Positions 1-64,000 of a stretch of 64,000 nt of DNA are shown here, one piece after another. The first letter of the stretch is position 1, and the number at the start of each line of letters is the position of its first letter. The position numbers were made by a program, and so were the translations under genes. Location: contig DASUHB010000074.1 of the NCBI GenBank assembly GCA_036273715.1, positions 62,001-126,000 on the forward strand, written 5' to 3'. Under the pieces are notes generated by a model. The model ran no database searches. It saw nothing but the letters and a program-made list of their open reading frames with translations, and had not been told where the DNA came from. The stretch is from Gemmatimonadaceae bacterium (lineage in GTDB: Bacteria; Gemmatimonadota; Gemmatimonadetes; Gemmatimonadales; Gemmatimonadaceae).

Positions 1-2
1 TG

Positions 3-980
3 TTGGGCGAGTGCGACGCGAGCGAGCGCGAGCGTGTCGCGCGGTGGGTGGCCGAGGATGACGGGCGGCGCGGCGTGATCGAGGCCGTCCGGCGGCTGCT
101 CGACGAGCCAGGAGCATGGATCGGGGAATTTGATGCGCGTGCCGCGTGGCCGCGGCTCCTCCGGTCGGTGCGGCACCGCGAGCGGATCGTTCAGGTGCGG
201 GGCGAACGCGCGGGTCGTCTGGCGGGCGGCGCCGGCCGGAGAACGGCGGCGTGGGCGCTCGCGGCCGGCGTGCTGATTGCGTTAGGCGTTCGCATGTCGT
301 GGCGTCCGCTGGCGCGGCTGTTGTCGCAGCCGGCGCCGGCCGTGGCGATGCGCAGCGTCACGACAGGGCGTGGCCAGCGGGCGGTGATCGTGCTCACCGA
401 CGGCACGCGCGTGCAACTCGCCGCGGACAGCCGGATCACGTACCCAGCGACATTCACCGCCGGCGTCCGCACGGTGACGCTCGACGGAGAGGCCTACTTC
501 GATGTCCGGCACGACGACGCCCATCCGTTCGAAGTGCGCACGCGGACCGGCGTCGTCCGCGACATAGGGACGACGTTTCTCGTACGACAGTACCGCGAGG
601 ACACGCGGCTCGAGGTCGTCGTCGCGGCGGGACGCGTCGCGGTGGCCGGCATCACGATGAGCGCCGGCCACATGCTGCGGGTCGACAGCGTTGGGCGGGC
701 CGACGTGACCGCCGTGGATGCCCAACGGTACCTCGGCTGGATGCACGGGGCGCTCGTCTTCGATGACACACCGTTGGGAGAGGTGGCCGCAGAGCTGTCG
801 CGTTGGTACGACGCCGACGTCACGCTCGCGGACACGGCGATCGCGCGCCGGCGGTTCACCGGCACCTTCGGCGATGAACCGCTCGACTCCATCGTCCGCG
901 CACTCGCCGTGCCCATGCACGTTCGCGTCGAGCGACGAGGGCGAACCATCAGGTTCTTCCCGCTGCCGCACAATCGTTAG
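3..980 (+). CDS. FecR-family anti-sigma factor, 5' end cut by window edge
   Basis: Probable inner-membrane anti-sigma/sigma-regulator protein of a FecI-FecR-TonB receptor signalling unit. Visible parts are an N-terminal sigma-binding-like helix region (residues 1-60, GECDASERERVARWV), one membrane segment (about 83-99), a periplasmic FecR domain (about 115-205, with LTDGTRVQLAADSRITYP and GEAYFDV) and a C-terminal STN-like/DUF4974 part (about 245-320). Family members usually carry about 10-20 residues before the GEC motif, so the true start is probably left of the window; the TTG at 3 is only the first available codon. The partner ECF sigma factor would be expected just upstream, outside the window. 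The TonB receptor begins 76 bp downstream. The stop codon TAG lies inside a GTTAGGC motif. Confidence 0.85.
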   Translation: MGECDASERERVARWVAEDDGRRGVIEAVRRLLDEPGAWIGEFDARAAWPRLLRSVRHRERIVQVRGERAGRLAGGAGRRTAAWALAAGVLIALGVRMSWRPLARLLSQPAPAVAMRSVTTGRGQRAVIVLTDGTRVQLAADSRITYPATFTAGVRTVTLDGEAYFDVRHDDAHPFEVRTRTGVVRDIGTTFLVRQYREDTRLEVVVAAGRVAVAGITMSAGHMLRVDSVGRADVTAVDAQRYLGWMHGALVFDDTPLGEVAAELSRWYDADVTLADTAIARRRFTGTFGDEPLDSIVRALAVPMHVRVERRGRTIRFFPLPHNR

Positions 981-1056
981 GCAATAACCCGGCGATCTCC
1001 GTCCGACAATTCGATCCACCGTCAACGGGCCCGCCCCCCGGGCCGGAGGCACATCC

Positions 1057-3735
1057 ATGCGCGTCTACGCCGTCTGCCGTACCATCCTGCGCGCCGCGTG
1101 CGTCGTCCCGATCATCGGCGCGCATACGCCGCTGTTCGCGCAGGGCACCTCGCGTGCGCCGGCCGCGCGCTTCGCGCCCGACGCCGCCATCGACCTCCTG
1201 GGGTTCCAGGATTCGGCCGGCGCCGGCGCCAGAGTGACGCTCGTTGCCCACGAGGCGAAGTTAGGCGACATCCTCGCCGCCATCGCCCGGCAGACGGGCC
1301 GCACGTTGATGTACAGCCACGATGTCGTGGACGTCGACCAGCGGACGTCGATCGATGTGCACGATGCCGATCTCGCCACGGCGCTCGAGGCAGCCCTGCG
1401 CGGAACGCACATCATCGCACGCATCTCGGGGCACGATCGGATCGTGCTCGACCGCGCGCCCGACGCCGCGGCACACGCGGCCCGCCTGTCCGGCCGGGTC
1501 GTGGATGCGGCAGACGGCCGCGGCGTCCCACAGGCGAGCGTCGCCGTGCGCAACACGACGCACGCGACGCTCACCGGCGAAGACGGACGCTTCGTGCTCT
1601 CGGATGTCGAGAGCGGCACGCACGAGCTCGTCGTGCGACGAATCGGCTACGTCCCGTTAGTCCAAACGATCGCGCTCGCCGACGGCCAGGACACGGCGCT
1701 CTCGATTCGCTTGCAGCCGTCCACGAGCACCCTCGATAAGGTGATCGTGACGGGCACGATCCTCCCGACCGAAGTGAAGGCCATCCCGACGCCGGTGACG
1801 GTCGTGGAAGGAAGCCAGATCGAGCAACAAGGATTCCGGCATCTCGATCAGGCGATCCGCATGTACGTGCCGACCGCGCTCGCGTTCGACAACGGACCGA
1901 ATGCCGAGCAGGACCAGATCAGCGTGCGCGGCGCGAGCTCGCTGGCCACTGGATCGCCGATCAAGGTGTACGTCGACGGCATCGAAGTCGCGTCCGACGA
2001 CTTTTCGATGATCGACCCGGCGAGCGTCGACCGGATCGAGATCATTCGCGGCCCGCAGGCGGCCACGCTGTATGGCTCGGACGCGATCGGCGGCGTGATG
2101 CAGATCTTCACGAAGCACGGCAACGCGGCGCTCGACCGGCCCGAGCTGAATCTGGACGTATCGTTAGGCGACGTGCAGAGCCCGTACAAAAGCGGCGGCA
2201 CGCTGCGTCAGGCGTACTCGGCGACGGTCAACGGCGGGACGCCGTCGGCCAGCTACACGATTGGTGGGTCCTTCACGCACACGGGCGACTGGGTCCCCTA
2301 CTACTATCTCTCCACGCCGAGTGCGTTCGGCGCTGTCCACATCGCGCAAGACAAGTTGTCGCTGGACCTGTCCGGCCGATTCGTGAATACACAGGAAGCG
2401 ACAGCTGCGTCGCCGTTTCTCGTCGCGGCCGGCTTCTCGAGCCCGTTGCCGACGGTGGAACCGCAGGAGTACCGCCAGTCGACGTTGGGCGCGCGCCTAA
2501 CGTTCGATGCCGCGCCGCGGTGGCGGCACACGTTGACGTTGGGCGTGGATGGCCTGTCGTTCGACGATCACAACTCGCGCCCCCGGTTCACCACGCCGGA
2601 TGACAGCCTGATGTTCATCTACGTCGGGGAGCTGCGAAAGATGTCGGTCGGATACAACACGTCGCTGAGCGTGCCGATTTCGGCCTCGCTCACGGGCGCG
2701 GTGACGGCGGGCATCGATTACTACCAGTACACGATCAATCAGTTCAGCTCGAGCGGGGCCCTCACCAACTCGGGTGAGATCGTGACCGACTCGACGGCGC
2801 CCATTGACGCGACGCGCAGCATCACGACGAACACCGGCGTGTTCGGCCAGGCCCAACTGAACGTTGCCGACCAACTTTTCTTCACGGTCGGAGTGCGCGC
2901 CGAACACAACAATGACTTTGGCAGGCGACTCGGTACCCCCGTGTCGCCGCGGTTCGGTGCCTCATGGGCACGGACGCTGGGCGGAACGACGGTCAAGCTG
3001 CGTGCGTCCTACGGGCAGGCGATCCGCGCGCCCAGCCCGTTGGAGAAGGACTACGCCAAGAACGCGTTCGTCGAGACGCTGGCGAACGAGTCACTCGGTC
3101 CGGAACGCCAACGCGGCTTGGATGGCGGCGTCGACGTAGCGTTAGGTCGAGCCACGCTGAGCGCGACGTACTACAATCAGACTGCGACCGACCTCATCCA
3201 GTTCGTGCTGCTCGATGGAAACCAGGACCCGCAGGTTCGCCAGTACGAGAATGTCGGCCGCGTCGCGAATCGCGGGCTCGAGCTCGAGGCTGGACTCCAC
3301 CTGGGACGTGTCACCGCCACGGCGCAATTCGCGCACGCGACGAGTGTCGTGAAAGCCCTCGGGCCTGCGTACACCGGCGACTTGCAACCCGGTGATCAAG
3401 TGCTCGGCATTCCCCGCAACACGGCGGGCGCAAGCCTCGCCTGGTCGGCGCTGGCGAACACGACGCTCACGTTAGGCGTCGTCTACGTCGGCACGCGCAC
3501 GAACTACGACGATCGGGCGTTCTTCACCGATCCGAGCCGCAGCACGCTTCGCGACTATTGGACCGAATATCCGGCATTCACGAAGCTCAACATCGGCGTG
3601 TCGCACGCGCTGTCGAGCAGCGCGGCGGCGTTCGTGAGCATCGAGAACGTGGCCAACGTCAATCCCAGCGAGCAGTCCAATCTGACGCCGATCCAGGGCC
3701 GCATCTCGATGGTCGGCCTCCGGCTGCACTACTGA
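1057..3735 (+). CDS. TonB-dependent receptor with STN, carboxypeptidase-like and plug domains
   Basis: Outer-membrane active-transport receptor of 892 residues. Order of parts: signal peptide (1-29, ending LFAQ), STN/secretin N-domain (about 58-132), carboxypeptidase-regulatory-like domain (144-220, SGRVVDAADGRGVPQASV), plug (242-356, with YVDGIE, RIEIIRGPQAATLYG and DAIGGVMQI) and beta-barrel (about 370-892) ending in aromatic Tyr. An STN domain marks transducer-type receptors that talk to a FecR-like protein, and a FecR gene lies immediately upstream. It is followed by a BNR-repeat protein and a secreted S9 peptidase on the same strand, so it probably imports or senses a peptide or glycopeptide. 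The nearby lasso cluster makes a lasso peptide one candidate ligand; that is inference only. Confidence 0.93.
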   Translation: MRVYAVCRTILRAACVVPIIGAHTPLFAQGTSRAPAARFAPDAAIDLLGFQDSAGAGARVTLVAHEAKLGDILAAIARQTGRTLMYSHDVVDVDQRTSIDVHDADLATALEAALRGTHIIARISGHDRIVLDRAPDAAAHAARLSGRVVDAADGRGVPQASVAVRNTTHATLTGEDGRFVLSDVESGTHELVVRRIGYVPLVQTIALADGQDTALSIRLQPSTSTLDKVIVTGTILPTEVKAIPTPVTVVEGSQIEQQGFRHLDQAIRMYVPTALAFDNGPNAEQDQISVRGASSLATGSPIKVYVDGIEVASDDFSMIDPASVDRIEIIRGPQAATLYGSDAIGGVMQIFTKHGNAALDRPELNLDVSLGDVQSPYKSGGTLRQAYSATVNGGTPSASYTIGGSFTHTGDWVPYYYLSTPSAFGAVHIAQDKLSLDLSGRFVNTQEATAASPFLVAAGFSSPLPTVEPQEYRQSTLGARLTFDAAPRWRHTLTLGVDGLSFDDHNSRPRFTTPDDSLMFIYVGELRKMSVGYNTSLSVPISASLTGAVTAGIDYYQYTINQFSSSGALTNSGEIVTDSTAPIDATRSITTNTGVFGQAQLNVADQLFFTVGVRAEHNNDFGRRLGTPVSPRFGASWARTLGGTTVKLRASYGQAIRAPSPLEKDYAKNAFVETLANESLGPERQRGLDGGVDVALGRATLSATYYNQTATDLIQFVLLDGNQDPQVRQYENVGRVANRGLELEAGLHLGRVTATAQFAHATSVVKALGPAYTGDLQPGDQVLGIPRNTAGASLAWSALANTTLTLGVVYVGTRTNYDDRAFFTDPSRSTLRDYWTEYPAFTKLNIGVSHALSSSAAAFVSIENVANVNPSEQSNLTPIQGRISMVGLRLHY

Positions 3736-3802
3736 GCCGATGCCGTTTGCATCGATAGGAGAGGCGTCCGTGCGAGCTCGCCTAACTGAGGATCTGGCGT
3801 AT

Positions 3803-5701
3803 ATGCGAGTGAGTGTCATCATCACGATGCAGTGCGCGTGCGTCATGGCCGGTGGAGTTTTCGGCCAGGGAGGCCCGGCGATTCGGGTCGTGCAGTCGGA
3901 GCAGATCTCTGTAGCGCATCCCCGCCGGCCGCACATCGAAAGCTTTCTCGCTGTCGACCCGCGCGATTCACGACATATGATCGCCGCCTCGATGCTCGGG
4001 CTCGCCGATGGCCGCCTGGGGGCGGCTGTGTACGCGACGTTCGATGCCGGCCGCCACTGGACAGAATCACGGATCGCTCCGCGGGACAGCATGCTTTCGT
4101 TAGGCGGCGATCCGCTCGTCTATATCATGCGCGACGGAACGGCACTGTTCGGTGTCGGCACGCAACAGGCCGGCCGCTCCGTGACTGCTGTCAGCCGGTC
4201 GACTGACGGTGGACGCACGTGGGAGCGCCCGCAAGTGATGAATTACCGCGACCGTCCGTTCATGGCGTTCGATACGACGGGTACGGATCTCGATGGAACC
4301 ATCTACATAGCCGGTATCGACAACGGCCTCCTGCTCAGCCACTCGACCGATGACGGCCGGAGCTTCAGTTATCCGGCGATCATCACGCGTGATCTGGGCG
4401 GGCCCGACCCAAGCGCGCCGATCCGAGGCGTCCTAACCGACATGGTGGTCACGCCCGACGGTGTGCTGGTCATGCCGTTCAACAGTCGGCTCGACATGCG
4501 TGACTCGATACCGCGATTCAAGAAAGATTCGGTGATGACCAACGCGTTCCGAGTCCTCGTCTCGGACGACGGCGGGCGATCGTTTTTCGCGATGCGCGAG
4601 GGCCCTCGCGCGCATTGGGTGGTGAACTATGCAAATAGCCAGGCGCTCGGCGCGCCACGCGTGGCGCTCGATCAATCGCGAGGCACGTTTCGCGGCCGAC
4701 TCTATCTGGTGTGGACGGACTGGGACATCGCTCGCCGTGCCTACGTCGTGCGGCTCGCCTACTCGAGCGACGCCGGGAAAACGTGGAATACCACAGTCGT
4801 CAGCGATGACACCTCCGGCCACGATCCAGGCAACGCCGCGCTCGCCGTCACCAGAGACGGGATCGTTGGCGTGATCTGGAACGACCGGCGCGACGATCCG
4901 CGAAACCGCTGTTGGCGTCTCTACGGCGCAATCTCCGTTGATGGCGGCGCATCGTTCCTGCCTAACGCGAGATTGAGCACTGCGCCGACGTGCGTCAACA
5001 CTCCGGGCAACTGGGTGCTCAGCACCTGGTATGAGTACGATCACTGGACCGAACCGGACCGGCCGCGTCCAGGGTTCGGGGTGACCGCGTTGATCCCGGT
5101 GCGGTTTCCGAACGGCGGCGACACCCAGGGACTCGTTGCCGATGCCGATGGCGTATTCCACGCCGCGTGGATCAACGGCGCGACGGGAACGCTTCAGCTC
5201 TGGCACACCGCGTTCGCGGTCGACTCGGCGATCGTGGCGGCGGTACGGAACAAGAACGAGCGGAAGATGGCCGGCTCGGCGGCCACGCCCGTGCCGTCGG
5301 GGCGTGTGGATGTCACGCAGGAACTCAGCTTCGTCATGAGCCACCCGGCGATCGACTTCACACGCGGCACGCTCGAGGTCACGATGCGGGTGAAGAATGC
5401 GACGGGCCTCACCGTGCATGGGCCGATCGAGGTTGTCGTCGACCGTCTGAAGGCCGACTGGTCTAACGCAATGGGCCTCGCGAACCTTCGGGTCGCGAAT
5501 GCCGACAGTGGCGGCGGCGGCCTGGGTGCGACGTGGGTGTTCGCCGCCGGCGCCGATCGCATGTTGCATCCCGGCGCCACGACGCCGCCACGCGTGTTGC
5601 GATTCCGCTTCGATGGCGGCGTGCCCGACGAGCCCGACGGCTACTTCGAGCCCGCGTTTCGCATCCTCGCCCGCAGCACCGGCGCGGCTGGCCAACGTTA
5701 G
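3803..5701 (+). CDS. Secreted BNR/Asp-box repeat protein (sialidase-like propeller)
   Basis: Exported protein of about 632 residues built on a sialidase-type propeller. Repeated Asp-box motifs (S/T-x-D-x-G-x-x-W/F) are visible as TFDAGRHW, STDGGRTW, STDDGRSF, SDDGGRSF, SSDAGKTW and SVDGGASF. I chose the ATG at 3803 because it begins a normal signal peptide (MRVSVIITMQCACVMAGGVF) and has GAGGA about 10 bp upstream. A GTG at 3770 behind AGGAGAGG and an ATG at 3740 are alternatives that would put acidic residues before the signal peptide. I cannot identify a complete set of sialidase catalytic residues, so enzymatic activity is not claimed; Asp-box propellers also serve as binding scaffolds. It lies between the TonB receptor and the S9 peptidase. 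Confidence 0.8.
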   Translation: MRVSVIITMQCACVMAGGVFGQGGPAIRVVQSEQISVAHPRRPHIESFLAVDPRDSRHMIAASMLGLADGRLGAAVYATFDAGRHWTESRIAPRDSMLSLGGDPLVYIMRDGTALFGVGTQQAGRSVTAVSRSTDGGRTWERPQVMNYRDRPFMAFDTTGTDLDGTIYIAGIDNGLLLSHSTDDGRSFSYPAIITRDLGGPDPSAPIRGVLTDMVVTPDGVLVMPFNSRLDMRDSIPRFKKDSVMTNAFRVLVSDDGGRSFFAMREGPRAHWVVNYANSQALGAPRVALDQSRGTFRGRLYLVWTDWDIARRAYVVRLAYSSDAGKTWNTTVVSDDTSGHDPGNAALAVTRDGIVGVIWNDRRDDPRNRCWRLYGAISVDGGASFLPNARLSTAPTCVNTPGNWVLSTWYEYDHWTEPDRPRPGFGVTALIPVRFPNGGDTQGLVADADGVFHAAWINGATGTLQLWHTAFAVDSAIVAAVRNKNERKMAGSAATPVPSGRVDVTQELSFVMSHPAIDFTRGTLEVTMRVKNATGLTVHGPIEVVVDRLKADWSNAMGLANLRVANADSGGGGLGATWVFAAGADRMLHPGATTPPRVLRFRFDGGVPDEPDGYFEPAFRILARSTGAAGQR

Positions 5702-5743
5702 GTTGGTCGATCGCCCGTTTCACAATATTGGAGTAACTCCGGC

Positions 5744-8092
5744 ATGCACATGCATCGACTGTCCGCGGCGGCGATCCTTTGCCTAACCGCGATGGCTTCC
5801 GCGTCCCGCGCGCAACAGGTCAAGCCCTTGTCCATCGAGGACGCGCTGGCCACGCGCACGTTCGGGATCTACGCGCCAATCTCGGTGTCGCCCGACGGAC
5901 GCTGGGTCGCGTACACCATCGTGGATCCGCGAAAGCGGCGAAGTCACAGTGAGAAGGCGCCTAACTTTCTCTCGACTGGCGCGTCGCGCGACGCCGAAGG
6001 CGCCGAGCTGTGGATCGCCGACACGAAAACGGGCGCCACGCGAGATCTCACCGGGCACACCGGGAATAGCTGGGATGGCGTGTGGTCACCGGATGGATCT
6101 CAGCTCGCTTTCTACAGTGACCGTGACGGAATGGCGCGCCTCTGGGTGTGGGACCGCGCAACGGCAACGGTACGCCGCGTCTCCTCCGTGATTCCGCGGG
6201 CGTGGGTGATGTTTGAATCGCCCGAGTGGACGCCCGATGGGGCGGCACTGATCGTGAAGGTCCTTCCGGAAGGCGACACGATCGGGCCTGCCGGAGACAG
6301 CGCTGCGAAGGCCGCCCTCGCGCTGCCTAACGATAGCACCCCGACGGCGGAGGTGCGGACGGCGAATATCGGTCGCTCCGACACGGCGCGTGTCGATAGC
6401 GGCTCGAACCCGGCAGCCATCGCGGACCTTGCGCTCGTGCGAATCTCGGACGGCACCGTGCGGCGCCTCGTCCGGCGATCGCAAATTATGGAATACTCGG
6501 TGTCGCCGACCGGCGAGCGGGTCGCCTATACGATACTCAGTGGGGTGGTGGTCACGCCCGAGATCACCTGGGTGTACGACATCGGCGTCACAGATCTGAA
6601 AACCGGTGCGACACGGATCATCGCGCACCGCGTTCCGAATTTCTGGGGGCCGACAATCAGCTGGTCGCCGGATGGTCTGCACATCGCGTTCACCACCAAG
6701 CCCCACAGCTACGGCCTGGAGAACCTTCCCGATCGACCGTTGCCACCCGGTGACTGCTACGTCGCCAGCGTGCTGAACGACTCGGTTCGCGACCTGACGC
6801 CGGGCGCGCACGTCGATCTCGGCACCAGCTTCCACGCGCCCGTGTGGAGTGCTAACGGTTCAACCCTGTTCCTGGTAGGCGGAGGCGCGCTCTGGCGCGT
6901 CGACGCCCAACGAGGTGGACTTGAACCCGTCGGTCGCGTACCGGGACGCGCAGCAGTCGCCATCATCACGACCGGACCCTTTGCCCGACCGTGGCCGTCT
7001 AACGCCGGCGACACGCTATTCGTGCGAACGCTCGATGAACGAACCTTGAAAGTGGGGGTCGCGCGCATCGATGTACGCACCGGTGTCAGCGAGCTCGCCT
7101 ACGAGGACGACGAATGGCTGCCCGTTGCAAGCCGCACAGCGTTGGGCATGGCGGCCGCGGCCGACGTGTTCGTCTACCAGCGCGAGAGCGCGGCGCATCC
7201 GGGCGACCTGTGGGTCGCGGAGCCGAAGTTCCTCGCGCGGCGGCGCCTCACGCACATCAATCCGCAGCTCGATGACTACGTGTTCGGAGAGCGGCGTCTC
7301 ATCTACTGGCGCAGCGATGATGGTGACTCGTTGCGCGGCGCGCTGCTTCTACCCGCGGGTTACAAAGCCGGCAAGCGCTATCCGCTGATCTCGTGGCAAT
7401 ACGGCGGCGAAACCTGGTCAATGTTCGCGAACAACTTCGGCGTGATTCCGATATTTGTCGACTACATCCAGATCCTGGCGACCCGCGGCTACGCAGTGCT
7501 TGTTCCCGATGCGCCGCAGCACATCGGCACGCCCATGCTGGATCTCGCAAAGACGGTACTGCCGGGCGTCAATCGCGCGATAGAGCTCGGCGTCGCCGAC
7601 CCGGCGCGACTCGGGATCATGGGACTCAGCTATGGCTGCTTCTCGACACTCATGCTCATCGTGCAAACGACGCGCTTCAAAGCGGCGGAGTGCGGCTCGG
7701 GTGCGTCGAGCATCATTGGAATGACAGGAACCGAGCTAGGCTGGGCTTGGGCGGATTCCGGACAAGGCAAGATGGGCGCGACAGTGTGGCAGCGGCGAGA
7801 CCGATACATCGAGAACTCGGCCTACTTCTATCTCGATCGCGTGGCGACGCCGATTCTGATGGTCAACGGGACCGCGGACCCTGGAGTGCCATCGTTCCTT
7901 GCGGACGAGACCTACGCAGCGCTCCGCCAGTTAGGCAAGCGCGTCGAATATGTGCGCTATGTCGGCGAAAGCCATGGCCCAATGGCATACAGCCGCGCCA
8001 ACGTCACCGACTACCTGAATCGCCTGGTGCGATGGTTCGGAACCTATCTGAGTGACTCGTCGAGTCACGCCACGCCCGACTCGATTCGTTAG
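5744..8092 (+). CDS. Secreted S9 prolyl-oligopeptidase-family serine peptidase; possible lasso isopeptidase
   Basis: Exported serine peptidase of 782 residues with a signal peptide, an N-terminal PD40/WD40-like propeller (SPDGRWVAYTI, WSPDGSQLAFYSDRDG, WSPDGLHIAFTTKP) and a C-terminal alpha/beta hydrolase. The triad is visible: Ser629 in GLSYGC, Asp712 in NGTADPGVP and His744 in GESHGPM. GGAG lies upstream of the ATG. The family cleaves short peptides; one branch (AtxE type) opens the isopeptide bond of lasso peptides and is coded beside lasso clusters together with FecR and TonB receptor genes. This gene has exactly such neighbours, facing the lasso operon tail to tail. Its C-terminal domain also looks like generic secreted S9 peptidases, so the isopeptidase role is a hypothesis. 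Confidence 0.9.
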   Translation: MHMHRLSAAAILCLTAMASASRAQQVKPLSIEDALATRTFGIYAPISVSPDGRWVAYTIVDPRKRRSHSEKAPNFLSTGASRDAEGAELWIADTKTGATRDLTGHTGNSWDGVWSPDGSQLAFYSDRDGMARLWVWDRATATVRRVSSVIPRAWVMFESPEWTPDGAALIVKVLPEGDTIGPAGDSAAKAALALPNDSTPTAEVRTANIGRSDTARVDSGSNPAAIADLALVRISDGTVRRLVRRSQIMEYSVSPTGERVAYTILSGVVVTPEITWVYDIGVTDLKTGATRIIAHRVPNFWGPTISWSPDGLHIAFTTKPHSYGLENLPDRPLPPGDCYVASVLNDSVRDLTPGAHVDLGTSFHAPVWSANGSTLFLVGGGALWRVDAQRGGLEPVGRVPGRAAVAIITTGPFARPWPSNAGDTLFVRTLDERTLKVGVARIDVRTGVSELAYEDDEWLPVASRTALGMAAAADVFVYQRESAAHPGDLWVAEPKFLARRRLTHINPQLDDYVFGERRLIYWRSDDGDSLRGALLLPAGYKAGKRYPLISWQYGGETWSMFANNFGVIPIFVDYIQILATRGYAVLVPDAPQHIGTPMLDLAKTVLPGVNRAIELGVADPARLGIMGLSYGCFSTLMLIVQTTRFKAAECGSGASSIIGMTGTELGWAWADSGQGKMGATVWQRRDRYIENSAYFYLDRVATPILMVNGTADPGVPSFLADETYAALRQLGKRVEYVRYVGESHGPMAYSRANVTDYLNRLVRWFGTYLSDSSSHATPDSIR
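8052..8068. repeat. 17-bp perfect inverted repeat in the S9 peptidase 3' end
   Basis: Arms GTGACTCG and CGAGTCAC pair around a single T. It is inside the last codons of the S9 peptidase and 30 bp left of the strong terminator-like palindrome, so it may help fold the transcript end. It could also be chance. Confidence 0.4.
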
Positions 8093-8098
8093 GCGCGT

Positions 8099-8124
8099 GG
8101 GCGTGTGCCGGCCGGCACACGCCC
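8099..8124. terminator. Bidirectional hairpin between S9 peptidase and lasso operon
   Basis: Perfect 26-bp palindrome: left arm GGGCGTGTGCCGG, right arm CCGGCACACGCCC. It starts 7 bp after the S9 peptidase stop and lies 61 bp beyond the last lasso precursor, at the meeting point of two converging transcripts. No U-run follows, so it would work as a strong GC hairpin or as an RNA-end protector rather than a textbook intrinsic terminator. Confidence 0.6.
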
Positions 8125-8185
8125 GTCGTGCATCACGACACCGACCACGCGCACCGGTCATCGGACCGGCCGCGCGCTCGGGCCG

Positions 8186-8335
8186 CTAGAGCCCGAACCC
8201 CACGTCTCCCGCAATGCCCTGCAGCGGCGCGCCCGAAGGCTCGAGCGGGAAATGGCTCCTGACGCGCGTTGCAAGCACGGCATCGCCACGCTCGATCAGC
8301 CGCGGCGCCTCGTAAGTCCGCTCTTCTTTCCGCAT
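8186..8335 (-). CDS. Lasso peptide precursor A1 (49 aa)
   Basis: Ribosomally made precursor of a lasso peptide. The leader (residues 1-24) fits the lasso signature exactly: Y8-EA-P11-R-L13-IER-G17-DAVLA-T23-R24, where Y/P/L/G bind the B1 recognition element and Thr at -2 marks the B2 cleavage site. The 25-residue core therefore starts VRSHFPLE, placing Glu at core position 8 for an 8-residue macrolactam, and ends AGDVGFGL. The start ATG at 8335 has GGAGGGTC just upstream. It is the last gene of the operon, 92 bp after precursor A2, with which it shares leader spacing, LEPxG and AGxxxFGL. Val at core position 1 is unusual, because most known lasso peptides begin with Gly. Confidence 0.88.
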   Translation of the reverse strand: MRKEERTYEAPRLIERGDAVLATRVRSHFPLEPSGAPLQGIAGDVGFGL

Positions 8336-8384
8336 ATGACCCTCCAGTGAAAGTGATGAGATGAATTGCACCACACGTCGGATG

Positions 8385-8414
8385 CAGGCCGCACTGATGG
8401 CGTCGAGCGGCCTG
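8385..8414 (-). promoter_or_regulatory. Intercistronic hairpin between lasso precursors A2 and A1
   Basis: Arms CAGGCCGC and GCGGCCTG (8 bp, perfect) with a 14-nt loop lie between the A2 stop and the A1 start. It could be an attenuator or mRNA-stability element setting the A2:A1 ratio. No U-run follows. Confidence 0.4.
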
Positions 8415-8427
8415 AATTACCGTGCCG

Positions 8428-8577
8428 CTAGAGACCGAAACTGGTCTCGCCTGCCGTGTCCTTGGGCTTGACGCCGTTCGGCTCCAGCGTGCCGAACACC
8501 TTCATGCGCGTTGCAGACACCGCGTCGCCCTTCTCCTCGAGCGACGGCGCCTGGTACGATCTTGGCTTGCGTTGCAT
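8428..8577 (-). CDS. Lasso peptide precursor A2 (49 aa)
   Basis: Second lasso precursor with the same layout as A1: leader Y8-QA-P11-S-L13-EEK-G17-DAVSA-T23-R24, then a 25-residue core starting MKVFGTLE and ending AGETSFGL. Glu is again at core position 8. The ATG at 8577 follows a near-perfect Shine-Dalgarno (AGGAGGGATCA). The shared features LEP, Gly11 and AGxxxFGL, against otherwise divergent loops, say the two products have the same ring size and a related tail but different surfaces. Met at core position 1 is unusual for the ring-forming residue. The cyclase gene C ends 74 bp upstream. No tailoring-enzyme gene separates the precursors from the core operon. Confidence 0.9.
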   Translation of the reverse strand: MQRKPRSYQAPSLEEKGDAVSATRMKVFGTLEPNGVKPKDTAGETSFGL

Positions 8578-8616
8578 TGATCCCTCCTTGTGTCGAGACG
8601 TGTGATCCTCCTCCAC

Positions 8617-8642
8617 CCGGCCGGCGAGCGCTCGACGGCCGG
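8617..8642 (-). promoter_or_regulatory. Intercistronic hairpin between cyclase gene C and precursor A2
   Basis: Arms CCGGCCG and CGGCCGG (7 bp) with a 12-nt loop sit in the 74-bp gap just before the A2 ribosome site. A stable 5' hairpin here could protect precursor mRNA after cleavage from the long operon transcript. Function inferred from position only. Confidence 0.35.
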
Positions 8643-8650
8643 TCCTACAC

Positions 8651-10480
8651 CTACTGCGCCCGACCCCACCTGCCGGTCCGCATCCGAAGCCACAAGTCGA
8701 GCGCCAACGCGTTGAGCACCTGGCCGCGCTCGATTTCTCCGTCCACTGTCGCCGCTTTCTCGATCGCCGCGCGCAGCGGCGCGATCTCGATACAACCCAG
8801 CTCGGCGAGCACCGAGTGCTCGAGCAGCGCATCGAACCGATGGCGCTCGTGCACGAGCGACCACGCAATGCGCCCGTCGAACGCGCCCTTCCACCGCCGC
8901 CCGCGAATGATTTCGGGAAGACACCCGCGCATGGCCTCGCGCAGGATCCATTTCCGCTCGTTAGGCCGTCGGCTCACTTCGGCCGGCAGCGCAAGCGCGA
9001 ATTCCACGAGCGGCCGATGGCAGAACGGGTATCGGACGTCGACCGCATCGGGCACGATCCCGTGGTCGATCGCCGCCGAAATGGCCGAGGTCGAAAACGC
9101 GAGCTCGTGCGCGTACTGTGCGCCGCGCCTCCCGGCGTAACTTTGGGCCACGACAGATCGCTCGGTTAGGCGGAGACGCTGCCGCTCAGCCGCCGGGATC
9201 CACTGTGGCGCCTCCACGCCGCGCGCCCTGCGCAAGCGAAAGGCGCTCGGCACGAGTGGCAGCACCGCGTTCAAGTATGCGAGCTTCCAGAACGACACCC
9301 GCCCCAACGCTGCCCAACGAAGCATCTCGTGTAGCGCCCGCTGCAACTGCCCGGTCGCGATCCAGTCAGCAAAGAAGAACATGCTGCCCACCAGGTAGTG
9401 GTCCGATCCGACTCCTGAGAGCAGCACGCGCGCACCGGCGCCATCGAGCAGCACACAGGTCGCGATATCGCGGGCGGCCAACAGACAACGGGACGAGGGC
9501 AAGTCAGAGTTCGGCACCTGCCGGGACGCGGCCTGCAACGGCACGTAGTCGACGAGCAGCTCATTGCGAATGCCGTACGTCTGGACCACGCTGTCGGAGT
9601 AGATCCGCTCGTCCGAGCCGGCGCCAACCGAGTCGACATACGTCAGTGTCCCGCCCACGCCAGTCGCGACATCTCCACGACGCTCCAACGTCTGAGCGAT
9701 CGAGACGATCGACGATGAGTCGAGACCACCCGAAAGCTCCGACCAGGTGCCAGCGTCCCCAGTTAGGCACAGCCGCACCGCATCGAACAGCAGCGATCGA
9801 AACTCCTCGACCGCAGCCCCCTCGTCGCGCACAGACTTCGGCTCGAACTCCGTCGGCGACCAATACGTGCGCACCTCGATCGACCCTCCGCGCACCACCG
9901 CCATGCTCGCGGGCGGCACAGACCGGACACCCGCGTACGCCGTGCGGCCGGCCTCCGACTCCACCCCCGCCGCGAACTCGATCAGATAGTCGGAGTCGTA
10001 GGCGTCGCCCGTCGCGATGGCCTCCGCCCGCGTCGCAAACACCGTCACGTCCCCGCGCTGTGCGCTGTACAGCGTCCGAACGCCAAACGCGTCGCGCGCC
10101 GCGAGCGCAGTTCCCGAGCGCGCGTCTGCGATCACCAGCCCGAAGTCGCCGAGCAAATCGGCGATCGCTCGCTCGCCGAAGCGACGATAGTGGCGCATCG
10201 CCAGCGCCACGTCGCTCACCGGCTCGTCCGTTAGGCCATACCGGCCACACAGCGCATCGCGGTTCTCGAGACGCATCCATCCGGCGGCAATCAGCGAACC
10301 AAACGCCGCAACATCGAGCACGCCGGGCTGGCCCTCGCGCGAGAACAGGACAGTCACGGCGCCGCACTCGAGCCGGTCGAGCGTGACGTTGCGCGCGCTG
10401 CAATAGCGCTCGACGCCGGTCGTTTCCGTCGCCGGCACGCGCTCGCCGCGCGAATGCACGAAACACGCGAAGAACTTCAC
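8651..10480 (-). CDS. Lasso cyclase C (asparagine synthetase-like)
   Basis: ATP-dependent enzyme of about 609 residues that activates the Glu8 side chain by adenylation and closes the macrolactam around the threaded tail. The C-terminal synthetase domain carries the PP-loop SGGLDSSS (residues 250-257) and LLSGVGSDHYLVG. The N-terminal glutaminase-like domain starts MKFFACFVHS and lacks the catalytic Cys at position 2, as expected when glutamine is not the amide donor. The start is GTG at 10480, overlapping the B2 stop by 4 bp (GTGA). Free-standing asparagine synthetases would keep Cys2, and this one sits between B2 and the precursors, so the lasso role is well supported. Confidence 0.9.
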   Translation of the reverse strand: MKFFACFVHSRGERVPATETTGVERYCSARNVTLDRLECGAVTVLFSREGQPGVLDVAAFGSLIAAGWMRLENRDALCGRYGLTDEPVSDVALAMRHYRRFGERAIADLLGDFGLVIADARSGTALAARDAFGVRTLYSAQRGDVTVFATRAEAIATGDAYDSDYLIEFAAGVESEAGRTAYAGVRSVPPASMAVVRGGSIEVRTYWSPTEFEPKSVRDEGAAVEEFRSLLFDAVRLCLTGDAGTWSELSGGLDSSSIVSIAQTLERRGDVATGVGGTLTYVDSVGAGSDERIYSDSVVQTYGIRNELLVDYVPLQAASRQVPNSDLPSSRCLLAARDIATCVLLDGAGARVLLSGVGSDHYLVGSMFFFADWIATGQLQRALHEMLRWAALGRVSFWKLAYLNAVLPLVPSAFRLRRARGVEAPQWIPAAERQRLRLTERSVVAQSYAGRRGAQYAHELAFSTSAISAAIDHGIVPDAVDVRYPFCHRPLVEFALALPAEVSRRPNERKWILREAMRGCLPEIIRGRRWKGAFDGRIAWSLVHERHRFDALLEHSVLAELGCIEIAPLRAAIEKAATVDGEIERGQVLNALALDLWLRMRTGRWGRAQ

Positions 10481-10914
10481 GGCAGGAGATCCTCGAGCGG
10501 CACGTAGAACGCGACGTGCTCGGCGATGTCGTTGAGGGGCTCGCCATTGGTCTCGACCCATGCGTGCGCCCCGAAGGGATACGCCTGTGCGCCTAACCGC
10601 AGGCGCGCCGGCACCGACGATCGGCGCAGCAAGGCGTAGAGCGTGACCGACTGTTCGAGGCACAGCGCGCGACCGGGAAAGAGCGCGGCTGCCTTCGCGA
10701 CTGACTCCTCCACGCTGCGCGCGGTGGCCATGTCGCGTTGCGCACGCACGGCGCAACGGCGATCCAGCCACCGAACGACCTTCACTGTGCGGCCGAGACC
10801 CAGGAACCGGAGGGAAAGGCGCACGCACGACAGAACCATCAAGCTCTGACACAACCCTGGCGCCCTGCGCGACACGTCGAGCCGCGACACGCGGACGTTC
10901 GACGATCCGGTCAT
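10477..10914 (-). CDS. Lasso leader peptidase B2 (transglutaminase-like)
   Basis: Cysteine protease of 145 residues that removes the lasso leader after the Thr-x pair, guided by B1. The Cys-His-Asp triad of the family is visible: Cys85 in RALCLEQS, His117 in GAHAWVE and Asp129 in PLNDI. The N-terminal 60 residues are helical and basic, as in other B2 proteins. The ATG at 10914 overlaps the exporter stop (ATGA) and the stop overlaps the cyclase start, so B2 is translationally coupled on both sides. Confidence 0.9.
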   Translation of the reverse strand: MTGSSNVRVSRLDVSRRAPGLCQSLMVLSCVRLSLRFLGLGRTVKVVRWLDRRCAVRAQRDMATARSVEESVAKAAALFPGRALCLEQSVTLYALLRRSSVPARLRLGAQAYPFGAHAWVETNGEPLNDIAEHVAFYVPLEDLLP

Positions 10915-12752
10915 AGACCCTCCTCCAGCATCCGCGGTGCGTGTTGCGCGCACAGCGGGCCGCGCGACGGCCGCGCGCTGCGCTCGCCACGCCACTGCCG
11001 CTCGTAGAGCCGCCGATAGACCCCGCGCCTCGCGATCAGTTCATCGTGACAACCGTGCTCCACCACGCGGCCGTGGTCGAGCACGATGATTTGATCCGCG
11101 CTCTCGACTGTCGACAGCCGATGCGCAACAACGAACGTCGTGCGGCCTCGCCGCAGCACGTCCAGACCCTCCTGCACTGCGGCCTCACTTTCGGCATCGA
11201 GACTCGACATGGCCTCGTCCAGCACGATGATCGATGGCGCACCGATCAGTGCGCGGGCGATCGTGAGCCGCTGCCGCTGCCCGCCGGACAGCCCGACGCC
11301 GCGCTCGCCCACCATCGTCGCATATCCGTTAGGCATCGCCGCGATGAACGCATCGCAACCGGCGAGGCGGGCGGCGATTCTTACATCGGCCATGGCCACG
11401 CCATGCCGCCCGCACCGAATGACGTCCGCGATGGTGCCCGAGAAGAGCACGTCATCCTGCAACACCGCGCCGACGAACGCGCGATAGCCTCGACGCTCGA
11501 GGCAAGCCAGATCACGCCCGTCGATCAGCACGCGGCCCTCCGTCGGACGGTCGAACGCCAGGAGCAGTCGGCACACCGTGCTCTTGCCCGCACCGCTCGC
11601 ACCCACGAGTGCGACGGTCGTGCCCGGCGCCGCGAAGAAGCTCACGTCGCGCAGCGCGTACGCGCCCGCGTGATATCCGTAGCTCACGTGCTCCAGCTCG
11701 ACGGCGCCCAGTACCTGATGTACGGGCGACGTGCCGCGATCCTCGGCGTATTCGTTAGGCATCGCGCGGAGCTCGCGAATGCGCGCCAGTGCCGCGCTGG
11801 CCTGCCCGATCTCGCTGCTCATCGCCGCCGCTTGCACGAGCGGCGTGGTGAGCAGTCCGGTGAGATAGGCGATCATCGCCAGGTCGCCTAACGTCATGGC
11901 GCCGGATGCGATGGCCGTGGCGCCGCCCACCAGCAGCAGTAGCGCCACGGCTCCGCTCCCCGCCGTCACACCCGCCGTGAGTCTCGCGCTGCGTCGAACG
12001 GCGTCGACGACAGCCTCGCTCAGCGCACGCGATCGCCGCGCGAACGCGTCGCACTGCCATTGCTCGCTACCGCGGCTCTTGATGGCGCGAATGCCAACCA
12101 CCGACTCCGTCAGCCGCGCACCGACCGCGGCCTGTCGCTCGCAGACGGCGGCGTGCGCCGCCGAGACGCCGGCATACGCGCGTGCGACACGCATCACGGC
12201 AACGGAGAAGAGTATGCCTAACCCGAGGGCGATCGGCCACGCCACCCAGGCAATGATCACGAACGCGACGACGGCCATGATGACCGCTCCGCTCAGCGAC
12301 ACGACGATGGGCCCGATCAGTCCACGAAGCCGATCGGTGTCGTCCAGGATCCGCGACGATAGCTCGCCCGCGGGCGCAGCATCGAAGTAGCGCACCGGGA
12401 GCCGGATCACGTGCGCATGGAGCTCGTCGCGCACGCGCGTGACGATGCGCTGCGCGCCTTCCCCCGCGAGCGTCGTCGTTCGAGAGGCGGTGCTGGCTTC
12501 CACGACGACCGCCGCCAACACGAGCCCGCCTAACGGAACGATGACGCCGGACCGGTGGGCGCCGATCACGTCGTCGATGGCCACCTTCGCCGCCACGGGC
12601 ATCGCCAGCGCCGCGGCTCGATTGAGCGAGACGAGACCGATCCCCCGCGCCACCAAGCTGCGTTCGCGCCAGAGGAGCGAGACGATGTCGCGCCAGAAAT
12701 TCGCGGGCCCGGCGCCGGCAGGCTGCAACATCGGCCGCATCATCGGTCGCAT
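10911..12752 (-). CDS. Lasso peptide ABC exporter D
   Basis: Half-transporter of 613 residues: six-helix membrane domain (about 30-325) then an ATPase domain. Visible motifs are Walker A GASGAGKST (384-392), Q-loop Gln432, signature LSGGQ (488-492), Walker B IIVLDE (508-513) and H-loop His544. It should dimerise and export mature lasso peptides, giving self-protection. The annotated ATG (12752) overlaps the end of B1 by 13 bp; Met4, Met5 or Met8 could also be used. There is no N-terminal C39 peptidase domain, consistent with leader removal by B2. An exporter beside a TonB receptor/S9 pair is notable because the best-known isopeptidase-type loci often lack one. Confidence 0.9.
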   Translation of the reverse strand: MRPMMRPMLQPAGAGPANFWRDIVSLLWRERSLVARGIGLVSLNRAAALAMPVAAKVAIDDVIGAHRSGVIVPLGGLVLAAVVVEASTASRTTTLAGEGAQRIVTRVRDELHAHVIRLPVRYFDAAPAGELSSRILDDTDRLRGLIGPIVVSLSGAVIMAVVAFVIIAWVAWPIALGLGILFSVAVMRVARAYAGVSAAHAAVCERQAAVGARLTESVVGIRAIKSRGSEQWQCDAFARRSRALSEAVVDAVRRSARLTAGVTAGSGAVALLLLVGGATAIASGAMTLGDLAMIAYLTGLLTTPLVQAAAMSSEIGQASAALARIRELRAMPNEYAEDRGTSPVHQVLGAVELEHVSYGYHAGAYALRDVSFFAAPGTTVALVGASGAGKSTVCRLLLAFDRPTEGRVLIDGRDLACLERRGYRAFVGAVLQDDVLFSGTIADVIRCGRHGVAMADVRIAARLAGCDAFIAAMPNGYATMVGERGVGLSGGQRQRLTIARALIGAPSIIVLDEAMSSLDAESEAAVQEGLDVLRRGRTTFVVAHRLSTVESADQIIVLDHGRVVEHGCHDELIARRGVYRRLYERQWRGERSARPSRGPLCAQHAPRMLEEGL

Positions 12753-13051
12753 CGAAGCAGCGACTCGCCCAGCATTTGTCGGATGAGGAGCTCAGCGTCC
12801 CGTTCGCCCCGCTCGCGCGACACGTCGTATTCGGCGCACACCCGGTTCACAATCTCGACGAATGGCACGCCTTCACACACCAGCGCCCAAATGCGGCTCC
12901 CGACTTCGTTGAGGGTGTAGTAACGGCCGTGCGCTACGTCGAGCAGAACGGTTTCGTCGCCGCGCGTGGTTGCTCGCACCTGCGGACATCGCGCGAATCG
13001 CGAGGTGTGAACCTGGGTAGCGCTATTTCGTTGCTTGCGGCGATACCACAT
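12740..13051 (-). CDS. Lasso B1, PqqD-like leader-binding protein
   Basis: RiPP recognition element of 103 residues that grips the YxxPxL part of the leader and presents it to B2. The PqqD fold is visible in RGDETVLLDVAHGRYYTLNEVGSRIWALV (residues 30-58, split here by description), followed by a helical half ending LLIRQMLGESLL. The ATG at 13051 has GAGGAAGG directly upstream; longer upstream reading in this frame has no homology and crosses the regulator gene. B1 is the first gene of the lasso operon, 97 bp after the stop of an AraC-type regulator on the same strand, with an inverted repeat in the gap. Confidence 0.9.
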   Translation of the reverse strand: MWYRRKQRNSATQVHTSRFARCPQVRATTRGDETVLLDVAHGRYYTLNEVGSRIWALVCEGVPFVEIVNRVCAEYDVSRERGERDAELLIRQMLGESLLRCDR

Positions 13052-13125
13052 CTCGGCCTTCCTCGTTGGCGCGTGAGCAAGCTGCGCTCGACCCTGTATC
13101 GCCGACAGCCAGCGAATGCGCGAAC

Positions 13126-13146
13126 TTTTCACGACATGCGTGAAAA
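13126..13146. promoter_or_regulatory. 21-bp inverted repeat upstream of the lasso operon
   Basis: Perfect 8-bp arms TTTTCACG and CGTGAAAA around a 5-nt ACATG spacer, unusually A/T-rich for this genome. It lies 3 bp past the regulator stop and 75 bp before the B1 start. The form fits an operator for a dimeric regulator. It could instead be a weak terminator of the regulator gene, though no U-run follows. Confidence 0.55.
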
Positions 13147-13148
13147 CG

Positions 13149-13931
13149 TTACGTGGCGCGCGAATGTGGTTGGACAAGCGCCGCGAACCGCTCGAGCTGG
13201 ACCTGAAATCCACCATGAACGCGCAGCGACGTCGGCGAACATCCGCAGTAGCGCGCAAGCAGATTCGCGATCGCCGCGCTCGACGAAAACCCGAGATCCG
13301 CCGCGACACGCTTGGGCCGATGCCCGAGCACATCGAGGCGCCACGCCGCGTGCAACGCCACGCACCACCCCACAATGCGATGCGCAGGCGGCATTCCCGC
13401 CGCTGCGAGGCGATTCTCGAGGGTGCGACGCGCCACGCCGAGCAGCATCGATGCTCGCTCGACATGCAGGCGCGGCGATGGCGACGCCGCACACACCAGC
13501 AGAAATGCGCGCGTGCGGAACGGTACCAACGGCCCGACTCGCTCGAGGATGGCCAGATCCGAGCCGGCTTCGGGCTGCTTGCCTAACGCCGCCACCAGTG
13601 CGTCCGCGATGGGCGCCACGCCGCGCAGGCTCAGGCGCGCCGGAACGCGGGCTCCCGCCAGACGCACGACATCACCCGCCGCCGCGTCGGCGAGCGACTC
13701 GCGGACGACGATGGCCGGCAGCTCCCCGCGCGACGATGCATCGGTGAGCACAGGAATCACCGAAGCACCAACCGCATCGCGCAGCTCGGTGACCACCAAC
13801 TGCACGTCGGCGGCCGAGAGCATCCCGCGCAAGGCATCTGCGCGCTCGCAGAGGCGCACCGATGTCCGCCTGCCAAGTGCGCGGTGGATCGCGGCGCGAT
13901 CCGCGCGGTCGAGGAGCAGGCCCGCCACCAT
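13149..13931 (-). CDS. AraC-type transcriptional regulator
   Basis: DNA-binding protein of 260 residues. The C-terminal third (about 160-245) is an AraC double helix-turn-helix (ASMLLGVARRTLENRL, then RVAADLGFSSSAAIANLLARY). The N-terminal 150 residues look like a degenerate receiver or Rossmann-like domain without recognisable phospho-acceptor residues. It is transcribed toward the lasso operon and ends 97 bp before B1, so it is the best local candidate for controlling it. No clear ribosome site precedes the ATG. A relative with the same layout lies at 17354-18292. The divergent peptide-binding-protein gene begins 102 bp away. Confidence 0.75.
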   Translation of the reverse strand: MVAGLLLDRADRAAIHRALGRRTSVRLCERADALRGMLSAADVQLVVTELRDAVGASVIPVLTDASSRGELPAIVVRESLADAAAGDVVRLAGARVPARLSLRGVAPIADALVAALGKQPEAGSDLAILERVGPLVPFRTRAFLLVCAASPSPRLHVERASMLLGVARRTLENRLAAAGMPPAHRIVGWCVALHAAWRLDVLGHRPKRVAADLGFSSSAAIANLLARYCGCSPTSLRVHGGFQVQLERFAALVQPHSRAT

Positions 13932-14033
13932 GGCTGCCCAGCAAGCGCACTACAACGTCGTACAACGAAGCATGGACGAGCCCGCCATGCCTCGATAAGT
14001 TGCCGCCCAACGGAATGCAGACGGAGGCTCTCC

Positions 14034-15683
14034 ATGCAGTTCGTCCAACGAGCTCGTGACTGCTGTCGGGTCGTCGGCTGCTCGACGCTTGCGTTGGGCG
14101 CCTCGTGCGCGCAGGCGCACGACCCATCGCGCGATCACACACTCGTCGTCGCGCTGGCGGCGGAGCCGACGCTGCTCTTGCCGCCCCTGCTCGGCGAAAC
14201 GCCGGGCTTCATTGTCGCCGACCAGATTCTGGAGCGCCTCGCCGAACCCGATTCCACGCTCGACACGAGAGGCGATCGCGCGTTCCGGCCGCGGCTCGCC
14301 GAAAGTTGGACATGGGCCGAGGATTCCCTCTCGATTGCCTTTCGCATCGCTGCAGACGCGCGCTGGCACGACGGCCTCCCGGTCACCGCCCGCGACGTGC
14401 GCTTTACGTTCACGCTCTACACCGACACCGCCGTCGCATCCCCGGCGGCATCGCTGCTCGCCAACATCGACTCCGTCCACGTACGAAACAAGCACGTCGC
14501 GGTGTTCTGGTTCCATCGCCGGCATGCCCAACAGTTCTTTGATGCCACGTACCACATGCGGATTCTTCCCGAGCACCTGCTCGCCGGTTTGCCGCGTCCT
14601 GCGCTGCGCCACGGCGCGTTCGCGCGCGCGCCGACGGGCAGCGGCCCGTTCCGCTTCACGCGATGGGTCCCTGGACAACTGCTCGAGCTGGAATCGGACA
14701 CGATGTATCGCGGCGGCCGATCGCACTTCCGTCGTCTCGTTTTCACGATTGCGCCTGACCCATCGGCGGCGTTGATCCGCGCGCTTGATCGGGAAGTCGA
14801 TGTGCTTCCCAACGTCGAGCGCCCGCAGATCGCTGGCGTCGCGCGGTCGCGCACGCTGTCGCCGGTGCGATGGGCGTCGCTGTCGAGCGGCCTCGTGATG
14901 CTGAACCTGCGCGATCCGGGATCGCGCCGCCGGCCGCACGCCATCCTCGGCGATCCGTCCGTTAGGCGAGCGCTGACCGCGGCCATCGATCGCACGCGCC
15001 TCACCAGCGCCGCGTTGGGCGAAAGCGCTACCGCCGCCACCGGACCTCTGCCCGCGGCGTTGCTGCGCGGTGCGCCGGCGCTGCTTCCCCAACCCGATCT
15101 GCCGCTCGCCATGTCTCTGCTGGACGATGCCGGTTGGACTATGCCTTCCGACCGGGACACTCGTCGCCGCGACGGTACGCCGCTCCGATTCACGCTGCTC
15201 GTGTCGACCACAGCTCCGGTAGGCCAGCGCGTCGCCGTGCTCATGCAGGACGAACTGCGACGTGTGGGCGCCGACATGGATGTCGAGCCCGTAGACAATG
15301 CCACACTCGCCGCGCGGCTTTCGGCTCATCGCTTCGACGCCGCACTCGTCGCCCTTGACTGGGACCCCAGCCCGTTCAGCGCCCGACAGCTCTGGGGCAC
15401 GCCGAGCAATCCGGCCGCCGAGACGTCCAACTTCAGCGGGTACAGCGATTCCGTATTCGACTCGTTGATCGACGCAGCGGACACTGCGCGCGACTCGACA
15501 ACCGCACGCATCGCGGAACGGCGCGCATGGCGGACACTCGTTCATGACGCGCCAGCAATTTGGCTCTACGACTTCGAGCGCGTCGCCGCCATCCGCCGGT
15601 GCATCCAGCCGCGAGGTGTTCGCGCCGATGCGTGGTGGGCCGGGCTGTCCCGATGGACCGTCCGCGACGGCTGCCAGCCCTGA
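14034..15683 (+). CDS. Peptide ABC transporter substrate-binding protein (SBP family 5)
   Basis: Exported solute-binding protein of 549 residues of the OppA/DppA type. It has a signal region (1-28), then LVVALAAEPTLLLPPLL, the family core RPRLAESWTWAEDSLSIAFRI (given only in part), WHDGLPVTARDVRFTF and a C-terminal lobe ending with a Trp-rich stretch. GGAG stands 8 bp before the ATG. No permease or ATPase follows, so it is an orphan binding protein that would have to work with a transporter elsewhere. It is divergent from the AraC-type regulator at the edge of the lasso region, and family members bind peptides, so recapture of a lasso or linearised peptide is a possible role; this is inference. 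Confidence 0.85.
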   Translation: MQFVQRARDCCRVVGCSTLALGASCAQAHDPSRDHTLVVALAAEPTLLLPPLLGETPGFIVADQILERLAEPDSTLDTRGDRAFRPRLAESWTWAEDSLSIAFRIAADARWHDGLPVTARDVRFTFTLYTDTAVASPAASLLANIDSVHVRNKHVAVFWFHRRHAQQFFDATYHMRILPEHLLAGLPRPALRHGAFARAPTGSGPFRFTRWVPGQLLELESDTMYRGGRSHFRRLVFTIAPDPSAALIRALDREVDVLPNVERPQIAGVARSRTLSPVRWASLSSGLVMLNLRDPGSRRRPHAILGDPSVRRALTAAIDRTRLTSAALGESATAATGPLPAALLRGAPALLPQPDLPLAMSLLDDAGWTMPSDRDTRRRDGTPLRFTLLVSTTAPVGQRVAVLMQDELRRVGADMDVEPVDNATLAARLSAHRFDAALVALDWDPSPFSARQLWGTPSNPAAETSNFSGYSDSVFDSLIDAADTARDSTTARIAERRAWRTLVHDAPAIWLYDFERVAAIRRCIQPRGVRADAWWAGLSRWTVRDGCQP

Positions 15684-15800
15684 CGCAAATCCGCATCTTG
15701 ACGAACCGGACTCATGCGGCATGATTGCATCAATGGTCCTGTCGCGCTCGCTTTGTGCAGCGTGCGCTCCGGGATGTCACACAGCGGCTGGAGTGCTCAC

Positions 15801-17078
15801 GTGCACACTCCGAATTTCTCGAGCGCGCCCGCAGTGTCGTCGCCGCCAATGCACTTGGCGTTCGTCGACGCATTGTCCGCGCTCTCATCGGATGCCGATC
15901 CGGATTGGACCACCATGTCCGCGGCGCTGCTCGTGTTGCGCGTGGTCGACGCGTGGGCGCAACCCGGCGCCGTGACCGACAGCGAACTTGCGCTGCGTAT
16001 TGCGACCATCGCGCCCGTGGTCGCTGCGGTTGACGACGAGGAATTGCGCGCGGCGCTCGGCACGCTGGTCGACGCCGTTGGCCAGCGCGACGATGTCGAC
16101 GCAGTCGAAGCTCGCCTGCTGGTTTTCGGCCGGACGCTCGAAGCGCGCGCGCGGTGGGATCTCGCGCTCGACGTATATGCGTCGCTCCTGGCCATTCCGC
16201 GTCACGCGACGCCGCACACAAACGTCGAAGCGTACATCAGAATCGCCGAGTGTCATCGGCATCGCGCGGAGTGGCTGCTCGCCGAGAACGCGTTTGCGAC
16301 GGCCGCGCAGGTTGCAGCCGACGCCGGCGATCACGCCGCTGCGCTGCGCGCGCGCTGCTACGGCGCGTCGGTGATGGCGGAGCGCGGCAATCTCGACGAT
16401 GCCGACGAGCAGTTGGCCGCGGTGGAACACGAAGCCGCGCACGCGCGCCGTCTGGATGTGCTTGCGTTGAGCAGGCACGGTCGCGCACACGTCGCGTTTC
16501 TGCGCGGCAACGTGGAGCTCGCAGCCCGGCTCGCGTTCGAAGCCCTCGAGCATCTGCCCGACCCGCGCGAGCGCGATCGCGCACTCGCCGACGTCGCTGC
16601 CGCCTTCGCGGAGCTCGGCGTCCGCAGCGCCGCGCGCGATGCCCAACTGATCATCTCCGCCACCACGCAGGACTCGTACGTCCGTTGGACATCGCTCATC
16701 AATCTGATGGAGCTCGCTGCCGGTGACCGCGTGCAGCCCGCGTTCGAGCAGTATCGCCGCGCCCTCGTCGCCGAACGACTGCCGCCGCGGCTCGCCGGCT
16801 ACTTCCACTATTATGCCGCGGGCGGCGCCCGCGTCTTTGGCGACGCGCCCGGCGCCCGCGATGAATACCGGCGCGCACTCGGCATCGCCGCGCGCGCCGG
16901 CCTCGCACCGCTCGCACGCGACGCCGCCGCTGCCCTGCGCGCCCTCGAAGACGAAATCACACCACCCGATGCCCCGCCGGCACGAGAGCCGACCCCCGCG
17001 ACGGCAGGCATCGCCGGCGCACTCGCACGCATGCGCGAAACCGTCCTCCGCAACGCCGGCCCGAACGCCGACGCCTAA
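15801..17078 (+). CDS. TPR-like helical repeat protein, function unknown
   Basis: About 425 residues, rich in Ala/Arg/Glu helical pairs that read as degenerate tetratricopeptide repeats (ARWDLALDVYASLLAIP, AYIRIAECHRHRAEWLLAENAF, GNVELAARLAFEALEHLP, GDAPGARDEYRRALGIAAR). No signal peptide or membrane segment is visible, so it is likely cytoplasmic. The GTG at 15801 has GGAG 7 bp upstream; ATGs at 15714, 15774 and 15852 lack a ribosome site. It follows the peptide-binding protein by about 120 bp. The stop TAA is in a GCCTAAC motif. The role is unknown; such proteins often act as scaffolds or regulators. Confidence 0.65.
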   Translation: MHTPNFSSAPAVSSPPMHLAFVDALSALSSDADPDWTTMSAALLVLRVVDAWAQPGAVTDSELALRIATIAPVVAAVDDEELRAALGTLVDAVGQRDDVDAVEARLLVFGRTLEARARWDLALDVYASLLAIPRHATPHTNVEAYIRIAECHRHRAEWLLAENAFATAAQVAADAGDHAAALRARCYGASVMAERGNLDDADEQLAAVEHEAAHARRLDVLALSRHGRAHVAFLRGNVELAARLAFEALEHLPDPRERDRALADVAAAFAELGVRSAARDAQLIISATTQDSYVRWTSLINLMELAAGDRVQPAFEQYRRALVAERLPPRLAGYFHYYAAGGARVFGDAPGARDEYRRALGIAARAGLAPLARDAAAALRALEDEITPPDAPPAREPTPATAGIAGALARMRETVLRNAGPNADA

Positions 17079-17106
17079 CGATGTGCCGCGCACACGCCCC
17101 CCGTCG

Positions 17107-17262
17107 TCAACGCCGGATCGGAACGCGCCGCACCGCCACGTCCGGATGCGGCCCGATCGTGATCTGTTCGTCGTGCGACGGCCGCGGCGGCGCCGTCGGT
17201 GATGCACAGGCGGCAAGCGATGCCGCGACCAACAACAGGACCAACGTGTGACGACGAAGCAT
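17107..17262 (-). CDS. Small lipoprotein, 51 aa
   Basis: Short precursor with a basic start (MLRRHT), a hydrophobic stretch and a clear lipobox LAAC ending at Cys19, so the mature product is about 33 residues anchored to a membrane. The ATG at 17262 follows a strong GGGAGGTCC ribosome site. The mature part is Pro-rich at first and carries DEQITIGPHPDVAVRRV. No family recognised. It is convergent with the TPR-like gene and divergent from the second AraC-type regulator. Confidence 0.65.
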   Translation of the reverse strand: MLRRHTLVLLLVAASLAACASPTAPPRPSHDEQITIGPHPDVAVRRVPIRR

Positions 17263-17353
17263 AGGACCTCCCGGTGTGAGCCGCGTCGCTCCACCGGCCG
17301 GTCTCCAATCGCGGCGCAACGTCGTGAAGCGACGACGCCACGTTCGCGCTCAC

Positions 17354-18292
17354 ATGCCTCGTCGTTTGCGCACGACCGCGACCGGAAAGTGCACGGATGA
17401 GACATCCACCCGCGCGCCCCAACCGCTCACGGCTCGCGTCGTGATCGCCGTTGCCCTCCTCCCAGATCTCCTCCTCGGACGCCTGCGCACCGCACTCGGC
17501 GCCCACGAAACAATCATCGCCGCCTCGAGCATCGATGAGTCCGACAGCATTGCGTCCGCGCTCGAGCGCGGCGACATCGACCTCCTCGTCCTCGATCCCG
17601 GTGATCGACGCCTCGACCACCGCACGCATACGCTCGCCGCGCTCCTCGCGCGCTACGCCGCGGTACCGGTGCTGCTCTACACGGCCCTCACCACCACCAG
17701 CGTCGCCCTCGCCGCCCAGCTGCTCCCCGGCGGCACCCGGCGGTTAGTCATCGCCGGCGTCGAAGACCAGCCGGGTGCGCTGCGCGCGCTGGCCGTGCGC
17801 ATGAGCATCGACGCGCTCGCCCAACGCTTCCTCGCATGCGTCCATCGCCAGCTCGCCGAGCTGCCGGCGGGCGTCGTTCGCGCGATTCAGGCGCTGTTCG
17901 CGTCGCCGCGGCGCTTTCAGTCGGTCGGAGACATCGCGCTCGCATCCGCCGTCTCGCGGCGCCACCTCGAGCGCGTCATGCGCCGCGTGGGATTCGCGTC
18001 GTGCCGCGAGCTGCTCATCATCGCGCGCACGCTGGCCGCATTTCGGCTGCTGCAGCACGAGCATCGATCGTTAGGCGAGATCGCAGCGCGCCTCGACGTC
18101 CAGCCGCGCGTCCTCGGCCGCCAGGTGCGCACGCTGCTCGGCGCGTCATCGACGCTCGACCTCGCGCGCCTCGACGCCGACGACCTCCTCGATGCATGCA
18201 CCCATGCGCTCTGCCGCCGGCAAGCACCACCGTCGCGACCGCCGGCACCGCGCCCACGCCGGACGCGCTCGAGCGTGTATGACGGGAGGTGA
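17354..18292 (+). CDS. AraC-type transcriptional regulator with pseudo-receiver
   Basis: About 312 residues. An N-terminal receiver-like segment (RVVIAVALLPDLLLGRLRTAL through DIDLLVLDPGDRR, quoted in parts) precedes an AraC helix-turn-helix domain (SVGDIALASAVSRRHLERVMRRVGF and SLGEIAARLDVQPRVLGRQV, in parts). It resembles the regulator at 13149-13931 in layout. The start is uncertain: the ATG at 17354 is used, but GTG at 17276 or GTG at 17441 are possible, and the last would align best with the shorter relative. None has a good ribosome site. The C-terminal 40 residues are a Pro/Arg tail. Confidence 0.65.
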   Translation: MPRRLRTTATGKCTDETSTRAPQPLTARVVIAVALLPDLLLGRLRTALGAHETIIAASSIDESDSIASALERGDIDLLVLDPGDRRLDHRTHTLAALLARYAAVPVLLYTALTTTSVALAAQLLPGGTRRLVIAGVEDQPGALRALAVRMSIDALAQRFLACVHRQLAELPAGVVRAIQALFASPRRFQSVGDIALASAVSRRHLERVMRRVGFASCRELLIIARTLAAFRLLQHEHRSLGEIAARLDVQPRVLGRQVRTLLGASSTLDLARLDADDLLDACTHALCRRQAPPSRPPAPRPRRTRSSVYDGR

Positions 18293-18370
18293 CATTGTAT
18301 GACTGCGTGACACCAACGCGCCCGGTATGTTCGCCTGCCACGATTCCTTCAGGCGATAGGCGAGCGAACG

Positions 18371-18565
18371 GTGGCCAAGACACGCAATCCGAAAAAGAAA
18401 GTCGTCCAGGTCCGCGTCACTCCCGCGGAGAAACTCCGTATCGAGCGCGTGTCCGGCGCCGAAAATCGCACCGTCAGCAACTGGATCTACGGTCTCATCA
18501 TGCGCGAGCTGGCGTCGCGCGAGGATGCAATGCAGCTCAAGGTCGCAGAGCCGAAGCACCCATGA
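18371..18565 (+). CDS. Ribbon-helix-helix (CopG/Arc-like) small protein
   Basis: 64 residues. The strand VVQVRVTPAEKLRIERVSGAENRTVSNWI matches the ribbon plus two helices of Arc/CopG DNA-binding proteins or antitoxins (quoted as one motif: strand VQVRVT, helix 1 AEKLRIERVSG, helix 2 TVSNWIYGLIMREL). Start GTG at 18371 with an AGGCGAG-like site. No toxin gene is recognisable next to it; the following gene (18727) is a larger helical protein. It could be a free-standing regulator. Confidence 0.6.
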   Translation: MAKTRNPKKKVVQVRVTPAEKLRIERVSGAENRTVSNWIYGLIMRELASREDAMQLKVAEPKHP

Positions 18566-18726
18566 CCGCCCTCGAAACCGAGCCGGCGAGGCCGACGTTG
18601 ACGGTCGTCGGTCGGCGGGGTATGATGCCCGAGCAGCACAACCGATGATCGGCGATGGAGTTCGCCGCCAAGTGCCGGGTGGTCCGGCTGATGACTCCTA
18701 CGGTATGCTCACGCAGGAGTCTTTTC

Positions 18727-19203
18727 TTGCCCCAGAACTCGCCAGATCGCCTGCTCAACGCGCACCAGCAGCGGCATTTCGAGGTGCTGCTCGCCGGCCT
18801 CGAGCAGGCACTCGATAGCATCGAGGAGCTCGCCGCGCGCGCGGATCGCGCCCCGGGCGGCGGCCTCACGCAGTATGCGCCGGACCTGCCGCCCGGATTC
18901 GCGAGCGCGGTTCGACCGCTCCTAACGCAGCTCCGCGATCGGATCGATCACCTCGCCGCTGCCCTTGCGCTCCGCGGACAGTCGCGGTCCATCGCGCAAA
19001 GCATCCGCGCCATTCTGATCGCGGAAATGGTACGACTCGAGGACAGCACGTCCGCCCAACTCCGCGGCTACGGCACCGTCGATCCGCGCGTCTCGAACGT
19101 CATCGAGCCCGAGCTCGAGCACCTGCACGCGCTGCTCGCGTCGATCGCGCAGCTTCTGGCGTCCCGCCCGTCATCCACGGCGCCGCGCGGAGGCAACCAA
19201 TGA
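18727..19203 (+). CDS. Hypothetical helical protein
   Basis: About 158 residues, mainly helical (NAHQQRHFEVLLAGLEQAL, SVRPLLTQLRDRIDHLAAAL-like heptads and ELEHLHALLASIAQLL). No signal peptide or known domain. I prefer the TTG at 18727 because AGGAG stands 7 bp upstream. ATGs at 18655 and 18691 would add a Cys/Arg-rich stretch that does not look like the rest of the protein. Confidence 0.5.
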   Translation: MPQNSPDRLLNAHQQRHFEVLLAGLEQALDSIEELAARADRAPGGGLTQYAPDLPPGFASAVRPLLTQLRDRIDHLAAALALRGQSRSIAQSIRAILIAEMVRLEDSTSAQLRGYGTVDPRVSNVIEPELEHLHALLASIAQLLASRPSSTAPRGGNQ

Positions 19204-19274
19204 TCGGTACACGTCACGGGCTCGCTTCTCTTCGGCTTCGTGACGCGGTATGCGCTCGCAACATCGACGGTCAC

Positions 19275-19294
19275 GGCGCAGCACGTGCTGCGCC
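19275..19294. repeat. 20-bp perfect palindrome in a 293-bp gene-free stretch
   Basis: GGCGCAGCAC joined directly to GTGCTGCGCC. It lies 71 bp past the helical-protein stop and 202 bp before the DUF892 gene. It could terminate the upstream transcript as a hairpin or be a binding site (E-box-like CACGTG centre). The rest of 19204-19496 holds no gene that I can support. Confidence 0.45.
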
Positions 19295-19496
19295 TCGGCG
19301 CGTGTGCCTAATGGAGGCGCATTGAACACGTAGCGCGCTCATCACGCTCGAACGCGCGCACGTGATCATGTACCGGCCTCACGCCGCCGCCGAGGATGCG
19401 CGCGATGCGAGAAACCGCCATGCGCCCTGAAACGCGGACCGAGCATTGCATTGACGCCCGCTTCCGACCGACGAGACCCACTCCCCGGAGGCACCG

Positions 19497-20093
19497 ATGG
19501 CCGCGCACACACTTTCCGACCTGTATGTCGAAGAGCTCCGCGATCTTTACAACGCGGAGCGCCAGATACTCAAGGCACTACCCAAGATCATCAAAGCCGC
19601 ATCGAACGACGATCTCAAGGAAGCGCTCGAATCGCATCGGCAGGAAACAGAAGGACACGTGACGCGGCTCGAGCAGATCTTCGAGAACCTGGGCAAGAAC
19701 GCCAAGGGCAAGACATGCCACGGAATGGAAGGGGTGCTGTCGGAAGGCGCCGAGCTCATCGAGGAAGATCCCGAACCGGAAGTCCTGGATGCCGGCATCA
19801 TCTCGGCGGCGCAGCGCGTCGAGCACTATGAAATCGCCGCCTACGGCAGCGTCCGCACGTGGGCAGAGCAGTTGGGCCTGAACGATCAGGTCGAGCTGCT
19901 CGAGCAAACGCTCGAGGAAGAGAAGGCGGCGGACGAGAAATTGACCGAGCTCGCCACGCAGTCGATCAACGCCAAGGCCGCGGAGGAAACCGAAGTCGAG
20001 CGCCGGCGGACATCGGATGCCGACCGGACGGAACGGCGGCCCTCATCCACGCGACGCCCGGCCTCGGAGAAGCGCCCCCGCCCAACCGCCTAA
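19497..20093 (+). CDS. DUF892/YciE-like ferritin-fold protein
   Basis: 198 residues. The first 165 match the DUF892 four-helix family: LSDLYVEELRDLYNAERQIL, HRQETEGHVTRLEQIF, KTCHGMEGVLSEG and AAQRVEHYEIAAYGSVRTWA. The acidic/His positions in these helices are the ferritin-like metal site. Family members are stress-induced, non-haem iron proteins. The C-terminal 35 residues are a basic, disordered tail (RRRTSDADRTERRPSS). Gene end TAA is part of a GCCTAAC motif and is followed by a strong hairpin. Confidence 0.85.
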   Translation: MAAHTLSDLYVEELRDLYNAERQILKALPKIIKAASNDDLKEALESHRQETEGHVTRLEQIFENLGKNAKGKTCHGMEGVLSEGAELIEEDPEPEVLDAGIISAAQRVEHYEIAAYGSVRTWAEQLGLNDQVELLEQTLEEEKAADEKLTELATQSINAKAAEETEVERRRTSDADRTERRPSSTRRPASEKRPRPTA

Positions 20094-20125
20094 CGAAAGC
20101 GATCGCGGCGCGAGCGCACATCCCG

Positions 20126-20154
20126 CACACCGGGTGACTCGGTCACCCGGTGTG
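20126..20154. terminator. Bidirectional terminator-like hairpin
   Basis: 13-bp perfect arms CACACCGGGTGAC and GTCACCCGGTGTG around TCG, between the converging DUF892 and PfpI genes. The right arm contains the PfpI stop codon and its last codons, so the hairpin overlaps coding sequence. Confidence 0.7.
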
Positions 20155-20706
20155 TCCGGCATGGTGCATCGCTCCGCTGAAGAGCGTCACCATCGCCTCG
20201 TTGAACGCCGGAATGTCGTCGGGCTTGCGGCTCGAGACCATGTTCCCATCCACGACCACTTCTTCATCCACCCATCGGGCCCCTGCATTCTCGAGGTCCG
20301 TCTCGAGCGATGGCCACGACGTGATACGACGGCCCTTCACCGCGCCACTCTCGATCACGGTCCATGGTCCATGGCAAATCACAGCGACCGGTTTGCCGGC
20401 GTCGAAAAACGATTTCACGAACGCCACCGCCTTCGGCTGCCAGCGCAGCGCATCGGGATTCATGACGCCGCCCGGGAGCAACAGCGCGTCGTAGTCGTCC
20501 GGGCGCGCGTCGTCGAGCGGCACATCCACCCGCAGCTCGTCGCCCCACTCTTTGGACTTCCAACCGCGCACCTTCCCCGTGCGCGGCGAGACGATCTGCG
20601 TCTCGGCCCCGTGCTGATCGAGTGCTTCGCGCGGTTTCTCGAGTTCGACCTGCTCGAATCCGTTCTCGACGAGAATCGCCACCTTCATGCCCTGAAGTGT
20701 GTTCAT
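20143..20706 (-). CDS. DJ-1/PfpI family protein
   Basis: 187 residues of the PfpI/YhbO glyoxalase-chaperone type. The nucleophile elbow is AVICHGPW with Cys111-His112, and the conserved acidic residue lies in VENGFEQVE. LLLPGGVMNPD is the other family motif. GGAGGG precedes the ATG at 20706. It is linked in position with a DUF892 stress protein on the other strand, pointing to general stress defence. The stop lies within the terminator stem. Confidence 0.9.
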   Translation of the reverse strand: MNTLQGMKVAILVENGFEQVELEKPREALDQHGAETQIVSPRTGKVRGWKSKEWGDELRVDVPLDDARPDDYDALLLPGGVMNPDALRWQPKAVAFVKSFFDAGKPVAVICHGPWTVIESGAVKGRRITSWPSLETDLENAGARWVDEEVVVDGNMVSSRKPDDIPAFNEAMVTLFSGAMHHAGHTG

Positions 20707-20955
20707 GCGGCCCTCCTGCCAATGATCGACATCGCGTGAGCGGGTTACGCCGCTGCAATGAGTGAACCGCGTCGCCGGACGGGCGCAGGGCGCCTGCCGC
20801 GGCCGCCGTTTCTCTAAGGCGGCGATGCCGATGTGCCCAACCCAGCGTTGCCAGCGCACCGTTGGAACAGTTTCTGCCTTGCACACGGTCACGGTCGCAG
20901 TTGGGTACGGCAGACTCTCTCGCTCCCGGCTCACTTCAAGCGCGCCGCTCGACGC

Positions 20956-21906
20956 ATGCACTCCATCTTCGATCCCGCCTCGCCCGAGGCGATGGCCGTC
21001 ACGCGACTCTGGTGGTGGCTGTTCGGTGCCGGCCTCGTCATCTGGCTCGGCGTCGTTGCGGTGGCAGTCCGTGCGGGGTTGTCGGCGCACGGCGCTCCGG
21101 GGTCCGACGAGATCATCCACGATGCGCCCGGAACGGCGCGCCGCGTCCAGCGCGTGATCATCGCCGCGGTGCTCTCGACGGCGGTCATCCTCGCCGCGAT
21201 CCTGGTGTACAGTTTCTCCGTTGGGCATGCGCTCGCCCAACACACCGACCAACGCCTGGTGATCGAGGTGACGGGGCATCGGTGGTGGTGGGAGGTCCGC
21301 TACCCAAGCGCCGATCCAACCAGGATCGTGACCACCGCGAACGAGATCCACGTACCGGTCGGCGTACCGGTTCAGGTACGGCTTGCGTCGGACGATGTCA
21401 TCCACAGCTTCTGGGCGCCTAACTTGAACGGCAAACGCGATCTCGTTCCGGGGTACGCGAGCGCGCTCTGGTTTCGCGCCGATACGCCGGGCGTCTATCG
21501 CGGACAATGCGCCGAGTTCTGCGGGCTGTCGCACGCGAAGATGGCGTTCTTCGTGATTGCCCAACCGCGCGCGGCGTTCGACGCGTGGTACGCGGGCACG
21601 TCGCGCCCGGCCGCTACCCCGACCGATCTCCTCGCGCTCCGCGGCGAGTCGCTGTTCATGCACAGCGGCTGCGCGCTCTGCCACAACATTGCCGGCACGA
21701 CCGCGGGGGGCCAGGCGGCGCCGGACCTCACACACGTCGCCGGTCGCCGCACCATTGCGGCCGGAATGCTCGACAACACGCCGCAGAACATCGCGCGCTG
21801 GATTTTCGATCCGTCGGTCATCAAACCCGGCGCTCGCATGCCCTCGTTTCACTTTCCTGCCGATGAGATGAACGCCGTCGTGGCCTACCTGGAGACGCTC
21901 AAGTGA
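20956..21906 (+). CDS. ctaC: Cytochrome c oxidase subunit II with fused cytochrome c (caa3 type)
   Basis: 316 residues. Two membrane helices (about 21-40 and 67-88) precede a cupredoxin domain with a complete CuA site: His150, Cys185, Glu187, Cys189, His193 and Met196 (GQCAEFCGLSHAKM). A C-terminal cytochrome c domain has haem motif CALCH (Cys239, Cys242, His243) and a candidate axial Met295 (ARMPSF). It takes electrons from soluble cytochrome c to haem a in subunit I. The ATG at 20956 starts directly before the first helix; upstream in-frame sequence is not membrane-like. Its stop overlaps the ctaD start (GTGA). It is divergent from PfpI with a 249-bp gap that should hold the operon promoter. 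Confidence 0.93.
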   Translation: MHSIFDPASPEAMAVTRLWWWLFGAGLVIWLGVVAVAVRAGLSAHGAPGSDEIIHDAPGTARRVQRVIIAAVLSTAVILAAILVYSFSVGHALAQHTDQRLVIEVTGHRWWWEVRYPSADPTRIVTTANEIHVPVGVPVQVRLASDDVIHSFWAPNLNGKRDLVPGYASALWFRADTPGVYRGQCAEFCGLSHAKMAFFVIAQPRAAFDAWYAGTSRPAATPTDLLALRGESLFMHSGCALCHNIAGTTAGGQAAPDLTHVAGRRTIAAGMLDNTPQNIARWIFDPSVIKPGARMPSFHFPADEMNAVVAYLETLK

Positions 21907-23864
21907 GCGCGTTAGGCAACAGCACCATCGACGGCGGCGCGCTCGCCCCCGAAGCCGTGGCGCAGAATGCCGGCGCCCTCGAACGCACGTGGTCCACGAA
22001 GCCCGGCGTCTGGGCCTGGGTGTGCACCGTCGATCACAAGGTCATTGGACGCCGGTACGTGATCACGGCGTTCGCCATGTTCCTCGCCGGCGGCATCGAA
22101 GCGGCGCTGATGCGCGCGCAACTGGCGCGGCCGGAGAACGGATTTCTCGGAGCGGATCGATACAACCAGATTTTCACGACCCACGGCACGACGATGATGT
22201 TCCTGTTCGCGGTCCCGATGATGACCGCGATGGGTTTGTACTTCGTTCCGCTGATGATCGGAGCCCGAAGCGTCGCCTTCCCGCGGCTCAACGCGTTCGG
22301 ATACTGGACGTATCTGGTCGGCATCGGATTGTTGTACGTGGCGCTGCTCACGAATCACGCGCCGGACACCGGATGGTTCGCGTACGTGCCGCTCTCGGAA
22401 ACGCTCTACGCCCCGGGACATCGGGTGGACGTGTGGGCGCAGCTCGTCACGTTCACCGAGATCGCGGCGCTCTGCGCGGCGGTCAACATCATCGTCACGG
22501 TGTTCAAGATGCGAGCGCCGGGGATGTCGGTGAACCGTATTCCGCTGTTCGTGTGGGCACAGCTCGTGGTCGCGTTCATGATCGTATTCGCGATGCCCGC
22601 GGTGGCGGCAGGCAGCACGCTCATGCTCGCGGCTGACCGCGCGATTCACATGCAGTGGTTCATCCCGGCGCGTGGCGGCGATGTGCTGCTCTGGCAGCAC
22701 ATCTTCTGGTTCTTCGGACATCCCGAGGTCTACATCATTTTTCTGCCGGCGTTAGGCATGGTGACGCCGATCGTCGAGACGTTCTGCCGCCGTCCGGTCG
22801 TCGGCTACGGCGCGATCGTCATGGCAAACATCGCGACGGCGTTCTTCGCCTTCGGCCTCTGGGTCCACCACATGTTCGCGACGCCGCTGCCGGAGCTCGG
22901 CGACAGCCTGTTCACGGCCGCCAGCCTCGTCATCGCCATCCCGAGCGCCGTGCAGATTTTCTGCTGGATCGCCACGATGTGGACGGGCCGCCCGCGCCTG
23001 ACGGTGCCGATGCTGTTCGTGCTCGGTTTCCTGTTCACGTTCATCAACGGTGGCATCACCGGTGTCATGCTCGCGTCCGTGCCGTTCGACCGCCAGGCGC
23101 ACGATACGTTCTTCGTCGTCGCACACCTGCACTACGTGCTGTTGGGCGGCGGCGTGATGCCGCTCTTCGCCGGCCTCTACTTCTGGTTTCCGAAGTTCAC
23201 CGGCCGCCTGCTGCGCAATGGGTTAGGCAAGTGGCATTTCTGGCTGTTCCTCATCGGCGTCAACGTCACCTTCTTCCCGATGCACATCCTCGGCCTCGAC
23301 GGCATGCCGCGGCGCATCTACACCTACCTCGCCTCGACCGGCTGGGGGCCGCTCAATCTGCTCTCGTCGCTCGGGGCAGCGACGATCGCCATCAGCGTCA
23401 TCATTTTCCTGGTCAACGTCGTTCTCAGTTGGCGAGGCGGCGCCGTTGCCGGCCCGAATCCATGGGGCGCGAGCGGCCTCGAGTGGGCCACCGCATCGCC
23501 GCCGCCGCCGTACAACTTCGCGTATCCGCTCATCGTCTCCAGCGCGCACCCGCTGTGGGACGCGCACGCTGCGCTGCCGGTCGCAACCGGCCTTCGCACC
23601 GATCGCCGCGAGGTGTTGACGACGACGACGTTCGATGCCCGCCCGGACGCGCGCCACAGCTCGCCTCGCGAATCGATCTGGCCGTTCTATCTCGCGCTGT
23701 GCATGGGCGTCGTGTTCATCGGATCGATCTTCCGCCCGTACTGGGTGCTCATCGGCACCGCCCTCTCGCTCGCCGGCCTCTTCGGGTGGGGCTGGCAGAG
23801 CACGCGGCCGATCGAACGCGAGCGGATCGCGTTGCCTAACGGCGCCCTCGTGGAGCGCACATGA
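21903..23864 (+). CDS. ctaD: Cytochrome c oxidase subunit I
   Basis: 653 residues, the catalytic haem-copper subunit. Ligands are visible: His94 (low-spin haem), His273 and Tyr277 in GHPEVY (CuB and cross-linked Tyr), His322-His323 (CuB) and His408/His410 in VAHLHYV (haem a3 and haem a). About 100 residues beyond the usual 12 helices add two more membrane segments (IWPFYLALCMGVVFIGSIF and WVLIGTALSLAGLFGWGW), seen in long caa3-type subunits. GTG start overlaps ctaC; ATGA overlaps ctaE. Confidence 0.95.
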   Translation: MSALGNSTIDGGALAPEAVAQNAGALERTWSTKPGVWAWVCTVDHKVIGRRYVITAFAMFLAGGIEAALMRAQLARPENGFLGADRYNQIFTTHGTTMMFLFAVPMMTAMGLYFVPLMIGARSVAFPRLNAFGYWTYLVGIGLLYVALLTNHAPDTGWFAYVPLSETLYAPGHRVDVWAQLVTFTEIAALCAAVNIIVTVFKMRAPGMSVNRIPLFVWAQLVVAFMIVFAMPAVAAGSTLMLAADRAIHMQWFIPARGGDVLLWQHIFWFFGHPEVYIIFLPALGMVTPIVETFCRRPVVGYGAIVMANIATAFFAFGLWVHHMFATPLPELGDSLFTAASLVIAIPSAVQIFCWIATMWTGRPRLTVPMLFVLGFLFTFINGGITGVMLASVPFDRQAHDTFFVVAHLHYVLLGGGVMPLFAGLYFWFPKFTGRLLRNGLGKWHFWLFLIGVNVTFFPMHILGLDGMPRRIYTYLASTGWGPLNLLSSLGAATIAISVIIFLVNVVLSWRGGAVAGPNPWGASGLEWATASPPPPYNFAYPLIVSSAHPLWDAHAALPVATGLRTDRREVLTTTTFDARPDARHSSPRESIWPFYLALCMGVVFIGSIFRPYWVLIGTALSLAGLFGWGWQSTRPIERERIALPNGALVERT

Positions 23865-24469
23865 CGTCCCTGCGGGCCGAGACCAGCGTGGCCGACTTGC
23901 CGACCGTCACGTTCGGACAGCGGAGCCTCATGTGGTGGGGAACGCTCGGCTTCATGGTCATCGAAGGCTGGACGCTGGCGCTGCTGCTCGTGAGCTACCT
24001 GTATCTGCGCCAGAGCGTGATCCAGTGGCCTCCCGCGCCGTCGCAGTCTCCGGCGCTTCTCATGCCCAGCATCACTCTCGCCCTCATGGCGCTGAGCGTG
24101 GTGCCCGCGGTGGTGGTCGCACGCGCCGGAGGCCGGTTGGATGCGCCCGCGGTCAAGCGCTGGCTCGTCGCTCATTCGCTGATTGGCGTCGCAATTCTGA
24201 TTCTGCGGTGGTGGGACGTCCAGTCGCTCGGCGTGCGATGGGACGCCAATGCGTACGGGACCGCGGTGTGGATGATCGTCGGCTTTCACACCTCCCTGTT
24301 GCTGCTCGATGTCCTCGACACGCTCGGCCTAACGCTGTGCTTTTTTGTCAGGCGGCAGCCGGTGAAGTCGTTCAGCGACGCGGCCGACAACAGCGTCTAC
24401 TGGTACTTCACCGTCGGCATCTGGCTGCCGGTGTACCTGATCGCCTATGTCGGTCCCCGCGTCATCTGA
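23861..24469 (+). CDS. ctaE: Cytochrome c oxidase subunit III
   Basis: 202 residues with five predicted membrane helices, a short subunit III. LMWWGTLGFMVIEGWTLALL carries the conserved Glu of the family and the last helix is WYFTVGIWLPVYLIAYVGPR. It overlaps ctaD by 4 bp and the next small membrane gene by 23 bp, so subunit stoichiometry is probably held by coupled translation. Confidence 0.85.
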   Translation: MTSLRAETSVADLPTVTFGQRSLMWWGTLGFMVIEGWTLALLLVSYLYLRQSVIQWPPAPSQSPALLMPSITLALMALSVVPAVVVARAGGRLDAPAVKRWLVAHSLIGVAILILRWWDVQSLGVRWDANAYGTAVWMIVGFHTSLLLLDVLDTLGLTLCFFVRRQPVKSFSDAADNSVYWYFTVGIWLPVYLIAYVGPRVI

Positions 24470-24812
24470 GCGCCGGCGCCCGGGCATCGGACGCGCCGTC
24501 CTCGCGGTGTGCCTCAACCCGCTGTTGGGCCTGGTGAACCAGGCGCTCATCCTGGCGGCGGATCCGTGGATGTGCGTCCACCAGCAGCGTTGGACATCAT
24601 GCGCGCTGCCGGCCGTGTGTGTGGTGCTGATTGCGCTGCTCAGCACCGGCGCCTATCGCAGCTGGCTCGAGGCGCGGCACGCCGGCGATGGCGCGCTGGC
24701 GTCCGCCGAGCGATTTCTGGGGCTGTTAGGCATGGAGTTGGGCGCGCTCGCCGCGACGTTCCTCATCGCGCAATCGGCTGCGGCGGTGACCTTCCCGCCG
24801 TGCGCCATCTGA
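24447..24812 (+). CDS. Small membrane protein in the oxidase operon
   Basis: 121 residues with three hydrophobic segments (ALPAVCVVLIALLSTGAY and LGALAATFLIAQSAAAV are the clearest). It is placed where ctaF or an assembly factor is often found, between ctaE and ctaG, and overlaps both. No family recognised; an accessory or assembly role is inferred from position. Confidence 0.65.
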   Translation: MSVPASSERRRPGIGRAVLAVCLNPLLGLVNQALILAADPWMCVHQQRWTSCALPAVCVVLIALLSTGAYRSWLEARHAGDGALASAERFLGLLGMELGALAATFLIAQSAAAVTFPPCAI

Positions 24813-25543
24813 TGTCCGGCCGCCGGATGCCGCCGCACGACGCGGTGCTGCGGCGGCGGCGCACGCTCGTTGCGGGATGCGCAGTGGCGCTCGCCGCGGT
24901 GATCGGGCCCGCCGACCGCATCGCCGACCGGCTGTTCGTGGCCCACATGATCCAGCACGAGCTGCTCATCGCCGTCGCGGCGCCGCTGGTCGCATTTGGG
25001 CGGCCGCTGATCACGCTGCTGCGCGCGGTCCCGCCGGCGCGGCGCGCCGCGGCGTCGTTAGGCAGATGGCGGCCGGCGGCGGCGCTCGCGCGCCTCTGCC
25101 GGCGCCAGTCGCTCATGTGCCTCGTGCATGGCGCCGCCATCTGGCTCTGGCACATACCGGCTCTCTTCGACGCTGCCCTCGCGCATCCGGCCATCCATGT
25201 GGTGCAACACCTATCCTTCTTCGGCACCGGTGTGCTCTTCTGGTCCGCGGTCGCGTACCCGCGACGCTCGAGCGACCTCGGCCGCTCGATCATCTATCTC
25301 TTCGTCACCGCCGTTCACACGGCGGTGCTCGGTGCACTGCTCGTCGTCGCGCCATCACCGTGGTACGCGGCGTATGCATCGCACGCAGCCGCCTCGGGAC
25401 TCACGCCGCTCCAGGACCAGCAGCTCGCCGGGCTGGTCATGTGGGTGCCGGCGAGTGTGCTCTACCTCGCGGCCGCGCTGCACACGGCCCGCCGCTGGTT
25501 AGGCGCCGCTGGATTCGTCTCAGGGAACCCGGTGCGCCGATGA
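24812..25543 (+). CDS. ctaG: CtaG-like caa3 oxidase assembly protein
   Basis: 243 residues, multi-helix membrane protein of the CtaG/caa3_CtaG family: FVAHMIQHELLIAVAAPL, IWLWHIPALFDAAL, HVVQHLSFFGTGVLFW and DQQLAGLVMWVPASVLYL carry the paired His residues typical of these copper-related assembly factors. The ATG overlaps the previous stop (TGATG). The 3' end runs 24 bp into the convergent DUF421 gene. Confidence 0.85.
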   Translation: MSGRRMPPHDAVLRRRRTLVAGCAVALAAVIGPADRIADRLFVAHMIQHELLIAVAAPLVAFGRPLITLLRAVPPARRAAASLGRWRPAAALARLCRRQSLMCLVHGAAIWLWHIPALFDAALAHPAIHVVQHLSFFGTGVLFWSAVAYPRRSSDLGRSIIYLFVTAVHTAVLGALLVVAPSPWYAAYASHAAASGLTPLQDQQLAGLVMWVPASVLYLAAALHTARRWLGAAGFVSGNPVRR

Positions 25544-26113
25544 GGTGCTGGACTCACCGTTCTCGCCTTCGCGGCGGCGTGCGGGCTCGGGCCACTCGTA
25601 TCCAGGAATCTTGAGGCCGTAAAATGCGGATTCGTCGCTCGGCTTGGCCTGCTTGGGCACCACCGACCACTCGCCATCGTTCTCGGGAACCACGATGCGC
25701 ACCTCGCTCAAGGAGCGCAGTCCCTTGCGCCGCACGGCTGCTCGCACTTCGTCGGCGCTCACGCTGCTCTGCCCCAACCGCTCGTCTAACAGCTTGCCAT
25801 CCCACAGCACCACGCGTGGCGCCTCGCGCACGGCGTGATGAAACAGCAGCCAACGCGCCTGCAGCCAGCGCGTCGCCTCCTGCAGGATGACGAGCACGAT
25901 GAGCGCGGCCGCGGCCTCGCTCAGCGTGACGCCCGGCGTGACCGCAACCGCCGAGAGGATGGCTCCGAACGTGACGGTGACCACGACGTCGTATCCGGAC
26001 ATGCGCGCCAACGCTTGCTGCCCGACGAGCCGCAGCACGGCGACGACGAACACGAAAAGAATCGCAGCTGTGACGGCGGCGCGACCGACGGCCGCCCACG
26101 AATGGAAGAACAT
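25520..26113 (-). CDS. DUF421/YetF-like membrane protein
   Basis: 197 residues: three N-terminal membrane helices, then a soluble DUF421 domain. RMSGYDVVVTVTFGAILSA and ARWLLFHHAVREAPRVVLWDGKLL are family signatures, and the soluble part has ADEVRAAVRRKGLRSLSEV. Function of the family is poorly known. It is convergent with ctaG with a 24-bp overlap and divergent from the Nramp-like gene. Confidence 0.85.
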   Translation of the reverse strand: MFFHSWAAVGRAAVTAAILFVFVVAVLRLVGQQALARMSGYDVVVTVTFGAILSAVAVTPGVTLSEAAAALIVLVILQEATRWLQARWLLFHHAVREAPRVVLWDGKLLDERLGQSSVSADEVRAAVRRKGLRSLSEVRIVVPENDGEWSVVPKQAKPSDESAFYGLKIPGYEWPEPARRREGENGESSTSSAHRVP

Positions 26114-26218
26114 CGCAGCGACACGCGATGAAGACGTTCACCCGAGCTACAAACGCTGTACCGCCGCGCCGATCGCACGGCAAACGCTGGCACACGAGAT
26201 GCGACTTCAGGCTGCCAC

Positions 26219-27433
26219 ATGAAGCGGGTTCTGCAAATCGCGCTCGGCATCGTGACCAGCGTCGGCGGGTTCCTCGAGATCGGATCGATTGCGACCGCCG
26301 CGCAGGCCGGCGCCGCATTCGGCTACCGCCTCGCCTGGTCGATCGTGGCCGGTACGGTGTGCATCGCGTTTCTGCTGGAAATGTCGGGCCGGTTCGCCGC
26401 ATGCAGCGGGCGGACGATCCCCGATGCATTGCGCGAGCGTTTCGGCGGCCCCGTCTACCTCACGATCGTCGCCGTGATGTGCTGCGTGTCGATCCTTGTG
26501 TTAGGCGCAGAAATCGGCGGCACGGCGGTCGCGTTGCAGTTGGGCACCGGCATCGCCCTGCGCTGGTGGGTGGCGCCGATGGCCGTTCTGGCCTGGTTCA
26601 TTGTCTGGCGCGGCACCTTCGGCTTCATCGAAAACGGGGTGTCGCTGCTCGGCCTCGTCACCATCGTGTTCGTCGTGGCCGCGGTGTCCGGAGGTCCCGA
26701 CTACGGCGCCCTGGCCCGCGGCCTCGTGCCTCGACTGCCCGACCATCGGCCTGTTCACTATTGGTACGTCGCCGTGAGCGTACTGGGCGCGTCCATTTCT
26801 CCGTACCTCTACTATTTCTATTCGTCCGGCGCGATCGAAGACAAATGGAATGTGGGGTACCTCGGCATCAATCGCTGGGTCGCAGGTATCGGCATGGGGT
26901 TCGGCGGGTTTCTGTCCGTCGCCGTAATGGTGCTGGCCGCGATCGTGCTCGCGCCGGCGGGACGCGAGGTCCAACACTATCGTGATCTCTCGGATCTGAC
27001 GACCACCGTCCTCGGCACACCGGGCTTCTGGCTGTTCGTCGCTGCGTTAGGCATTGCGTGCCTCGGCGCAACCCTCGAGATCGCGCTGTCCCTGGCCTAC
27101 CTCCTCGCTCAAGGCCTTGGATGGGAGTGGGGAGAGGACATGGATCCGCGCAGGAGCGCCCGCTTCAGCCTCACCTACACGGTCATTATCGCCGTCGCCG
27201 CCGTGATCGTTCTTGCCGGCGCGGATCCGCTCGAACTCACGAACATCTCGATGGCCCTCACGGCGGCATCACTGCCGGTCGGCGTTCTGCCGTTTCTCGT
27301 TCTGATGAACGACAGCGACTACCTGGGCGACCACACGAACGGACCGTTGGGCAATGCCGTCGTGCTCGTCATCAGCGTGCTGACCATGGTGCTCGGCGTC
27401 ATTTCCATCCCGTTGCAGTTGGCGGGCTCGTGA
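26219..27433 (+). CDS. Nramp-like divalent metal transporter, altered metal motif
   Basis: 404 residues, about 11 membrane helices of the Nramp/NRMT fold. Helix 1 aligns with the family (GIVTSVGGFLEIGSIATAAQAG), but the metal-binding DPGN or DPSG is replaced by EIGS. Helix 6 reads SVLGASISPYLYYFYSSGA, without the canonical Met. Mg2+/Al3+-type relatives also deviate here, so the substrate cannot be called. The stop overlaps the following PRC-barrel start (GTGA), suggesting one transcript. Confidence 0.8.
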   Translation: MKRVLQIALGIVTSVGGFLEIGSIATAAQAGAAFGYRLAWSIVAGTVCIAFLLEMSGRFAACSGRTIPDALRERFGGPVYLTIVAVMCCVSILVLGAEIGGTAVALQLGTGIALRWWVAPMAVLAWFIVWRGTFGFIENGVSLLGLVTIVFVVAAVSGGPDYGALARGLVPRLPDHRPVHYWYVAVSVLGASISPYLYYFYSSGAIEDKWNVGYLGINRWVAGIGMGFGGFLSVAVMVLAAIVLAPAGREVQHYRDLSDLTTTVLGTPGFWLFVAALGIACLGATLEIALSLAYLLAQGLGWEWGEDMDPRRSARFSLTYTVIIAVAAVIVLAGADPLELTNISMALTAASLPVGVLPFLVLMNDSDYLGDHTNGPLGNAVVLVISVLTMVLGVISIPLQLAGS

Positions 27434-27798
27434 TCGACCGCCCGATGCACCTCGCCGCCGACGTGCTCGATGAGCAGCTCGTCGACGTAAAGCACCAGAA
27501 GGCGGGCCGCATCGACGGCGTCATCGTCTCGACACGGCCCGGACAGCCGCCGCGCGTGATCGCCATCGAAGTGAGTCCGGTGACGCTCGTCGCCCGCGTG
27601 AATCGGCGACTCGCTCGATGGCTCGGCCGGCTCGACGCGCGGATCACCGGCCGCCGTGCTCCGTTTCGCATCGCGTGGGACGCATTGCGCTACCGCGATC
27701 GCTCGTTCCAATTCGACGGCGACGTCGACGCCACGCCGATCAACGCCGTCGAGCACTGGCTGCGCACGCATGTCACCGGCTGGCCCGCCAATGAATGA
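27430..27798 (+). CDS. PRC-barrel-like small protein
   Basis: 122 residues. The first half (LAADVLDEQLVDVKHQKAGRIDGVIVS) reads as a PRC-barrel strand set, as in proteins that bind RNA or photosynthetic or ribosomal partners. Start GTG overlaps the transporter stop. It overlaps the next PRC-barrel gene by 8 bp. The two are probably partners or tandem copies. Confidence 0.6.
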   Translation: MIDRPMHLAADVLDEQLVDVKHQKAGRIDGVIVSTRPGQPPRVIAIEVSPVTLVARVNRRLARWLGRLDARITGRRAPFRIAWDALRYRDRSFQFDGDVDATPINAVEHWLRTHVTGWPANE

Positions 27799-28078
27799 CG
27801 AACGGGAGATACACGTCGAACACCTGCTCGGCAGACGCGTGCGCGACGCGGATGGCCGCGTCGCGGGGCGCATCGAGGAGTTCAAGCTGGATGTGGTGAA
27901 GGGCGAGACCATCGTTGCCGAGTATCACTTGGGTCCCGATGCGCTCTGGGAGCGGTTAGGCGGCGCCGCCCTGCACCTGCCTTTCGTTCGCGCGCTCCCG
28001 TTTCGGCCGCGACGCATCAGGATTCCGTGGCAGCGGATGGACCTGAGCGATCCGTTGCGTCCGCGTCTCAGTCCCTGA
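27791..28078 (+). CDS. PRC-barrel domain protein
   Basis: 95 residues. IHVEHLLGRRVRDADGRVAGRIEEF is a clean PRC-barrel opening, followed by IVAEYHLGPDALWERLGG and a basic RPRRIRIPWQRMD end. The ATG at 27791 is inside the previous gene's end. With the transporter and the first PRC gene it makes a three-gene overlapping unit. PRC-barrel proteins of this size are often envelope or stress associated; no specific role is shown here. Confidence 0.7.
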   Translation: MNDEREIHVEHLLGRRVRDADGRVAGRIEEFKLDVVKGETIVAEYHLGPDALWERLGGAALHLPFVRALPFRPRRIRIPWQRMDLSDPLRPRLSP

Positions 28079-28105
28079 CAGGCGGACAAGGGGCGGACAC
28101 ACCGG

Positions 28106-28128
28106 AAAAAGCCGCGCACCGCTCGGCT
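28106..28128 (-). terminator. Intrinsic terminator of the glycoconjugate operon
   Basis: Read on the minus strand: AGCCG, a 9-nt loop, CGGCT, then TTTTT. It lies 85 bp after the radical SAM stop and ends the long minus-strand operon. Stem is short (5 bp), so confidence is moderate. Confidence 0.5.
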
Positions 28129-28212
28129 GTACTGACATAGCGCGGCGCGGGGGAGGCAAAGCGTCGCCTAACGTACGAGCAGCTAAGCGCTTTTCCACTC
28201 GGACGCGGTTCA

Positions 28213-29211
28213 TTAGAAGGTCCCGCGATACACGGAACAGCCGCGGCAGATCGCCGGTGGACCGTCCGACGCCAACGCCGCACGGAACGATTCGTATGCG
28301 GCGCCGCGCCAGATCTGGCTGATCGGCTGCTCTGCCACCGTGCCTAACGTGCCTCGATCGGGCGTCGAGATCATGCAGCACGGCATCGCATCGCCGCGAT
28401 ACGTGATGTACGGGCCATGCCACGGCCAATCGCAACGCTCGCGGCCGGGCGTGCCCGGCGCATGCTCGTGCACGTCCAGCCGCGGCAGCCGCAATTCGAT
28501 GCCTAACGACTCGGCCGTCTGCCGCGCCTCGGCGAACACGCCGCCCGTGAGCTCTTCGTCGCATCCGGTCAGGTTTTCGCCGTGCACGAACTCCCGCATC
28601 GGGGCATAGCGGGCCGGCAGCGTCGATTCCGTGAAGTCGTGACAGAGATGCTGGACAAAGACGGTGTCGATGTCGTGCTCGGCGGCCAGCCGCACCACCG
28701 CCGGCAACTCCCGGAGATTCCGCCGCATCAATACCATGACCAGTCGCACGCGCGGCTTCTCGCTCGACATCGCACGCTTCGTATCCCGCAGATGGCCGAG
28801 GTTGCGGCGGACGCGCGCGAACGACGCGCCGACGCGAATCCCTTCGTACGTCGCCTCCGTTGCCCCGTCCACCGACACGTGCAGCGTCGTCAGACCGCTG
28901 GTCACGCAACGGTCGGCACGACGGCGCGTGAGCAGCGTGACGTTCGAATTCGTCGACACCACGATGCCGCGCGCGGCGGCGTACGCAACCATGTCGAAGA
29001 AGCGAGGATGCATCATCGGCTCGCCTAACCCTTGCAGGTGCAGCTCCGTCAGCGTCGGGAGGTCGTCGAGGATCCGAACGAAGAGATCCCACGCCATGAA
29101 CGCCGGCGGCCCATGCGGTGTGCCGTCCGCCCGGAATTGGATCGCGCACATCTGACATTTCAGATTGCACTGCCCAACCGGCTCCAGCTGGATGTATGTC
29201 GGGAGGTCCAT
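28213..29211 (-). CDS. Radical SAM enzyme with SPASM-like C-terminal domain
   Basis: 332 residues. The 4Fe-4S motif is CNLKCQMC (Cys15, Cys19, Cys22; CX3CX2C). ELHLQGLGEPMMHPRFFDMV follows as the SAM-binding GGEP-like strand. The C-terminal Cys set (CDWPW, MPCCMIS, CRGCSVYRG) is of the SPASM/twitch type that holds extra clusters. Such enzymes in sugar operons dehydrogenate or epimerise glycan or peptide substrates. It is the last gene of the operon, 6 bp after the GT2 gene. Substrate unknown. Confidence 0.88.
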   Translation of the reverse strand: MDLPTYIQLEPVGQCNLKCQMCAIQFRADGTPHGPPAFMAWDLFVRILDDLPTLTELHLQGLGEPMMHPRFFDMVAYAAARGIVVSTNSNVTLLTRRRADRCVTSGLTTLHVSVDGATEATYEGIRVGASFARVRRNLGHLRDTKRAMSSEKPRVRLVMVLMRRNLRELPAVVRLAAEHDIDTVFVQHLCHDFTESTLPARYAPMREFVHGENLTGCDEELTGGVFAEARQTAESLGIELRLPRLDVHEHAPGTPGRERCDWPWHGPYITYRGDAMPCCMISTPDRGTLGTVAEQPISQIWRGAAYESFRAALASDGPPAICRGCSVYRGTF

Positions 29212-29217
29212 GGCGCC

Positions 29218-30189
29218 CTACCAGAAGAGGACACGGTATCGGATCGCCCCGCGTATGCCCCAGTAGAATGACGCGATGGGGAGTACGGCCGAGGTGACGA
29301 GCATTTCGGCAATGTGCGCCGGCGCACGCGAGGTGCCGCGCAGCCTGCGCCACGCAATGGAACCGGTGGCGAGACACCACGCCGCCAGTGACCACGCCGC
29401 GATGGTAGCGGTTCCGGCGGCCAGGGCGGCGAACGTGCCGGCCGCCGCCATCGCCGCAACGGAGTAATCGGCCGGCCGGCGGGGACGAATGAACCGGCGG
29501 TACAAACGTGGGTGCTTTCGATAGAGCAGTGCGTCGTACGCCGTCTTCCGCTCCTGCCTAACGCTAACGCCCCACCCGGCCGGACGCACCGGGTGCACCA
29601 CCACCGCGCGCGGCACCTCGATCACGCGTTGGCCGTCGGCGAGCAGCCGGAAATAGAGGTCGCTGTCCTCCCGCCACGCCTCGGCAAACGACGTATCGAA
29701 ACCGCCCAGCCGCCCCAGCACGTCGCGGCGCACGAAACAGTTAGCGGTGACGAAGCCGGCGGTCTCGAGTCCGGCCGCCGCTCGCTCGTAGTCGGTGGGC
29801 ACCTCGGGCAGCGGCACGACCACGGCGCCCCACCCGGCGGCGCAGGACCGCTCCGTTAGGCAGCGCATCGCCTCATCCAGCCACGTCGGCGACGGCACCG
29901 TGTCGTCGTCAGTGAACGCGATCCACTCGCCGGTCGCCCGGCGCCAGCCCGCGTTGCGCGCGGCCGCGGGCCCGTGCACGGCGCCGTTCACCGGCACATA
30001 GGCGATCGGGACGCCGTGCCGGCCATCCCACCGCCTGACCTGGTCCCGCGTTTCCTCGCTCGCTGCGTCATCGGCGACGATCACATCGTACGTCCAGTCG
30101 CCCCGCACCTGGCGCGCGAGGGCGCCCAGCGTCCGCTCGAGCAGCGCGGGCCGGCGATACGTCGGCACGACGACGCTGACGTGGGTCAT
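29218..30189 (-). CDS. Glycosyltransferase family 2
   Basis: 323 residues. GT-A fold: VSVVVPTYRRPALLERTL, then ADDA, the DxD-like AFTDDDT, and FVRRDVLGRLGGFDTSFAEAWREDSDLYFRL (quoted in parts: GGFDTSF, EDSDLYFRL). Two C-terminal membrane helices anchor it to the inner membrane. ATG at 30189 overlaps the carbamoyltransferase stop (ATGA). It would add a sugar to a lipid-linked intermediate. Confidence 0.9.
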   Translation of the reverse strand: MTHVSVVVPTYRRPALLERTLGALARQVRGDWTYDVIVADDAASEETRDQVRRWDGRHGVPIAYVPVNGAVHGPAAARNAGWRRATGEWIAFTDDDTVPSPTWLDEAMRCLTERSCAAGWGAVVVPLPEVPTDYERAAAGLETAGFVTANCFVRRDVLGRLGGFDTSFAEAWREDSDLYFRLLADGQRVIEVPRAVVVHPVRPAGWGVSVRQERKTAYDALLYRKHPRLYRRFIRPRRPADYSVAAMAAAGTFAALAAGTATIAAWSLAAWCLATGSIAWRRLRGTSRAPAHIAEMLVTSAVLPIASFYWGIRGAIRYRVLFW

Positions 30190-31925
30190 GGCGCGTGCAC
30201 GTCGACGTGATGCACCGGCTTCTCCAATACGAACGACCCGATGGCCAGCGCATCCAGTGGCGAGGTCCAGAAGCACTCGATCGCGTCGCGGGGCGTACAC
30301 ACGATGGGCTCACCGCGCGTGTTGAACGACGTGTTCACGAGCACCGGCACCCCGGTTCGCCGCTCGAACGCACGAATCAAATCGTAATATCGCGCGTTCT
30401 GATCGCGCCGGATGGTCTGCACGCGAGCCGTGCCATCCACATGCCTAATGGCAGGAATGCAGTCTGCCTTCTCGCTGCGCACCTCGAACGTGAACAGCAT
30501 GAACGGCGCGGCCGCCCCCGCACCGCAGAACCACGACGCCGCCTCTTCCTCGAGCACCACCGGCGCCACCGGCCGGAAGTCCTCGCGATCCTTGATTTCG
30601 TTGAGCCTCACCTGCATGGCCGCATCGATCGGGCTCGCTAGAATCGATCGAGCGCCGAGCGCGCGCGGACCGAACTCCATCGCGCCCTGAAACCAGCCGA
30701 TGACCTTGTTGCCCGCCAGCAGCGCCGCGGCGGCCTCGGCGATGTCCGGCACGCGCCGATACGGCACCTTCGACCATTGGAGAAATCGTTCGATCTCATC
30801 GTCCGCGAACGACGGCCCGAAATAGACGTGCTCCATTCGCGTATGCGAGGTTGCACCGCGTTCGCTCGCGTCCACCATCAGCCCGGCGCCGAGCGCCGTC
30901 CCTGCATCGCCGGCCGCCGGCTGCACCCAGACGTCATCGAACACGCCGCTGTCGCGCAGACGCGCGTTCATCACGCAGTTGAGCGCAACGCCGCCGGCCA
31001 TGCAGAGTCGCGGCGATCGCGTGCGCTCGCGCAGCCACGAGGCGAGACGGATGACCGTCTCTTCGAGCACGACTTGCAGCGAACGCGCGATGTCGTAATG
31101 GCGCTGTTCGATTTGCGCACCGCGCAGACGCCGCGCGCCGAATCGCCGCTCCAGCTCCAGGTCGTCGATGGAATAGCCGCCGTCGTCGCCGATCGCGATC
31201 ATGCTCCGAAATTCGTCGACGAACTCGGGGCGGCCAAACGACGCAAGCGCCATCACCTTGTACTCGTCGGATGACCGCAGGAACCCCAGGTACTGGGTGA
31301 CGTCCTCGTAGAGCAGCCCGAGCGAATGCGGCAGCCGTACCTCGCCTAACGGGTCGATGGCGGCGTCGTGTCCCTGCCAGTAGCTGGTGGTGGCGCGTTC
31401 GCCGCGTCCGTCCAGGCACATGACCGCCGCATCGCCGTACGGCGACGCGAGAAACGCGCTTGCCGCGTGCGCGGCGTGATGCCCAACGAAGTGCCACGAC
31501 AGATCGCCCCGCCGTGCGCCGCGCCACCGGCGTTCGAGGTGATGCGGCACGCCGTCGATGAGTTGACCGGGTGCGTTGACGATGTGCGAGAGAAAGAGCG
31601 GCTCCCACGCATCGGCGCCCTGATCGGCCGCTCGCGCTCCATCGAGCGGAATCGCAATCGTCCGGTCACGAGCCCGTTCGCCCAGCAGCAAACCAGGGTC
31701 GAACGAATACGCCACGTGATCGACGTCGCACAGCGCGACATCGGCCGCTGCCAGGCACGCGTCGATGGCGTGAAACGGCAGCTCCCACGTGGAAAACGGC
31801 ACCGGCCGCTTCCCGTGTTTAATTTTGGTGAACCGTTCTTCTTCCGCCGCAGCCACCACCTCGCCGTCGCGCACGAGACAGGCCGCTGGATCGTGGAACG
31901 CGGCGTTGATGCCTAACGTATACAT
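30186..31925 (-). CDS. Carbamoyltransferase (NodU/CmcH family)
   Basis: 579 residues. N-terminal Kae1-like ATPase domain (LGINAAFHDPAACLVRDGEV, HHAAHAASAFLASP with the metal His residues, and GGVALNCVMNARL) and a C-terminal carbamoyl-transfer domain (GPRALGARSILASP, NTSFNTRGEPIV). Uses carbamoyl phosphate and ATP to carbamoylate a hydroxyl, usually on a sugar. GGAGGG lies before the ATG at 31925. Its place among glycosyltransferases says the product is a carbamoylated glycan or glycolipid. Confidence 0.92.
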   Translation of the reverse strand: MYTLGINAAFHDPAACLVRDGEVVAAAEEERFTKIKHGKRPVPFSTWELPFHAIDACLAAADVALCDVDHVAYSFDPGLLLGERARDRTIAIPLDGARAADQGADAWEPLFLSHIVNAPGQLIDGVPHHLERRWRGARRGDLSWHFVGHHAAHAASAFLASPYGDAAVMCLDGRGERATTSYWQGHDAAIDPLGEVRLPHSLGLLYEDVTQYLGFLRSSDEYKVMALASFGRPEFVDEFRSMIAIGDDGGYSIDDLELERRFGARRLRGAQIEQRHYDIARSLQVVLEETVIRLASWLRERTRSPRLCMAGGVALNCVMNARLRDSGVFDDVWVQPAAGDAGTALGAGLMVDASERGATSHTRMEHVYFGPSFADDEIERFLQWSKVPYRRVPDIAEAAAALLAGNKVIGWFQGAMEFGPRALGARSILASPIDAAMQVRLNEIKDREDFRPVAPVVLEEEAASWFCGAGAAAPFMLFTFEVRSEKADCIPAIRHVDGTARVQTIRRDQNARYYDLIRAFERRTGVPVLVNTSFNTRGEPIVCTPRDAIECFWTSPLDALAIGSFVLEKPVHHVDVHAP

Positions 31926-31929
31926 CCCG

Positions 31930-33036
31930 TCATCCCTCCACACGCACGGGCGCGCCTCGCGCGGCGCCGCATCGTGATTGCAACAGGTCGAGCGCGGCGT
32001 CGGCCACCGCCGGCGGCGGCACCAATCGCAGGCAGTTGTGGTGCGTCTCGGGACACACGCTCTTGAAGCAGTACCGGCAGGGTACATCGTGCGACAGCAC
32101 CCGACACGGAACCTGCCACGGCGTGTGCTGCGGATTCGTCAATGCGTAGAGCACGACGACCGGCGTGCCCATCGCCGCCGCCACGTGCGCCGGCCCCGTG
32201 TTGTTCGTGATCACGAGCGGCGCGCGAGCCACCAGCGCCGCGAAGGAGCCGAGGTCGAGCTGTCCGCACAGATCGATCGCCGGCGCACCGATCTGCGCGC
32301 ACACGTCACGAACCAGCTCGTGCTCGTCCGCTCCACCGGTGACGACGATGCGCACGCCGCCGCGTGCGGCGAGCGATCGTCCGGCCGCGGCAAACGACGC
32401 CGCGGGATACCGGCGGGATGCCGCCGATGCGCCGGGATGCAGCACGACCCAAGCATCGTCGTTGATGCCTAACGAACAGAGCATGGACGCCGCCGCCTCG
32501 TCGTGGCGCGGCGATGGACACAACGTCAGCCGCGTATCGGCCGGCCTCCAGCCGACGGCTGCCACGAGGTCGAGTTGACGCTCCACCTCGTGGCGGATGC
32601 CGCCGGCCGGCTCCGGGTCGGCGACCCAGGTCGTGAGCAGCTGATACGGATTCTCACGCGCGTGCGCGAGCCGGCGCGGGATGTCGGCCAGATAACACAG
32701 CAGCGCCGCCGGCAGCGCGCTCTGGCTGAACACCGTGAACACCACCGCCGCATCGAATGCGTGCGTCCGAAGAATGTGCGCCATGGCGTGATCGGCGGCA
32801 CTCGTGGTCCGCGGCCGCGTCGCTTTGAGCCACGGCGCGTCGTAGACGATGACATCGTCGACGCTCGGCGCCAGCGCCGCGACAGCCGAGCCGGCCGGCG
32901 AGGTGAGCAGTGTGACGTGCCGCTCTCCGTCCGCCCCCTTCACCGCGCCTAACGCAGGCGTCGTCATCAACACGTCGCCCACGCCGTCCAGACGCACGCA
33001 GAGCACGCGGCGCACCCCCGACCAATCGCTCGTCAT
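31930..33036 (-). CDS. Glycosyltransferase family 9 (heptosyltransferase-like)
   Basis: 368 residues, GT-B fold. VLCVRLDGVGDVLMTTPAL is the typical GT9 N-terminus and VVLHPGASAASRRYPAASFA the nucleotide-sugar loop; VITNNTGPAHVAAAMGTPVV is the second domain motif. C-terminal Cys-rich piece (CRYCFKSVCPETHHNCL) resembles the CxxC tail seen in many GT9 proteins. ATGA overlaps on the upstream side (33036/33033). Together with the GmhB-like phosphatase it points to a heptose or related sugar. Confidence 0.9.
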   Translation of the reverse strand: MTSDWSGVRRVLCVRLDGVGDVLMTTPALGAVKGADGERHVTLLTSPAGSAVAALAPSVDDVIVYDAPWLKATRPRTTSAADHAMAHILRTHAFDAAVVFTVFSQSALPAALLCYLADIPRRLAHARENPYQLLTTWVADPEPAGGIRHEVERQLDLVAAVGWRPADTRLTLCPSPRHDEAAASMLCSLGINDDAWVVLHPGASAASRRYPAASFAAAGRSLAARGGVRIVVTGGADEHELVRDVCAQIGAPAIDLCGQLDLGSFAALVARAPLVITNNTGPAHVAAAMGTPVVVLYALTNPQHTPWQVPCRVLSHDVPCRYCFKSVCPETHHNCLRLVPPPAVADAALDLLQSRCGAARGAPVRVEG

Positions 33037-33611
33037 CGCCGCGCCCCCGCCAGCCGGTCGCCGAGGATGATGTCGGCCACTCCATGGAACGACGTCGTGA
33101 CGAAGTCGGGCGTCCGGAGCGGGGATCGCAACCAGTCGGTTTCGCCGCCCGTGTCGAACAGAATCGCGCGCGCGCCGGCGCGATGCGCCGCTTCGACATC
33201 ATCGAGAATGTCGCCCACCACCCAGGCGGATCGCGGATCGATGCCTAACTCGCGCGCCGCGCGATGTACCAGGCCGGGCGCCGGCTTGCGGCAGTCGCAC
33301 ACGCGGCGGTACGCCGCCACCACGCCATCGGGATGGTGCGGGCAGTAGCAGAATGCGTCCAGCGAGACGCCCGCCTCGGCCAGCATTTCGCGCAATCGCT
33401 CCGCCACGCCCGCCAGCGCCCGTTCGGGAAAACATCCGAGTGCGACACCACTTTGATTCGTCACGACGCCGAATCGAAACCCGTGGGCCGCCAGTCGCGC
33501 GAGCGCGTCGCCGGCGCCATCCATGAGGCGCATGCGCTGCGGATCCGCGCTCAGCGGGACGTTTTCGACGAGCACGCCGTCCTTGTCCAGCAGAACGACA
33601 CCGCTCATCAT
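33033..33611 (-). CDS. HAD-IIIA phosphatase, GmhB-like (heptose bisphosphatase type)
   Basis: 192 residues. HAD motif I LLDKDGVLVEN, motif II VVTNQSGV, zinc-loop CYCPHHPDG with CDCRKPAPG, and motif III/IV WVVGDILDDVEAA match D-glycero-D-manno-heptose-1,7-bisphosphate 7-phosphatase. It would supply heptose-1-phosphate for nucleotide activation. No isomerase or kinase/nucleotidyltransferase gene is in the window. ATGA overlaps on both sides. Confidence 0.85.
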   Translation of the reverse strand: MMSGVVLLDKDGVLVENVPLSADPQRMRLMDGAGDALARLAAHGFRFGVVTNQSGVALGCFPERALAGVAERLREMLAEAGVSLDAFCYCPHHPDGVVAAYRRVCDCRKPAPGLVHRAARELGIDPRSAWVVGDILDDVEAAHRAGARAILFDTGGETDWLRSPLRTPDFVTTSFHGVADIILGDRLAGARR

Positions 33612-34888
33612 CGCGCCGGCCCCACCGCCCGCGCGCGCCGCCGTACTTCGCGTCGCTCGGCAGCCAGCACGTCGTCGTACAGCGCATCCACCGCGCGGCC
33701 TACGTCACACCACTGGAACCACGTTCGCACACGCGCGATTGCATGCCGCGACATGCGCGCGCGCAGCATGCTGTCCTGCAGCAGGAGCGCCGCGCTCGCC
33801 GCGATGCCGTGCGGATCGTGAGGCGCCACCAGGAACCCGGTCTCTCCGTGCAACACGGTGTGCTTGATGCCGCCAACGGCCGTCCCGACCACCGGCGTCC
33901 CGCACGCCATGGCTTCCAACGGCGTGATGCCGAACGGTTCGTACCACGGCGTCGTCAGAAAAATGTCGGCCGCGCTATAGTAGTAGCGCAGCACCCCGGG
34001 ATCCCTCCGCCCGACGAACACCACACGGTCGGCAACGCGCTCGGCTTCGGCGATCTGGCGCAGCGTGCCGAGGTACGGCGTTGCACGCTCGTCGGGCGCT
34101 TCGGTGTCGCCGCCCACCACCAACAGCCGCGCGTCGATGCCGTGCGTGCGGCGCACGATGGCGAGCGCCCGGATCACATCGTCCACGCCTTTGCGGGGCA
34201 CCAGCCTGCCTAACTGGAGCATCAGCGGCCCCTCCAGCGGAAGGCCGAGCCGCGCCCGGGCGCGCGCTGGCGCAACCGGATGAAAGCGCCGAACGTCGAC
34301 GCCGCAGGGGATCTGGCGCAGCCGTGTCCGCGCGCCGTAGTGCGCGCGAAGATCCTCGGCGTCCTGCGGACACTCGGCGATCACGGCGCCGGCGGCGTCG
34401 ATGGCCTGCTCCTCGAGAGCGCCGCGCTCCTCGGGGAAGCCATCCGCCGCGCCCTGGTACATCCGCCGCACCCGGCCTAACGCGTGGAACGTGACGGCAA
34501 ACGGCAGCCCGATTTCGCGCTTGAGCTGCATCGCGACCACCGCCGATGTCCAGAAATTCGCGTGCGCGACGTCGTACGTCGCGCCGTCGCGATCCATGAA
34601 GTTCAACATCCAGTCGGCAAATGCCGCCATGTACGGAAGCAGCTGCTCCTTGGGCAGCTGCCGCGCCGGCCCCGCCTCGACGTGCACGATGCGGACGCCG
34701 GGCCGCCGCTCGAGCACCGTCGGGATCTCGGGCGACTCGCGCCGCGTGAACACGTCCACCTCGTGCCCGCGGCCGGCCAGCTCGCGCGCCAGATACGCCA
34801 CGTAGACGTTCTGCCCCCCGTTGTCGGTGCCGCCTAACGCCGCCACGGGCGAGGCGTGCTCGCTGATCATCGCGATGTGCTTCCTCAT
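33608..34888 (-). CDS. Glycosyltransferase family 4
   Basis: 426 residues, GT-B fold. ALGGTDNGGQNVYVAYLARELAGRGHEVDVFTR is the sucrose-phosphate-synthase-like N-terminus (parts: GGTDNGGQNVYV, LAGRGHEVDVFTR). LQLGRLVPRKGVDDVIRALA and EPFGITPLEAMACGTPVVGT are the donor-site motifs. GAGGTGGC precedes the ATG at 34888, which overlaps the upstream stop. Confidence 0.9.
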   Translation of the reverse strand: MRKHIAMISEHASPVAALGGTDNGGQNVYVAYLARELAGRGHEVDVFTRRESPEIPTVLERRPGVRIVHVEAGPARQLPKEQLLPYMAAFADWMLNFMDRDGATYDVAHANFWTSAVVAMQLKREIGLPFAVTFHALGRVRRMYQGAADGFPEERGALEEQAIDAAGAVIAECPQDAEDLRAHYGARTRLRQIPCGVDVRRFHPVAPARARARLGLPLEGPLMLQLGRLVPRKGVDDVIRALAIVRRTHGIDARLLVVGGDTEAPDERATPYLGTLRQIAEAERVADRVVFVGRRDPGVLRYYYSAADIFLTTPWYEPFGITPLEAMACGTPVVGTAVGGIKHTVLHGETGFLVAPHDPHGIAASAALLLQDSMLRARMSRHAIARVRTWFQWCDVGRAVDALYDDVLAAERREVRRRARAVGPAR

Positions 34889-35844
34889 GCTGCCACCTCT
34901 CTCAACACCGCATCCCAGTCCGCGGCAAAGCGCGCGATCCCGTAGCGATCGGCCGCCATCCGGCGCGCCCCCTCGCCCAACCGCCGCGCCTCCGCCGGAT
35001 CCTCGATCAGCGCCAACGCCGCGTCGAGCACGCGCGGCAGCGACGAGTCGACGAATCCCGATTCTCCGTTCGTGATCACCGATGCCAACTCGCACGTCGC
35101 CAGCCCGACGATCGGCAGCCCGATCATCATCGCTTCGACCACCGCCAACGCGAGACTCGTGTGGCGCACCGGGCTGAAGGCGAACCGATAGCGCGCCTGG
35201 AAGGCCGCCAGCGCCGGCGGGTCGATCTCGCCGAGGCCGCCTAACGAGCAGGCGTCCATGCCCACGAGGTCGATCGGCACGTGGCGCCGCGCCGCCGTGA
35301 ACACATCGGCACCCATCCGCCGCGCCCGCGTACGCAGGTTGTTGATCGCGCAGACGCCGCGCGGCAGTTCCCCCGAGTACCGCACGTCTCCCGGGATCAC
35401 CACGCCGTGCTCCACTACACGAACCGGCGACCGCCCGCAGTCCCACATCATGGCGTTCCACTCGGTCACGTGCACGACCATCACGTCGCCGTCGTCCACC
35501 GGGTGCCGTTGGGCAAAGGGATGCGCGAGCGGCGGATCGTGCTCGAGATACACACGCGGCAACCGGCGCTGCTCGGCGCTCAGCAGGTCGAATTGATCCA
35601 CCGCGTACACCTGCTCCGACTGAAACAGCACGCAGTCGAACCGCGCCGTGCGGACCTCGGCGGCTGCAACTTCATGGACATTGTCCGGCCACGGGAAGCC
35701 GCCGGCGCGCCCGCCGTACGGATGCGCGCGTTCCGGCTTCACCGGCAGGAAAAACTCGTGCGGCGCCTGCGACAAATACCAGAGGTAATTGCCGTGGACG
35801 TGCCAGGTGAGCACGCGCAGCCGGCGGCGACTAACGCGCGCCAT
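34885..35844 (-). CDS. Glycosyltransferase (GT-B, family 1/4-like)
   Basis: 319 residues. VLTWHVHGNYLWYLSQAPHEFFLP opens a GT-B domain (split: WHVHGNYLWYL, APHEFFLPV) and SLALAVVEAMMIGLPIVGLAT is the C-terminal donor motif. The N-terminal half is shorter than in most GT4 enzymes. ATG at 35844 lies 14 bp inside the end of the upstream GT9 gene. Confidence 0.82.
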   Translation of the reverse strand: MARVSRRRLRVLTWHVHGNYLWYLSQAPHEFFLPVKPERAHPYGGRAGGFPWPDNVHEVAAAEVRTARFDCVLFQSEQVYAVDQFDLLSAEQRRLPRVYLEHDPPLAHPFAQRHPVDDGDVMVVHVTEWNAMMWDCGRSPVRVVEHGVVIPGDVRYSGELPRGVCAINNLRTRARRMGADVFTAARRHVPIDLVGMDACSLGGLGEIDPPALAAFQARYRFAFSPVRHTSLALAVVEAMMIGLPIVGLATCELASVITNGESGFVDSSLPRVLDAALALIEDPAEARRLGEGARRMAADRYGIARFAADWDAVLREVAA

Positions 35845-36883
35845 GGCAGTGCTCCATGAGGTCGTCGGCCTGCGCAATCGCGGCGGCGACATCCACGCCG
35901 GCCGCGCATTCATGACCCGTCGGACATCGCAGGTGCATGCACGGCCGGCACGCCACGTCGTGCCACAACACGCGATGCCGTTCGCGATCGAGCGGCGCCC
36001 AGCGCGACACGTCCGACCCCGACGCCACCACGACGCTCGGCGTCCCGAACGCCGCCGCGATGTGCGACATGCCGGTGTCGTTGCAGACGACGAGCGCGGC
36101 ATCGCTCACCAGCGCGCCTAACGCGCCGAGCCCCAGCCGCCCGGTCAGATCGATCGCGTCCGCTCGCATCGCCGCGCGCACGGCGGCCGTGATCGGCGCC
36201 TCCGACCGCGTGCCGGTGAGCACGATCGCCAGCCCGCGCTCGGCGAGCGCGTCCGCCAGCGCGGCGAATCGCTCCGGCGGCCAGCGCCGCGAGGGAAATC
36301 GGGCCCCCGCGTGCACACACGCGTATTCGCGAAACGACAAGCCGGCGGCCTCGCCCACTTCGCCTAACGCTGCCCGGTCGTCGGCCGTGGCCGCGAGCCC
36401 CAGCGCCGTGCCCACATCCGGGCATCCGAGCGCATACGGAAGCGCGAGCAGACGCTCGATCTCGCTGCCCCGCGTCGGCCACGGCACGGCGGTTCCCTCG
36501 CCCTCCAGCGGCACGGCATCTTCCGGCGTACGGTAAACGGCCGTCCGGTGCGCGCCGAAGAGCAGCGTGAATTCATTGATGTGGGCGCCGCTGCCGTGCA
36601 GCTGAACCGCGAGATCGAACTGACGCGACTGCATGTGCGCGAGAAACGCCGTCACATCCGCTGCGTCAAATTGACATTCGGGAATCCCCGGATAGCCCGG
36701 GAAAAACACGAGATCGTCCACCAATGACGCGAGCCACGGCATGAGCTCAATCGCCCACGGCAACCCGATCAACGTGATTCGCGAATCGGGGAACCCGGCG
36801 CGGAACGCGCGCAACGCCGGCACCGCGCACAGCATATCGCCAAGGTGAAGCGCTCGAACGATGGCGATGCCGCCACCCCCCAT
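35831..36883 (-). CDS. Glycosyltransferase family 9 (first gene of operon)
   Basis: 350 residues. GIAIVRALHLGDMLCAVPALRAF, then VHAGARFPSRRWPPERFAALA and VVCNDTGMSHIAAAFGTPSVVV are GT9 signatures; the tail CRPCMHLRCPTGHEC again has paired Cys. The ATG at 36883 is chosen at the start of conserved sequence. It is divergent from the MFS gene across 192 bp that should contain the operon promoter. Confidence 0.88.
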   Translation of the reverse strand: MGGGGIAIVRALHLGDMLCAVPALRAFRAGFPDSRITLIGLPWAIELMPWLASLVDDLVFFPGYPGIPECQFDAADVTAFLAHMQSRQFDLAVQLHGSGAHINEFTLLFGAHRTAVYRTPEDAVPLEGEGTAVPWPTRGSEIERLLALPYALGCPDVGTALGLAATADDRAALGEVGEAAGLSFREYACVHAGARFPSRRWPPERFAALADALAERGLAIVLTGTRSEAPITAAVRAAMRADAIDLTGRLGLGALGALVSDAALVVCNDTGMSHIAAAFGTPSVVVASGSDVSRWAPLDRERHRVLWHDVACRPCMHLRCPTGHECAAGVDVAAAIAQADDLMEHCHGAR

Positions 36884-37075
36884 CCCTTCGACTGCCCGCC
36901 GATTACCTGAACGACGACTCCACACCGATGCACCAGACGCTGCAATGCGACACGTTCTGCTCGGATTGCGCTGCGAGCGCAAACGCCGGACCGCTTCTCT
37001 CCTTTCGCGGCGGGTTCACTCGTTCGCATGACAAGCGCGGAGAACCGCGGCACGTGATCTGCCGCGCGGCGGGCC

Positions 37076-38512
37076 ATGCGCTCGCGTGAACCGCGGCTGT
37101 GGTCCAATGACGCGGGCGCGAGTTGGCGACGCGTTGCCGCGCTCGTAGACGCGAACGGCATCGCGCAGACTGTCATGGTGCAGTTGACCGGTGGTGTGTT
37201 TCTCACCGGTCTCGCGCTTGCGCTTGGAGCCAACGCGATCGCGATCGGTGTGCTGGCCGCGCTCCCGCTGGCGTCGAAGCTGTCGCAGCTCGTGCTCTCA
37301 TGGTGGATCGAGCGCGCGGGGCGCTGGCGCAGGTGGGCGATCGCGAGCGCGTCCGTCGCTCGTATCGCCTTGATTGCCGTGCCCGTGCTCGTGCTCGCCC
37401 CGGGCCCGGCGCCGATCCGCCTCACGATGCTCATCATCGTGATGGGCGTCTCGGCGCTCGCCGGCGCCGTGTTCGAGCTCTCGTTCCTGACATGGCTCGC
37501 TGAGCTCATCCCCGAGCCGCTGCGTGGCGTCTTCTGGGGGCGACGCGGACGCAACGCCGGCGTCGTCGGGACGATCGCATCCATTCTCGCCGCGATTCGA
37601 CTCGACCAGTCGCCGACGGCCTCGTCTTCCAAGCACGGCTTCGCGCTCGTCTTCGGCGCCGGCGCGATTCTCGGTCTCGTGGGAGTGCTCTTCCTTCAGC
37701 AATTGCCGCAGCCGCGCCGGCGTGAAACCAGAACACAGCCCCTGGATCTCACCACCGCCCTGCGCGCGCCGCTCCGCGACAAGAACTATCGAACCATGTT
37801 GGTTTTCAGCGCGTGGTGGAGCTTCGCGTCCGGGTACATGGCGCCCTTCTACATGGTGTACATGCTGCGCACGCTCGGCTTGTCCTTTCTCGCCGTGACG
37901 CTGCTCACCACGATCACCAACACGATCATGGCTCTAACGCAAACGCGATGGGGCACGCTCGGCGACCACTTCGGCACGAAGCCGGTGCTGCGCATTGGCA
38001 GCTACTTGATCGCGTGCACTCCCGTGCTCTGGTTGATCAGCGCGCCCGGCCGCGTGTGGCCGGTGATCATTGTGGAAGTGCTCTCGGGCGTCGGGTGGAG
38101 CGCGTACCACGTCAGCCTCTCGAATCTCGCGCTCAAACTCGCGCCGGATGACAGCCGCCCCTCCTACCTCGGCGCCTTTGGCGCATTCAGCGGCGTGGCC
38201 GAAGGGATGGCGCCGTTGATCAGCGGCGCGCTGCTCACGGTCCTGGCCGCGAGCGCCACTCCAACGTTAGGCGAATTCCGCGCCATGATGATCGTGCAGC
38301 TCGTTCTGTTCGGCGTCGCCACCATCGTGCCGCAATGGATTCGCGAGCCGCGCGGCACGGCGGTGGGCCATCTGATCCGAGTGGTGGCGCGCTTCCAGGC
38401 CATGGACTCGAGTCGGCCCGTGTCGCTGATCTTCGAGTACGGATACACGCACTTGGCGCGCATCGCCGATCTCATCGCGCGCGAGTTCCCACGCGACGCA
38501 GAACCGATTTGA
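37076..38512 (+). CDS. MFS transporter
   Basis: 478 residues, about 12 membrane helices. The cytoplasmic loop LRGVFWGRRGRNAGVVG after helix 4 and the central basic loop (PQPRRRETRTQPLD) fit the major facilitator layout. Divergent from the glycoconjugate operon, so it could move a sugar-containing product or precursor, but substrate is unknown. It converges on the PQQ dehydrogenase with a 78-bp gap. Confidence 0.85.
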   Translation: MRSREPRLWSNDAGASWRRVAALVDANGIAQTVMVQLTGGVFLTGLALALGANAIAIGVLAALPLASKLSQLVLSWWIERAGRWRRWAIASASVARIALIAVPVLVLAPGPAPIRLTMLIIVMGVSALAGAVFELSFLTWLAELIPEPLRGVFWGRRGRNAGVVGTIASILAAIRLDQSPTASSSKHGFALVFGAGAILGLVGVLFLQQLPQPRRRETRTQPLDLTTALRAPLRDKNYRTMLVFSAWWSFASGYMAPFYMVYMLRTLGLSFLAVTLLTTITNTIMALTQTRWGTLGDHFGTKPVLRIGSYLIACTPVLWLISAPGRVWPVIIVEVLSGVGWSAYHVSLSNLALKLAPDDSRPSYLGAFGAFSGVAEGMAPLISGALLTVLAASATPTLGEFRAMMIVQLVLFGVATIVPQWIREPRGTAVGHLIRVVARFQAMDSSRPVSLIFEYGYTHLARIADLIAREFPRDAEPI

Positions 38513-38590
38513 CGCCGCGGACCATGCAGCGCTCCGCCAACAAAGCGATGTCGCACCCGAGCCATCCAGAAGGTGTCTGTGGTCTCCCGG

Positions 38591-40951
38591 TCACCTTCCG
38601 GATACACCGACGCGTGTCACGCGATGTCCCGCGCGCCACATCGCAAACGTCCCCGGCTTGCTGGAGCCGTCGGTGCATCCATCGACATACGTTAGCTCGC
38701 CGATGATCGCGCGATTTTCGTTAGCCGCGCGGCCTGCGAGCGTCATCGTGCCGGAGCAGTGCTTCGAGGGCAGCGACCAATTCGCCGTGATGGTGATGCT
38801 GTCGCCCACGACGTGACCCGTCCCATGACCATTGACCCCGACGCCATCAAGCGTGAACGACAACGTCGCGCCAGAGCTGTCACGCCCGAGATCCCATTGC
38901 GCGTCGAAGCGCGATCGGTCGAGCACCATGTGTCCCGTGTATTGGCCGGCCGAGATAGTCGCCGCGTGCGGTGCTGCCGGAGCGGTTGTCGGGAGCGCAA
39001 ACGCAACGACGTAGTCGCCTGCTCCGTCCGTGCCTCCGCTTGCCGCGTACAGCTCCCGGTGTCCGCCCGCTGCGACGACTACGAACTGTCGTCCGGTCGC
39101 GGTGACATACGTCATCGGCGACGCATGCACGCCGGCCGGCAGTTTGGCGGACCACAGCTCCGTGCCGGTTTCGACGTCGTATGCGTGCAGCCGCTCGTCG
39201 AGCGCACCGCCCGCGAACACGATGCCACCGGCAGTGACCATCGCGCCGCCCAAGTTAGGCGAGCCCCACTGCGAGCTGCCCGGTACGCGCGCGAGTGCAG
39301 CGATGCTCCCCAACGGACGGCTCCACTTCACCCGACCCGTCTCGAGATCCACCGCCGAGAGCGTGCCCCACGGCGGCGTCGAACACGGCGCGCCGTCCGG
39401 TGCAATCAGAAAGGTCCGCCGCATCGCGTACGGCGTTCCGCGCTGGGGCGAGAACTGATCGAAGCGCGTGCCCGACATTGCGCGGGCATGCGCATCGGCA
39501 CGCGGTATCAACTGCACCACGGTCATCACGTTGTTCAACGGAAGGATCGCGAGATGCCGCACCGGATCGATTGCGATTCCGCTCCAGTTCGAGCCGCCGA
39601 TGTTCCCGGGATAGATCACGGTGCCGCGCACTGATGGCGGTGTGAACATCCCGTCGTTGCGCACACCGGCAAGCTCCTTCTCGCACCATGCCTTCTCCTG
39701 TGGCGACACGCCGAACACATCGTCGGCCCGAAATCGCTCCGGGACTAACGGAGCCGGACGCGTCGGGAACGGCTGCGTCGGCCACGCGGACTCGCCGGGG
39801 ACGTCGCTCGCCGGCACCCGCCGCTCGTCCACGGGAAAGAGCGGTGCGCCGGTCTCGCGATTCAGCAGGAAGACGTGGCCCATCTTGGTTGTCGCGGCGA
39901 GCGCCGGCGTATCGCGCCCGTCGTGGCGCCAGGTGAAGAGCACCGGTTCCGCGGGTACGTCGTAGTCCCAGAGATCATGGTGCACCACCTGGAAGTGCCA
40001 GACCATCGCGCCCGTCGATGCGCGCAGTGCGATCACGGAATTCGCGTACAGATTCTGTCCGAGCCGGTCACCGCCGAAGAAATCCGGGCTGGGACTGCCG
40101 GTCGGCACGAACACCAGGTCGCGCGCCGAGTCGACGCTGATGACCGACCACGCGTTGGCAGCGCCTGTCTCGTGCGCGTCCGGCCCGCGCCACGAATCAT
40201 ATCCGGAATCTGATGGGTCGCGCGTGACGGGATCCCATGCCCAACGCAGCTGCCCGGTCCGTGCATCGAATGCGCGCACGACACCGCTCGGTGCCTTGGC
40301 GCGCACGTTGTCGGCAACCGTCGACCCGACGATCAGCAGGCCGTTGACGACCGCCGGCGGCGACGTGATTTCGTATTCGCCGCGAAAGATCTCGGGATTG
40401 CGCACATCGCCTAACCGGACCACCCCGTGGTCGCCGAATCCGGAGCAGGGTGCGCCCGTGCGCGCATCGAGCGCGATCAGCCGGGCGTCGACCGGCGCCA
40501 CGTAAATGATGCGGTGGCACATCTCGCTCGCCGGCCGCCGCGGGTCCACCCAGGTCGACACGCCGCGGTTGGCAAAGTCACCGTAGTCGCCGGAAAGGTC
40601 GAGCTCCGAGTCGAACGACCAGCGCTCGTGCCCCGTCTCCGGGTCGAGCGCGCGGACGCCGCCGAACGGCGTCGATACGTAGAGCAGGCCATCCACGAAC
40701 AGCGGCGTCGTCTCATCGCGCGTCATGCCTTCGCCTAACGAGAAGTCGCCCGTGCGGTACGTCCATGCCGGCACGAGCTGCTTCACGTTCGACCGCGTGA
40801 TCCGCGCCGCCGGCGAGTACTTGGTGCCCGCGGCGTCGTGCGCATACACCTGCCATTCGACGGCCGCCCCCGCGCGCTGTTGCGCCGGCATCGCGCGCGC
40901 CACGAGCAGCAGTGCCACGACACTGCAGCAAACACGCAAACACGTACTCAT
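38591..40951 (-). CDS. PQQ-dependent dehydrogenase with extra C-terminal domain
   Basis: 786 residues, exported (signal peptide 1-24, ARAMPAQ). Eight-bladed PQQ propeller motifs are clear: WTYRTGDFS, TTPLFVDGLLYVSTPFGGVRALDPETG (parts), GGSNWSGIAIDP, WGTLSAVDLETG and GSPNLGGAMVTAGGIVFAGG. It oxidises sugars or alcohols in the periplasm. No membrane anchor or haem motif is present, so another carrier must take electrons. After the propeller come about 110 residues (SAGQYTGHMVLDRSRFDAQW through LTYVDGCTDGSSKPG) that look like an added beta domain. GAGG stands about 12 bp before the ATG. Confidence 0.88.
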   Translation of the reverse strand: MSTCLRVCCSVVALLLVARAMPAQQRAGAAVEWQVYAHDAAGTKYSPAARITRSNVKQLVPAWTYRTGDFSLGEGMTRDETTPLFVDGLLYVSTPFGGVRALDPETGHERWSFDSELDLSGDYGDFANRGVSTWVDPRRPASEMCHRIIYVAPVDARLIALDARTGAPCSGFGDHGVVRLGDVRNPEIFRGEYEITSPPAVVNGLLIVGSTVADNVRAKAPSGVVRAFDARTGQLRWAWDPVTRDPSDSGYDSWRGPDAHETGAANAWSVISVDSARDLVFVPTGSPSPDFFGGDRLGQNLYANSVIALRASTGAMVWHFQVVHHDLWDYDVPAEPVLFTWRHDGRDTPALAATTKMGHVFLLNRETGAPLFPVDERRVPASDVPGESAWPTQPFPTRPAPLVPERFRADDVFGVSPQEKAWCEKELAGVRNDGMFTPPSVRGTVIYPGNIGGSNWSGIAIDPVRHLAILPLNNVMTVVQLIPRADAHARAMSGTRFDQFSPQRGTPYAMRRTFLIAPDGAPCSTPPWGTLSAVDLETGRVKWSRPLGSIAALARVPGSSQWGSPNLGGAMVTAGGIVFAGGALDERLHAYDVETGTELWSAKLPAGVHASPMTYVTATGRQFVVVAAGGHRELYAASGGTDGAGDYVVAFALPTTAPAAPHAATISAGQYTGHMVLDRSRFDAQWDLGRDSSGATLSFTLDGVGVNGHGTGHVVGDSITITANWSLPSKHCSGTMTLAGRAANENRAIIGELTYVDGCTDGSSKPGTFAMWRAGHRVTRVGVSGR

Positions 40952-41274
40952 GTTCGGAAACCTCGTCGACGGCCCAGGCCCTCGCGAGCCCGAGCTCGAC
41001 GCGCCTGGGAGGAGGCGTTGATTTCTTGTCGGTGCGTTGTCTGTTGTGTCCTGCTTTGTCCGCGTCTTCATGAGCGTAGCACGCTGCCCGTCCGGCCGGC
41101 CGCACGACCCGTCTTTCTCTCGTTCGGAGAACCAAAAAAAGGCAACTGGCGTCGCTTCGCCAGTTGCCTTCATTACTTTCTCTTGTCGACAGATCGTCCC
41201 GCCGTCATCCGCAACGTCGCGTCGTACGCGACCGGTTCCCACGCGGCCGACACCATGCGGCCGCGCCTTTGATT
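40952..41274. other. 323-bp gene-free stretch with promoter of PQQ gene and an upstream terminator
   Basis: Holds the terminator at 41134-41169 for the small gene to the right, and the leader of the PQQ dehydrogenase to the left. No reading frame here has a ribosome site or coding look. A palindromic piece GCGGCCG...CGGCCGC near 41240 is also present. No sigma-70 boxes were convincing. Confidence 0.5.
41134..41169 (-). terminator. Strong intrinsic terminator
   Basis: Read on the minus strand: 12-bp perfect stem (AGGCAACTGGCG with CGCCAGTTGCCT) with a 6-nt loop, then seven T. It lies 105 bp past the stop of the 78-residue gene and separates it from the PQQ dehydrogenase gene. It is the most classical terminator in the window. 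Confidence 0.85.
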
Positions 41275-41511
41275 TTATGCGGCTTTCTTCCCCGATTGCT
41301 GCCAACTCACCTGTTCGTTCAGCCCCTCGAAGAATGCCTCGAAGTGCGCCGGCGGAAAGCCAGTCACGCCGATCTCGAGCACGTCACCGCGGCCCACGCG
41401 GGCCTGCTCGGCTATGGCTTCCATCGCTTGCGCAAACGTCGGGCTCGTGACTGCGCCGGCCAGGCGCAGCGTTTCGTCAGGACCGCTGAGCGAAAACTCA
41501 AAGCGTGGCAT
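41275..41511 (-). CDS. Hypothetical small protein, 78 aa
   Basis: MPRFEFSLSGPDETLRLAG then an amphipathic helix (PTFAQAMEAIAEQARV) and GDVLEIGVTGFPPAHFEAFFEGLNEQ. No known domain recognised. AGGAGGG sits directly before the ATG at 41511, so expression is well supported. Own terminator at 41134-41169. It is 227 bp from otsA, and that gap includes an A/T-rich TTTATAAA that could belong to its promoter. Confidence 0.65.
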   Translation of the reverse strand: MPRFEFSLSGPDETLRLAGAVTSPTFAQAMEAIAEQARVGRGDVLEIGVTGFPPAHFEAFFEGLNEQVSWQQSGKKAA

Positions 41512-41738
41512 GCGCCCTCCTGGAAGCAAGGTTCCGTCAGGACCCGCGCGCCGGGACCCAGTCCCCGGCAAGCGTAGATCGAGATCCACTCCTCCTCCCT
41601 CTGCCCGTTCCCTGTGCCCTACGATTCTACCCTCTCACTTTATAAACGATCTCTCACCCACCGCGGTTCCGCTTGTTACAAAGTTCACGAGGACAGAATT
41701 GCACGCGTCGTGCCCGGACCCACCCAACTCCCCGTCAT

Positions 41739-43130
41739 TCACCCCAACGCATCCAGAAACTCGGCCGCCCACCGTGCCACATCGTGCGTCGTCACGCGCG
41801 CGCGCAATGCCCGCATTCGGTGCGCCCGCTCGTCGGGCGCCATGATGAGCGCCGCGTGCATCGCTTCGGCGGTCTCGTCCACGTCGTACGGATTCACGAT
41901 CAACGCCTCGCTCAGCTCTTCGGCCGCGCCGGCAAACTCGCTCAGGACGAGCACTCCGTCGTCGTCTGTCCGCGCCGCCACGAACTCTTTGGCCACGAGA
42001 TTCATTCCGTCGCGCACCGGTGTGACCACCATCACATCGGCCGCACAGTACAATGCGATCAGCAACGATCTCGGCAGGCCGCGGTGTACATAATGGATGG
42101 GCGCCCACGTTGGCAGCGCGTACGTCCCGTTGATCCGCCCAACGAGCGTCTCCACCTCTTCCCGTACTTTCCGGTACGCGCGCACGCCTTCGCGCGACGG
42201 CACCGCGATTTGCGTGAACCGGATCCGTTCGCGCCATTCGGGATGCTTGATCAGCAACTGCTCGACGGCCAACAATCGACGCGGAATCCCCTTGCTGTAG
42301 TCGAGACGATCGATGCCCACCAACAAGGGCCCGGTGCCGGTTCGCCGCAGGCGCGCGGCCTCCGTGCGTACGGGCTCGGACTCCGCGCGGCGCGCGAAGT
42401 CCCCCGCGTCCACGCCCATCGGAAAGACGCCCATCCGCACCCGGCGGCCCTGATGCTCGAACTCGTTGCCGTGCGCGTCCGTGCCTAACAACCGGTGCAC
42501 GGCCGCCGCGAAGTGGCCGCGATGCCGCCGCGTGTGAAAGCCGATCAGGTCGGCGCCTAACATGCCGCTCACCAGCCACCGCCGCCGCGCGAGCGCAAAG
42601 AAAATCTCCGGCGTCGGAAACGGGATGTGCAGAAAGAACCCGATGCGCGCCGATGGGATCCGCTCGCGAATCAGGGCCGGCGCCCGCATCAGGTGGTAGT
42701 CGTGCACCCAGATGCGATCGCCCGGCCGCCATACCGCCGCCACGGCATCGGCGAAGCGCGCGTTCACGCTCTCGTACACATCCCAACCTTCGACGCGCAG
42801 CGGCAGCTGGTCTAACCGGTCGTGACACACCGGCCACAGCACGCTGTTCGCGATCCGTTCGTAATAGACCGACACTTCCTCGGGCGTCAGCTCCACGCGC
42901 ACCAGCCGGCGTGCCTCGAGTTGCTGCTGCACGTCCGCGCGGCCGGCATCGTCGAGCCCGCTCATTTGCCCGGGCCAGCCTAACCAGAATCCCTTCGACT
43001 GCTCGTGCGGTGCGCGCAGTCCGGTGGCCAACCCGCCGACGCTGGCCCGGACCTCGGGATGCCCCCCGTTTTCCGACACGCTCACCGTCACCGGCAAACG
43101 GTTCGAAACGATGAGCAGGCGTCCGCTCAC
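41739..43130 (-). CDS. otsA: Trehalose-6-phosphate synthase
   Basis: 463 residues, GT20. It joins UDP-(or other NDP-)glucose to glucose-6-phosphate. Motifs: SNRLPVTV, VGGLATGL (31-38), HDYHLM (143-148), RLDYSKG (275-281) and RDGMNLVAKEF (372-382). There is no fused trehalose-6-phosphate phosphatase domain and no otsB beside it. The ATG overlaps the stop of the mechanosensitive channel gene (ATGA), tying trehalose synthesis to osmotic release. Confidence 0.95.
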   Translation of the reverse strand: MSGRLLIVSNRLPVTVSVSENGGHPEVRASVGGLATGLRAPHEQSKGFWLGWPGQMSGLDDAGRADVQQQLEARRLVRVELTPEEVSVYYERIANSVLWPVCHDRLDQLPLRVEGWDVYESVNARFADAVAAVWRPGDRIWVHDYHLMRAPALIRERIPSARIGFFLHIPFPTPEIFFALARRRWLVSGMLGADLIGFHTRRHRGHFAAAVHRLLGTDAHGNEFEHQGRRVRMGVFPMGVDAGDFARRAESEPVRTEAARLRRTGTGPLLVGIDRLDYSKGIPRRLLAVEQLLIKHPEWRERIRFTQIAVPSREGVRAYRKVREEVETLVGRINGTYALPTWAPIHYVHRGLPRSLLIALYCAADVMVVTPVRDGMNLVAKEFVAARTDDDGVLVLSEFAGAAEELSEALIVNPYDVDETAEAMHAALIMAPDERAHRMRALRARVTTHDVARWAAEFLDALG

Positions 43131-44824
43131 GAGGAGGGCTTCGGCGCCGCCGCGTCGTTGGACGCGGCCGCACCGTTCGTTGCCGCCGCGGCCGGCGGCG
43201 ATTCGAGTTGCACCGTCTGCGTCGGAAACGCGAAGGACGTCCCCGCGCGCTCCACGATGTCCATGATCTGCAGCAGCAAATCTTGCCGGATGCGGTTGAA
43301 CTCGTTGCCGTTCGTCGTCAGAATCTGCGCCGCGACCTGCACGTCCAGCGACGACGGGCTGAGTTGCTGAAAGAAGACCGTGATCGTGTCCTGCGCCACG
43401 TGCTTGGTGCCCTTGAGCATCGCTTCGACACCCGTGATCACTGCGCGCATCTGGTCCGCCGTCGTCTCGTACACCAGTGTGAGCACGCAGGAAAAGCGGA
43501 TCCGGTCCCGCGGCGCGAACGTCTCGATCCGCGAATCGGCGACCTTCCCGTTAGGCATCGACACCACGCTGCGCTCGGCCGTCCGGATGCGGATCGATCG
43601 CAGCCCGATGCTCTCGACCGTGCCCGTCACCGTGTCGATCGTCACCTGATCGCCTTCCCGGAACAACCGGTCGCCGCCGATCGCGAACGCGCCGAAGAGA
43701 TTCTCGAGCGTCTTCTGCGCCGCGAGCGCCACGGCGAGGCCGCCGATGCCCAGGCCGCCGATGATCGCCGCCACCGGATAGCCGAGCGTCGCCAGCAGCG
43801 ACACGAAGCCGAAAATCCCGATGACCATCTTCACCAGACGCGACACGAGCGTCAGCAGTCCGTGCGACGTACCGTGCATCGCCCACCCGGACACCGACTT
43901 CACCTGCCGCCAGATGTCGACCAGGCGCCACAGCGCCCAGAAAAACGCGATCGTGAATCCCGCCTTGATCACCGTGTCGACGTGCCGCGACACGTTCGCG
44001 TTGAGCGACAACCACGGCAACAGGAAGAGCACCACAACCAGCATCGCCGCCAGGCGGAACGGCCCGCGCAGCGCCGTGCTGATGCCGTCGTCCCAGTGGG
44101 TCTTGGTGCGCTTCGCCAACGCGCCTAACGCACCGCGCGCCAGGCGGCCCAACAGCATGCCGACCAGCAGCGACACGACGATCACGACGATCAGGCCCAG
44201 CCACTGCCACCAGAGTATGCCTAACGGGCCGGCGCCGAGCAGCCACGGCGGCAGATGGTCGAGCGTCCACCGGTCCGGGAGCTGCCGGTACCATTTGGGG
44301 ATGTTCGCCACCGTGCTGCGCGAGAACACCCACCGCGCCGCAGCGCCGGGCCGCGCCTGCCGGACTAACCGAACCGGATCGCTCCGCCCGCCCGGCTCCG
44401 GTATGGTGCCGATCTGCTGCACCCCCGCCGGCATCCCGCTCGTCGTGTCGCCGGCCGACGCACCGGAGATCGCATCCAGATCGATGTACACATAGCGGTC
44501 GAGCACGATCGAGAATTCACGCGCCAGCTGGCTGGCCTGGGATCGCTCGATCTCCGGCACATCGAGGTACTGCGCCGCGCGCGCGAAGTCGCCGGCCTGC
44601 GAATACTCGAGAAACGCCGACAACGATGCCCGCGGCGAATCCGGCGACGTCACCGACGCCGGCTTCGCCGTGTCCGCCGCCGGCTTCTTGCCCAGCAATT
44701 GCTGTATGACCTGCGCCGTCGCCGTTCGCGGAACTGCGACGCAAAGCGCGATCGCGATGGCCGCACGCACGGTGATCGCCAGCACTCCCGGCAAACGATA
44801 TGCGGGTCGATGCATGACACTCAT
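43127..44824 (-). CDS. MscS-family mechanosensitive channel
   Basis: About 565 residues. Signal peptide, periplasmic domain (about 40-190), several membrane helices, then the pore-lining helix and MscS core: GLGIGGLAVALAAQKTLENLFGAFAI and VTIDTVTGTVESIGLRSIRIRT with SMPNGKV (quoted in parts). It opens on hypo-osmotic shock. The start is 44824 or 44815 (both ATG, neither with a clear ribosome site). Disordered Ala/Pro tail (PPAAAATNGAAASND). Coupled to otsA by a 4-bp overlap. Confidence 0.9.
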   Translation of the reverse strand: MSVMHRPAYRLPGVLAITVRAAIAIALCVAVPRTATAQVIQQLLGKKPAADTAKPASVTSPDSPRASLSAFLEYSQAGDFARAAQYLDVPEIERSQASQLAREFSIVLDRYVYIDLDAISGASAGDTTSGMPAGVQQIGTIPEPGGRSDPVRLVRQARPGAAARWVFSRSTVANIPKWYRQLPDRWTLDHLPPWLLGAGPLGILWWQWLGLIVVIVVSLLVGMLLGRLARGALGALAKRTKTHWDDGISTALRGPFRLAAMLVVVLFLLPWLSLNANVSRHVDTVIKAGFTIAFFWALWRLVDIWRQVKSVSGWAMHGTSHGLLTLVSRLVKMVIGIFGFVSLLATLGYPVAAIIGGLGIGGLAVALAAQKTLENLFGAFAIGGDRLFREGDQVTIDTVTGTVESIGLRSIRIRTAERSVVSMPNGKVADSRIETFAPRDRIRFSCVLTLVYETTADQMRAVITGVEAMLKGTKHVAQDTITVFFQQLSPSSLDVQVAAQILTTNGNEFNRIRQDLLLQIMDIVERAGTSFAFPTQTVQLESPPAAAATNGAAASNDAAAPKPSS

Positions 44825-44972
44825 ACGCCAGGAGGCGGGAAGAAGACGCGCATCATATGAAGGTGCTTGCGGAGTTTCCAGCGGCGTCGTAGGTAGAATC
44901 GGGCACAGCGGCGAGAGAGAAACCTGCACGCTCTGCGCCCACGCCGCCATTTGATTCAACGACTTCAGGCAC

Positions 44973-45893
44973 GTGTCGCCCGCGTTTCCGAACCCTCAGC
45001 ACGAGCATCTCGAATCGTCCGAGCCGGCAGGCCTGTCGACTCCGCTAGAGGTTCGCACGCTCGCGGTCGAGCACACGATACGCTGGGAGCCGGCGGACCA
45101 TACGGCCGTCTGGGCCACAGCTCCGCTCGCTGCCGTCCCAGGAATCGAACCGGTCGTCGTGCATCAGCGCGCGCTCGCCGAAATCGAGAGCCTTGCAACC
45201 GCGGCGAGAAGCTCTGCATTCGGCATTCTCTACGGCGCGCGGTATCGATGCCCTCGCCTGCGCCTGGACTATCTGCTCATCGAAGGTGTTCAACCCGGCA
45301 GCTCCGCCGACATCGGGCCCGACGCCGATCTGCGCTCGGCGCTCGGCGCCATCATCGCCCAACTGAGCGCGAGCGACGTGGGCGCCGTCGGCTGGTATCG
45401 ATGCGGAGGCCAGGGCGGAATTCGCATTTCGCCCGGCGATGCGGCCATGCACGCGGCTCTCTTTCCCGAGCCATGGTCTGTAGCAATGTTGCGCGACTCG
45501 GCGAACACAGACGCGACCGCGGCCGTCATCCGGCTCGATGGGCACCGGCCGCACTTGATCCCGTTCTACGAGTTGCTTTCGCCGGAATCTCCAGCCGATC
45601 TCAATCCCAAGCAAACGGCAATCTCATGGTCATCGTATCATACGATGTCTGACCAGCAGCCCCCTGACCCCCAACCTCCCGAGCCACCGCCTCCAGCGCC
45701 GGTGCCGGCCCAATCCATTGAACGCATCTTCGACGAGCCCGCTTCCCCGCCGACGAATGATCCAAAACGCAACGCCCCTCGACGGACCTCGTCCCGACTG
45801 TTCTCTTTCCGCCCGCGATTCGGTGAACGCACCGTGGCGCTCGGTGCCATCGCGCTCGCCATCTTCGCCGCGTGGTACGCCACGCACAGATAG
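44973..45893 (+). CDS. JAMM/MPN-like protein, catalytic His missing, tail-anchored
   Basis: 306 residues. Residues about 60-170 read like a JAB/MPN domain: VVVHQRALAEIESLA, FGILYGARYR, YLLIEGV, then VGWYRCGGQGGIRISPGDAAMHAALF. In active JAMM peptidases this last piece is GWYHxHPG...SxxD; here the two His are Arg143 and Gly145 while Ser153 and Asp156 are kept, so a zinc protease is unlikely. A Pro-rich linker (about 215-245) leads to a C-terminal membrane helix (286-304), a tail anchor. Start GTG at 44973. Function unknown; family assignment is by motif reading alone. Confidence 0.55.
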   Translation: MSPAFPNPQHEHLESSEPAGLSTPLEVRTLAVEHTIRWEPADHTAVWATAPLAAVPGIEPVVVHQRALAEIESLATAARSSAFGILYGARYRCPRLRLDYLLIEGVQPGSSADIGPDADLRSALGAIIAQLSASDVGAVGWYRCGGQGGIRISPGDAAMHAALFPEPWSVAMLRDSANTDATAAVIRLDGHRPHLIPFYELLSPESPADLNPKQTAISWSSYHTMSDQQPPDPQPPEPPPPAPVPAQSIERIFDEPASPPTNDPKRNAPRRTSSRLFSFRPRFGERTVALGAIALAIFAAWYATHR

Positions 45894-46033
45894 TGAGTGG
45901 CGCGCGAGACGACCTTTCAATTTCTGTCAGCGTTCTGTAAACCCGCCGCGTAACGCGGTTGACACGTGTTCCGCCCGTCCTGCCCGCTTCTCGCCCGAGC
46001 GGCCAGGCCTCCCACACTGCGTGGAGCGCACCA

Positions 46034-47686
46034 ATGCTCGGTACGCTGGATCCGATGTGGATCGTCCGACGCCGCGACGGCGTCACTCGCCCGACCGCGC
46101 CCCTCGCGCTCGCCGCTGCTTCGCTCATCGCGCTGAGCGCGCCTAACGCACACGCGCAACACGCGCGGCAGGGCGCGCGCCCTCCCGACTCCGCGCACGC
46201 TCCCGCCTCGCCCGCGGCGCGCGCCTCGCGCGACTCGGCGCGCACCGAAGACGATTCGATCCGCATCTCCGAGATCGCCAGGCGACCGCCCGTGATCACG
46301 CACCACACCATGCAGCTCAAGGGCGCGACACTCGCCTATACCGCGACCACCGGCATGCTTCCGATCCGGAACGACACCACCGGCGTCGCCGAGGGCTACA
46401 TCTTCTACGTCGCCTATACTAAGGATGGAACATCCGATCCCGCGAAGCGCCCCCTCACATTCGTGTTCAACGGCGGCCCGGGTTCATCCACCGTGTGGCT
46501 GCACCTCGGCGCCTTCGGCCCGAGACGCGTCAAGTTGAACGCGGATGGCTCGCCGCCGGCGCCGCCCCCGACGCTCGAAGACAACCCGTACACACTGCTC
46601 GATCAAACCGATCTCGTATTCCTCGACCCGGTCGGCACCGGATACAGCAGACCGTCCAAGCCGGCGCTCGGACCGAACTTCTGGGGCGTCACTGAAGACC
46701 TCCGCTCGGTGGCGGAATTCATCCGCCTCTATCTCACCCGGTACGAACGCTGGCTCTCGCCCAAGTTCCTCGCCGGCGAGAGCTACGGCACCACTCGCGC
46801 CGCCGGCCTTTCAGGCGTGCTCGCCGACCGCGGCATCGCGCTCAACGGCATCGTCCTCATCTCGACGGTGCTCAACTTCGAAACCCTGTCCGATCAGAAG
46901 GGCAACGACCTCGGCTTCGTTGGATTCCTGCCATCGTACACGGCGATCGCGTGGTATCACAAAAAGCTTCCCGCAGACTTACAGCGGCAGACCGTCGAAC
47001 AGGTCACCGCGCAGGCGGAGCAGTTCGCCGGCAACGGCTACACGCTGGCGCTCGAGCGCGGCGCAAGCCTAACGGCTGCCCAACGTAAGGCGGTGATCGA
47101 CACCCTGTCCCGTTTCACCGGACTCTCGCCCGCGTTCATCGACCACAACGACCTGCGCATCCCGCTCGGCCGCTTCGATCAGGAGCTGCTGCGCGATGAG
47201 CACCAGACCGTCGGCCGTCTCGATGGCCGCTTCACCGCCTACGCCACCGACGACGGCGCCGAGCGCGGCGCGTTCGACCCGAGTGATGCGGACATCGAGA
47301 ACACGTTCACGCCCGTCCTGAACGACTATGTCCGCCGCGACCTCGGCTTCTCCGACGACGAGATGTACTGGATTCTCGGCGGCGGCATCGGGCGCTGGCG
47401 CTATCCGCAACGCGAAGGATTCCTCGACGTCACGCCGTATCTCGAGCGCGCGTTCGCCAAGAATCCGTACATGAAGCTGTTCGTCGCGATGGGCTACTAT
47501 GACACGGCGACACCGTATTACGCCGTGGAATACACGCTCGACCACCTCGCGCTCAGCGACAAGGCGCGTGGCGACATCACCACCGATCACTTTGGCGCCG
47601 GCCACATGGTCTACATCGATTCGCCGAGCATGGCGCGGCTGCGCCAGGATCTCACGGCGTTCATCGACAGCGCCACCGCGCGATGA
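46034..47686 (+). CDS. S10 serine carboxypeptidase, secreted
   Basis: 550 residues. Signal peptide (ending about PNAHAQ), then family motifs FNGGPGSST (146-153), FLDPVGTGYS, the nucleophile GESYGTTRA (Ser250), a C-terminal Asp region (MGYYDTATPYYA) and GAGHMVY with the catalytic His. It removes C-terminal residues of peptides outside the cytoplasm. ATG 46034 has GGAG 8 bp upstream. The stop overlaps a possible early start of the next gene (47683). Confidence 0.9.
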   Translation: MLGTLDPMWIVRRRDGVTRPTAPLALAAASLIALSAPNAHAQHARQGARPPDSAHAPASPAARASRDSARTEDDSIRISEIARRPPVITHHTMQLKGATLAYTATTGMLPIRNDTTGVAEGYIFYVAYTKDGTSDPAKRPLTFVFNGGPGSSTVWLHLGAFGPRRVKLNADGSPPAPPPTLEDNPYTLLDQTDLVFLDPVGTGYSRPSKPALGPNFWGVTEDLRSVAEFIRLYLTRYERWLSPKFLAGESYGTTRAAGLSGVLADRGIALNGIVLISTVLNFETLSDQKGNDLGFVGFLPSYTAIAWYHKKLPADLQRQTVEQVTAQAEQFAGNGYTLALERGASLTAAQRKAVIDTLSRFTGLSPAFIDHNDLRIPLGRFDQELLRDEHQTVGRLDGRFTAYATDDGAERGAFDPSDADIENTFTPVLNDYVRRDLGFSDDEMYWILGGGIGRWRYPQREGFLDVTPYLERAFAKNPYMKLFVAMGYYDTATPYYAVEYTLDHLALSDKARGDITTDHFGAGHMVYIDSPSMARLRQDLTAFIDSATAR

Positions 47687-47760
47687 CGATGCCTAACACG
47701 ACGCCGGACGCACCGGTTTCCACACCAGTCCTTCTCCCCCAATCCCTCTGCCCTCGCCGT

Positions 47761-50700
47761 ATGCGCTCTCTTCTCCGCCTCACAGCCTGTGCGCTGCTGA
47801 TCGCGCCCGCGGCCGCCGCGCAAGCCGCCCACGGCGCGCAGCTCGACTCCGCCACGATCGCCGGATTCCGCTGGCGCAACATCGGCCCCGCCAACATGGG
47901 CGGCCGCATCGCCGACATCGCCGGCATTCCCAGTCCGTCCAAGACGTTCTACGTCGCCGCGGCCGGCGGAGGCATCTGGAAAACCACCAATGCCGGGATC
48001 ACGTTCCGGCCGGTCTTCGATCACGAGAAGGTCGTCTCCATGGGTGCGCTCGCCATCGCCCCATCCGACACCAACATCGTGTGGGCCGGCACCGGCGAGC
48101 AAAACACCCGCAATTCGATCTTGCCTGGCGGCGGCATCTACAAGAGCACCGATGGCGGCATGACGTGGAAGTTGATGGGCCTCGAGAACACGCAGCAGAT
48201 CGGCCGCATCGTCGTCCACCCGACCGATCCGAACATCGTCTACGTCGCTGCGTTAGGCCACGCCTGGGGCCCGAACAAGGACCGCGGTCTCTACAAGACC
48301 ACCGACGGCGGCCAGACCTGGAAGCTCATCAAGTTCGTGAGCGACAAGGCCGGCTTCATCGACGTCGCGATGGATCCCAAAGATCCGAACACGCTCTACG
48401 CCTCGAGCTACGAGCGCGTCCGCGGCCCGTGGTTCCTGCAGAGCGGCGGCCCAGGCAGCGCGCTCTGGAAGACGACCGACGGCGGCAACACCTGGAAGAA
48501 AATCGAAGGCAACGGCTGGCCCACGACGATGCTCGGCCGCATCAACATCGCCATCGCGCTCAGCAATCCGAAGATCGTGTATGCCGTCGTCGAAGCCGAT
48601 TCGATTCGCGGCGGCAAGCCGCCCTTCCCGGTGCCGGCCAGCGACACGTCGCCTAACGCATCGCAGCACACCCGCCTCCTCAGCGGACTCTATCGCTCCG
48701 AGGACGGCGGCGCCTCGTGGAAGTGGATGAACGACAAGGATGTGCGACCGTTTTACTACTCGCAGGTTCGCGTCGATCCCCAGAACCCCGACCGCGTGTA
48801 CTGGTCGTCCACGCCCGTGAATTTCTCCGACGACGGCGGCAAGACCGTGCGCAACGCGACCGTCGGCATTCACGTCGACCACCACGCGATGTGGATCGAT
48901 CCGAACGACGGACAGCACTTCGTCGTCGGCGATGACGGCGGCGTCTCGCAAACGTGGGACCGCGGCGGAAACTTCGTCTTCCTCAACACGTTCCCGATCG
49001 GGCAGTTCTACGAAGTGAGCTACGACTTCGCCGTGCCGTATCGCGTGTGCGGTGGACTGCAAGACAACGGCAGCTGGTGCGGGCCGAGCACCAAGAAAGA
49101 AGGCGCGATCATGAATCGCGACTGGTTCACCGTCGGCGGCGGCGATGGATTCTACACGGCGCAGGATCCCACCAACCCGAACATCATCTACGCCGAATCG
49201 CAGGGCGGCGCCATCGGCCGCCTCGACTACAGCACCGGTGAGCGCACGTTCCTCGACAAGCCGACGTGGCGCGAATCGCATCTCGCGTGGGAAGACTCGA
49301 TCCTCGCCGTGCGCGGCGACTCCACACAGCCGGAAACGGCGGCCATGAAGAAGCGCATCGCCGAGTTCCGCGCGAAGCAGAAGGCGGATTCGATCGACCT
49401 CGATCTCCGCTACAATTGGGACACGCCGTTCTTCATCTCGCCGCACTCCGCGAGCACGCTCTACATCGGCGGCAACCGCGTACTCAAGTCGACGGATCGC
49501 GGCGATCACATCTACCCGATCTCGCCCGACCTCTCGACGAAGGATTCCGTCAAGATTCGCATCAGCACCAAGACGACGGGCGGCATCACCAACGACGCCA
49601 CCGGCGCCGAAACGTACGGCACCATCACGACGCTCGCCGAATCGTACCTCAAGCCCGGCCTGTTGTACGCGGGCACCGACGACGGCAACGTCTGGCTTTC
49701 GCCTAACGATGGCGCCACGTGGGAGAACATCACGACGCGATTCCCGGGCGTTCCGCCGCGCACCTACGTGGTGCGCATCGAGCCATCGCACTTCGACACC
49801 CTCACGTTCTACGTCGCGTTCGACGGGCACCGCACCAACGACTTCACGCCGTACCTCTACGTGACCAACGACGGCGGCAAGACCTTCCGCTCGTTGGTCA
49901 ACGACTTGCCGAAGGATGGCCCCGCGTTCTTGCACGTCATCCGCGAGGATCCGGAAAACCGCGACCTGCTGTTCGTCGGCACCGACGTCGCCGCGTATGT
50001 CTCGATCGATCGCGGCGCGCACTGGCAGCGCTTCACGACCGGCCTGCCGACCGTGCCGGTGAACGACCTCAAGATCCAGCCGCGCGACCACGACCTCATC
50101 GCAGCGACGCACGGACGCAGCATCTGGATCGTGAACATCGGGCCGCTCGAGCAGATGACCGATACCGTGCTCGCGCAGTCGCAGTACTTCTTCAAGCCGG
50201 GCACGGCGTATCAGTACGGTGAGGCGCCGGGTCCGGATCTGAATCCCGGCCAGGAGCTGTTCGAGGGACGCAACGCGCCGTACGGCGCCGAGCTCGCCTA
50301 CCGCCTAACGAATGGCAAGCGGGGGGACACCGTGCACATCGTCGTCACCGACGCCAAGGGCGATACGGTGGCGTCCATGCGCGGCCCGGGCGGCGAGGGC
50401 CTGCAGCACGCGACGTGGGATATGCGCGGGAAAGCCCCCAAGGCCAAACCGCTCTCGCCCGCTGCCAAGCGGGACAGCATCGTCAGCGCGCGCAAGATCG
50501 ACCACGTGCTCGATTCGCTGGCTGCCGCCAAGACGGCGCCGCAGCCGGTCATCGACCGGGTCAAGAAAGCGATCGCCAGCGGTGCAGGGTTAGGCGAGCT
50601 GTTCCGCCGCGGCGGCGCCGGCGCGCCTCCCGGAGTGTTCGTCGAACGCCCCGGCGAGAGCCCGCTCCCGCGCGCCCGCCGCGGGCCGGGCGCGTTAGGC

Positions 50701-50997
50701 GAAGCGCGGCGCGACACTACAGGCGCTGCTCCGGCCCGCCGCGCCGGCGGCGCGGGCGAAGAGCCGCCGATCGATCAGGCCGTGTTGGGCGAAATCTTCA
50801 CCGCGCTCCGCTCGTCGGGCGCGCTGCCCGGCGGCGGCTTCGGCCGGCGCAACCAGGCGCCGCTCGTCGAAACCGGCGACTACCTCGTCACCATCACCGC
50901 CAACGGACAGACCATGAAGCAGGTCCTGCGCGTCGACCGCGTGAGCGGCAGCGACGATGCAGCCATCGGAGATGAGACCCTGGACCTCGATCCGTAA
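47761..50997 (+). CDS. Large secreted Asp-box (sortilin/VPS10-like) propeller protein
   Basis: 1078 residues from the ATG at 47761, which starts a normal signal peptide (MRSLLRLTACALLIAPAAAAQ). An ATG at 47683 overlapping the previous stop is an alternative. Repeated Asp-boxes: KSTDGGMTWK, KTTDGGQTWK, KTTDGGNTWKK, RSEDGGASWKW, TNDGGKTFRS and SIDRGAHWQR. About 800 residues of propeller precede a C-terminal region with an FGRRNQAPLVETGDYLVTI beta domain and Ala/Gly-rich linkers (850-1000). Database-type names such as glycosyl hydrolase are common for this family, but no catalytic residues can be assigned. Confidence 0.85.
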   Translation: MRSLLRLTACALLIAPAAAAQAAHGAQLDSATIAGFRWRNIGPANMGGRIADIAGIPSPSKTFYVAAAGGGIWKTTNAGITFRPVFDHEKVVSMGALAIAPSDTNIVWAGTGEQNTRNSILPGGGIYKSTDGGMTWKLMGLENTQQIGRIVVHPTDPNIVYVAALGHAWGPNKDRGLYKTTDGGQTWKLIKFVSDKAGFIDVAMDPKDPNTLYASSYERVRGPWFLQSGGPGSALWKTTDGGNTWKKIEGNGWPTTMLGRINIAIALSNPKIVYAVVEADSIRGGKPPFPVPASDTSPNASQHTRLLSGLYRSEDGGASWKWMNDKDVRPFYYSQVRVDPQNPDRVYWSSTPVNFSDDGGKTVRNATVGIHVDHHAMWIDPNDGQHFVVGDDGGVSQTWDRGGNFVFLNTFPIGQFYEVSYDFAVPYRVCGGLQDNGSWCGPSTKKEGAIMNRDWFTVGGGDGFYTAQDPTNPNIIYAESQGGAIGRLDYSTGERTFLDKPTWRESHLAWEDSILAVRGDSTQPETAAMKKRIAEFRAKQKADSIDLDLRYNWDTPFFISPHSASTLYIGGNRVLKSTDRGDHIYPISPDLSTKDSVKIRISTKTTGGITNDATGAETYGTITTLAESYLKPGLLYAGTDDGNVWLSPNDGATWENITTRFPGVPPRTYVVRIEPSHFDTLTFYVAFDGHRTNDFTPYLYVTNDGGKTFRSLVNDLPKDGPAFLHVIREDPENRDLLFVGTDVAAYVSIDRGAHWQRFTTGLPTVPVNDLKIQPRDHDLIAATHGRSIWIVNIGPLEQMTDTVLAQSQYFFKPGTAYQYGEAPGPDLNPGQELFEGRNAPYGAELAYRLTNGKRGDTVHIVVTDAKGDTVASMRGPGGEGLQHATWDMRGKAPKAKPLSPAAKRDSIVSARKIDHVLDSLAAAKTAPQPVIDRVKKAIASGAGLGELFRRGGAGAPPGVFVERPGESPLPRARRGPGALGEARRDTTGAAPARRAGGAGEEPPIDQAVLGEIFTALRSSGALPGGGFGRRNQAPLVETGDYLVTITANGQTMKQVLRVDRVSGSDDAAIGDETLDLDP

Positions 50998-51027
50998 CCG
51001 GCGCCGCGGCGCAAGTTAGGCGTTGGG

Positions 51028-51061
51028 CACGGCCCGGGCGGCGAGCGCTGCCCGGGCCGTG
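51028..51061. terminator. Bidirectional terminator hairpin
   Basis: 12-bp perfect arms CACGGCCCGGGC and GCCCGGGCCGTG with a 10-nt loop, in the gap between two converging genes. No U-run. Confidence 0.65.
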
Positions 51062-51070
51062 TCGTATCGG

Positions 51071-51649
51071 TCAGCCCGCCGCCGGAGGCGCGAGCAGCGG
51101 CGCCAGACAGGCGGCCGCCAACGCGTCGGTGCTCAGGATCGGCGCCTCGTCCGGGCCCGCGGGCTGCCACCCCCACCCCTCGGATGTCTGCACCTGGCGA
51201 TACACATCGGCCCGCAGGATGGTCGCCGCCGCCGACTCGCGCCGCCGCGTGGCGCCGCGGACCGCCACCACCCCCAGCCACTCGATCACCTGCAGCTCGC
51301 CTAACGAGACGTCGGTGAACTGCGCCGCGAACCACGACACGCTCACCGCGCGCTCCGCGCCCTGCACCACGCACCGGTCCGGCGACCGGTACGGCACGAG
51401 CGCCGACTCCGACTGCTCCGCCGAGACGCCCGGCCCCGGAATGCGATGCTTGATGTCGGCGACCATCTTGTCGAGGAGACGCTCGAGCTCGCGCCGCGCC
51501 GCCGCACGCTGCTGTGGCGTTAGGCGCGACCCCGCGTCGGCCGCCCCGCCCCCCGATAGCTCGTCGATCCGTCCCTCGTCCCCCTCGCCCACATCCACCG
51601 GCTCGGCAGGCGCCCCAACTCCTTCGCTCGGCGTCGGCTTTCGCTGCAT
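51071..51649 (-). CDS. Hypothetical protein, 192 aa
   Basis: Charged, Pro/Gly-rich N-terminal 45 residues, then a helical segment (LTPQQRAAARRELERLLDKM) and a mixed domain with SVSWFAAQFTDVSLGELQVIEWLGVVAV (parts) and a Trp-rich stretch SEGWGWQPAGPDEAP. No signal peptide. No family recognised. It converges on the propeller gene, the terminator between them. Confidence 0.6.
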   Translation of the reverse strand: MQRKPTPSEGVGAPAEPVDVGEGDEGRIDELSGGGAADAGSRLTPQQRAAARRELERLLDKMVADIKHRIPGPGVSAEQSESALVPYRSPDRCVVQGAERAVSVSWFAAQFTDVSLGELQVIEWLGVVAVRGATRRRESAAATILRADVYRQVQTSEGWGWQPAGPDEAPILSTDALAAACLAPLLAPPAAG

Positions 51650-51815
51650 GGGTCCTCGCGGAATGTCCGCACCGCTACGTCGTGATCCAGCGCTCGCGCG
51701 CCCCAGACGATGAAGATCGGCGGAGGAGCGACCAGCGCGAGCTCGCACGCGCTGGGATAGTCCCGAAAGGTACACCGCCACCGCGCCCAGCGCGCGCCGC
51801 CCGAAGAGACCCCGA

Positions 51816-52439
51816 CTATCGGAGCTCGATCACCCCCGCCGACCCCGGAGCCGTTGGATCCGAATCGCGCGGCCCCGTTGGTCCGCCGCGACGCCCCTTC
51901 GCGCTCCACTCTTCAATGGCGATCGCGATGATTGCCGTCGCACGCAGATGCGCATCCGGAATCGCCTCGTAGTCACGACCCGCGGTCCGCCCCGGATAGT
52001 AGCGCGCCACCATGTCGTGCAGCAGCGCGCGTTGGGCTTCGGCAGACGGCGGATCCATCGCACGGCCGAACAGCACCACCGATCGATAGTTCACCGAGTG
52101 GTAGAGCGCCGTCCGCGAGTATACCAGCCCATCCACCAGCGTAACCTCGATGCACACTGGCGCACACGCCGCGAGATGGCGCACCAGCCGGCTGTGATGG
52201 GCGCCGTGCAGATACACATTCGTCGGCCGACTCAGATCGAAGTGATACGTCATCGGCAGCACGAACGGCTGGCCCTCCACCGCGAAGGCCACGTGCGCCA
52301 CCAAACCTTCCGCGAGAATCGATGCCGCTTCGTCCGGAATGCCGCGATCGGGATGCACCCGCAGCATCGCGCGGTTGGTCGTCCGTTCGTCGGCGTGCGC
52401 GAGCGGCGATGCCGTGGTCGATGAGAGCGACCGAGTCAT
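51816..52439 (-). CDS. Pyridoxamine-5'-phosphate-oxidase-fold flavin protein
   Basis: 207 residues with a split-barrel FMN-binding fold: HVAFAVEGQPFVLPMTYHFD, NVYLHGAHHSRLVRHLA, VCIEVTLVDGLVYSRTALYHSVNYRSVVLFG (parts). Such proteins are often coded opposite a MocR regulator, as here (105-bp gap to the start at 52544), and are controlled by it. Biological substrate unknown; FMN/F420 or haem relatives exist. Confidence 0.85.
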   Translation of the reverse strand: MTRSLSSTTASPLAHADERTTNRAMLRVHPDRGIPDEAASILAEGLVAHVAFAVEGQPFVLPMTYHFDLSRPTNVYLHGAHHSRLVRHLAACAPVCIEVTLVDGLVYSRTALYHSVNYRSVVLFGRAMDPPSAEAQRALLHDMVARYYPGRTAGRDYEAIPDAHLRATAIIAIAIEEWSAKGRRGGPTGPRDSDPTAPGSAGVIELR

Positions 52440-52504
52440 TTTCCGAGCCGTGTCGAGGTGTCAGCCTGGCGCGAGCCCCTGCGCGTCCGTATCGTACGGC
52501 GGTA

Positions 52505-52525
52505 TTGGACTTGTCAAAAGTGCCA
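52505..52525. promoter_or_regulatory. Candidate MocR operator in the PPOX/MocR divergent gap
   Basis: Imperfect inverted repeat TTGGACT, 7-nt spacer TGTCAAA, AGTGCCA (5 of 7 positions pair), 19 bp before the MocR start and about 65 bp from the PPOX start. MocR proteins in other bacteria bind such paired sites in the same position. Inferred by eye. Confidence 0.4.
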
Positions 52526-52543
52526 GAACTTCACCAATCGACC

Positions 52544-54178
52544 ATGCCAGACGACTCCGCCCGCGGGCGCCGCCCAACCGGGCATCGCGTCCCCAGCGCG
52601 CCAAGCATCCTCGTGCGGTTGGACACGACGCGCGACGAGCCGCTCCACCACCAGGTGTACGCCGACATTCGCGACGCCATTCTCGCCGGACGGATCGCCG
52701 CACGGTCTCAGCTCCCGTCCACGCGATTGCTCGCCAAAGAGCTCGAGATCTCCCGCACGACCGTCTCACTCGCCTTCGACCAGCTCCGAGCCGAAGGGTT
52801 TCTCGACACCCGCGAGCGCGGAGGCACGTACGTCGCCGCGACGATTCCCGACCGCGCGCTCTCGGTTGCGCGGCATCCCGTGCGTCGGCCCGCGGCGCAT
52901 CCGCGCCCAACGACGCGCGCCAATTCCCCGCCTATCGTTAGCACGCCCTCGCGCCGGGGCGCGGCGCTGGCGGCGCTCGCCACGCCGAGCATTGCGCTGT
53001 CGCGGCTCCAGCCGCGCGCGTTTCGAAGCGGCGTCCCATCGCTCGACGCGTTCCCGCACCGCGTGTGGGGCCAGATTTCGGCGCGCCTCTGGCGGCGCGC
53101 GCCACGCGCGCTGCTCGCCTATGGAGTGCCTAACGGACACGAGCCCCTGCGGAAGGCCATCGCGCACTACCTGGAGGCGTCGCGCGGCGCGCGATGCAGC
53201 AGCGAGCAGGTGATCGTCGTCGGCGGCTCCCAGGAAGCGCTCTATCTCGCCGCGCACCTCTTGATCGAGCCGGGCGAGAGTGCATGGATCGAGAACCCCG
53301 GCTACCCCGGCGCACGCAATGCGCTCTCGGCCGCCGGCGCCCGCCTCGTCGGCGTGCCGCTCGACGCCGAGGGCCTGGATATCTCGCGCGGCCGCACGCT
53401 CGCGCCCGATGCACGCATCGCGTACGTCACGCCATCGCACCAGTACCCGCTCGGCGTCACGATGAGCATCGGTCGCCGCCTTGCCATGCTCGACTGGGCG
53501 CGCGAATCCGGCGCCTGGATCCTCGAAGACGATTACGACAGCGAATTCAGATATTCCAGCCGTCCGCTCCCATCGCTGCAGGGACTCGATGCCGCAGGCG
53601 GAGACCAGCCGGCTCGCGTCATCTACATCGGCTCGTTCAGCAAGACGCTGTTCCCAGCGCTGCGGATCGGGTTCCTCGTCGTGCCCCCGATGCTCGTCGA
53701 CGCGTTCAGCGCAGCGCGCTCGGTGATCGACCGGCAGTCGCCGACCTTCGAGCAAGCAGTGCTCGCCGAATTCATTGCCGAGGGACACTTTGTGCGGCAC
53801 GTTCGGCGAATGCGGGCGCTGTACGCCGAGCGCCAACACGCCCTGCTGCGCGGCATCGAGTATGGACCGTTGATGAATCACATCGAGTCGGCACCGTCTG
53901 ACGCTGGCATGCACCTTGTGGGATGGTTGCGTCACGTCGCCGATGACCGACGTGCTTCATCGCTCGCGCTCGACGACGGGATCGAGGCGCAGCCCTTGTC
54001 GGCCATGTCGCTCGGCGGCTCGGCGCGGGCGGCCTTGCTGCTCGGCTACGCGGCGTTCACGCCGGCGACTCTCTTGCGGTCGAGCGAGCGCCTGGCATCG
54101 GTGCTCGATGGACTTCGCAGGCAGTCACCGGCCGCAGGACGGAGCCCGAACGTTGCACATCGGATTCATCATACATAG
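52544..54178 (+). CDS. MocR-type regulator (GntR domain fused to aminotransferase fold)
   Basis: 544 residues. N-terminal winged helix LHHQVYADIRDAILAGRI, LPSTRLLAKELEISRTTVSLAFDQL (in parts), then a class I aminotransferase fold with PLP-type motifs NPGYPGARNALSAAG, PSHQYPLGVTMS, EDDYDSEFRY and the Lys-bearing GSFSKTLFPALRIGF. Binds PLP as effector and controls a neighbouring gene, here probably the PPOX protein. ATG 52544 is the start of family-like sequence, no clear ribosome site. Last codons overlap the GntR-site element at 54169. Confidence 0.88.
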   Translation: MPDDSARGRRPTGHRVPSAPSILVRLDTTRDEPLHHQVYADIRDAILAGRIAARSQLPSTRLLAKELEISRTTVSLAFDQLRAEGFLDTRERGGTYVAATIPDRALSVARHPVRRPAAHPRPTTRANSPPIVSTPSRRGAALAALATPSIALSRLQPRAFRSGVPSLDAFPHRVWGQISARLWRRAPRALLAYGVPNGHEPLRKAIAHYLEASRGARCSSEQVIVVGGSQEALYLAAHLLIEPGESAWIENPGYPGARNALSAAGARLVGVPLDAEGLDISRGRTLAPDARIAYVTPSHQYPLGVTMSIGRRLAMLDWARESGAWILEDDYDSEFRYSSRPLPSLQGLDAAGGDQPARVIYIGSFSKTLFPALRIGFLVVPPMLVDAFSAARSVIDRQSPTFEQAVLAEFIAEGHFVRHVRRMRALYAERQHALLRGIEYGPLMNHIESAPSDAGMHLVGWLRHVADDRRASSLALDDGIEAQPLSAMSLGGSARAALLLGYAAFTPATLLRSSERLASVLDGLRRQSPAAGRSPNVAHRIHHT

Positions 54179-54183
54179 TATGA
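54169..54183. promoter_or_regulatory. 15-bp palindrome upstream of GntR gene (site 1)
   Basis: TCATAC-ATA-GTATGA, 5 bp before the ATG at 54188. Its half-site sequence TCAT...GTATGA recurs at 54959-54973 before the next gene. The A/T-rich pair around one regulator gene suggests autoregulation. Confidence 0.5.
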
Positions 54184-54187
54184 CCAC

Positions 54188-54943
54188 ATGACTAACCCGA
54201 CTTCCTTCGCCAGGCGCCGATTGGTCGACGAGGTCATCGATCATTTTCGCGCCGAGATTTCAAGCGGCCGGCTCACGACCGGCTCGCGGCTCCCGCCGGA
54301 AGCAAAGCTGACCGCGCAGCTGGGCGTCAGCCGGACGACGCTCCGAGAAGCGATGGTCGTGCTGTCCCACAACGGCCTCGTCGATGTGCGACAGGGTGAC
54401 GGCACCTTCGTACGGAGCGACAACTCGACCGACCGGGACGACTTGGCTCGTCGGCCGGTGGTCGAACTGCTCGAAGCACAGCGGCCAGTCATCCTTGGTC
54501 TCGTGAGACTGGCGGCGTCGCGTCGCACAGAGCAGGATGCAACCCGGCTCGGCGAACTGGCCGCTGCGTTGGAATCCGCGCGAGACGACGTCGTCGTCAC
54601 TGATGCTTATGCGCTCGAATCAGCCTTGGCCGACGCCGCACACAGCGATCTGCTGGCACATCTCCATCGGCGAATTTCCGCCGCGCTGCGCGCGAAAACG
54701 CGAGAGCGAGCGACGAACGCCGATCCCAGTGCGGATGCTACCCAATATCTCCGCCGGTGCGCGCGGGCTGTTGTCGATCGCGACGCGGAGTCCGCCGATC
54801 GGAACGCTCGCCTCTGGCTCTCAGCGCAGGCATCGTCGCTCGCGCCCGAGCAGACAATGGTGAATTACGCGGCTCCGGATCTCAGGCGCGGTCCTCGAGC
54901 CAGCCACGCCCGGCGCACAAACGCCAGCCCCAAAGACAGTTAG
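54188..54943 (+). CDS. GntR/FadR-type transcriptional regulator
   Basis: 251 residues. N-terminal winged helix is clear: VIDHFRAEISSGRLTTGSRLPPEAKLTAQLGVSRTTLREAMVVLSHNGLVDVRQGDGTFV (parts: LPPEAKLTAQLGVSRTTLREA, GLVDVRQGDGTFV). The C-terminal part is helical FCD-like but short of the full metal His set. Two like-sequence elements flank it, one at its start and one at the start of the following gene. No GTTAGGC site lies inside it, unlike most genes here, which could mean recent arrival. Confidence 0.8.
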   Translation: MTNPTSFARRRLVDEVIDHFRAEISSGRLTTGSRLPPEAKLTAQLGVSRTTLREAMVVLSHNGLVDVRQGDGTFVRSDNSTDRDDLARRPVVELLEAQRPVILGLVRLAASRRTEQDATRLGELAAALESARDDVVVTDAYALESALADAAHSDLLAHLHRRISAALRAKTRERATNADPSADATQYLRRCARAVVDRDAESADRNARLWLSAQASSLAPEQTMVNYAAPDLRRGPRASHARRTNASPKDS

Positions 54944-54958
54944 CCCTCTTTAGACATA

Positions 54959-54973
54959 TCATCAGACGTATGA
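54959..54973. promoter_or_regulatory. 15-bp element upstream of Met-rich OM protein (site 2)
   Basis: TCATCAGACGTATGA. The TCAT and GTATGA ends match site 1 at the same spacing. It overlaps the ATG of the Met-rich outer-membrane protein at 54970, so binding would block that start. Confidence 0.45.
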
Positions 54974-56340
54974 TGTTTCGGCTCGCACGGTCGGCGCTGC
55001 TCACTGCAGCCATCGCTGTCCCCGCCCGCGCCGCCGATTGTTTCGCACAAGCTATGACGATGCCGGGAATGAGCGACTCCACAATGCGCATGACCGGCGT
55101 GCTGTCCCTCCCCATGAGCCGAGAAGGCTCCGGTACGTCCTGGTTGCCGGATGCCTCGCCGATGATGGCAAATCATTTCGCGGCCGGCGACTGGGACTTC
55201 ATGTTTCACTACCGCGCGTTCGTGTACTACGATCGGCAAAACGACGCCGACCCCGCGCGCCGCGGCGACGATCAGATCGGCAGTGTCAACTGGGCCATGC
55301 TCATGGCCGGTCACGATCTCTGGAGGGGCCGCCTGCAGCTCCGCGCCATGATGAGCGCCGAGCCATGGACGGTCGGCGCCGCCGGCTATCCTCTGCTCCT
55401 GCAATCCGGCGAGTCCTACCACGGTCGGCCGCTGCACGATCGCCAGCATCCGCACGACCTGTTCATGGAGCTGGCGGCAATCTATTCCCACGCGTTAGGC
55501 CGGAACCTGGCCTTCCAGGCCTACCTCGCCCCGGTCGGCGAGCCGGCCACGGGACCCGTCGCTTTTCCGCATCGCCCATCGGCATCGGGTGATCCCTTTG
55601 CTCCGCTCGGCCACCATTGGCAGGACGCGACGCACATCTCCTATGGCGTCGTGACCGCGGGCCTGTTCTCCAGATCCTGGAAGCTCGAGACATCCCTTTT
55701 CAACGGCCGCGAACCGGATCAGGATAGGACGAACTTCGACTACAAGGGCCGGAGCCTCGACTCCTATTCGGCGCGCTTCACTGCAAATCCGGATGCGACG
55801 TGGAGCCTCAGCGCCTCATACGCCTACTTCAAGAGTCCTGAAGCCTTGGATCCCGAAGTCTCCGAGCAGCGCATCAGCGCGTCCGCGTTGAACACGCGAT
55901 CTATCTGGACGTCCGGAGAGTGGGCGAGCGCTTTGATTTACGGCGCCAACCGGTTCCAGCACAGCGACGCATGGTCGAACAGCCTGCTCTTCGAGAGCAA
56001 CCTGGCGGTTGACGCCTGGAACTCGGTATTCGGTCGGGTCGAGTATGTCGCCAAAACGGCCGCCGACCTCGACATCGCCGACCGCCCTCCGGAGGCGCGC
56101 TTCGACGTGGGCTCGATCGCATTCGGATACATCCGCGAAATCGCGCGCTATCCCGGCGGATCGTTAGGCTTGGGCGGCCGGTATGCGATCGACCTCGTTC
56201 CGCAGAGCCTGGCGCCGCTCTACGGATCGCGAACCCCGACCGGATTTTCCGTGTATCTCCGCTTCCGCCCGCGGGCCCTGCACTCGGATGGCACGTCCCG
56301 GATGGCCGATCCGCCTAACGGAGCCGGCCCCGCGCGCTGA
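54970..56340 (+). CDS. Met-rich outer-membrane beta-barrel protein
   Basis: 456 residues. Signal peptide (MMFRLARSALLTAAIAVPARA), then a Met/His-rich stretch (AQAMTMPGMSDSTMRMTGVLSLPMSREG, in parts) that could bind copper. Then alternating strands (FMFHYRAFVYYDRQ, LQLRAMMSAEPWTVG, YHGRPLHDRQHPHDLFMELA) to a terminal barrel (FSVYLRFRPRAL). Similar proteins occur beside copper-tolerance genes; none is recognisable here. Start 54970 or 54973. Confidence 0.65.
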   Translation: MMFRLARSALLTAAIAVPARAADCFAQAMTMPGMSDSTMRMTGVLSLPMSREGSGTSWLPDASPMMANHFAAGDWDFMFHYRAFVYYDRQNDADPARRGDDQIGSVNWAMLMAGHDLWRGRLQLRAMMSAEPWTVGAAGYPLLLQSGESYHGRPLHDRQHPHDLFMELAAIYSHALGRNLAFQAYLAPVGEPATGPVAFPHRPSASGDPFAPLGHHWQDATHISYGVVTAGLFSRSWKLETSLFNGREPDQDRTNFDYKGRSLDSYSARFTANPDATWSLSASYAYFKSPEALDPEVSEQRISASALNTRSIWTSGEWASALIYGANRFQHSDAWSNSLLFESNLAVDAWNSVFGRVEYVAKTAADLDIADRPPEARFDVGSIAFGYIREIARYPGGSLGLGGRYAIDLVPQSLAPLYGSRTPTGFSVYLRFRPRALHSDGTSRMADPPNGAGPAR

Positions 56341-56395
56341 CCCCGGCGGCCGCCGACCGGCGCGGCCTCGCCGATGCGCGCCCGGGGCTTGCGAG

Positions 56396-56467
56396 AGGCG
56401 CGGGCCGGAATCGAACCGGCGAATAGCGGTTTTGCAGACCGCTGCCTTACCACTTGGCTACCGCGCC
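56396..56467 (-). tRNA. tRNA-Cys (GCA)
   Basis: Cloverleaf on the minus strand: acceptor GGCGCGG/CCGCGCC, D-arm AGCCAAGTGGTAAGGC, anticodon loop with GCA (GGTCTGCAAAACC), T-arm GCCGGTTCGAATCCGGC, discriminator U as in Cys tRNAs. CCA is not encoded. It is 22 bp past the VanZ-like gene and may be read with it. Confidence 0.92.
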
Positions 56468-56489
56468 ATGACTGCGACGTAAGGTATTG

Positions 56490-57860
56490 CTACGGACCGA
56501 CATGAACAAGCGGCAGCTCCTCTCCCGGCGCGCCGGCCGCGCCCGATCGACCTCCCGTCGGCCTGCCTAACAACTCGCCCCGAGCCTCACACCCCGCCCG
56601 CCGCGCCGCCACGAAACCCACCACCACCGCCGCACACTGCGTCAACAGATCCGTCACATCGAACGTCCGGGTCAACACCAGGATCTGCCCGACCTCGAGC
56701 ACGATTGCCAGATACACACCCGGCAGCACGTTCGCCAGCTTGCCGCGATACCGCAGCGGCCACGCGGCCAGCACCAGGCCGAGCGACACGTACAGAAAGA
56801 ACTGCTCGGCCACATCCATGACGCCGAACAGGTCCGACGTCGTGCCCAGAACGCCTAACGGAGTCAGGTGCGGCGCCGTCACCTGCGCACGCACCGCCTG
56901 CCACGACGCCCGCGGCAGAAACGGCCGCCACGCCCACGCCACCAGCAGGACCGCCAGCGCCACCGCGAGGATGCGCGCGCGCCGCTGCTCATCGCCGCGC
57001 GCCGTGACCGGCGCGCCCCACCGCCACGCCGCCGCGGCGCCGATCGCCACCGCCAGCGTATGCCCAACGATCGCGCTCACCTCGATCGGTTGACCCGCAA
57101 TGCCGTGCGCGATCTCGACCGCGAAAGCAAACACGCCGCCCGCAACCATCACCGCGATCGCGGCGACACCGCCCCCGATCCCCAGCTCCACCAGCGCCGC
57201 CTGCATCACCGCGCCACCCGGCGCGAACAGCGCCATGTCCGTGATCGACACCCGCCCGATCGCGAACGGCCTCACGTACCGCAGCGCGTTCGCAAGACGG
57301 TTCGCAATCGATCCGCCGGACCACGGATTCATCCCGTGCCGGTAAAAAGGCGAAAACATCTCGGCGCCCATCGCGCACCAGTACGACACCGCGATCGTCA
57401 GCAGCGGCACCCCGGCCACCGTGGCGCGCCGCCGCAGCCACGCGAAGACGCGCACCATCGCCACGAGACCGGCCGCGCCTAACAGAGCACCCAGCGTGTT
57501 GGTCGTGACGTCGTTCACGCTCGACGTGCGCATCGCCGAAAACAGCTGCGCGGTCTCCACACAGATGCTCAACGCGCACCCGACCAGCGTGATCCACACC
57601 ACCCGCCGCCACGCATGCGACCGCGGCGACGTCACCAGCCACACCGCGCCGAATCCAGTGAACAGAAGCACGTTCCGCGCGGCATCCACGACGTCCGATC
57701 CGGCCGTCGCGAACACCAGCGCGTGACGCCACCGCGACGCCACCATCGTGGGATTCGGGTCGAAATGGAAGTGCGTCAGCGTGGCCAGCAACACCACGAC
57801 CACGTATCCGCCGCGCGCTGCGACGCGGACCCACCGGCGGGCCGTCGGATCGAATGTCAC
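56490..57860 (-). CDS. VanZ-like membrane protein
   Basis: 456 residues, about 12 membrane helices. Two VanZ modules can be seen: VVDAARNVLLFTGFGAVWLV with VETAQLFSAMRTSSVNDVTTNTLGALLG, and FGVMDVAEQFFLYVSLGLVLA with VLEVGQILVLTRTFDVTDLLTQCAAVVVG (parts). The conserved Glu/Gln-loops are typical. VanZ proteins give low-level teicoplanin resistance or affect the cell wall in others; here function is unknown. Confidence 0.82.
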   Translation of the reverse strand: MTFDPTARRWVRVAARGGYVVVVLLATLTHFHFDPNPTMVASRWRHALVFATAGSDVVDAARNVLLFTGFGAVWLVTSPRSHAWRRVVWITLVGCALSICVETAQLFSAMRTSSVNDVTTNTLGALLGAAGLVAMVRVFAWLRRRATVAGVPLLTIAVSYWCAMGAEMFSPFYRHGMNPWSGGSIANRLANALRYVRPFAIGRVSITDMALFAPGGAVMQAALVELGIGGGVAAIAVMVAGGVFAFAVEIAHGIAGQPIEVSAIVGHTLAVAIGAAAAWRWGAPVTARGDEQRRARILAVALAVLLVAWAWRPFLPRASWQAVRAQVTAPHLTPLGVLGTTSDLFGVMDVAEQFFLYVSLGLVLAAWPLRYRGKLANVLPGVYLAIVLEVGQILVLTRTFDVTDLLTQCAAVVVGFVAARRAGCEARGELLGRPTGGRSGAAGAPGEELPLVHVGP

Positions 57861-57935
57861 GAGCGGACCGGCAGCGCGCCCCTCAGCCGCAATCGCCTGA
57901 CGTAGATCCTCCGCATTCGGCGTGTCGGCGCGCGC

Positions 57936-58658
57936 TCAACGACCGCCGATCGAAAGCCCGATGCCGACCAGCCAGTTGCCGCCCTTCAAGAACACGCGCG
58001 ACAACGCGAGGTTCGCCGTGAAACTGCGCGCGAGCACTCCGACGCCGGCCGCGAATTGGAATTGCAGCCCCGCCTCCGTCCCGCTGTCGGGCTTGACCAA
58101 TCCCACGCCGACCCCGGGCGCAACGTACGGCACGAGCCGCAGGCCTCGCGGCGCCGGCACCAGCGATACGGGTAGCGACACCGAACCGGACACCAGCGTC
58201 GTGTCGTGCGGATTGGCAAAGCCGACTTGGGCCGTGAGGCCAATGTCGAACGTTGCGCGCTGGTCCCCGCGACCCGTCGGGATCGCGACGAGATTCTCCG
58301 CCAACCCGAGCGCGCCCATCACGTGCGAGTCGCACGCGTTGTCCGTACAGTTAGGCCAGTAGTATCCGCCCGTCGCCGACAGCGACACGCCACCCACCGG
58401 CACGACGACGCTCAGCCCGAAATCGTGCGTGTACTCGTGCGAGTCGAAGCTCATGAGGCCGTACCGCACGTGCACGCTCACCTTCTGCGCTCGCTCGCCC
58501 GTCACGCTCACATCGAACAGCGGGCCGAGTGCGCCTGCCGGCGTTTGCGTGAGCGCCCGGTACGCCGCCGAATCGCTCGCATCCTGCGCCCGCGCGCTCG
58601 GGCAGAGGAGCACCGCACACGCCGCGAACCCCGCAAGACCATTCAGAAGTCGCGACAT
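57936..58658 (-). CDS. Exported outer-membrane-like beta-barrel protein
   Basis: 240 residues. Signal peptide (ending CPSARAQ), then amphipathic strands (KVSVHVRYGLMSFDSHEY, GLSVVVPVGGVSLSATGGYYWPN) with a Cys pair (CTDNACDS), and C-terminal strands to SIGGR. No known family recognised. AGGG lies before the ATG at 58658. The reverse gap to the kinase gene (353 bp) holds both promoters. Confidence 0.65.
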   Translation of the reverse strand: MSRLLNGLAGFAACAVLLCPSARAQDASDSAAYRALTQTPAGALGPLFDVSVTGERAQKVSVHVRYGLMSFDSHEYTHDFGLSVVVPVGGVSLSATGGYYWPNCTDNACDSHVMGALGLAENLVAIPTGRGDQRATFDIGLTAQVGFANPHDTTLVSGSVSLPVSLVPAPRGLRLVPYVAPGVGVGLVKPDSGTEAGLQFQFAAGVGVLARSFTANLALSRVFLKGGNWLVGIGLSIGGR

Positions 58659-59011
58659 GAATCCCTGAGAGAACGACCCGGCGCCGAAAACGTGCGTCTG
58701 GCGGCGCGCCACAAAGCCCCTCAAGATGCCGGGCACCGCGAGGCCGGGGAAGTCCTCGCACGCACCGGCCGCCCAACCGATCGGCTCGGTTCCCGTTGCT
58801 CGCAGCCATGTCCAAGATTGCCCGTCCTGCATATCTTGGTTGTGGCCTTCGGCAGGCAGTCGTCTGCCGCCGCAACGCAGTTGTCCGTTGCAGGCCGTTG
58901 CAACGCTTCGTCTCATTTGCGATCGCTTGCCGTTGACTCATCGCGTCCCGGACGCATGGCTTACACGCGTCGTTGTGCCCCGCTGACGCCCACGAGAATC
59001 CCGAAGAGCGC
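58659..59011. other. 353-bp divergent gene-free stretch
   Basis: Between the outer-membrane gene and the kinase. Features seen: TTGACT at 58933 as a possible -35 for the kinase without a clear -10; direct repeat CCGTTGCA at about 58884 and 58894; GGCAG...CTGCC inverted pair near 58850. No coding frame supported. Confidence 0.4.
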
Positions 59012-60823
59012 GTGAACGCCCCCGCCAAGACCTGCCCGCAATGCGGTCAGACGTATGACTTCGAGCAGCGCTTCTGCCCGCGCGATGGCTCGACACTGCG
59101 CGCGCCCGCTGGCAGCAACCTGGTGGGCTCCGTGCTCGCCGATCGCTATCACATTGTTCGGCGCATCGGCGAAGGCGGGATGGGCCAGGTGTATCTCGCC
59201 GAGCATGTGAAGATGCGCCGGCGCAGCGCCGTGAAAGTGCTGCACCAGGGCATGGTCAACGACCCCGACGCGATCGCCCGCTTCAACCGCGAAGCCTCCA
59301 ACGCGAGCCAGATCCAGCACCCGAACGTCGCCGCCATCTACGATTTCGGTGAAACCGACGACGGTCTCATCTACCTCGCCATGGAGTTCATCGATGGCGA
59401 GCCGCTGCGCAAAGTCATCGAGCGGCAAGGCGCACTCCCGGCGGCCCAGGCGGCCGACATCACGCGACAGGTCGCCGACGCGCTCGACGCCGCGCACGAA
59501 ATGGGCATCATCCACCGCGATCTCAAGCCCGACAACATCATGATCGCGCGCGGCCGCAGCGGAGAAGATGTCGCCAAGGTGGTCGACTTCGGCATCGCCA
59601 AGGCGACGAGCGGCGACGACCAGAAAGTCACGCGCACCGGCCTCGCCATCGGCACGCCCGAATACATGTCGCCCGAGCAGTTGTCCGGCGACGCCCTGGA
59701 CAACCGCACCGACATCTATTCGTTAGGCCTGGTCGCGTTCAACATGCTCACGGGCCAGCTGCCCTTCCCGGCGGTGTCGTCCCGCGAAGCCATGATCGCC
59801 CGCCTAACGGAACGCCCGCGCACCCTGGCCGAAATCAAGGACGATGTCGCGTGGCCGCCCGAGCTCCAGACCGTCATGGATCGGGCGTTGGCCAGCCAGC
59901 CGCAGGAACGCTATGCCCGCGCCGGAGACTTCGGACGCGGTCTCGTCCGCGCCGTCGACGCCATGCCCGAGAGCGCCCTCTCGAGTACCGGCACACTCGC
60001 GATCGCCGTTCCGCACCCGAATGCACCTACCGTGCAGCGGCCGGTCCCCAAACCGCCTGCCACGGTGCCGGTGCCCACGCCGGCTGCTCCTCGCCAGCCC
60101 GGACGCCGGCCGACACCGCTCATCGCGGGTGCGCCAACGCAGGTCGACGGAACCGGCGCTGGCCGCGTCGTGCTCACCGCGTTCATCGCCTTGGCCGTGA
60201 TCGTCGGCGGCGGCGCCACGTGGTACATCTTCAACTCGCGCGGAAAGCCCGCGGTATCGCCCGCGGCCACCACTGCCGTCGCATCCCCGAACGCGACGTC
60301 GCCCAACGCGTCGGCGCCCAACGCGTCGGCGCCCAACGCCGCCAAGTCTGGCCCGGCGGCGGCGGCTACGCTTGCCGCGAGAGACAGCGCCCATCACGAC
60401 TCCGCACGCGGGCGCGCCGACTCCTCCAGCGCCAAACAGCTCGCCGCAACCGCTGCGAGCCCGCCGGCGACGGCGCCTTCGTCCACTGGCGCAGCGTCCA
60501 ACGCTGGAGCAACGTCCGCCGAATCTGCCTCGGTCGACGCCGGACCACCGCCCGCGGATCTCGATTCGGTTCTCGCGCCGATCCGCGACAACATCGAGGT
60601 CGGTCGGTCTCGCATGGCCGACGGCGAGTACGAAGGCGCACGCGTCCGATTCGCCCAAGCCGACGACCAGATCCGCCAACTCGGCAAACCATATGCGGCG
60701 ACCACTCAGGCCGTCGCGCTCCGCCGCGATCTTTCACACGCTGTCGACGCCAACCGCGCCGCCTGCCGCGCCGAGAAGCAAGTCGACGAGCGGCGCGGCC
60801 AGACCGGGCCGGATTGCCCCTGA
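59012..60823 (+). CDS. Serine/threonine protein kinase with N-terminal zinc-ribbon-like motif
   Basis: 603 residues from GTG 59012. [19 protein letters not shown] (Cys8, Cys11, Cys22) is a zinc-ribbon-like motif that lacks the fourth Cys. Kinase domain about 46-310: GEGGMG loop, AVKVL Lys75, HRDLKPDN (168-175), DFG (192-194) and [11 protein letters not shown] Pro-rich linker, a membrane helix (386-406) and a periplasmic Ala/Ser/Pro-rich part with repeats SPNA/APNAS and a final helical domain ([18 protein letters not shown]). The next gene starts in its stop (TGATG). Confidence 0.9.
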
Positions 60824-62919
60824 TGCCAATGCGCCCATCTATCAGTTCTTGCTCCGCACGCCTCGCAATCGCCGTCGGCGCGTTGCTGTTAGCGCTGCCC
60901 GGCCTGCCGGCGCTCGCGCACGCCCAAGCCGCCAACGCCTACTCACTGTCCGACATCGTCGACCTCGTCAAGAACAAGGTCCCGAGCAAACGCGTCCTGG
61001 CCCTGGCCAAGGAGAATTGCGTCTCATTCAGCTTCGACGACGACGCCAAGAGCAAGCTGCGTCGCGCCGGCGCGAGCACGTCGCTGATCACTGACCTCTC
61101 GTCCGTCTGCGGCCCCGACAATCCGAAGCCCACTGCCGCCGACAGCGCGAAAGCGGCACCGCCTCCGGCGCCCGTCGCCGTCGCGCCGCCGCCCGACACG
61201 ACCTTCCCCGTGAAGATCCGCGTTGCCGTCGTCGGTACCGATCTCACGGTGCGGCCGGTGCCGCAGATGGATCTCTACGTCATCGGTCCCCAGGGCGATA
61301 CCACGCGCATGTCCACCGATCTGGACGGCTCGGCCGGCGGATCGTTCAAGGATGGCGTTTATCGCGTCGAGAGCGCGCGCAGCGTCACCATCGGCAACGA
61401 ACGGTATCGCTGGGCGTTCTACCAGACGTTCGCGAAGGACATGCGGACGATCGAGCTCACGCAGAAGAACGCGATGATCGATACGATCGCCGCGGCCGCG
61501 GCCCCCGCCGCAACCACCACGCCCGCGGGCGCCGCGGGCACGAGCACGCCGGCCGCATCCCCCGGTCCCGACAGTGCGCAACCCGCCGCGACCGCCGGGC
61601 CCACGGACAGCGCGGCCGCGCCCAAGACGCCGGTCAAGCCCGTTAGGCACGAAAACGTCGAGCGCGACATTTTTGACAAATACAAGAGCGGCGTGTTCAC
61701 CGTGTTCGGCGCCGGGCGCGGCACCGGCTTCCTGGTGGACTCGACGGGCCTCGTCGTGACCAACGCCCACCTCGTCAAAGGCGCCGATGAAGTGCGCGTG
61801 CAGATCGACTCGGCCACCAAGGTGTACGCGAAACCGCTCGTCACCGACGACGCGAAAGACATCGCCGTCCTCGCCATCAACATGAGCCATTGCAGCACGT
61901 GCGCCGTGCTGCCGCTGTTCGACAGCAGCAAGAGCACCGCGCCCGTCGCCGGCGATCGCGTGCTCGCGCTCGGCTCTCCGATCAACCGGCTGTCGGTGCT
62001 GTCCATCGGCATCGTGAGCTCCGCCGACGATCACGCGATCGTGAGCGATGCCGGCGTGAATTGGCTCAACACCGGCGGCCCGCTCATCAATCTCGATGGC
62101 TACGTGATTGCGTTGAACAGCACCCGAGAGAGCCAGCTGGCGCTCGCGGATGTGAGCGCCGGACCGCGCGTCGCATCGTCGGTCCCGGTTGCGTCCGTGG
62201 CCGATGCGGTGCAGCGCGCGCGCACCGCGCTGTCTGCGTTAGGCGCAAACGCGCCGACCGATTCGCTCTTGCCGGTGCTTCCTCCCGATCCCTTCCCCAA
62301 GGCGCCGATCGATGCGGTGAGCGCGCTGCCGCGCCTCGACCTCGATGTGTATCGCACCGGCGGCGGTCCGTTCCGCGTGTTGGTGATGACGCCGCAGGTC
62401 ATGGCGTGGCGCCAGGCCCAGGCGGACAAGGCGCTCGCCGCGCGCAAACACGATGACCCGCGCAAGACCGCGCAGTGGCGGCGGATCGATCCCATCGAAG
62501 GGTGGCGCGACTGGCGCGATTATCTCGATGATCGGCGCGCCGTCATCGTCGTGAACGTGATGCCCGAAGCGGCCGCCTTCCCGTTCTACGACGCGGACAA
62601 GATTCAGAACATCGATGCGGGGAACTTCAAGTCGATGGTGATCACGCGCGACGGTGTCCCCATCGTCCCGGTGGAGAAGGTGCGGATCCCCGCGGTGCTC
62701 AATGTCGATGAGATGCGCGCGAGCGGACGCCAGGTGCCCATGCAGGGCATTTACGTGTACCGGATCCGCGACTTCGCGCCGCGCGCCGTGGGAACGACCG
62801 CGACGTACGCCGTGCGTATCGTCGATGCCGCGCAGCCGGACAAACCCGTCACCATTCCCATCCAGCCTGCCCTGATCGAGCAGCTCTGGAAGGACTTCAC
62901 ACCCTACCGCTTCCCGTGA
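60823..62919 (+). CDS. Secreted trypsin-like (S1C/HtrA) protein with Thr at the nucleophile position
   Basis: 698 residues. Signal peptide (to AHAQA), N-terminal region, low-complexity linker (about 225-270), then a trypsin-like fold (about 285-440): GTGFLVDSTGLVVTNAHLV with His316, DDAKDIAVLAI with Asp346, and GVNWLNTGGPLINLDGYVIALN (parts), where the usual GNSGGP reads NTGGP, so Thr417 stands where Ser should be. The remaining 250 residues are an added domain ending RIVDAAQPDKPVTIP. Coupled to the kinase gene by overlap. It may be a pseudo-protease, sensor or Thr-type enzyme. Confidence 0.8.
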   Translation: MPMRPSISSCSARLAIAVGALLLALPGLPALAHAQAANAYSLSDIVDLVKNKVPSKRVLALAKENCVSFSFDDDAKSKLRRAGASTSLITDLSSVCGPDNPKPTAADSAKAAPPPAPVAVAPPPDTTFPVKIRVAVVGTDLTVRPVPQMDLYVIGPQGDTTRMSTDLDGSAGGSFKDGVYRVESARSVTIGNERYRWAFYQTFAKDMRTIELTQKNAMIDTIAAAAAPAATTTPAGAAGTSTPAASPGPDSAQPAATAGPTDSAAAPKTPVKPVRHENVERDIFDKYKSGVFTVFGAGRGTGFLVDSTGLVVTNAHLVKGADEVRVQIDSATKVYAKPLVTDDAKDIAVLAINMSHCSTCAVLPLFDSSKSTAPVAGDRVLALGSPINRLSVLSIGIVSSADDHAIVSDAGVNWLNTGGPLINLDGYVIALNSTRESQLALADVSAGPRVASSVPVASVADAVQRARTALSALGANAPTDSLLPVLPPDPFPKAPIDAVSALPRLDLDVYRTGGGPFRVLVMTPQVMAWRQAQADKALAARKHDDPRKTAQWRRIDPIEGWRDWRDYLDDRRAVIVVNVMPEAAAFPFYDADKIQNIDAGNFKSMVITRDGVPIVPVEKVRIPAVLNVDEMRASGRQVPMQGIYVYRIRDFAPRAVGTTATYAVRIVDAAQPDKPVTIPIQPALIEQLWKDFTPYRFP

Positions 62920-62924
62920 CGCCA

Positions 62925-62954
62925 AGGGCGATGGAAGCTCGCTCCCATCGCCCT
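62925..62954. terminator. Bidirectional hairpin after the trypsin-like gene
   Basis: 10-bp perfect arms AGGGCGATGG and CCATCGCCCT around a 10-nt loop, between converging genes (62919 stop and 62975 stop). No U-run. Confidence 0.6.
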
Positions 62955-62974
62955 CGTGTCTCGATGCAGCCGCG

Positions 62975-63256
62975 TTAGAACCGCGCCGACATCCCGTTGG
63001 ATGACGGTCCGGTACGACGTGCCGCACCGCGTGCTTCGCCGCCCTTCCGTCCGATCAACGACATGTGGTCACGATCGCGGCTCACCGTCATGCCGCCCTT
63101 GCGTCCCGCTTCGCGGGCCTCGTCCGGCGAGAACTCGTGCGCTGTTCCCTGCGCGTGCGCGGCACGTCCACCCTTGCTCGCGATCTCGCGCTGCTTCGAC
63201 GTATCCATTGCCGCGAAGCCCCGATTGCTCTTGGTCACGTGACTGGTGCTGGCCAT
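62975..63256 (-). CDS. KGG-motif general stress protein
   Basis: 93 residues with three KGG modules: KQREIASKGGRAAHAQG, EAREAGRKGGMTVSRD and HMSLIGRKGGEARG, the repeat of YciG/general stress proteins. GGAGGAGT is just upstream of ATG 63256. Met17 is another start. Such proteins rise under desiccation or starvation and may bind nucleic acid. Confidence 0.88.
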   Translation of the reverse strand: MASTSHVTKSNRGFAAMDTSKQREIASKGGRAAHAQGTAHEFSPDEAREAGRKGGMTVSRDRDHMSLIGRKGGEARGAARRTGPSSNGMSARF

Positions 63257-63612
63257 CGATTACTCCTCCAAGTAGGCTGTCCTCTTGATCGCCTTCGCCG
63301 CACAACCGCCCCGCCGACGTCGTCGATTTCGTTCCACGTCGACACTGCGTTGTACATCGTTCGCGACTGCACGGCGCGTGCAATGCAGAGGCCAACTTAC
63401 TCTATGGGAGCCAATAAGGTATACGACCTCGGCCATACAATTTTCTTTGTCAAAGAGACCGGTTCGACGCGTGTGTTTTTTTACACGGGCAATGCCCAAC
63501 GACGCGTGTCGCGATCCGCTCGCTGCGCCGGCGCGCCCTCGCCGGTGACCCGAATGCTTCCCCAACGGTCCACTTCTCGGTGTTGTCGCGTTCCCGCTCC
63601 GAGGGAGGACCC
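63257..63612. other. 356-bp divergent gene-free stretch with A/T-rich island
   Basis: From 63396 to 63482 the sequence is clearly A/T-richer than the surroundings: TTACTC, 17 nt, TATACG reads as a weak promoter toward the right, TTGACA on the minus strand is a possible -35 for the KGG gene, and CGTGT-GTTTTTT-ACACG is a small hairpin. No gene supported. Confidence 0.45.
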
Positions 63613-64000
63613 GTGTCGCTCCGCGCCAGCCGTCCGCGTCGCCCGTCGCTTCACGTCGCTCGTATCGTTCGAACGCTCGCGACGTTCTCAGTGGTGTTCG
63701 CGGCAAACGCGTGTCACGATGCCACCGCGTCCGGCGCCTCTCTGCGCGTCATGACGCGTACGACGGGCGTCGATCTCGCCGTCGATCCCTACACGATTAC
63801 GCTCGATGGCAAATCGCCCGTGTCGGTTCGCGACTCGACTTTGTACGCCTTTACCTCGCTGGATGCGGGCCGCCACAGCGTCGGCATCGGAAATCTGGCC
63901 GGCAACTGCGCGCTCTCCGGCGCGAGCCCCGTGTCGGTCGAGGTGATTCCCGTTGGTCTCGATACGGTCACGTTCCACATCGCGTGCGCGGCGCGCCCGC
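63613..64000 (+). CDS. Lipoprotein with repeat-type beta domain, 3' end cut by window edge
   Basis: Open frame from GTG 63613 to the window end, at least 129 residues. AGGGAGGACCC is directly upstream. The N-terminus is basic, then hydrophobic (LATFSVVFAANAC) with a lipobox-like AANAC. The rest, TTGVDLAVDPYTITLDGKSP then LDAGRHSVGIGNLAGNCAL and VTFHIAC (in parts), reads as a PEGA-like beta domain where Cys pairs close the module. More repeats probably follow outside the window. Confidence 0.6.
   Translation, partial: MSLRASRPRRPSLHVARIVRTLATFSVVFAANACHDATASGASLRVMTRTTGVDLAVDPYTITLDGKSPVSVRDSTLYAFTSLDAGRHSVGIGNLAGNCALSGASPVSVEVIPVGLDTVTFHIACAARP

Follow-up and report, generated by a model that had tools for sequence, protein, structure and literature searches.

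A Gemmatimonadaceae lasso peptide cluster facing a FecIR-TonB-S9 operon, a putative sensing, re-import and cleavage module with a peptidase from outside the AtxE family

Background

The closest described systems are the AtxE/AtxE2 clusters (astexin, sphingopyxin, benenodin; NCBIfam model NF033523), in which genes for FecI, FecR, a TonB-dependent receptor and an S9-fold isopeptidase converge tail to tail on the lasso peptide genes. Enzymes of the AtxE type encoded in such a setting have been found to open lassos in vitro, with AtxE2 and related enzymes acting exclusively on their own lassos in threaded form; the purpose of isopeptidase-linked lassos is considered enigmatic (PMC9266682). The rubrinodin cluster, compared here by its published description only, combines an ABC exporter with an isopeptidase, a TonB receptor and FecI/FecR, and is regarded as intermediate between two known kinds of lasso cluster (PMC9266682). 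Metanodin, from Steroidobacterales (Proteobacteria), is encoded with an isopeptidase gene and has a first ring residue other than Gly, namely Asn1 (PMC12670498). In the open-licence literature, represented mostly by abstracts, no description of such clusters in Gemmatimonadota was found.

For comparison, nine AtxE loci on alphaproteobacterial plasmids (L136, L137, L141-L147) were analysed. All nine contain sigma factor, FecR, TonB receptor and isopeptidase genes running tail to tail into C-B2-A, including L141, where the isopeptidase is encoded and unannotated.

General features of the locus

The stretch of DNA analysed here (64,000 nucleotides; G000:C74:62001-126000), hereafter the window, belongs to a 4.34-Mb genome whose closest public relatives are Gemmatimonadaceae metagenome genomes. 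An earlier note had placed FecR, TonB receptor, BNR and S9 peptidase genes on the plus strand, tail to tail with a lasso operon carrying an ABC exporter. All four genes were found at the expected positions and orientation, with Pfam assignments in agreement, and the facing minus-strand operon consists of an AraC-type regulator, B1, the exporter, B2 (above the model cut-off), C and two 49-residue precursors (Table 1). The FecR gene is clipped by the window edge, its ATG lying 27 bases upstream of the window. The last gene of the lasso operon ends 94 bases past the S9 stop codon, and the perfect palindrome located between the converging operons is a possible two-way transcription stop.

Table 1. 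Features of the locus and the evidence for their assignment
Feature	Position	Strand	Evidence and remarks
FecI partner	L003:19199-19867		Directly upstream, outside the window; Sigma70_r2 6.4e-15
FecR-like anti-sigma factor	3..980	+	Pfam FecR 4.5e-20, FecR_C 1.5e-14
TonB-dependent receptor	1057..3735	+	STN-like signalling domain, CarboxypepD_reg, Plug, TonB barrel 1.9e-37
BNR/sialidase-like propeller protein	3740..5701	+	BNR_2 1.7e-10
S9 peptidase	5744..8092	+	PD40 propeller 2.2e-14, Peptidase_S9 PF00326 1.3e-20
Perfect 26-base palindrome (13+13)	8099..8124	.	Between converging operons
Lasso precursor A2	8186..8335	-	Leader ...LATR, predicted core VRSHFPLE-PSGAPLQGIAGDVGFGL, predicted ring Val1-Glu8
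Lasso precursor A1	8428..8577	-	Leader ...SATR, predicted core MKVFGTLE-PNGVKPKDTAGETSFGL, predicted ring Met1-Glu8
Lasso cyclase C, asparagine-synthase-like	8651..10480	-	PF00733 4e-35, NF033535 9.5e-52; probable start GTG 10480
Lasso B2 leader peptidase	10477..10995	-	NF033537 82.9 bits, cut-off 33
ABC exporter	10911..12752	-	Between B1 and B2; ABC_membrane, ABC_tran
B1, PqqD-like leader-binding protein	12740..13051	-	PF05402 5.8e-14; probable start ATG 13051
AraC-type helix-turn-helix regulator	13149..13931	-	Head of lasso operon; HTH_18 6.6e-8
Lone family-5 (oligopeptide/nickel type) solute-binding protein	13884..15683	+	PF00496 7.3e-62

The presence of B1, B2, C and a precursor with the YxxP leader motif and Thr(-2) indicates, on sequence grounds, a genuine lasso biosynthetic cluster with a predicted threaded product. 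Both precursors have homologues in L025, L026 and L027. The AraC-type regulator is conserved in L025 and L026; in L059 and L076 its conservation is weak. The family-5 solute-binding protein gene also adjoins the lasso operon in L025 and L026; speculatively, its product might be an accessory in the uptake of lasso products.

The window displays the AtxE-type gene setting, with FecI-FecR-TonB-peptidase converging on lasso genes, and shares with the AtxE/AtxE2 clusters an enzyme of the S9 fold that has an apparent signal peptide and a Ser-His-acid triad, as well as a receptor with an STN-like domain. It differs from them in several respects: the S9 peptidase comes from another lineage; the receptor is distant and carries an extra CarboxypepD_reg domain; the precursor genes come last in the operon (3' end), adjacent to S9, whereas those of AtxE/AtxE2 clusters lie upstream of B2; B1 is a separate gene; the precursors are predicted not to be of the Gly1 type; and the regulator belongs to the AraC rather than the GntR family. 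The earlier note had presented the exporter as a distinction from proteobacterial astexin-type loci, but the combination of exporter and isopeptidase is not the first of its kind, since the rubrinodin cluster already has both (PMC9266682).

Conservation of the pairing in Gemmatimonadota

A scan with one genome taken per species yielded three close relatives. In L025 and L026, FecI-FecR-TonB-S9 faces A2-A1-C-B2-ABC-B1-AraC, and L027 has the same gene order as far as the contig end within A1. L025 contains three tandem S9 genes, whose products are 66, 90 and 77% identical to the window S9. The BNR gene occupies this place in the window and L027 only; its absence from L025 and L026 rules out the BNR protein as a constant part of the module.

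A search with the C protein against 394 genomes of the class returned 31 genomes with a match at E <= 1e-30, and the flanking regions of these matches were inspected. In the Gemmatimonadaceae loci L058, L061, L064 and L067, FecI-FecR-TonB-S9 converges on C-B2(-B1). In L060, S9 faces C at a contig end; the part apparently missing there, FecI-FecR-TonB together with the N-terminus of S9, lies at the edge of a second contig, L170. A partial version belonging to a different family of the same order, L073, reaches the contig end and has TonB-S9 facing C. In L059, TonB faces the lasso genes directly with no S9 between them. Altogether, about ten Gemmatimonadota loci place FecI-FecR-TonB-S9 against lasso genes, with protein identity down to about 35-40%. 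As the window's 4.3-Mb genome contains about 20 scattered S9 matches, an S9 gene beside C in this orientation is expected by chance at only a few per cent of loci, a figure that is an estimate for loci that are partly non-independent. The convergent pairing of lasso genes and FecIR-TonB-S9 is thus not due to chance; it is conserved and biologically meaningful. The check proposed in the earlier note, whether the unit stays beside lasso genes in relatives, had a positive outcome, with order and orientation unchanged.

In the reverse direction, the window S9 and TonB proteins were searched against the same 394-genome sample of the class. The strongest S9 matches are split between lasso-linked proteins (G000, G282, G390, G057, G060, G172) and a solo set of six (L120-L125), with 32-37% identity, around which neither lasso genes nor a window-type TonB receptor were found in the inspected regions. 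Full-length window-type receptors with at least about 38% identity are lasso-linked in L025, L026, L027, L061, L064, L067 and L073, as is, across contigs, the receptor of L170. The sole exception at this level is L169, in which FecI-FecR-TonB and a generic S9 are followed by unrelated genes and lasso genes were not found in the inspected region. For receptors with 32-36% identity (L173-L177), also accompanied by FecIR, no lasso linkage was found. Neither the TonB subfamily nor the S9 lineage is therefore specific to lasso loci, as both include lasso-free members. According to the earlier note, occurrence of the unit in lasso-free relatives would speak against its proposal; this was observed only in part, for the six solo S9 relatives and for L169, whose FecI-FecR-TonB unit has a different S9. 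Several observations count against a module reading: the window S9 lies outside the AtxE clade, the solo S9 protein L121 scores as high as the window S9 on the AtxE model, L059 is without S9, and lasso genes were not found with L169 and L173-L177.

S9 peptidase

The window S9 is assigned to the S9 family by its PF00326 catalytic domain and propeller repeats. Its Ser629, Asp712 and His744 align with the S9 triad, as had been claimed, but generic S9 proteins carry the same residues, and conservation of the triad was discarded as evidence. The N-termini of the S9 protein and of the receptor look like Sec signal peptides when judged by eye, which for the former suggests a periplasmic location. An AlphaFold model based on six sequences left the catalytic domain unresolved (mean pLDDT 45), a quality too low for an assessment of the substrate cleft.

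Membership in the AtxE family, as implied by the earlier note, was not supported. Against NF033523 (AtxE2-type) the window S9 scores 139.3 bits, below the curated cut-off of 400, compared with 796.8 for the genuine AtxE of L137. Other S9 proteins of the same genome and the lasso-free L121 (144.7 bits) score in the same range, so that the NCBIfam score offers no argument for membership. AtxE forms a separate clade (support 100) in trees built from 49 or fewer S9 proteins. A joint clade of AtxE and the Gemmatimonadota lasso-linked S9 proteins was rejected with L067 included (p-AU 2e-51), without L067 at full length (p-AU 2.1e-4), and with the catalytic domain alone in another alignment (p-AU 0.011). 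A single clade of the Gemmatimonadota lasso-linked proteins was not rejected when L067 was left out (p 0.49; 0.3), while a single origin including L067 was rejected (p-AU 2e-5); the L067 protein clusters with two S9 proteins from sphingomonad plasmids. The tree placement proposed as a check therefore gave a divided answer: the window S9 falls outside AtxE, yet groups mostly with other lasso-linked S9 proteins. By analogy, it is a candidate for a lasso isopeptidase in the periplasm, from a lineage outside AtxE, that may act on the isopeptide bond.

TonB receptor and FecIR

The window receptor is 38-95% identical over about 840 aa to those of L025, L026, L027, L061, L064, L067 and L073. Its STN-like domain scores 26.1 bits, just below the Pfam threshold of 28.4, compared with 41.3 for the 65%-identical receptor of L026. 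The FecI and FecR assignments, expected for a FecIR-controlled transducer, are clear by Pfam. The L058 TonB protein represents another receptor lineage. Alignments with the receptors of AtxE loci cover only partial stretches, at about 23-31% identity and no more than about 50 bits, and the CarboxypepD_reg domain of the window receptor is absent from the L137 receptor.

A joint clade of the two lasso receptor groups was rejected with all receptors included and also without L058 and L059; upon removal of two further long-branched receptors, both groups were located on one side of a branch. The TonB tree was dropped as proof of separate origin since its outcome varies with the receptors included, and the argument is confined to the low similarity and the extra domain.

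Precursors and cyclase

Core starts were predicted from Thr(-2), the rule that also applies to metanodin (PMC12670498), together with an acidic residue at ring position 8 or 9. At Gemmatimonadaceae S9-linked loci, all 14 precursors have a predicted first residue other than Gly (M, V, I, A, L, S, N, Q or H), D or E at position 8, and a C-terminal end of SFGL or G[FY]xL (FxL-type). All 13 precursors from loci without S9 are predicted to start with Gly1 and have no FxL-type end; the L073 and L059 precursors likewise have a predicted Gly1 and no such end. Lasso cores starting with Leu and Trp are known. First residues observed by experiment include Gly, Cys, Ser and Ala, with Asn1 reported as new in 2025 (PMC12670498). 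Compared with Asn1 of metanodin, Met1 and Val1 are predicted in the window, and Ile, Leu, Gln, His, Asn, Ala and Ser in its relatives.

The C proteins encoded at Gemmatimonadaceae S9-linked loci, together with those of L059 and L076, form one group (support 99), far from the C proteins of AtxE loci. Because the FxL end follows this C clade even where the S9 (L067) or the TonB receptor (L058) belongs to another lineage, its role as a tag for S9 or TonB is disfavoured, and the end more likely serves cyclisation than recognition by the receptor or peptidase.

Proposed function and alternative explanations

The FecIR-TonB-S9 unit is best read as a putative functional analogue of the AtxE loci. B1, B2 and C would process both precursors into lassos closed by a ring of eight residues, and the ABC protein would export these lassos; the TonB receptor would bind the returning lasso, perhaps with cargo. 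The signal may pass from the STN-like domain of the receptor through FecR to FecI, which would raise expression of its own operon, including receptor and enzyme. The lasso would then be brought by the receptor into the periplasm, where the S9 enzyme may open or cut it, ending its action or freeing the cargo. The complete cycle of export and recapture is expected only in part of the group, since the exporter, common to the window, L025, L026 and L059, is absent from L060, L061, L064 and L067. The recapture and cleavage module envisaged in the earlier note is partly supported: the conserved unit and its AtxE-like convergent layout make it the best reading, and the enzyme family has to be revised.

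It is unlikely that the unit confers immunity, with antimicrobial lassos re-entering through the TonB receptor and being destroyed in the periplasm by S9, aided by the exporter. The presence of an exporter and the three S9 copies of L025 agree with such protection, and the antimicrobial lasso microcin J25 does enter cells by a siderophore-type outer-membrane receptor (PMC11006600); however, a producer in need of protection would hardly be expected to carry an importer gene of its own in that very operon, and most of the lassos known to be associated with an isopeptidase are devoid of antimicrobial activity (PMC9266682). That an ordinary peptide uptake operon came to lie beside lasso genes by accident also appears improbable. 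The abundance of S9 matches in the genome, the lasso-free FecIR-TonB units of the wider subfamily and the solo S9 relatives are in line with general scavenging, but the convergent pairing is kept across divergent loci in which the S9, TonB and C lineages are coherent, and the proteobacterial AtxE loci show a matching arrangement.

The confinement of the FxL-type end to the S9-linked Gemmatimonadaceae clade could indicate that S9 is a maturation enzyme, one that acts on the exported product by trimming this end or some other part of it and leaves the ring closed. This seems very unlikely, as L067 retains the end despite an S9 of another lineage, leader removal is already covered by B2, and recognition by the cyclase explains equally well an end that tracks the C clade.

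We return to the recapture and cleavage reading, and consider it reasonably probable that the locus is a lasso cluster with a dedicated module for sensing, re-import and cleavage, and that the assembly of this module in Gemmatimonadota was distinct from that of the proteobacterial AtxE module. Most simply, the slots for sigma/anti-sigma factors, TonB receptor and periplasmic S9 would have become associated with lasso genes independently in Gemmatimonadota; individual parts (S9 in L067, TonB in L058) would have been replaced later, with the slots themselves retained. Alternatively, an ancient module may have been shared and both S9 and receptor replaced, which likewise implies selection for the slots. 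More tentatively, the separately assembled module could comprise lasso isopeptidases that evolved independently as a second lineage, paired with a receptor lineage of their own and acting on FxL-tailed lassos with a large first residue other than Gly (Met, Val, Ile, Leu, Gln, His) and, in the subclade of the window, with a dedicated exporter completing a full cycle of making, export, recapture and opening.

Implications

Should the same functions have become joined to lasso genes on two occasions, with different components but an identical layout, recapture and cleavage would probably be what these peptides exist for rather than an accident of descent. Comparison of both module lineages could reveal which of their features matter. 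The predicted cores of the Gemmatimonadaceae loci, starting with residues other than Gly, would also broaden the range of residues known to be accepted by lasso cyclases, for which Asn1 was described as a novelty in 2025 (PMC12670498).

Lasso precursors and neighbouring genes of S9-linked loci

Lasso precursors predicted to have a first core residue other than Gly, Asp or Glu at position 8 and an FxL ending were found only in the S9-linked Gemmatimonadaceae clade, comprising the window, its close relatives L025, L026 and L027, and the loci L058, L060, L061, L064 and L067. In loci of the same class without S9, the precursors are predicted to be of the Gly1 type.

Features of the window and of compared loci
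Locus	Position	Feature	Context
Window	3740-5701	BNR/sialidase-like protein	flanked by receptor and S9 genes
Window	8186-8577	lasso precursors
Window	13884-15683	lone family-5 solute-binding protein	divergent from AraC regulator
L025	7601-14746	three tandem S9 genes	opposite two lasso precursors
L142	1765-3465	ABC transporter	AtxE locus, Asticcacaulis sp. DW145; directly upstream of sigma factor gene
L169	1099-7501	FecI-FecR-TonB unit	with generic S9

The solute-binding protein adjoining the lasso operon is conserved in L025 and L026. The BNR protein, a weak match to solved sialidases, occupies the receptor-S9 position only in the window and L027. The tandem S9 genes of L025, whose proteins share 66, 90 and 77% identity with the window S9, suggest duplication and divergence, perhaps towards different substrates.

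S9 and receptor units in other genomes

With its ABC transporter gene, L142 could be a further case of exporter plus isopeptidase. L123, L124 and L125 encode nearly identical solo S9 proteins in genomes that are placed in more than one family of the class (f7, f4 and f7, respectively), which suggests that the gene was recently transferred or that contigs were misbinned. The L169 receptor is 43% identical to that of the window, and lasso genes are absent from the region in view; this unit may import lassos from other producers.
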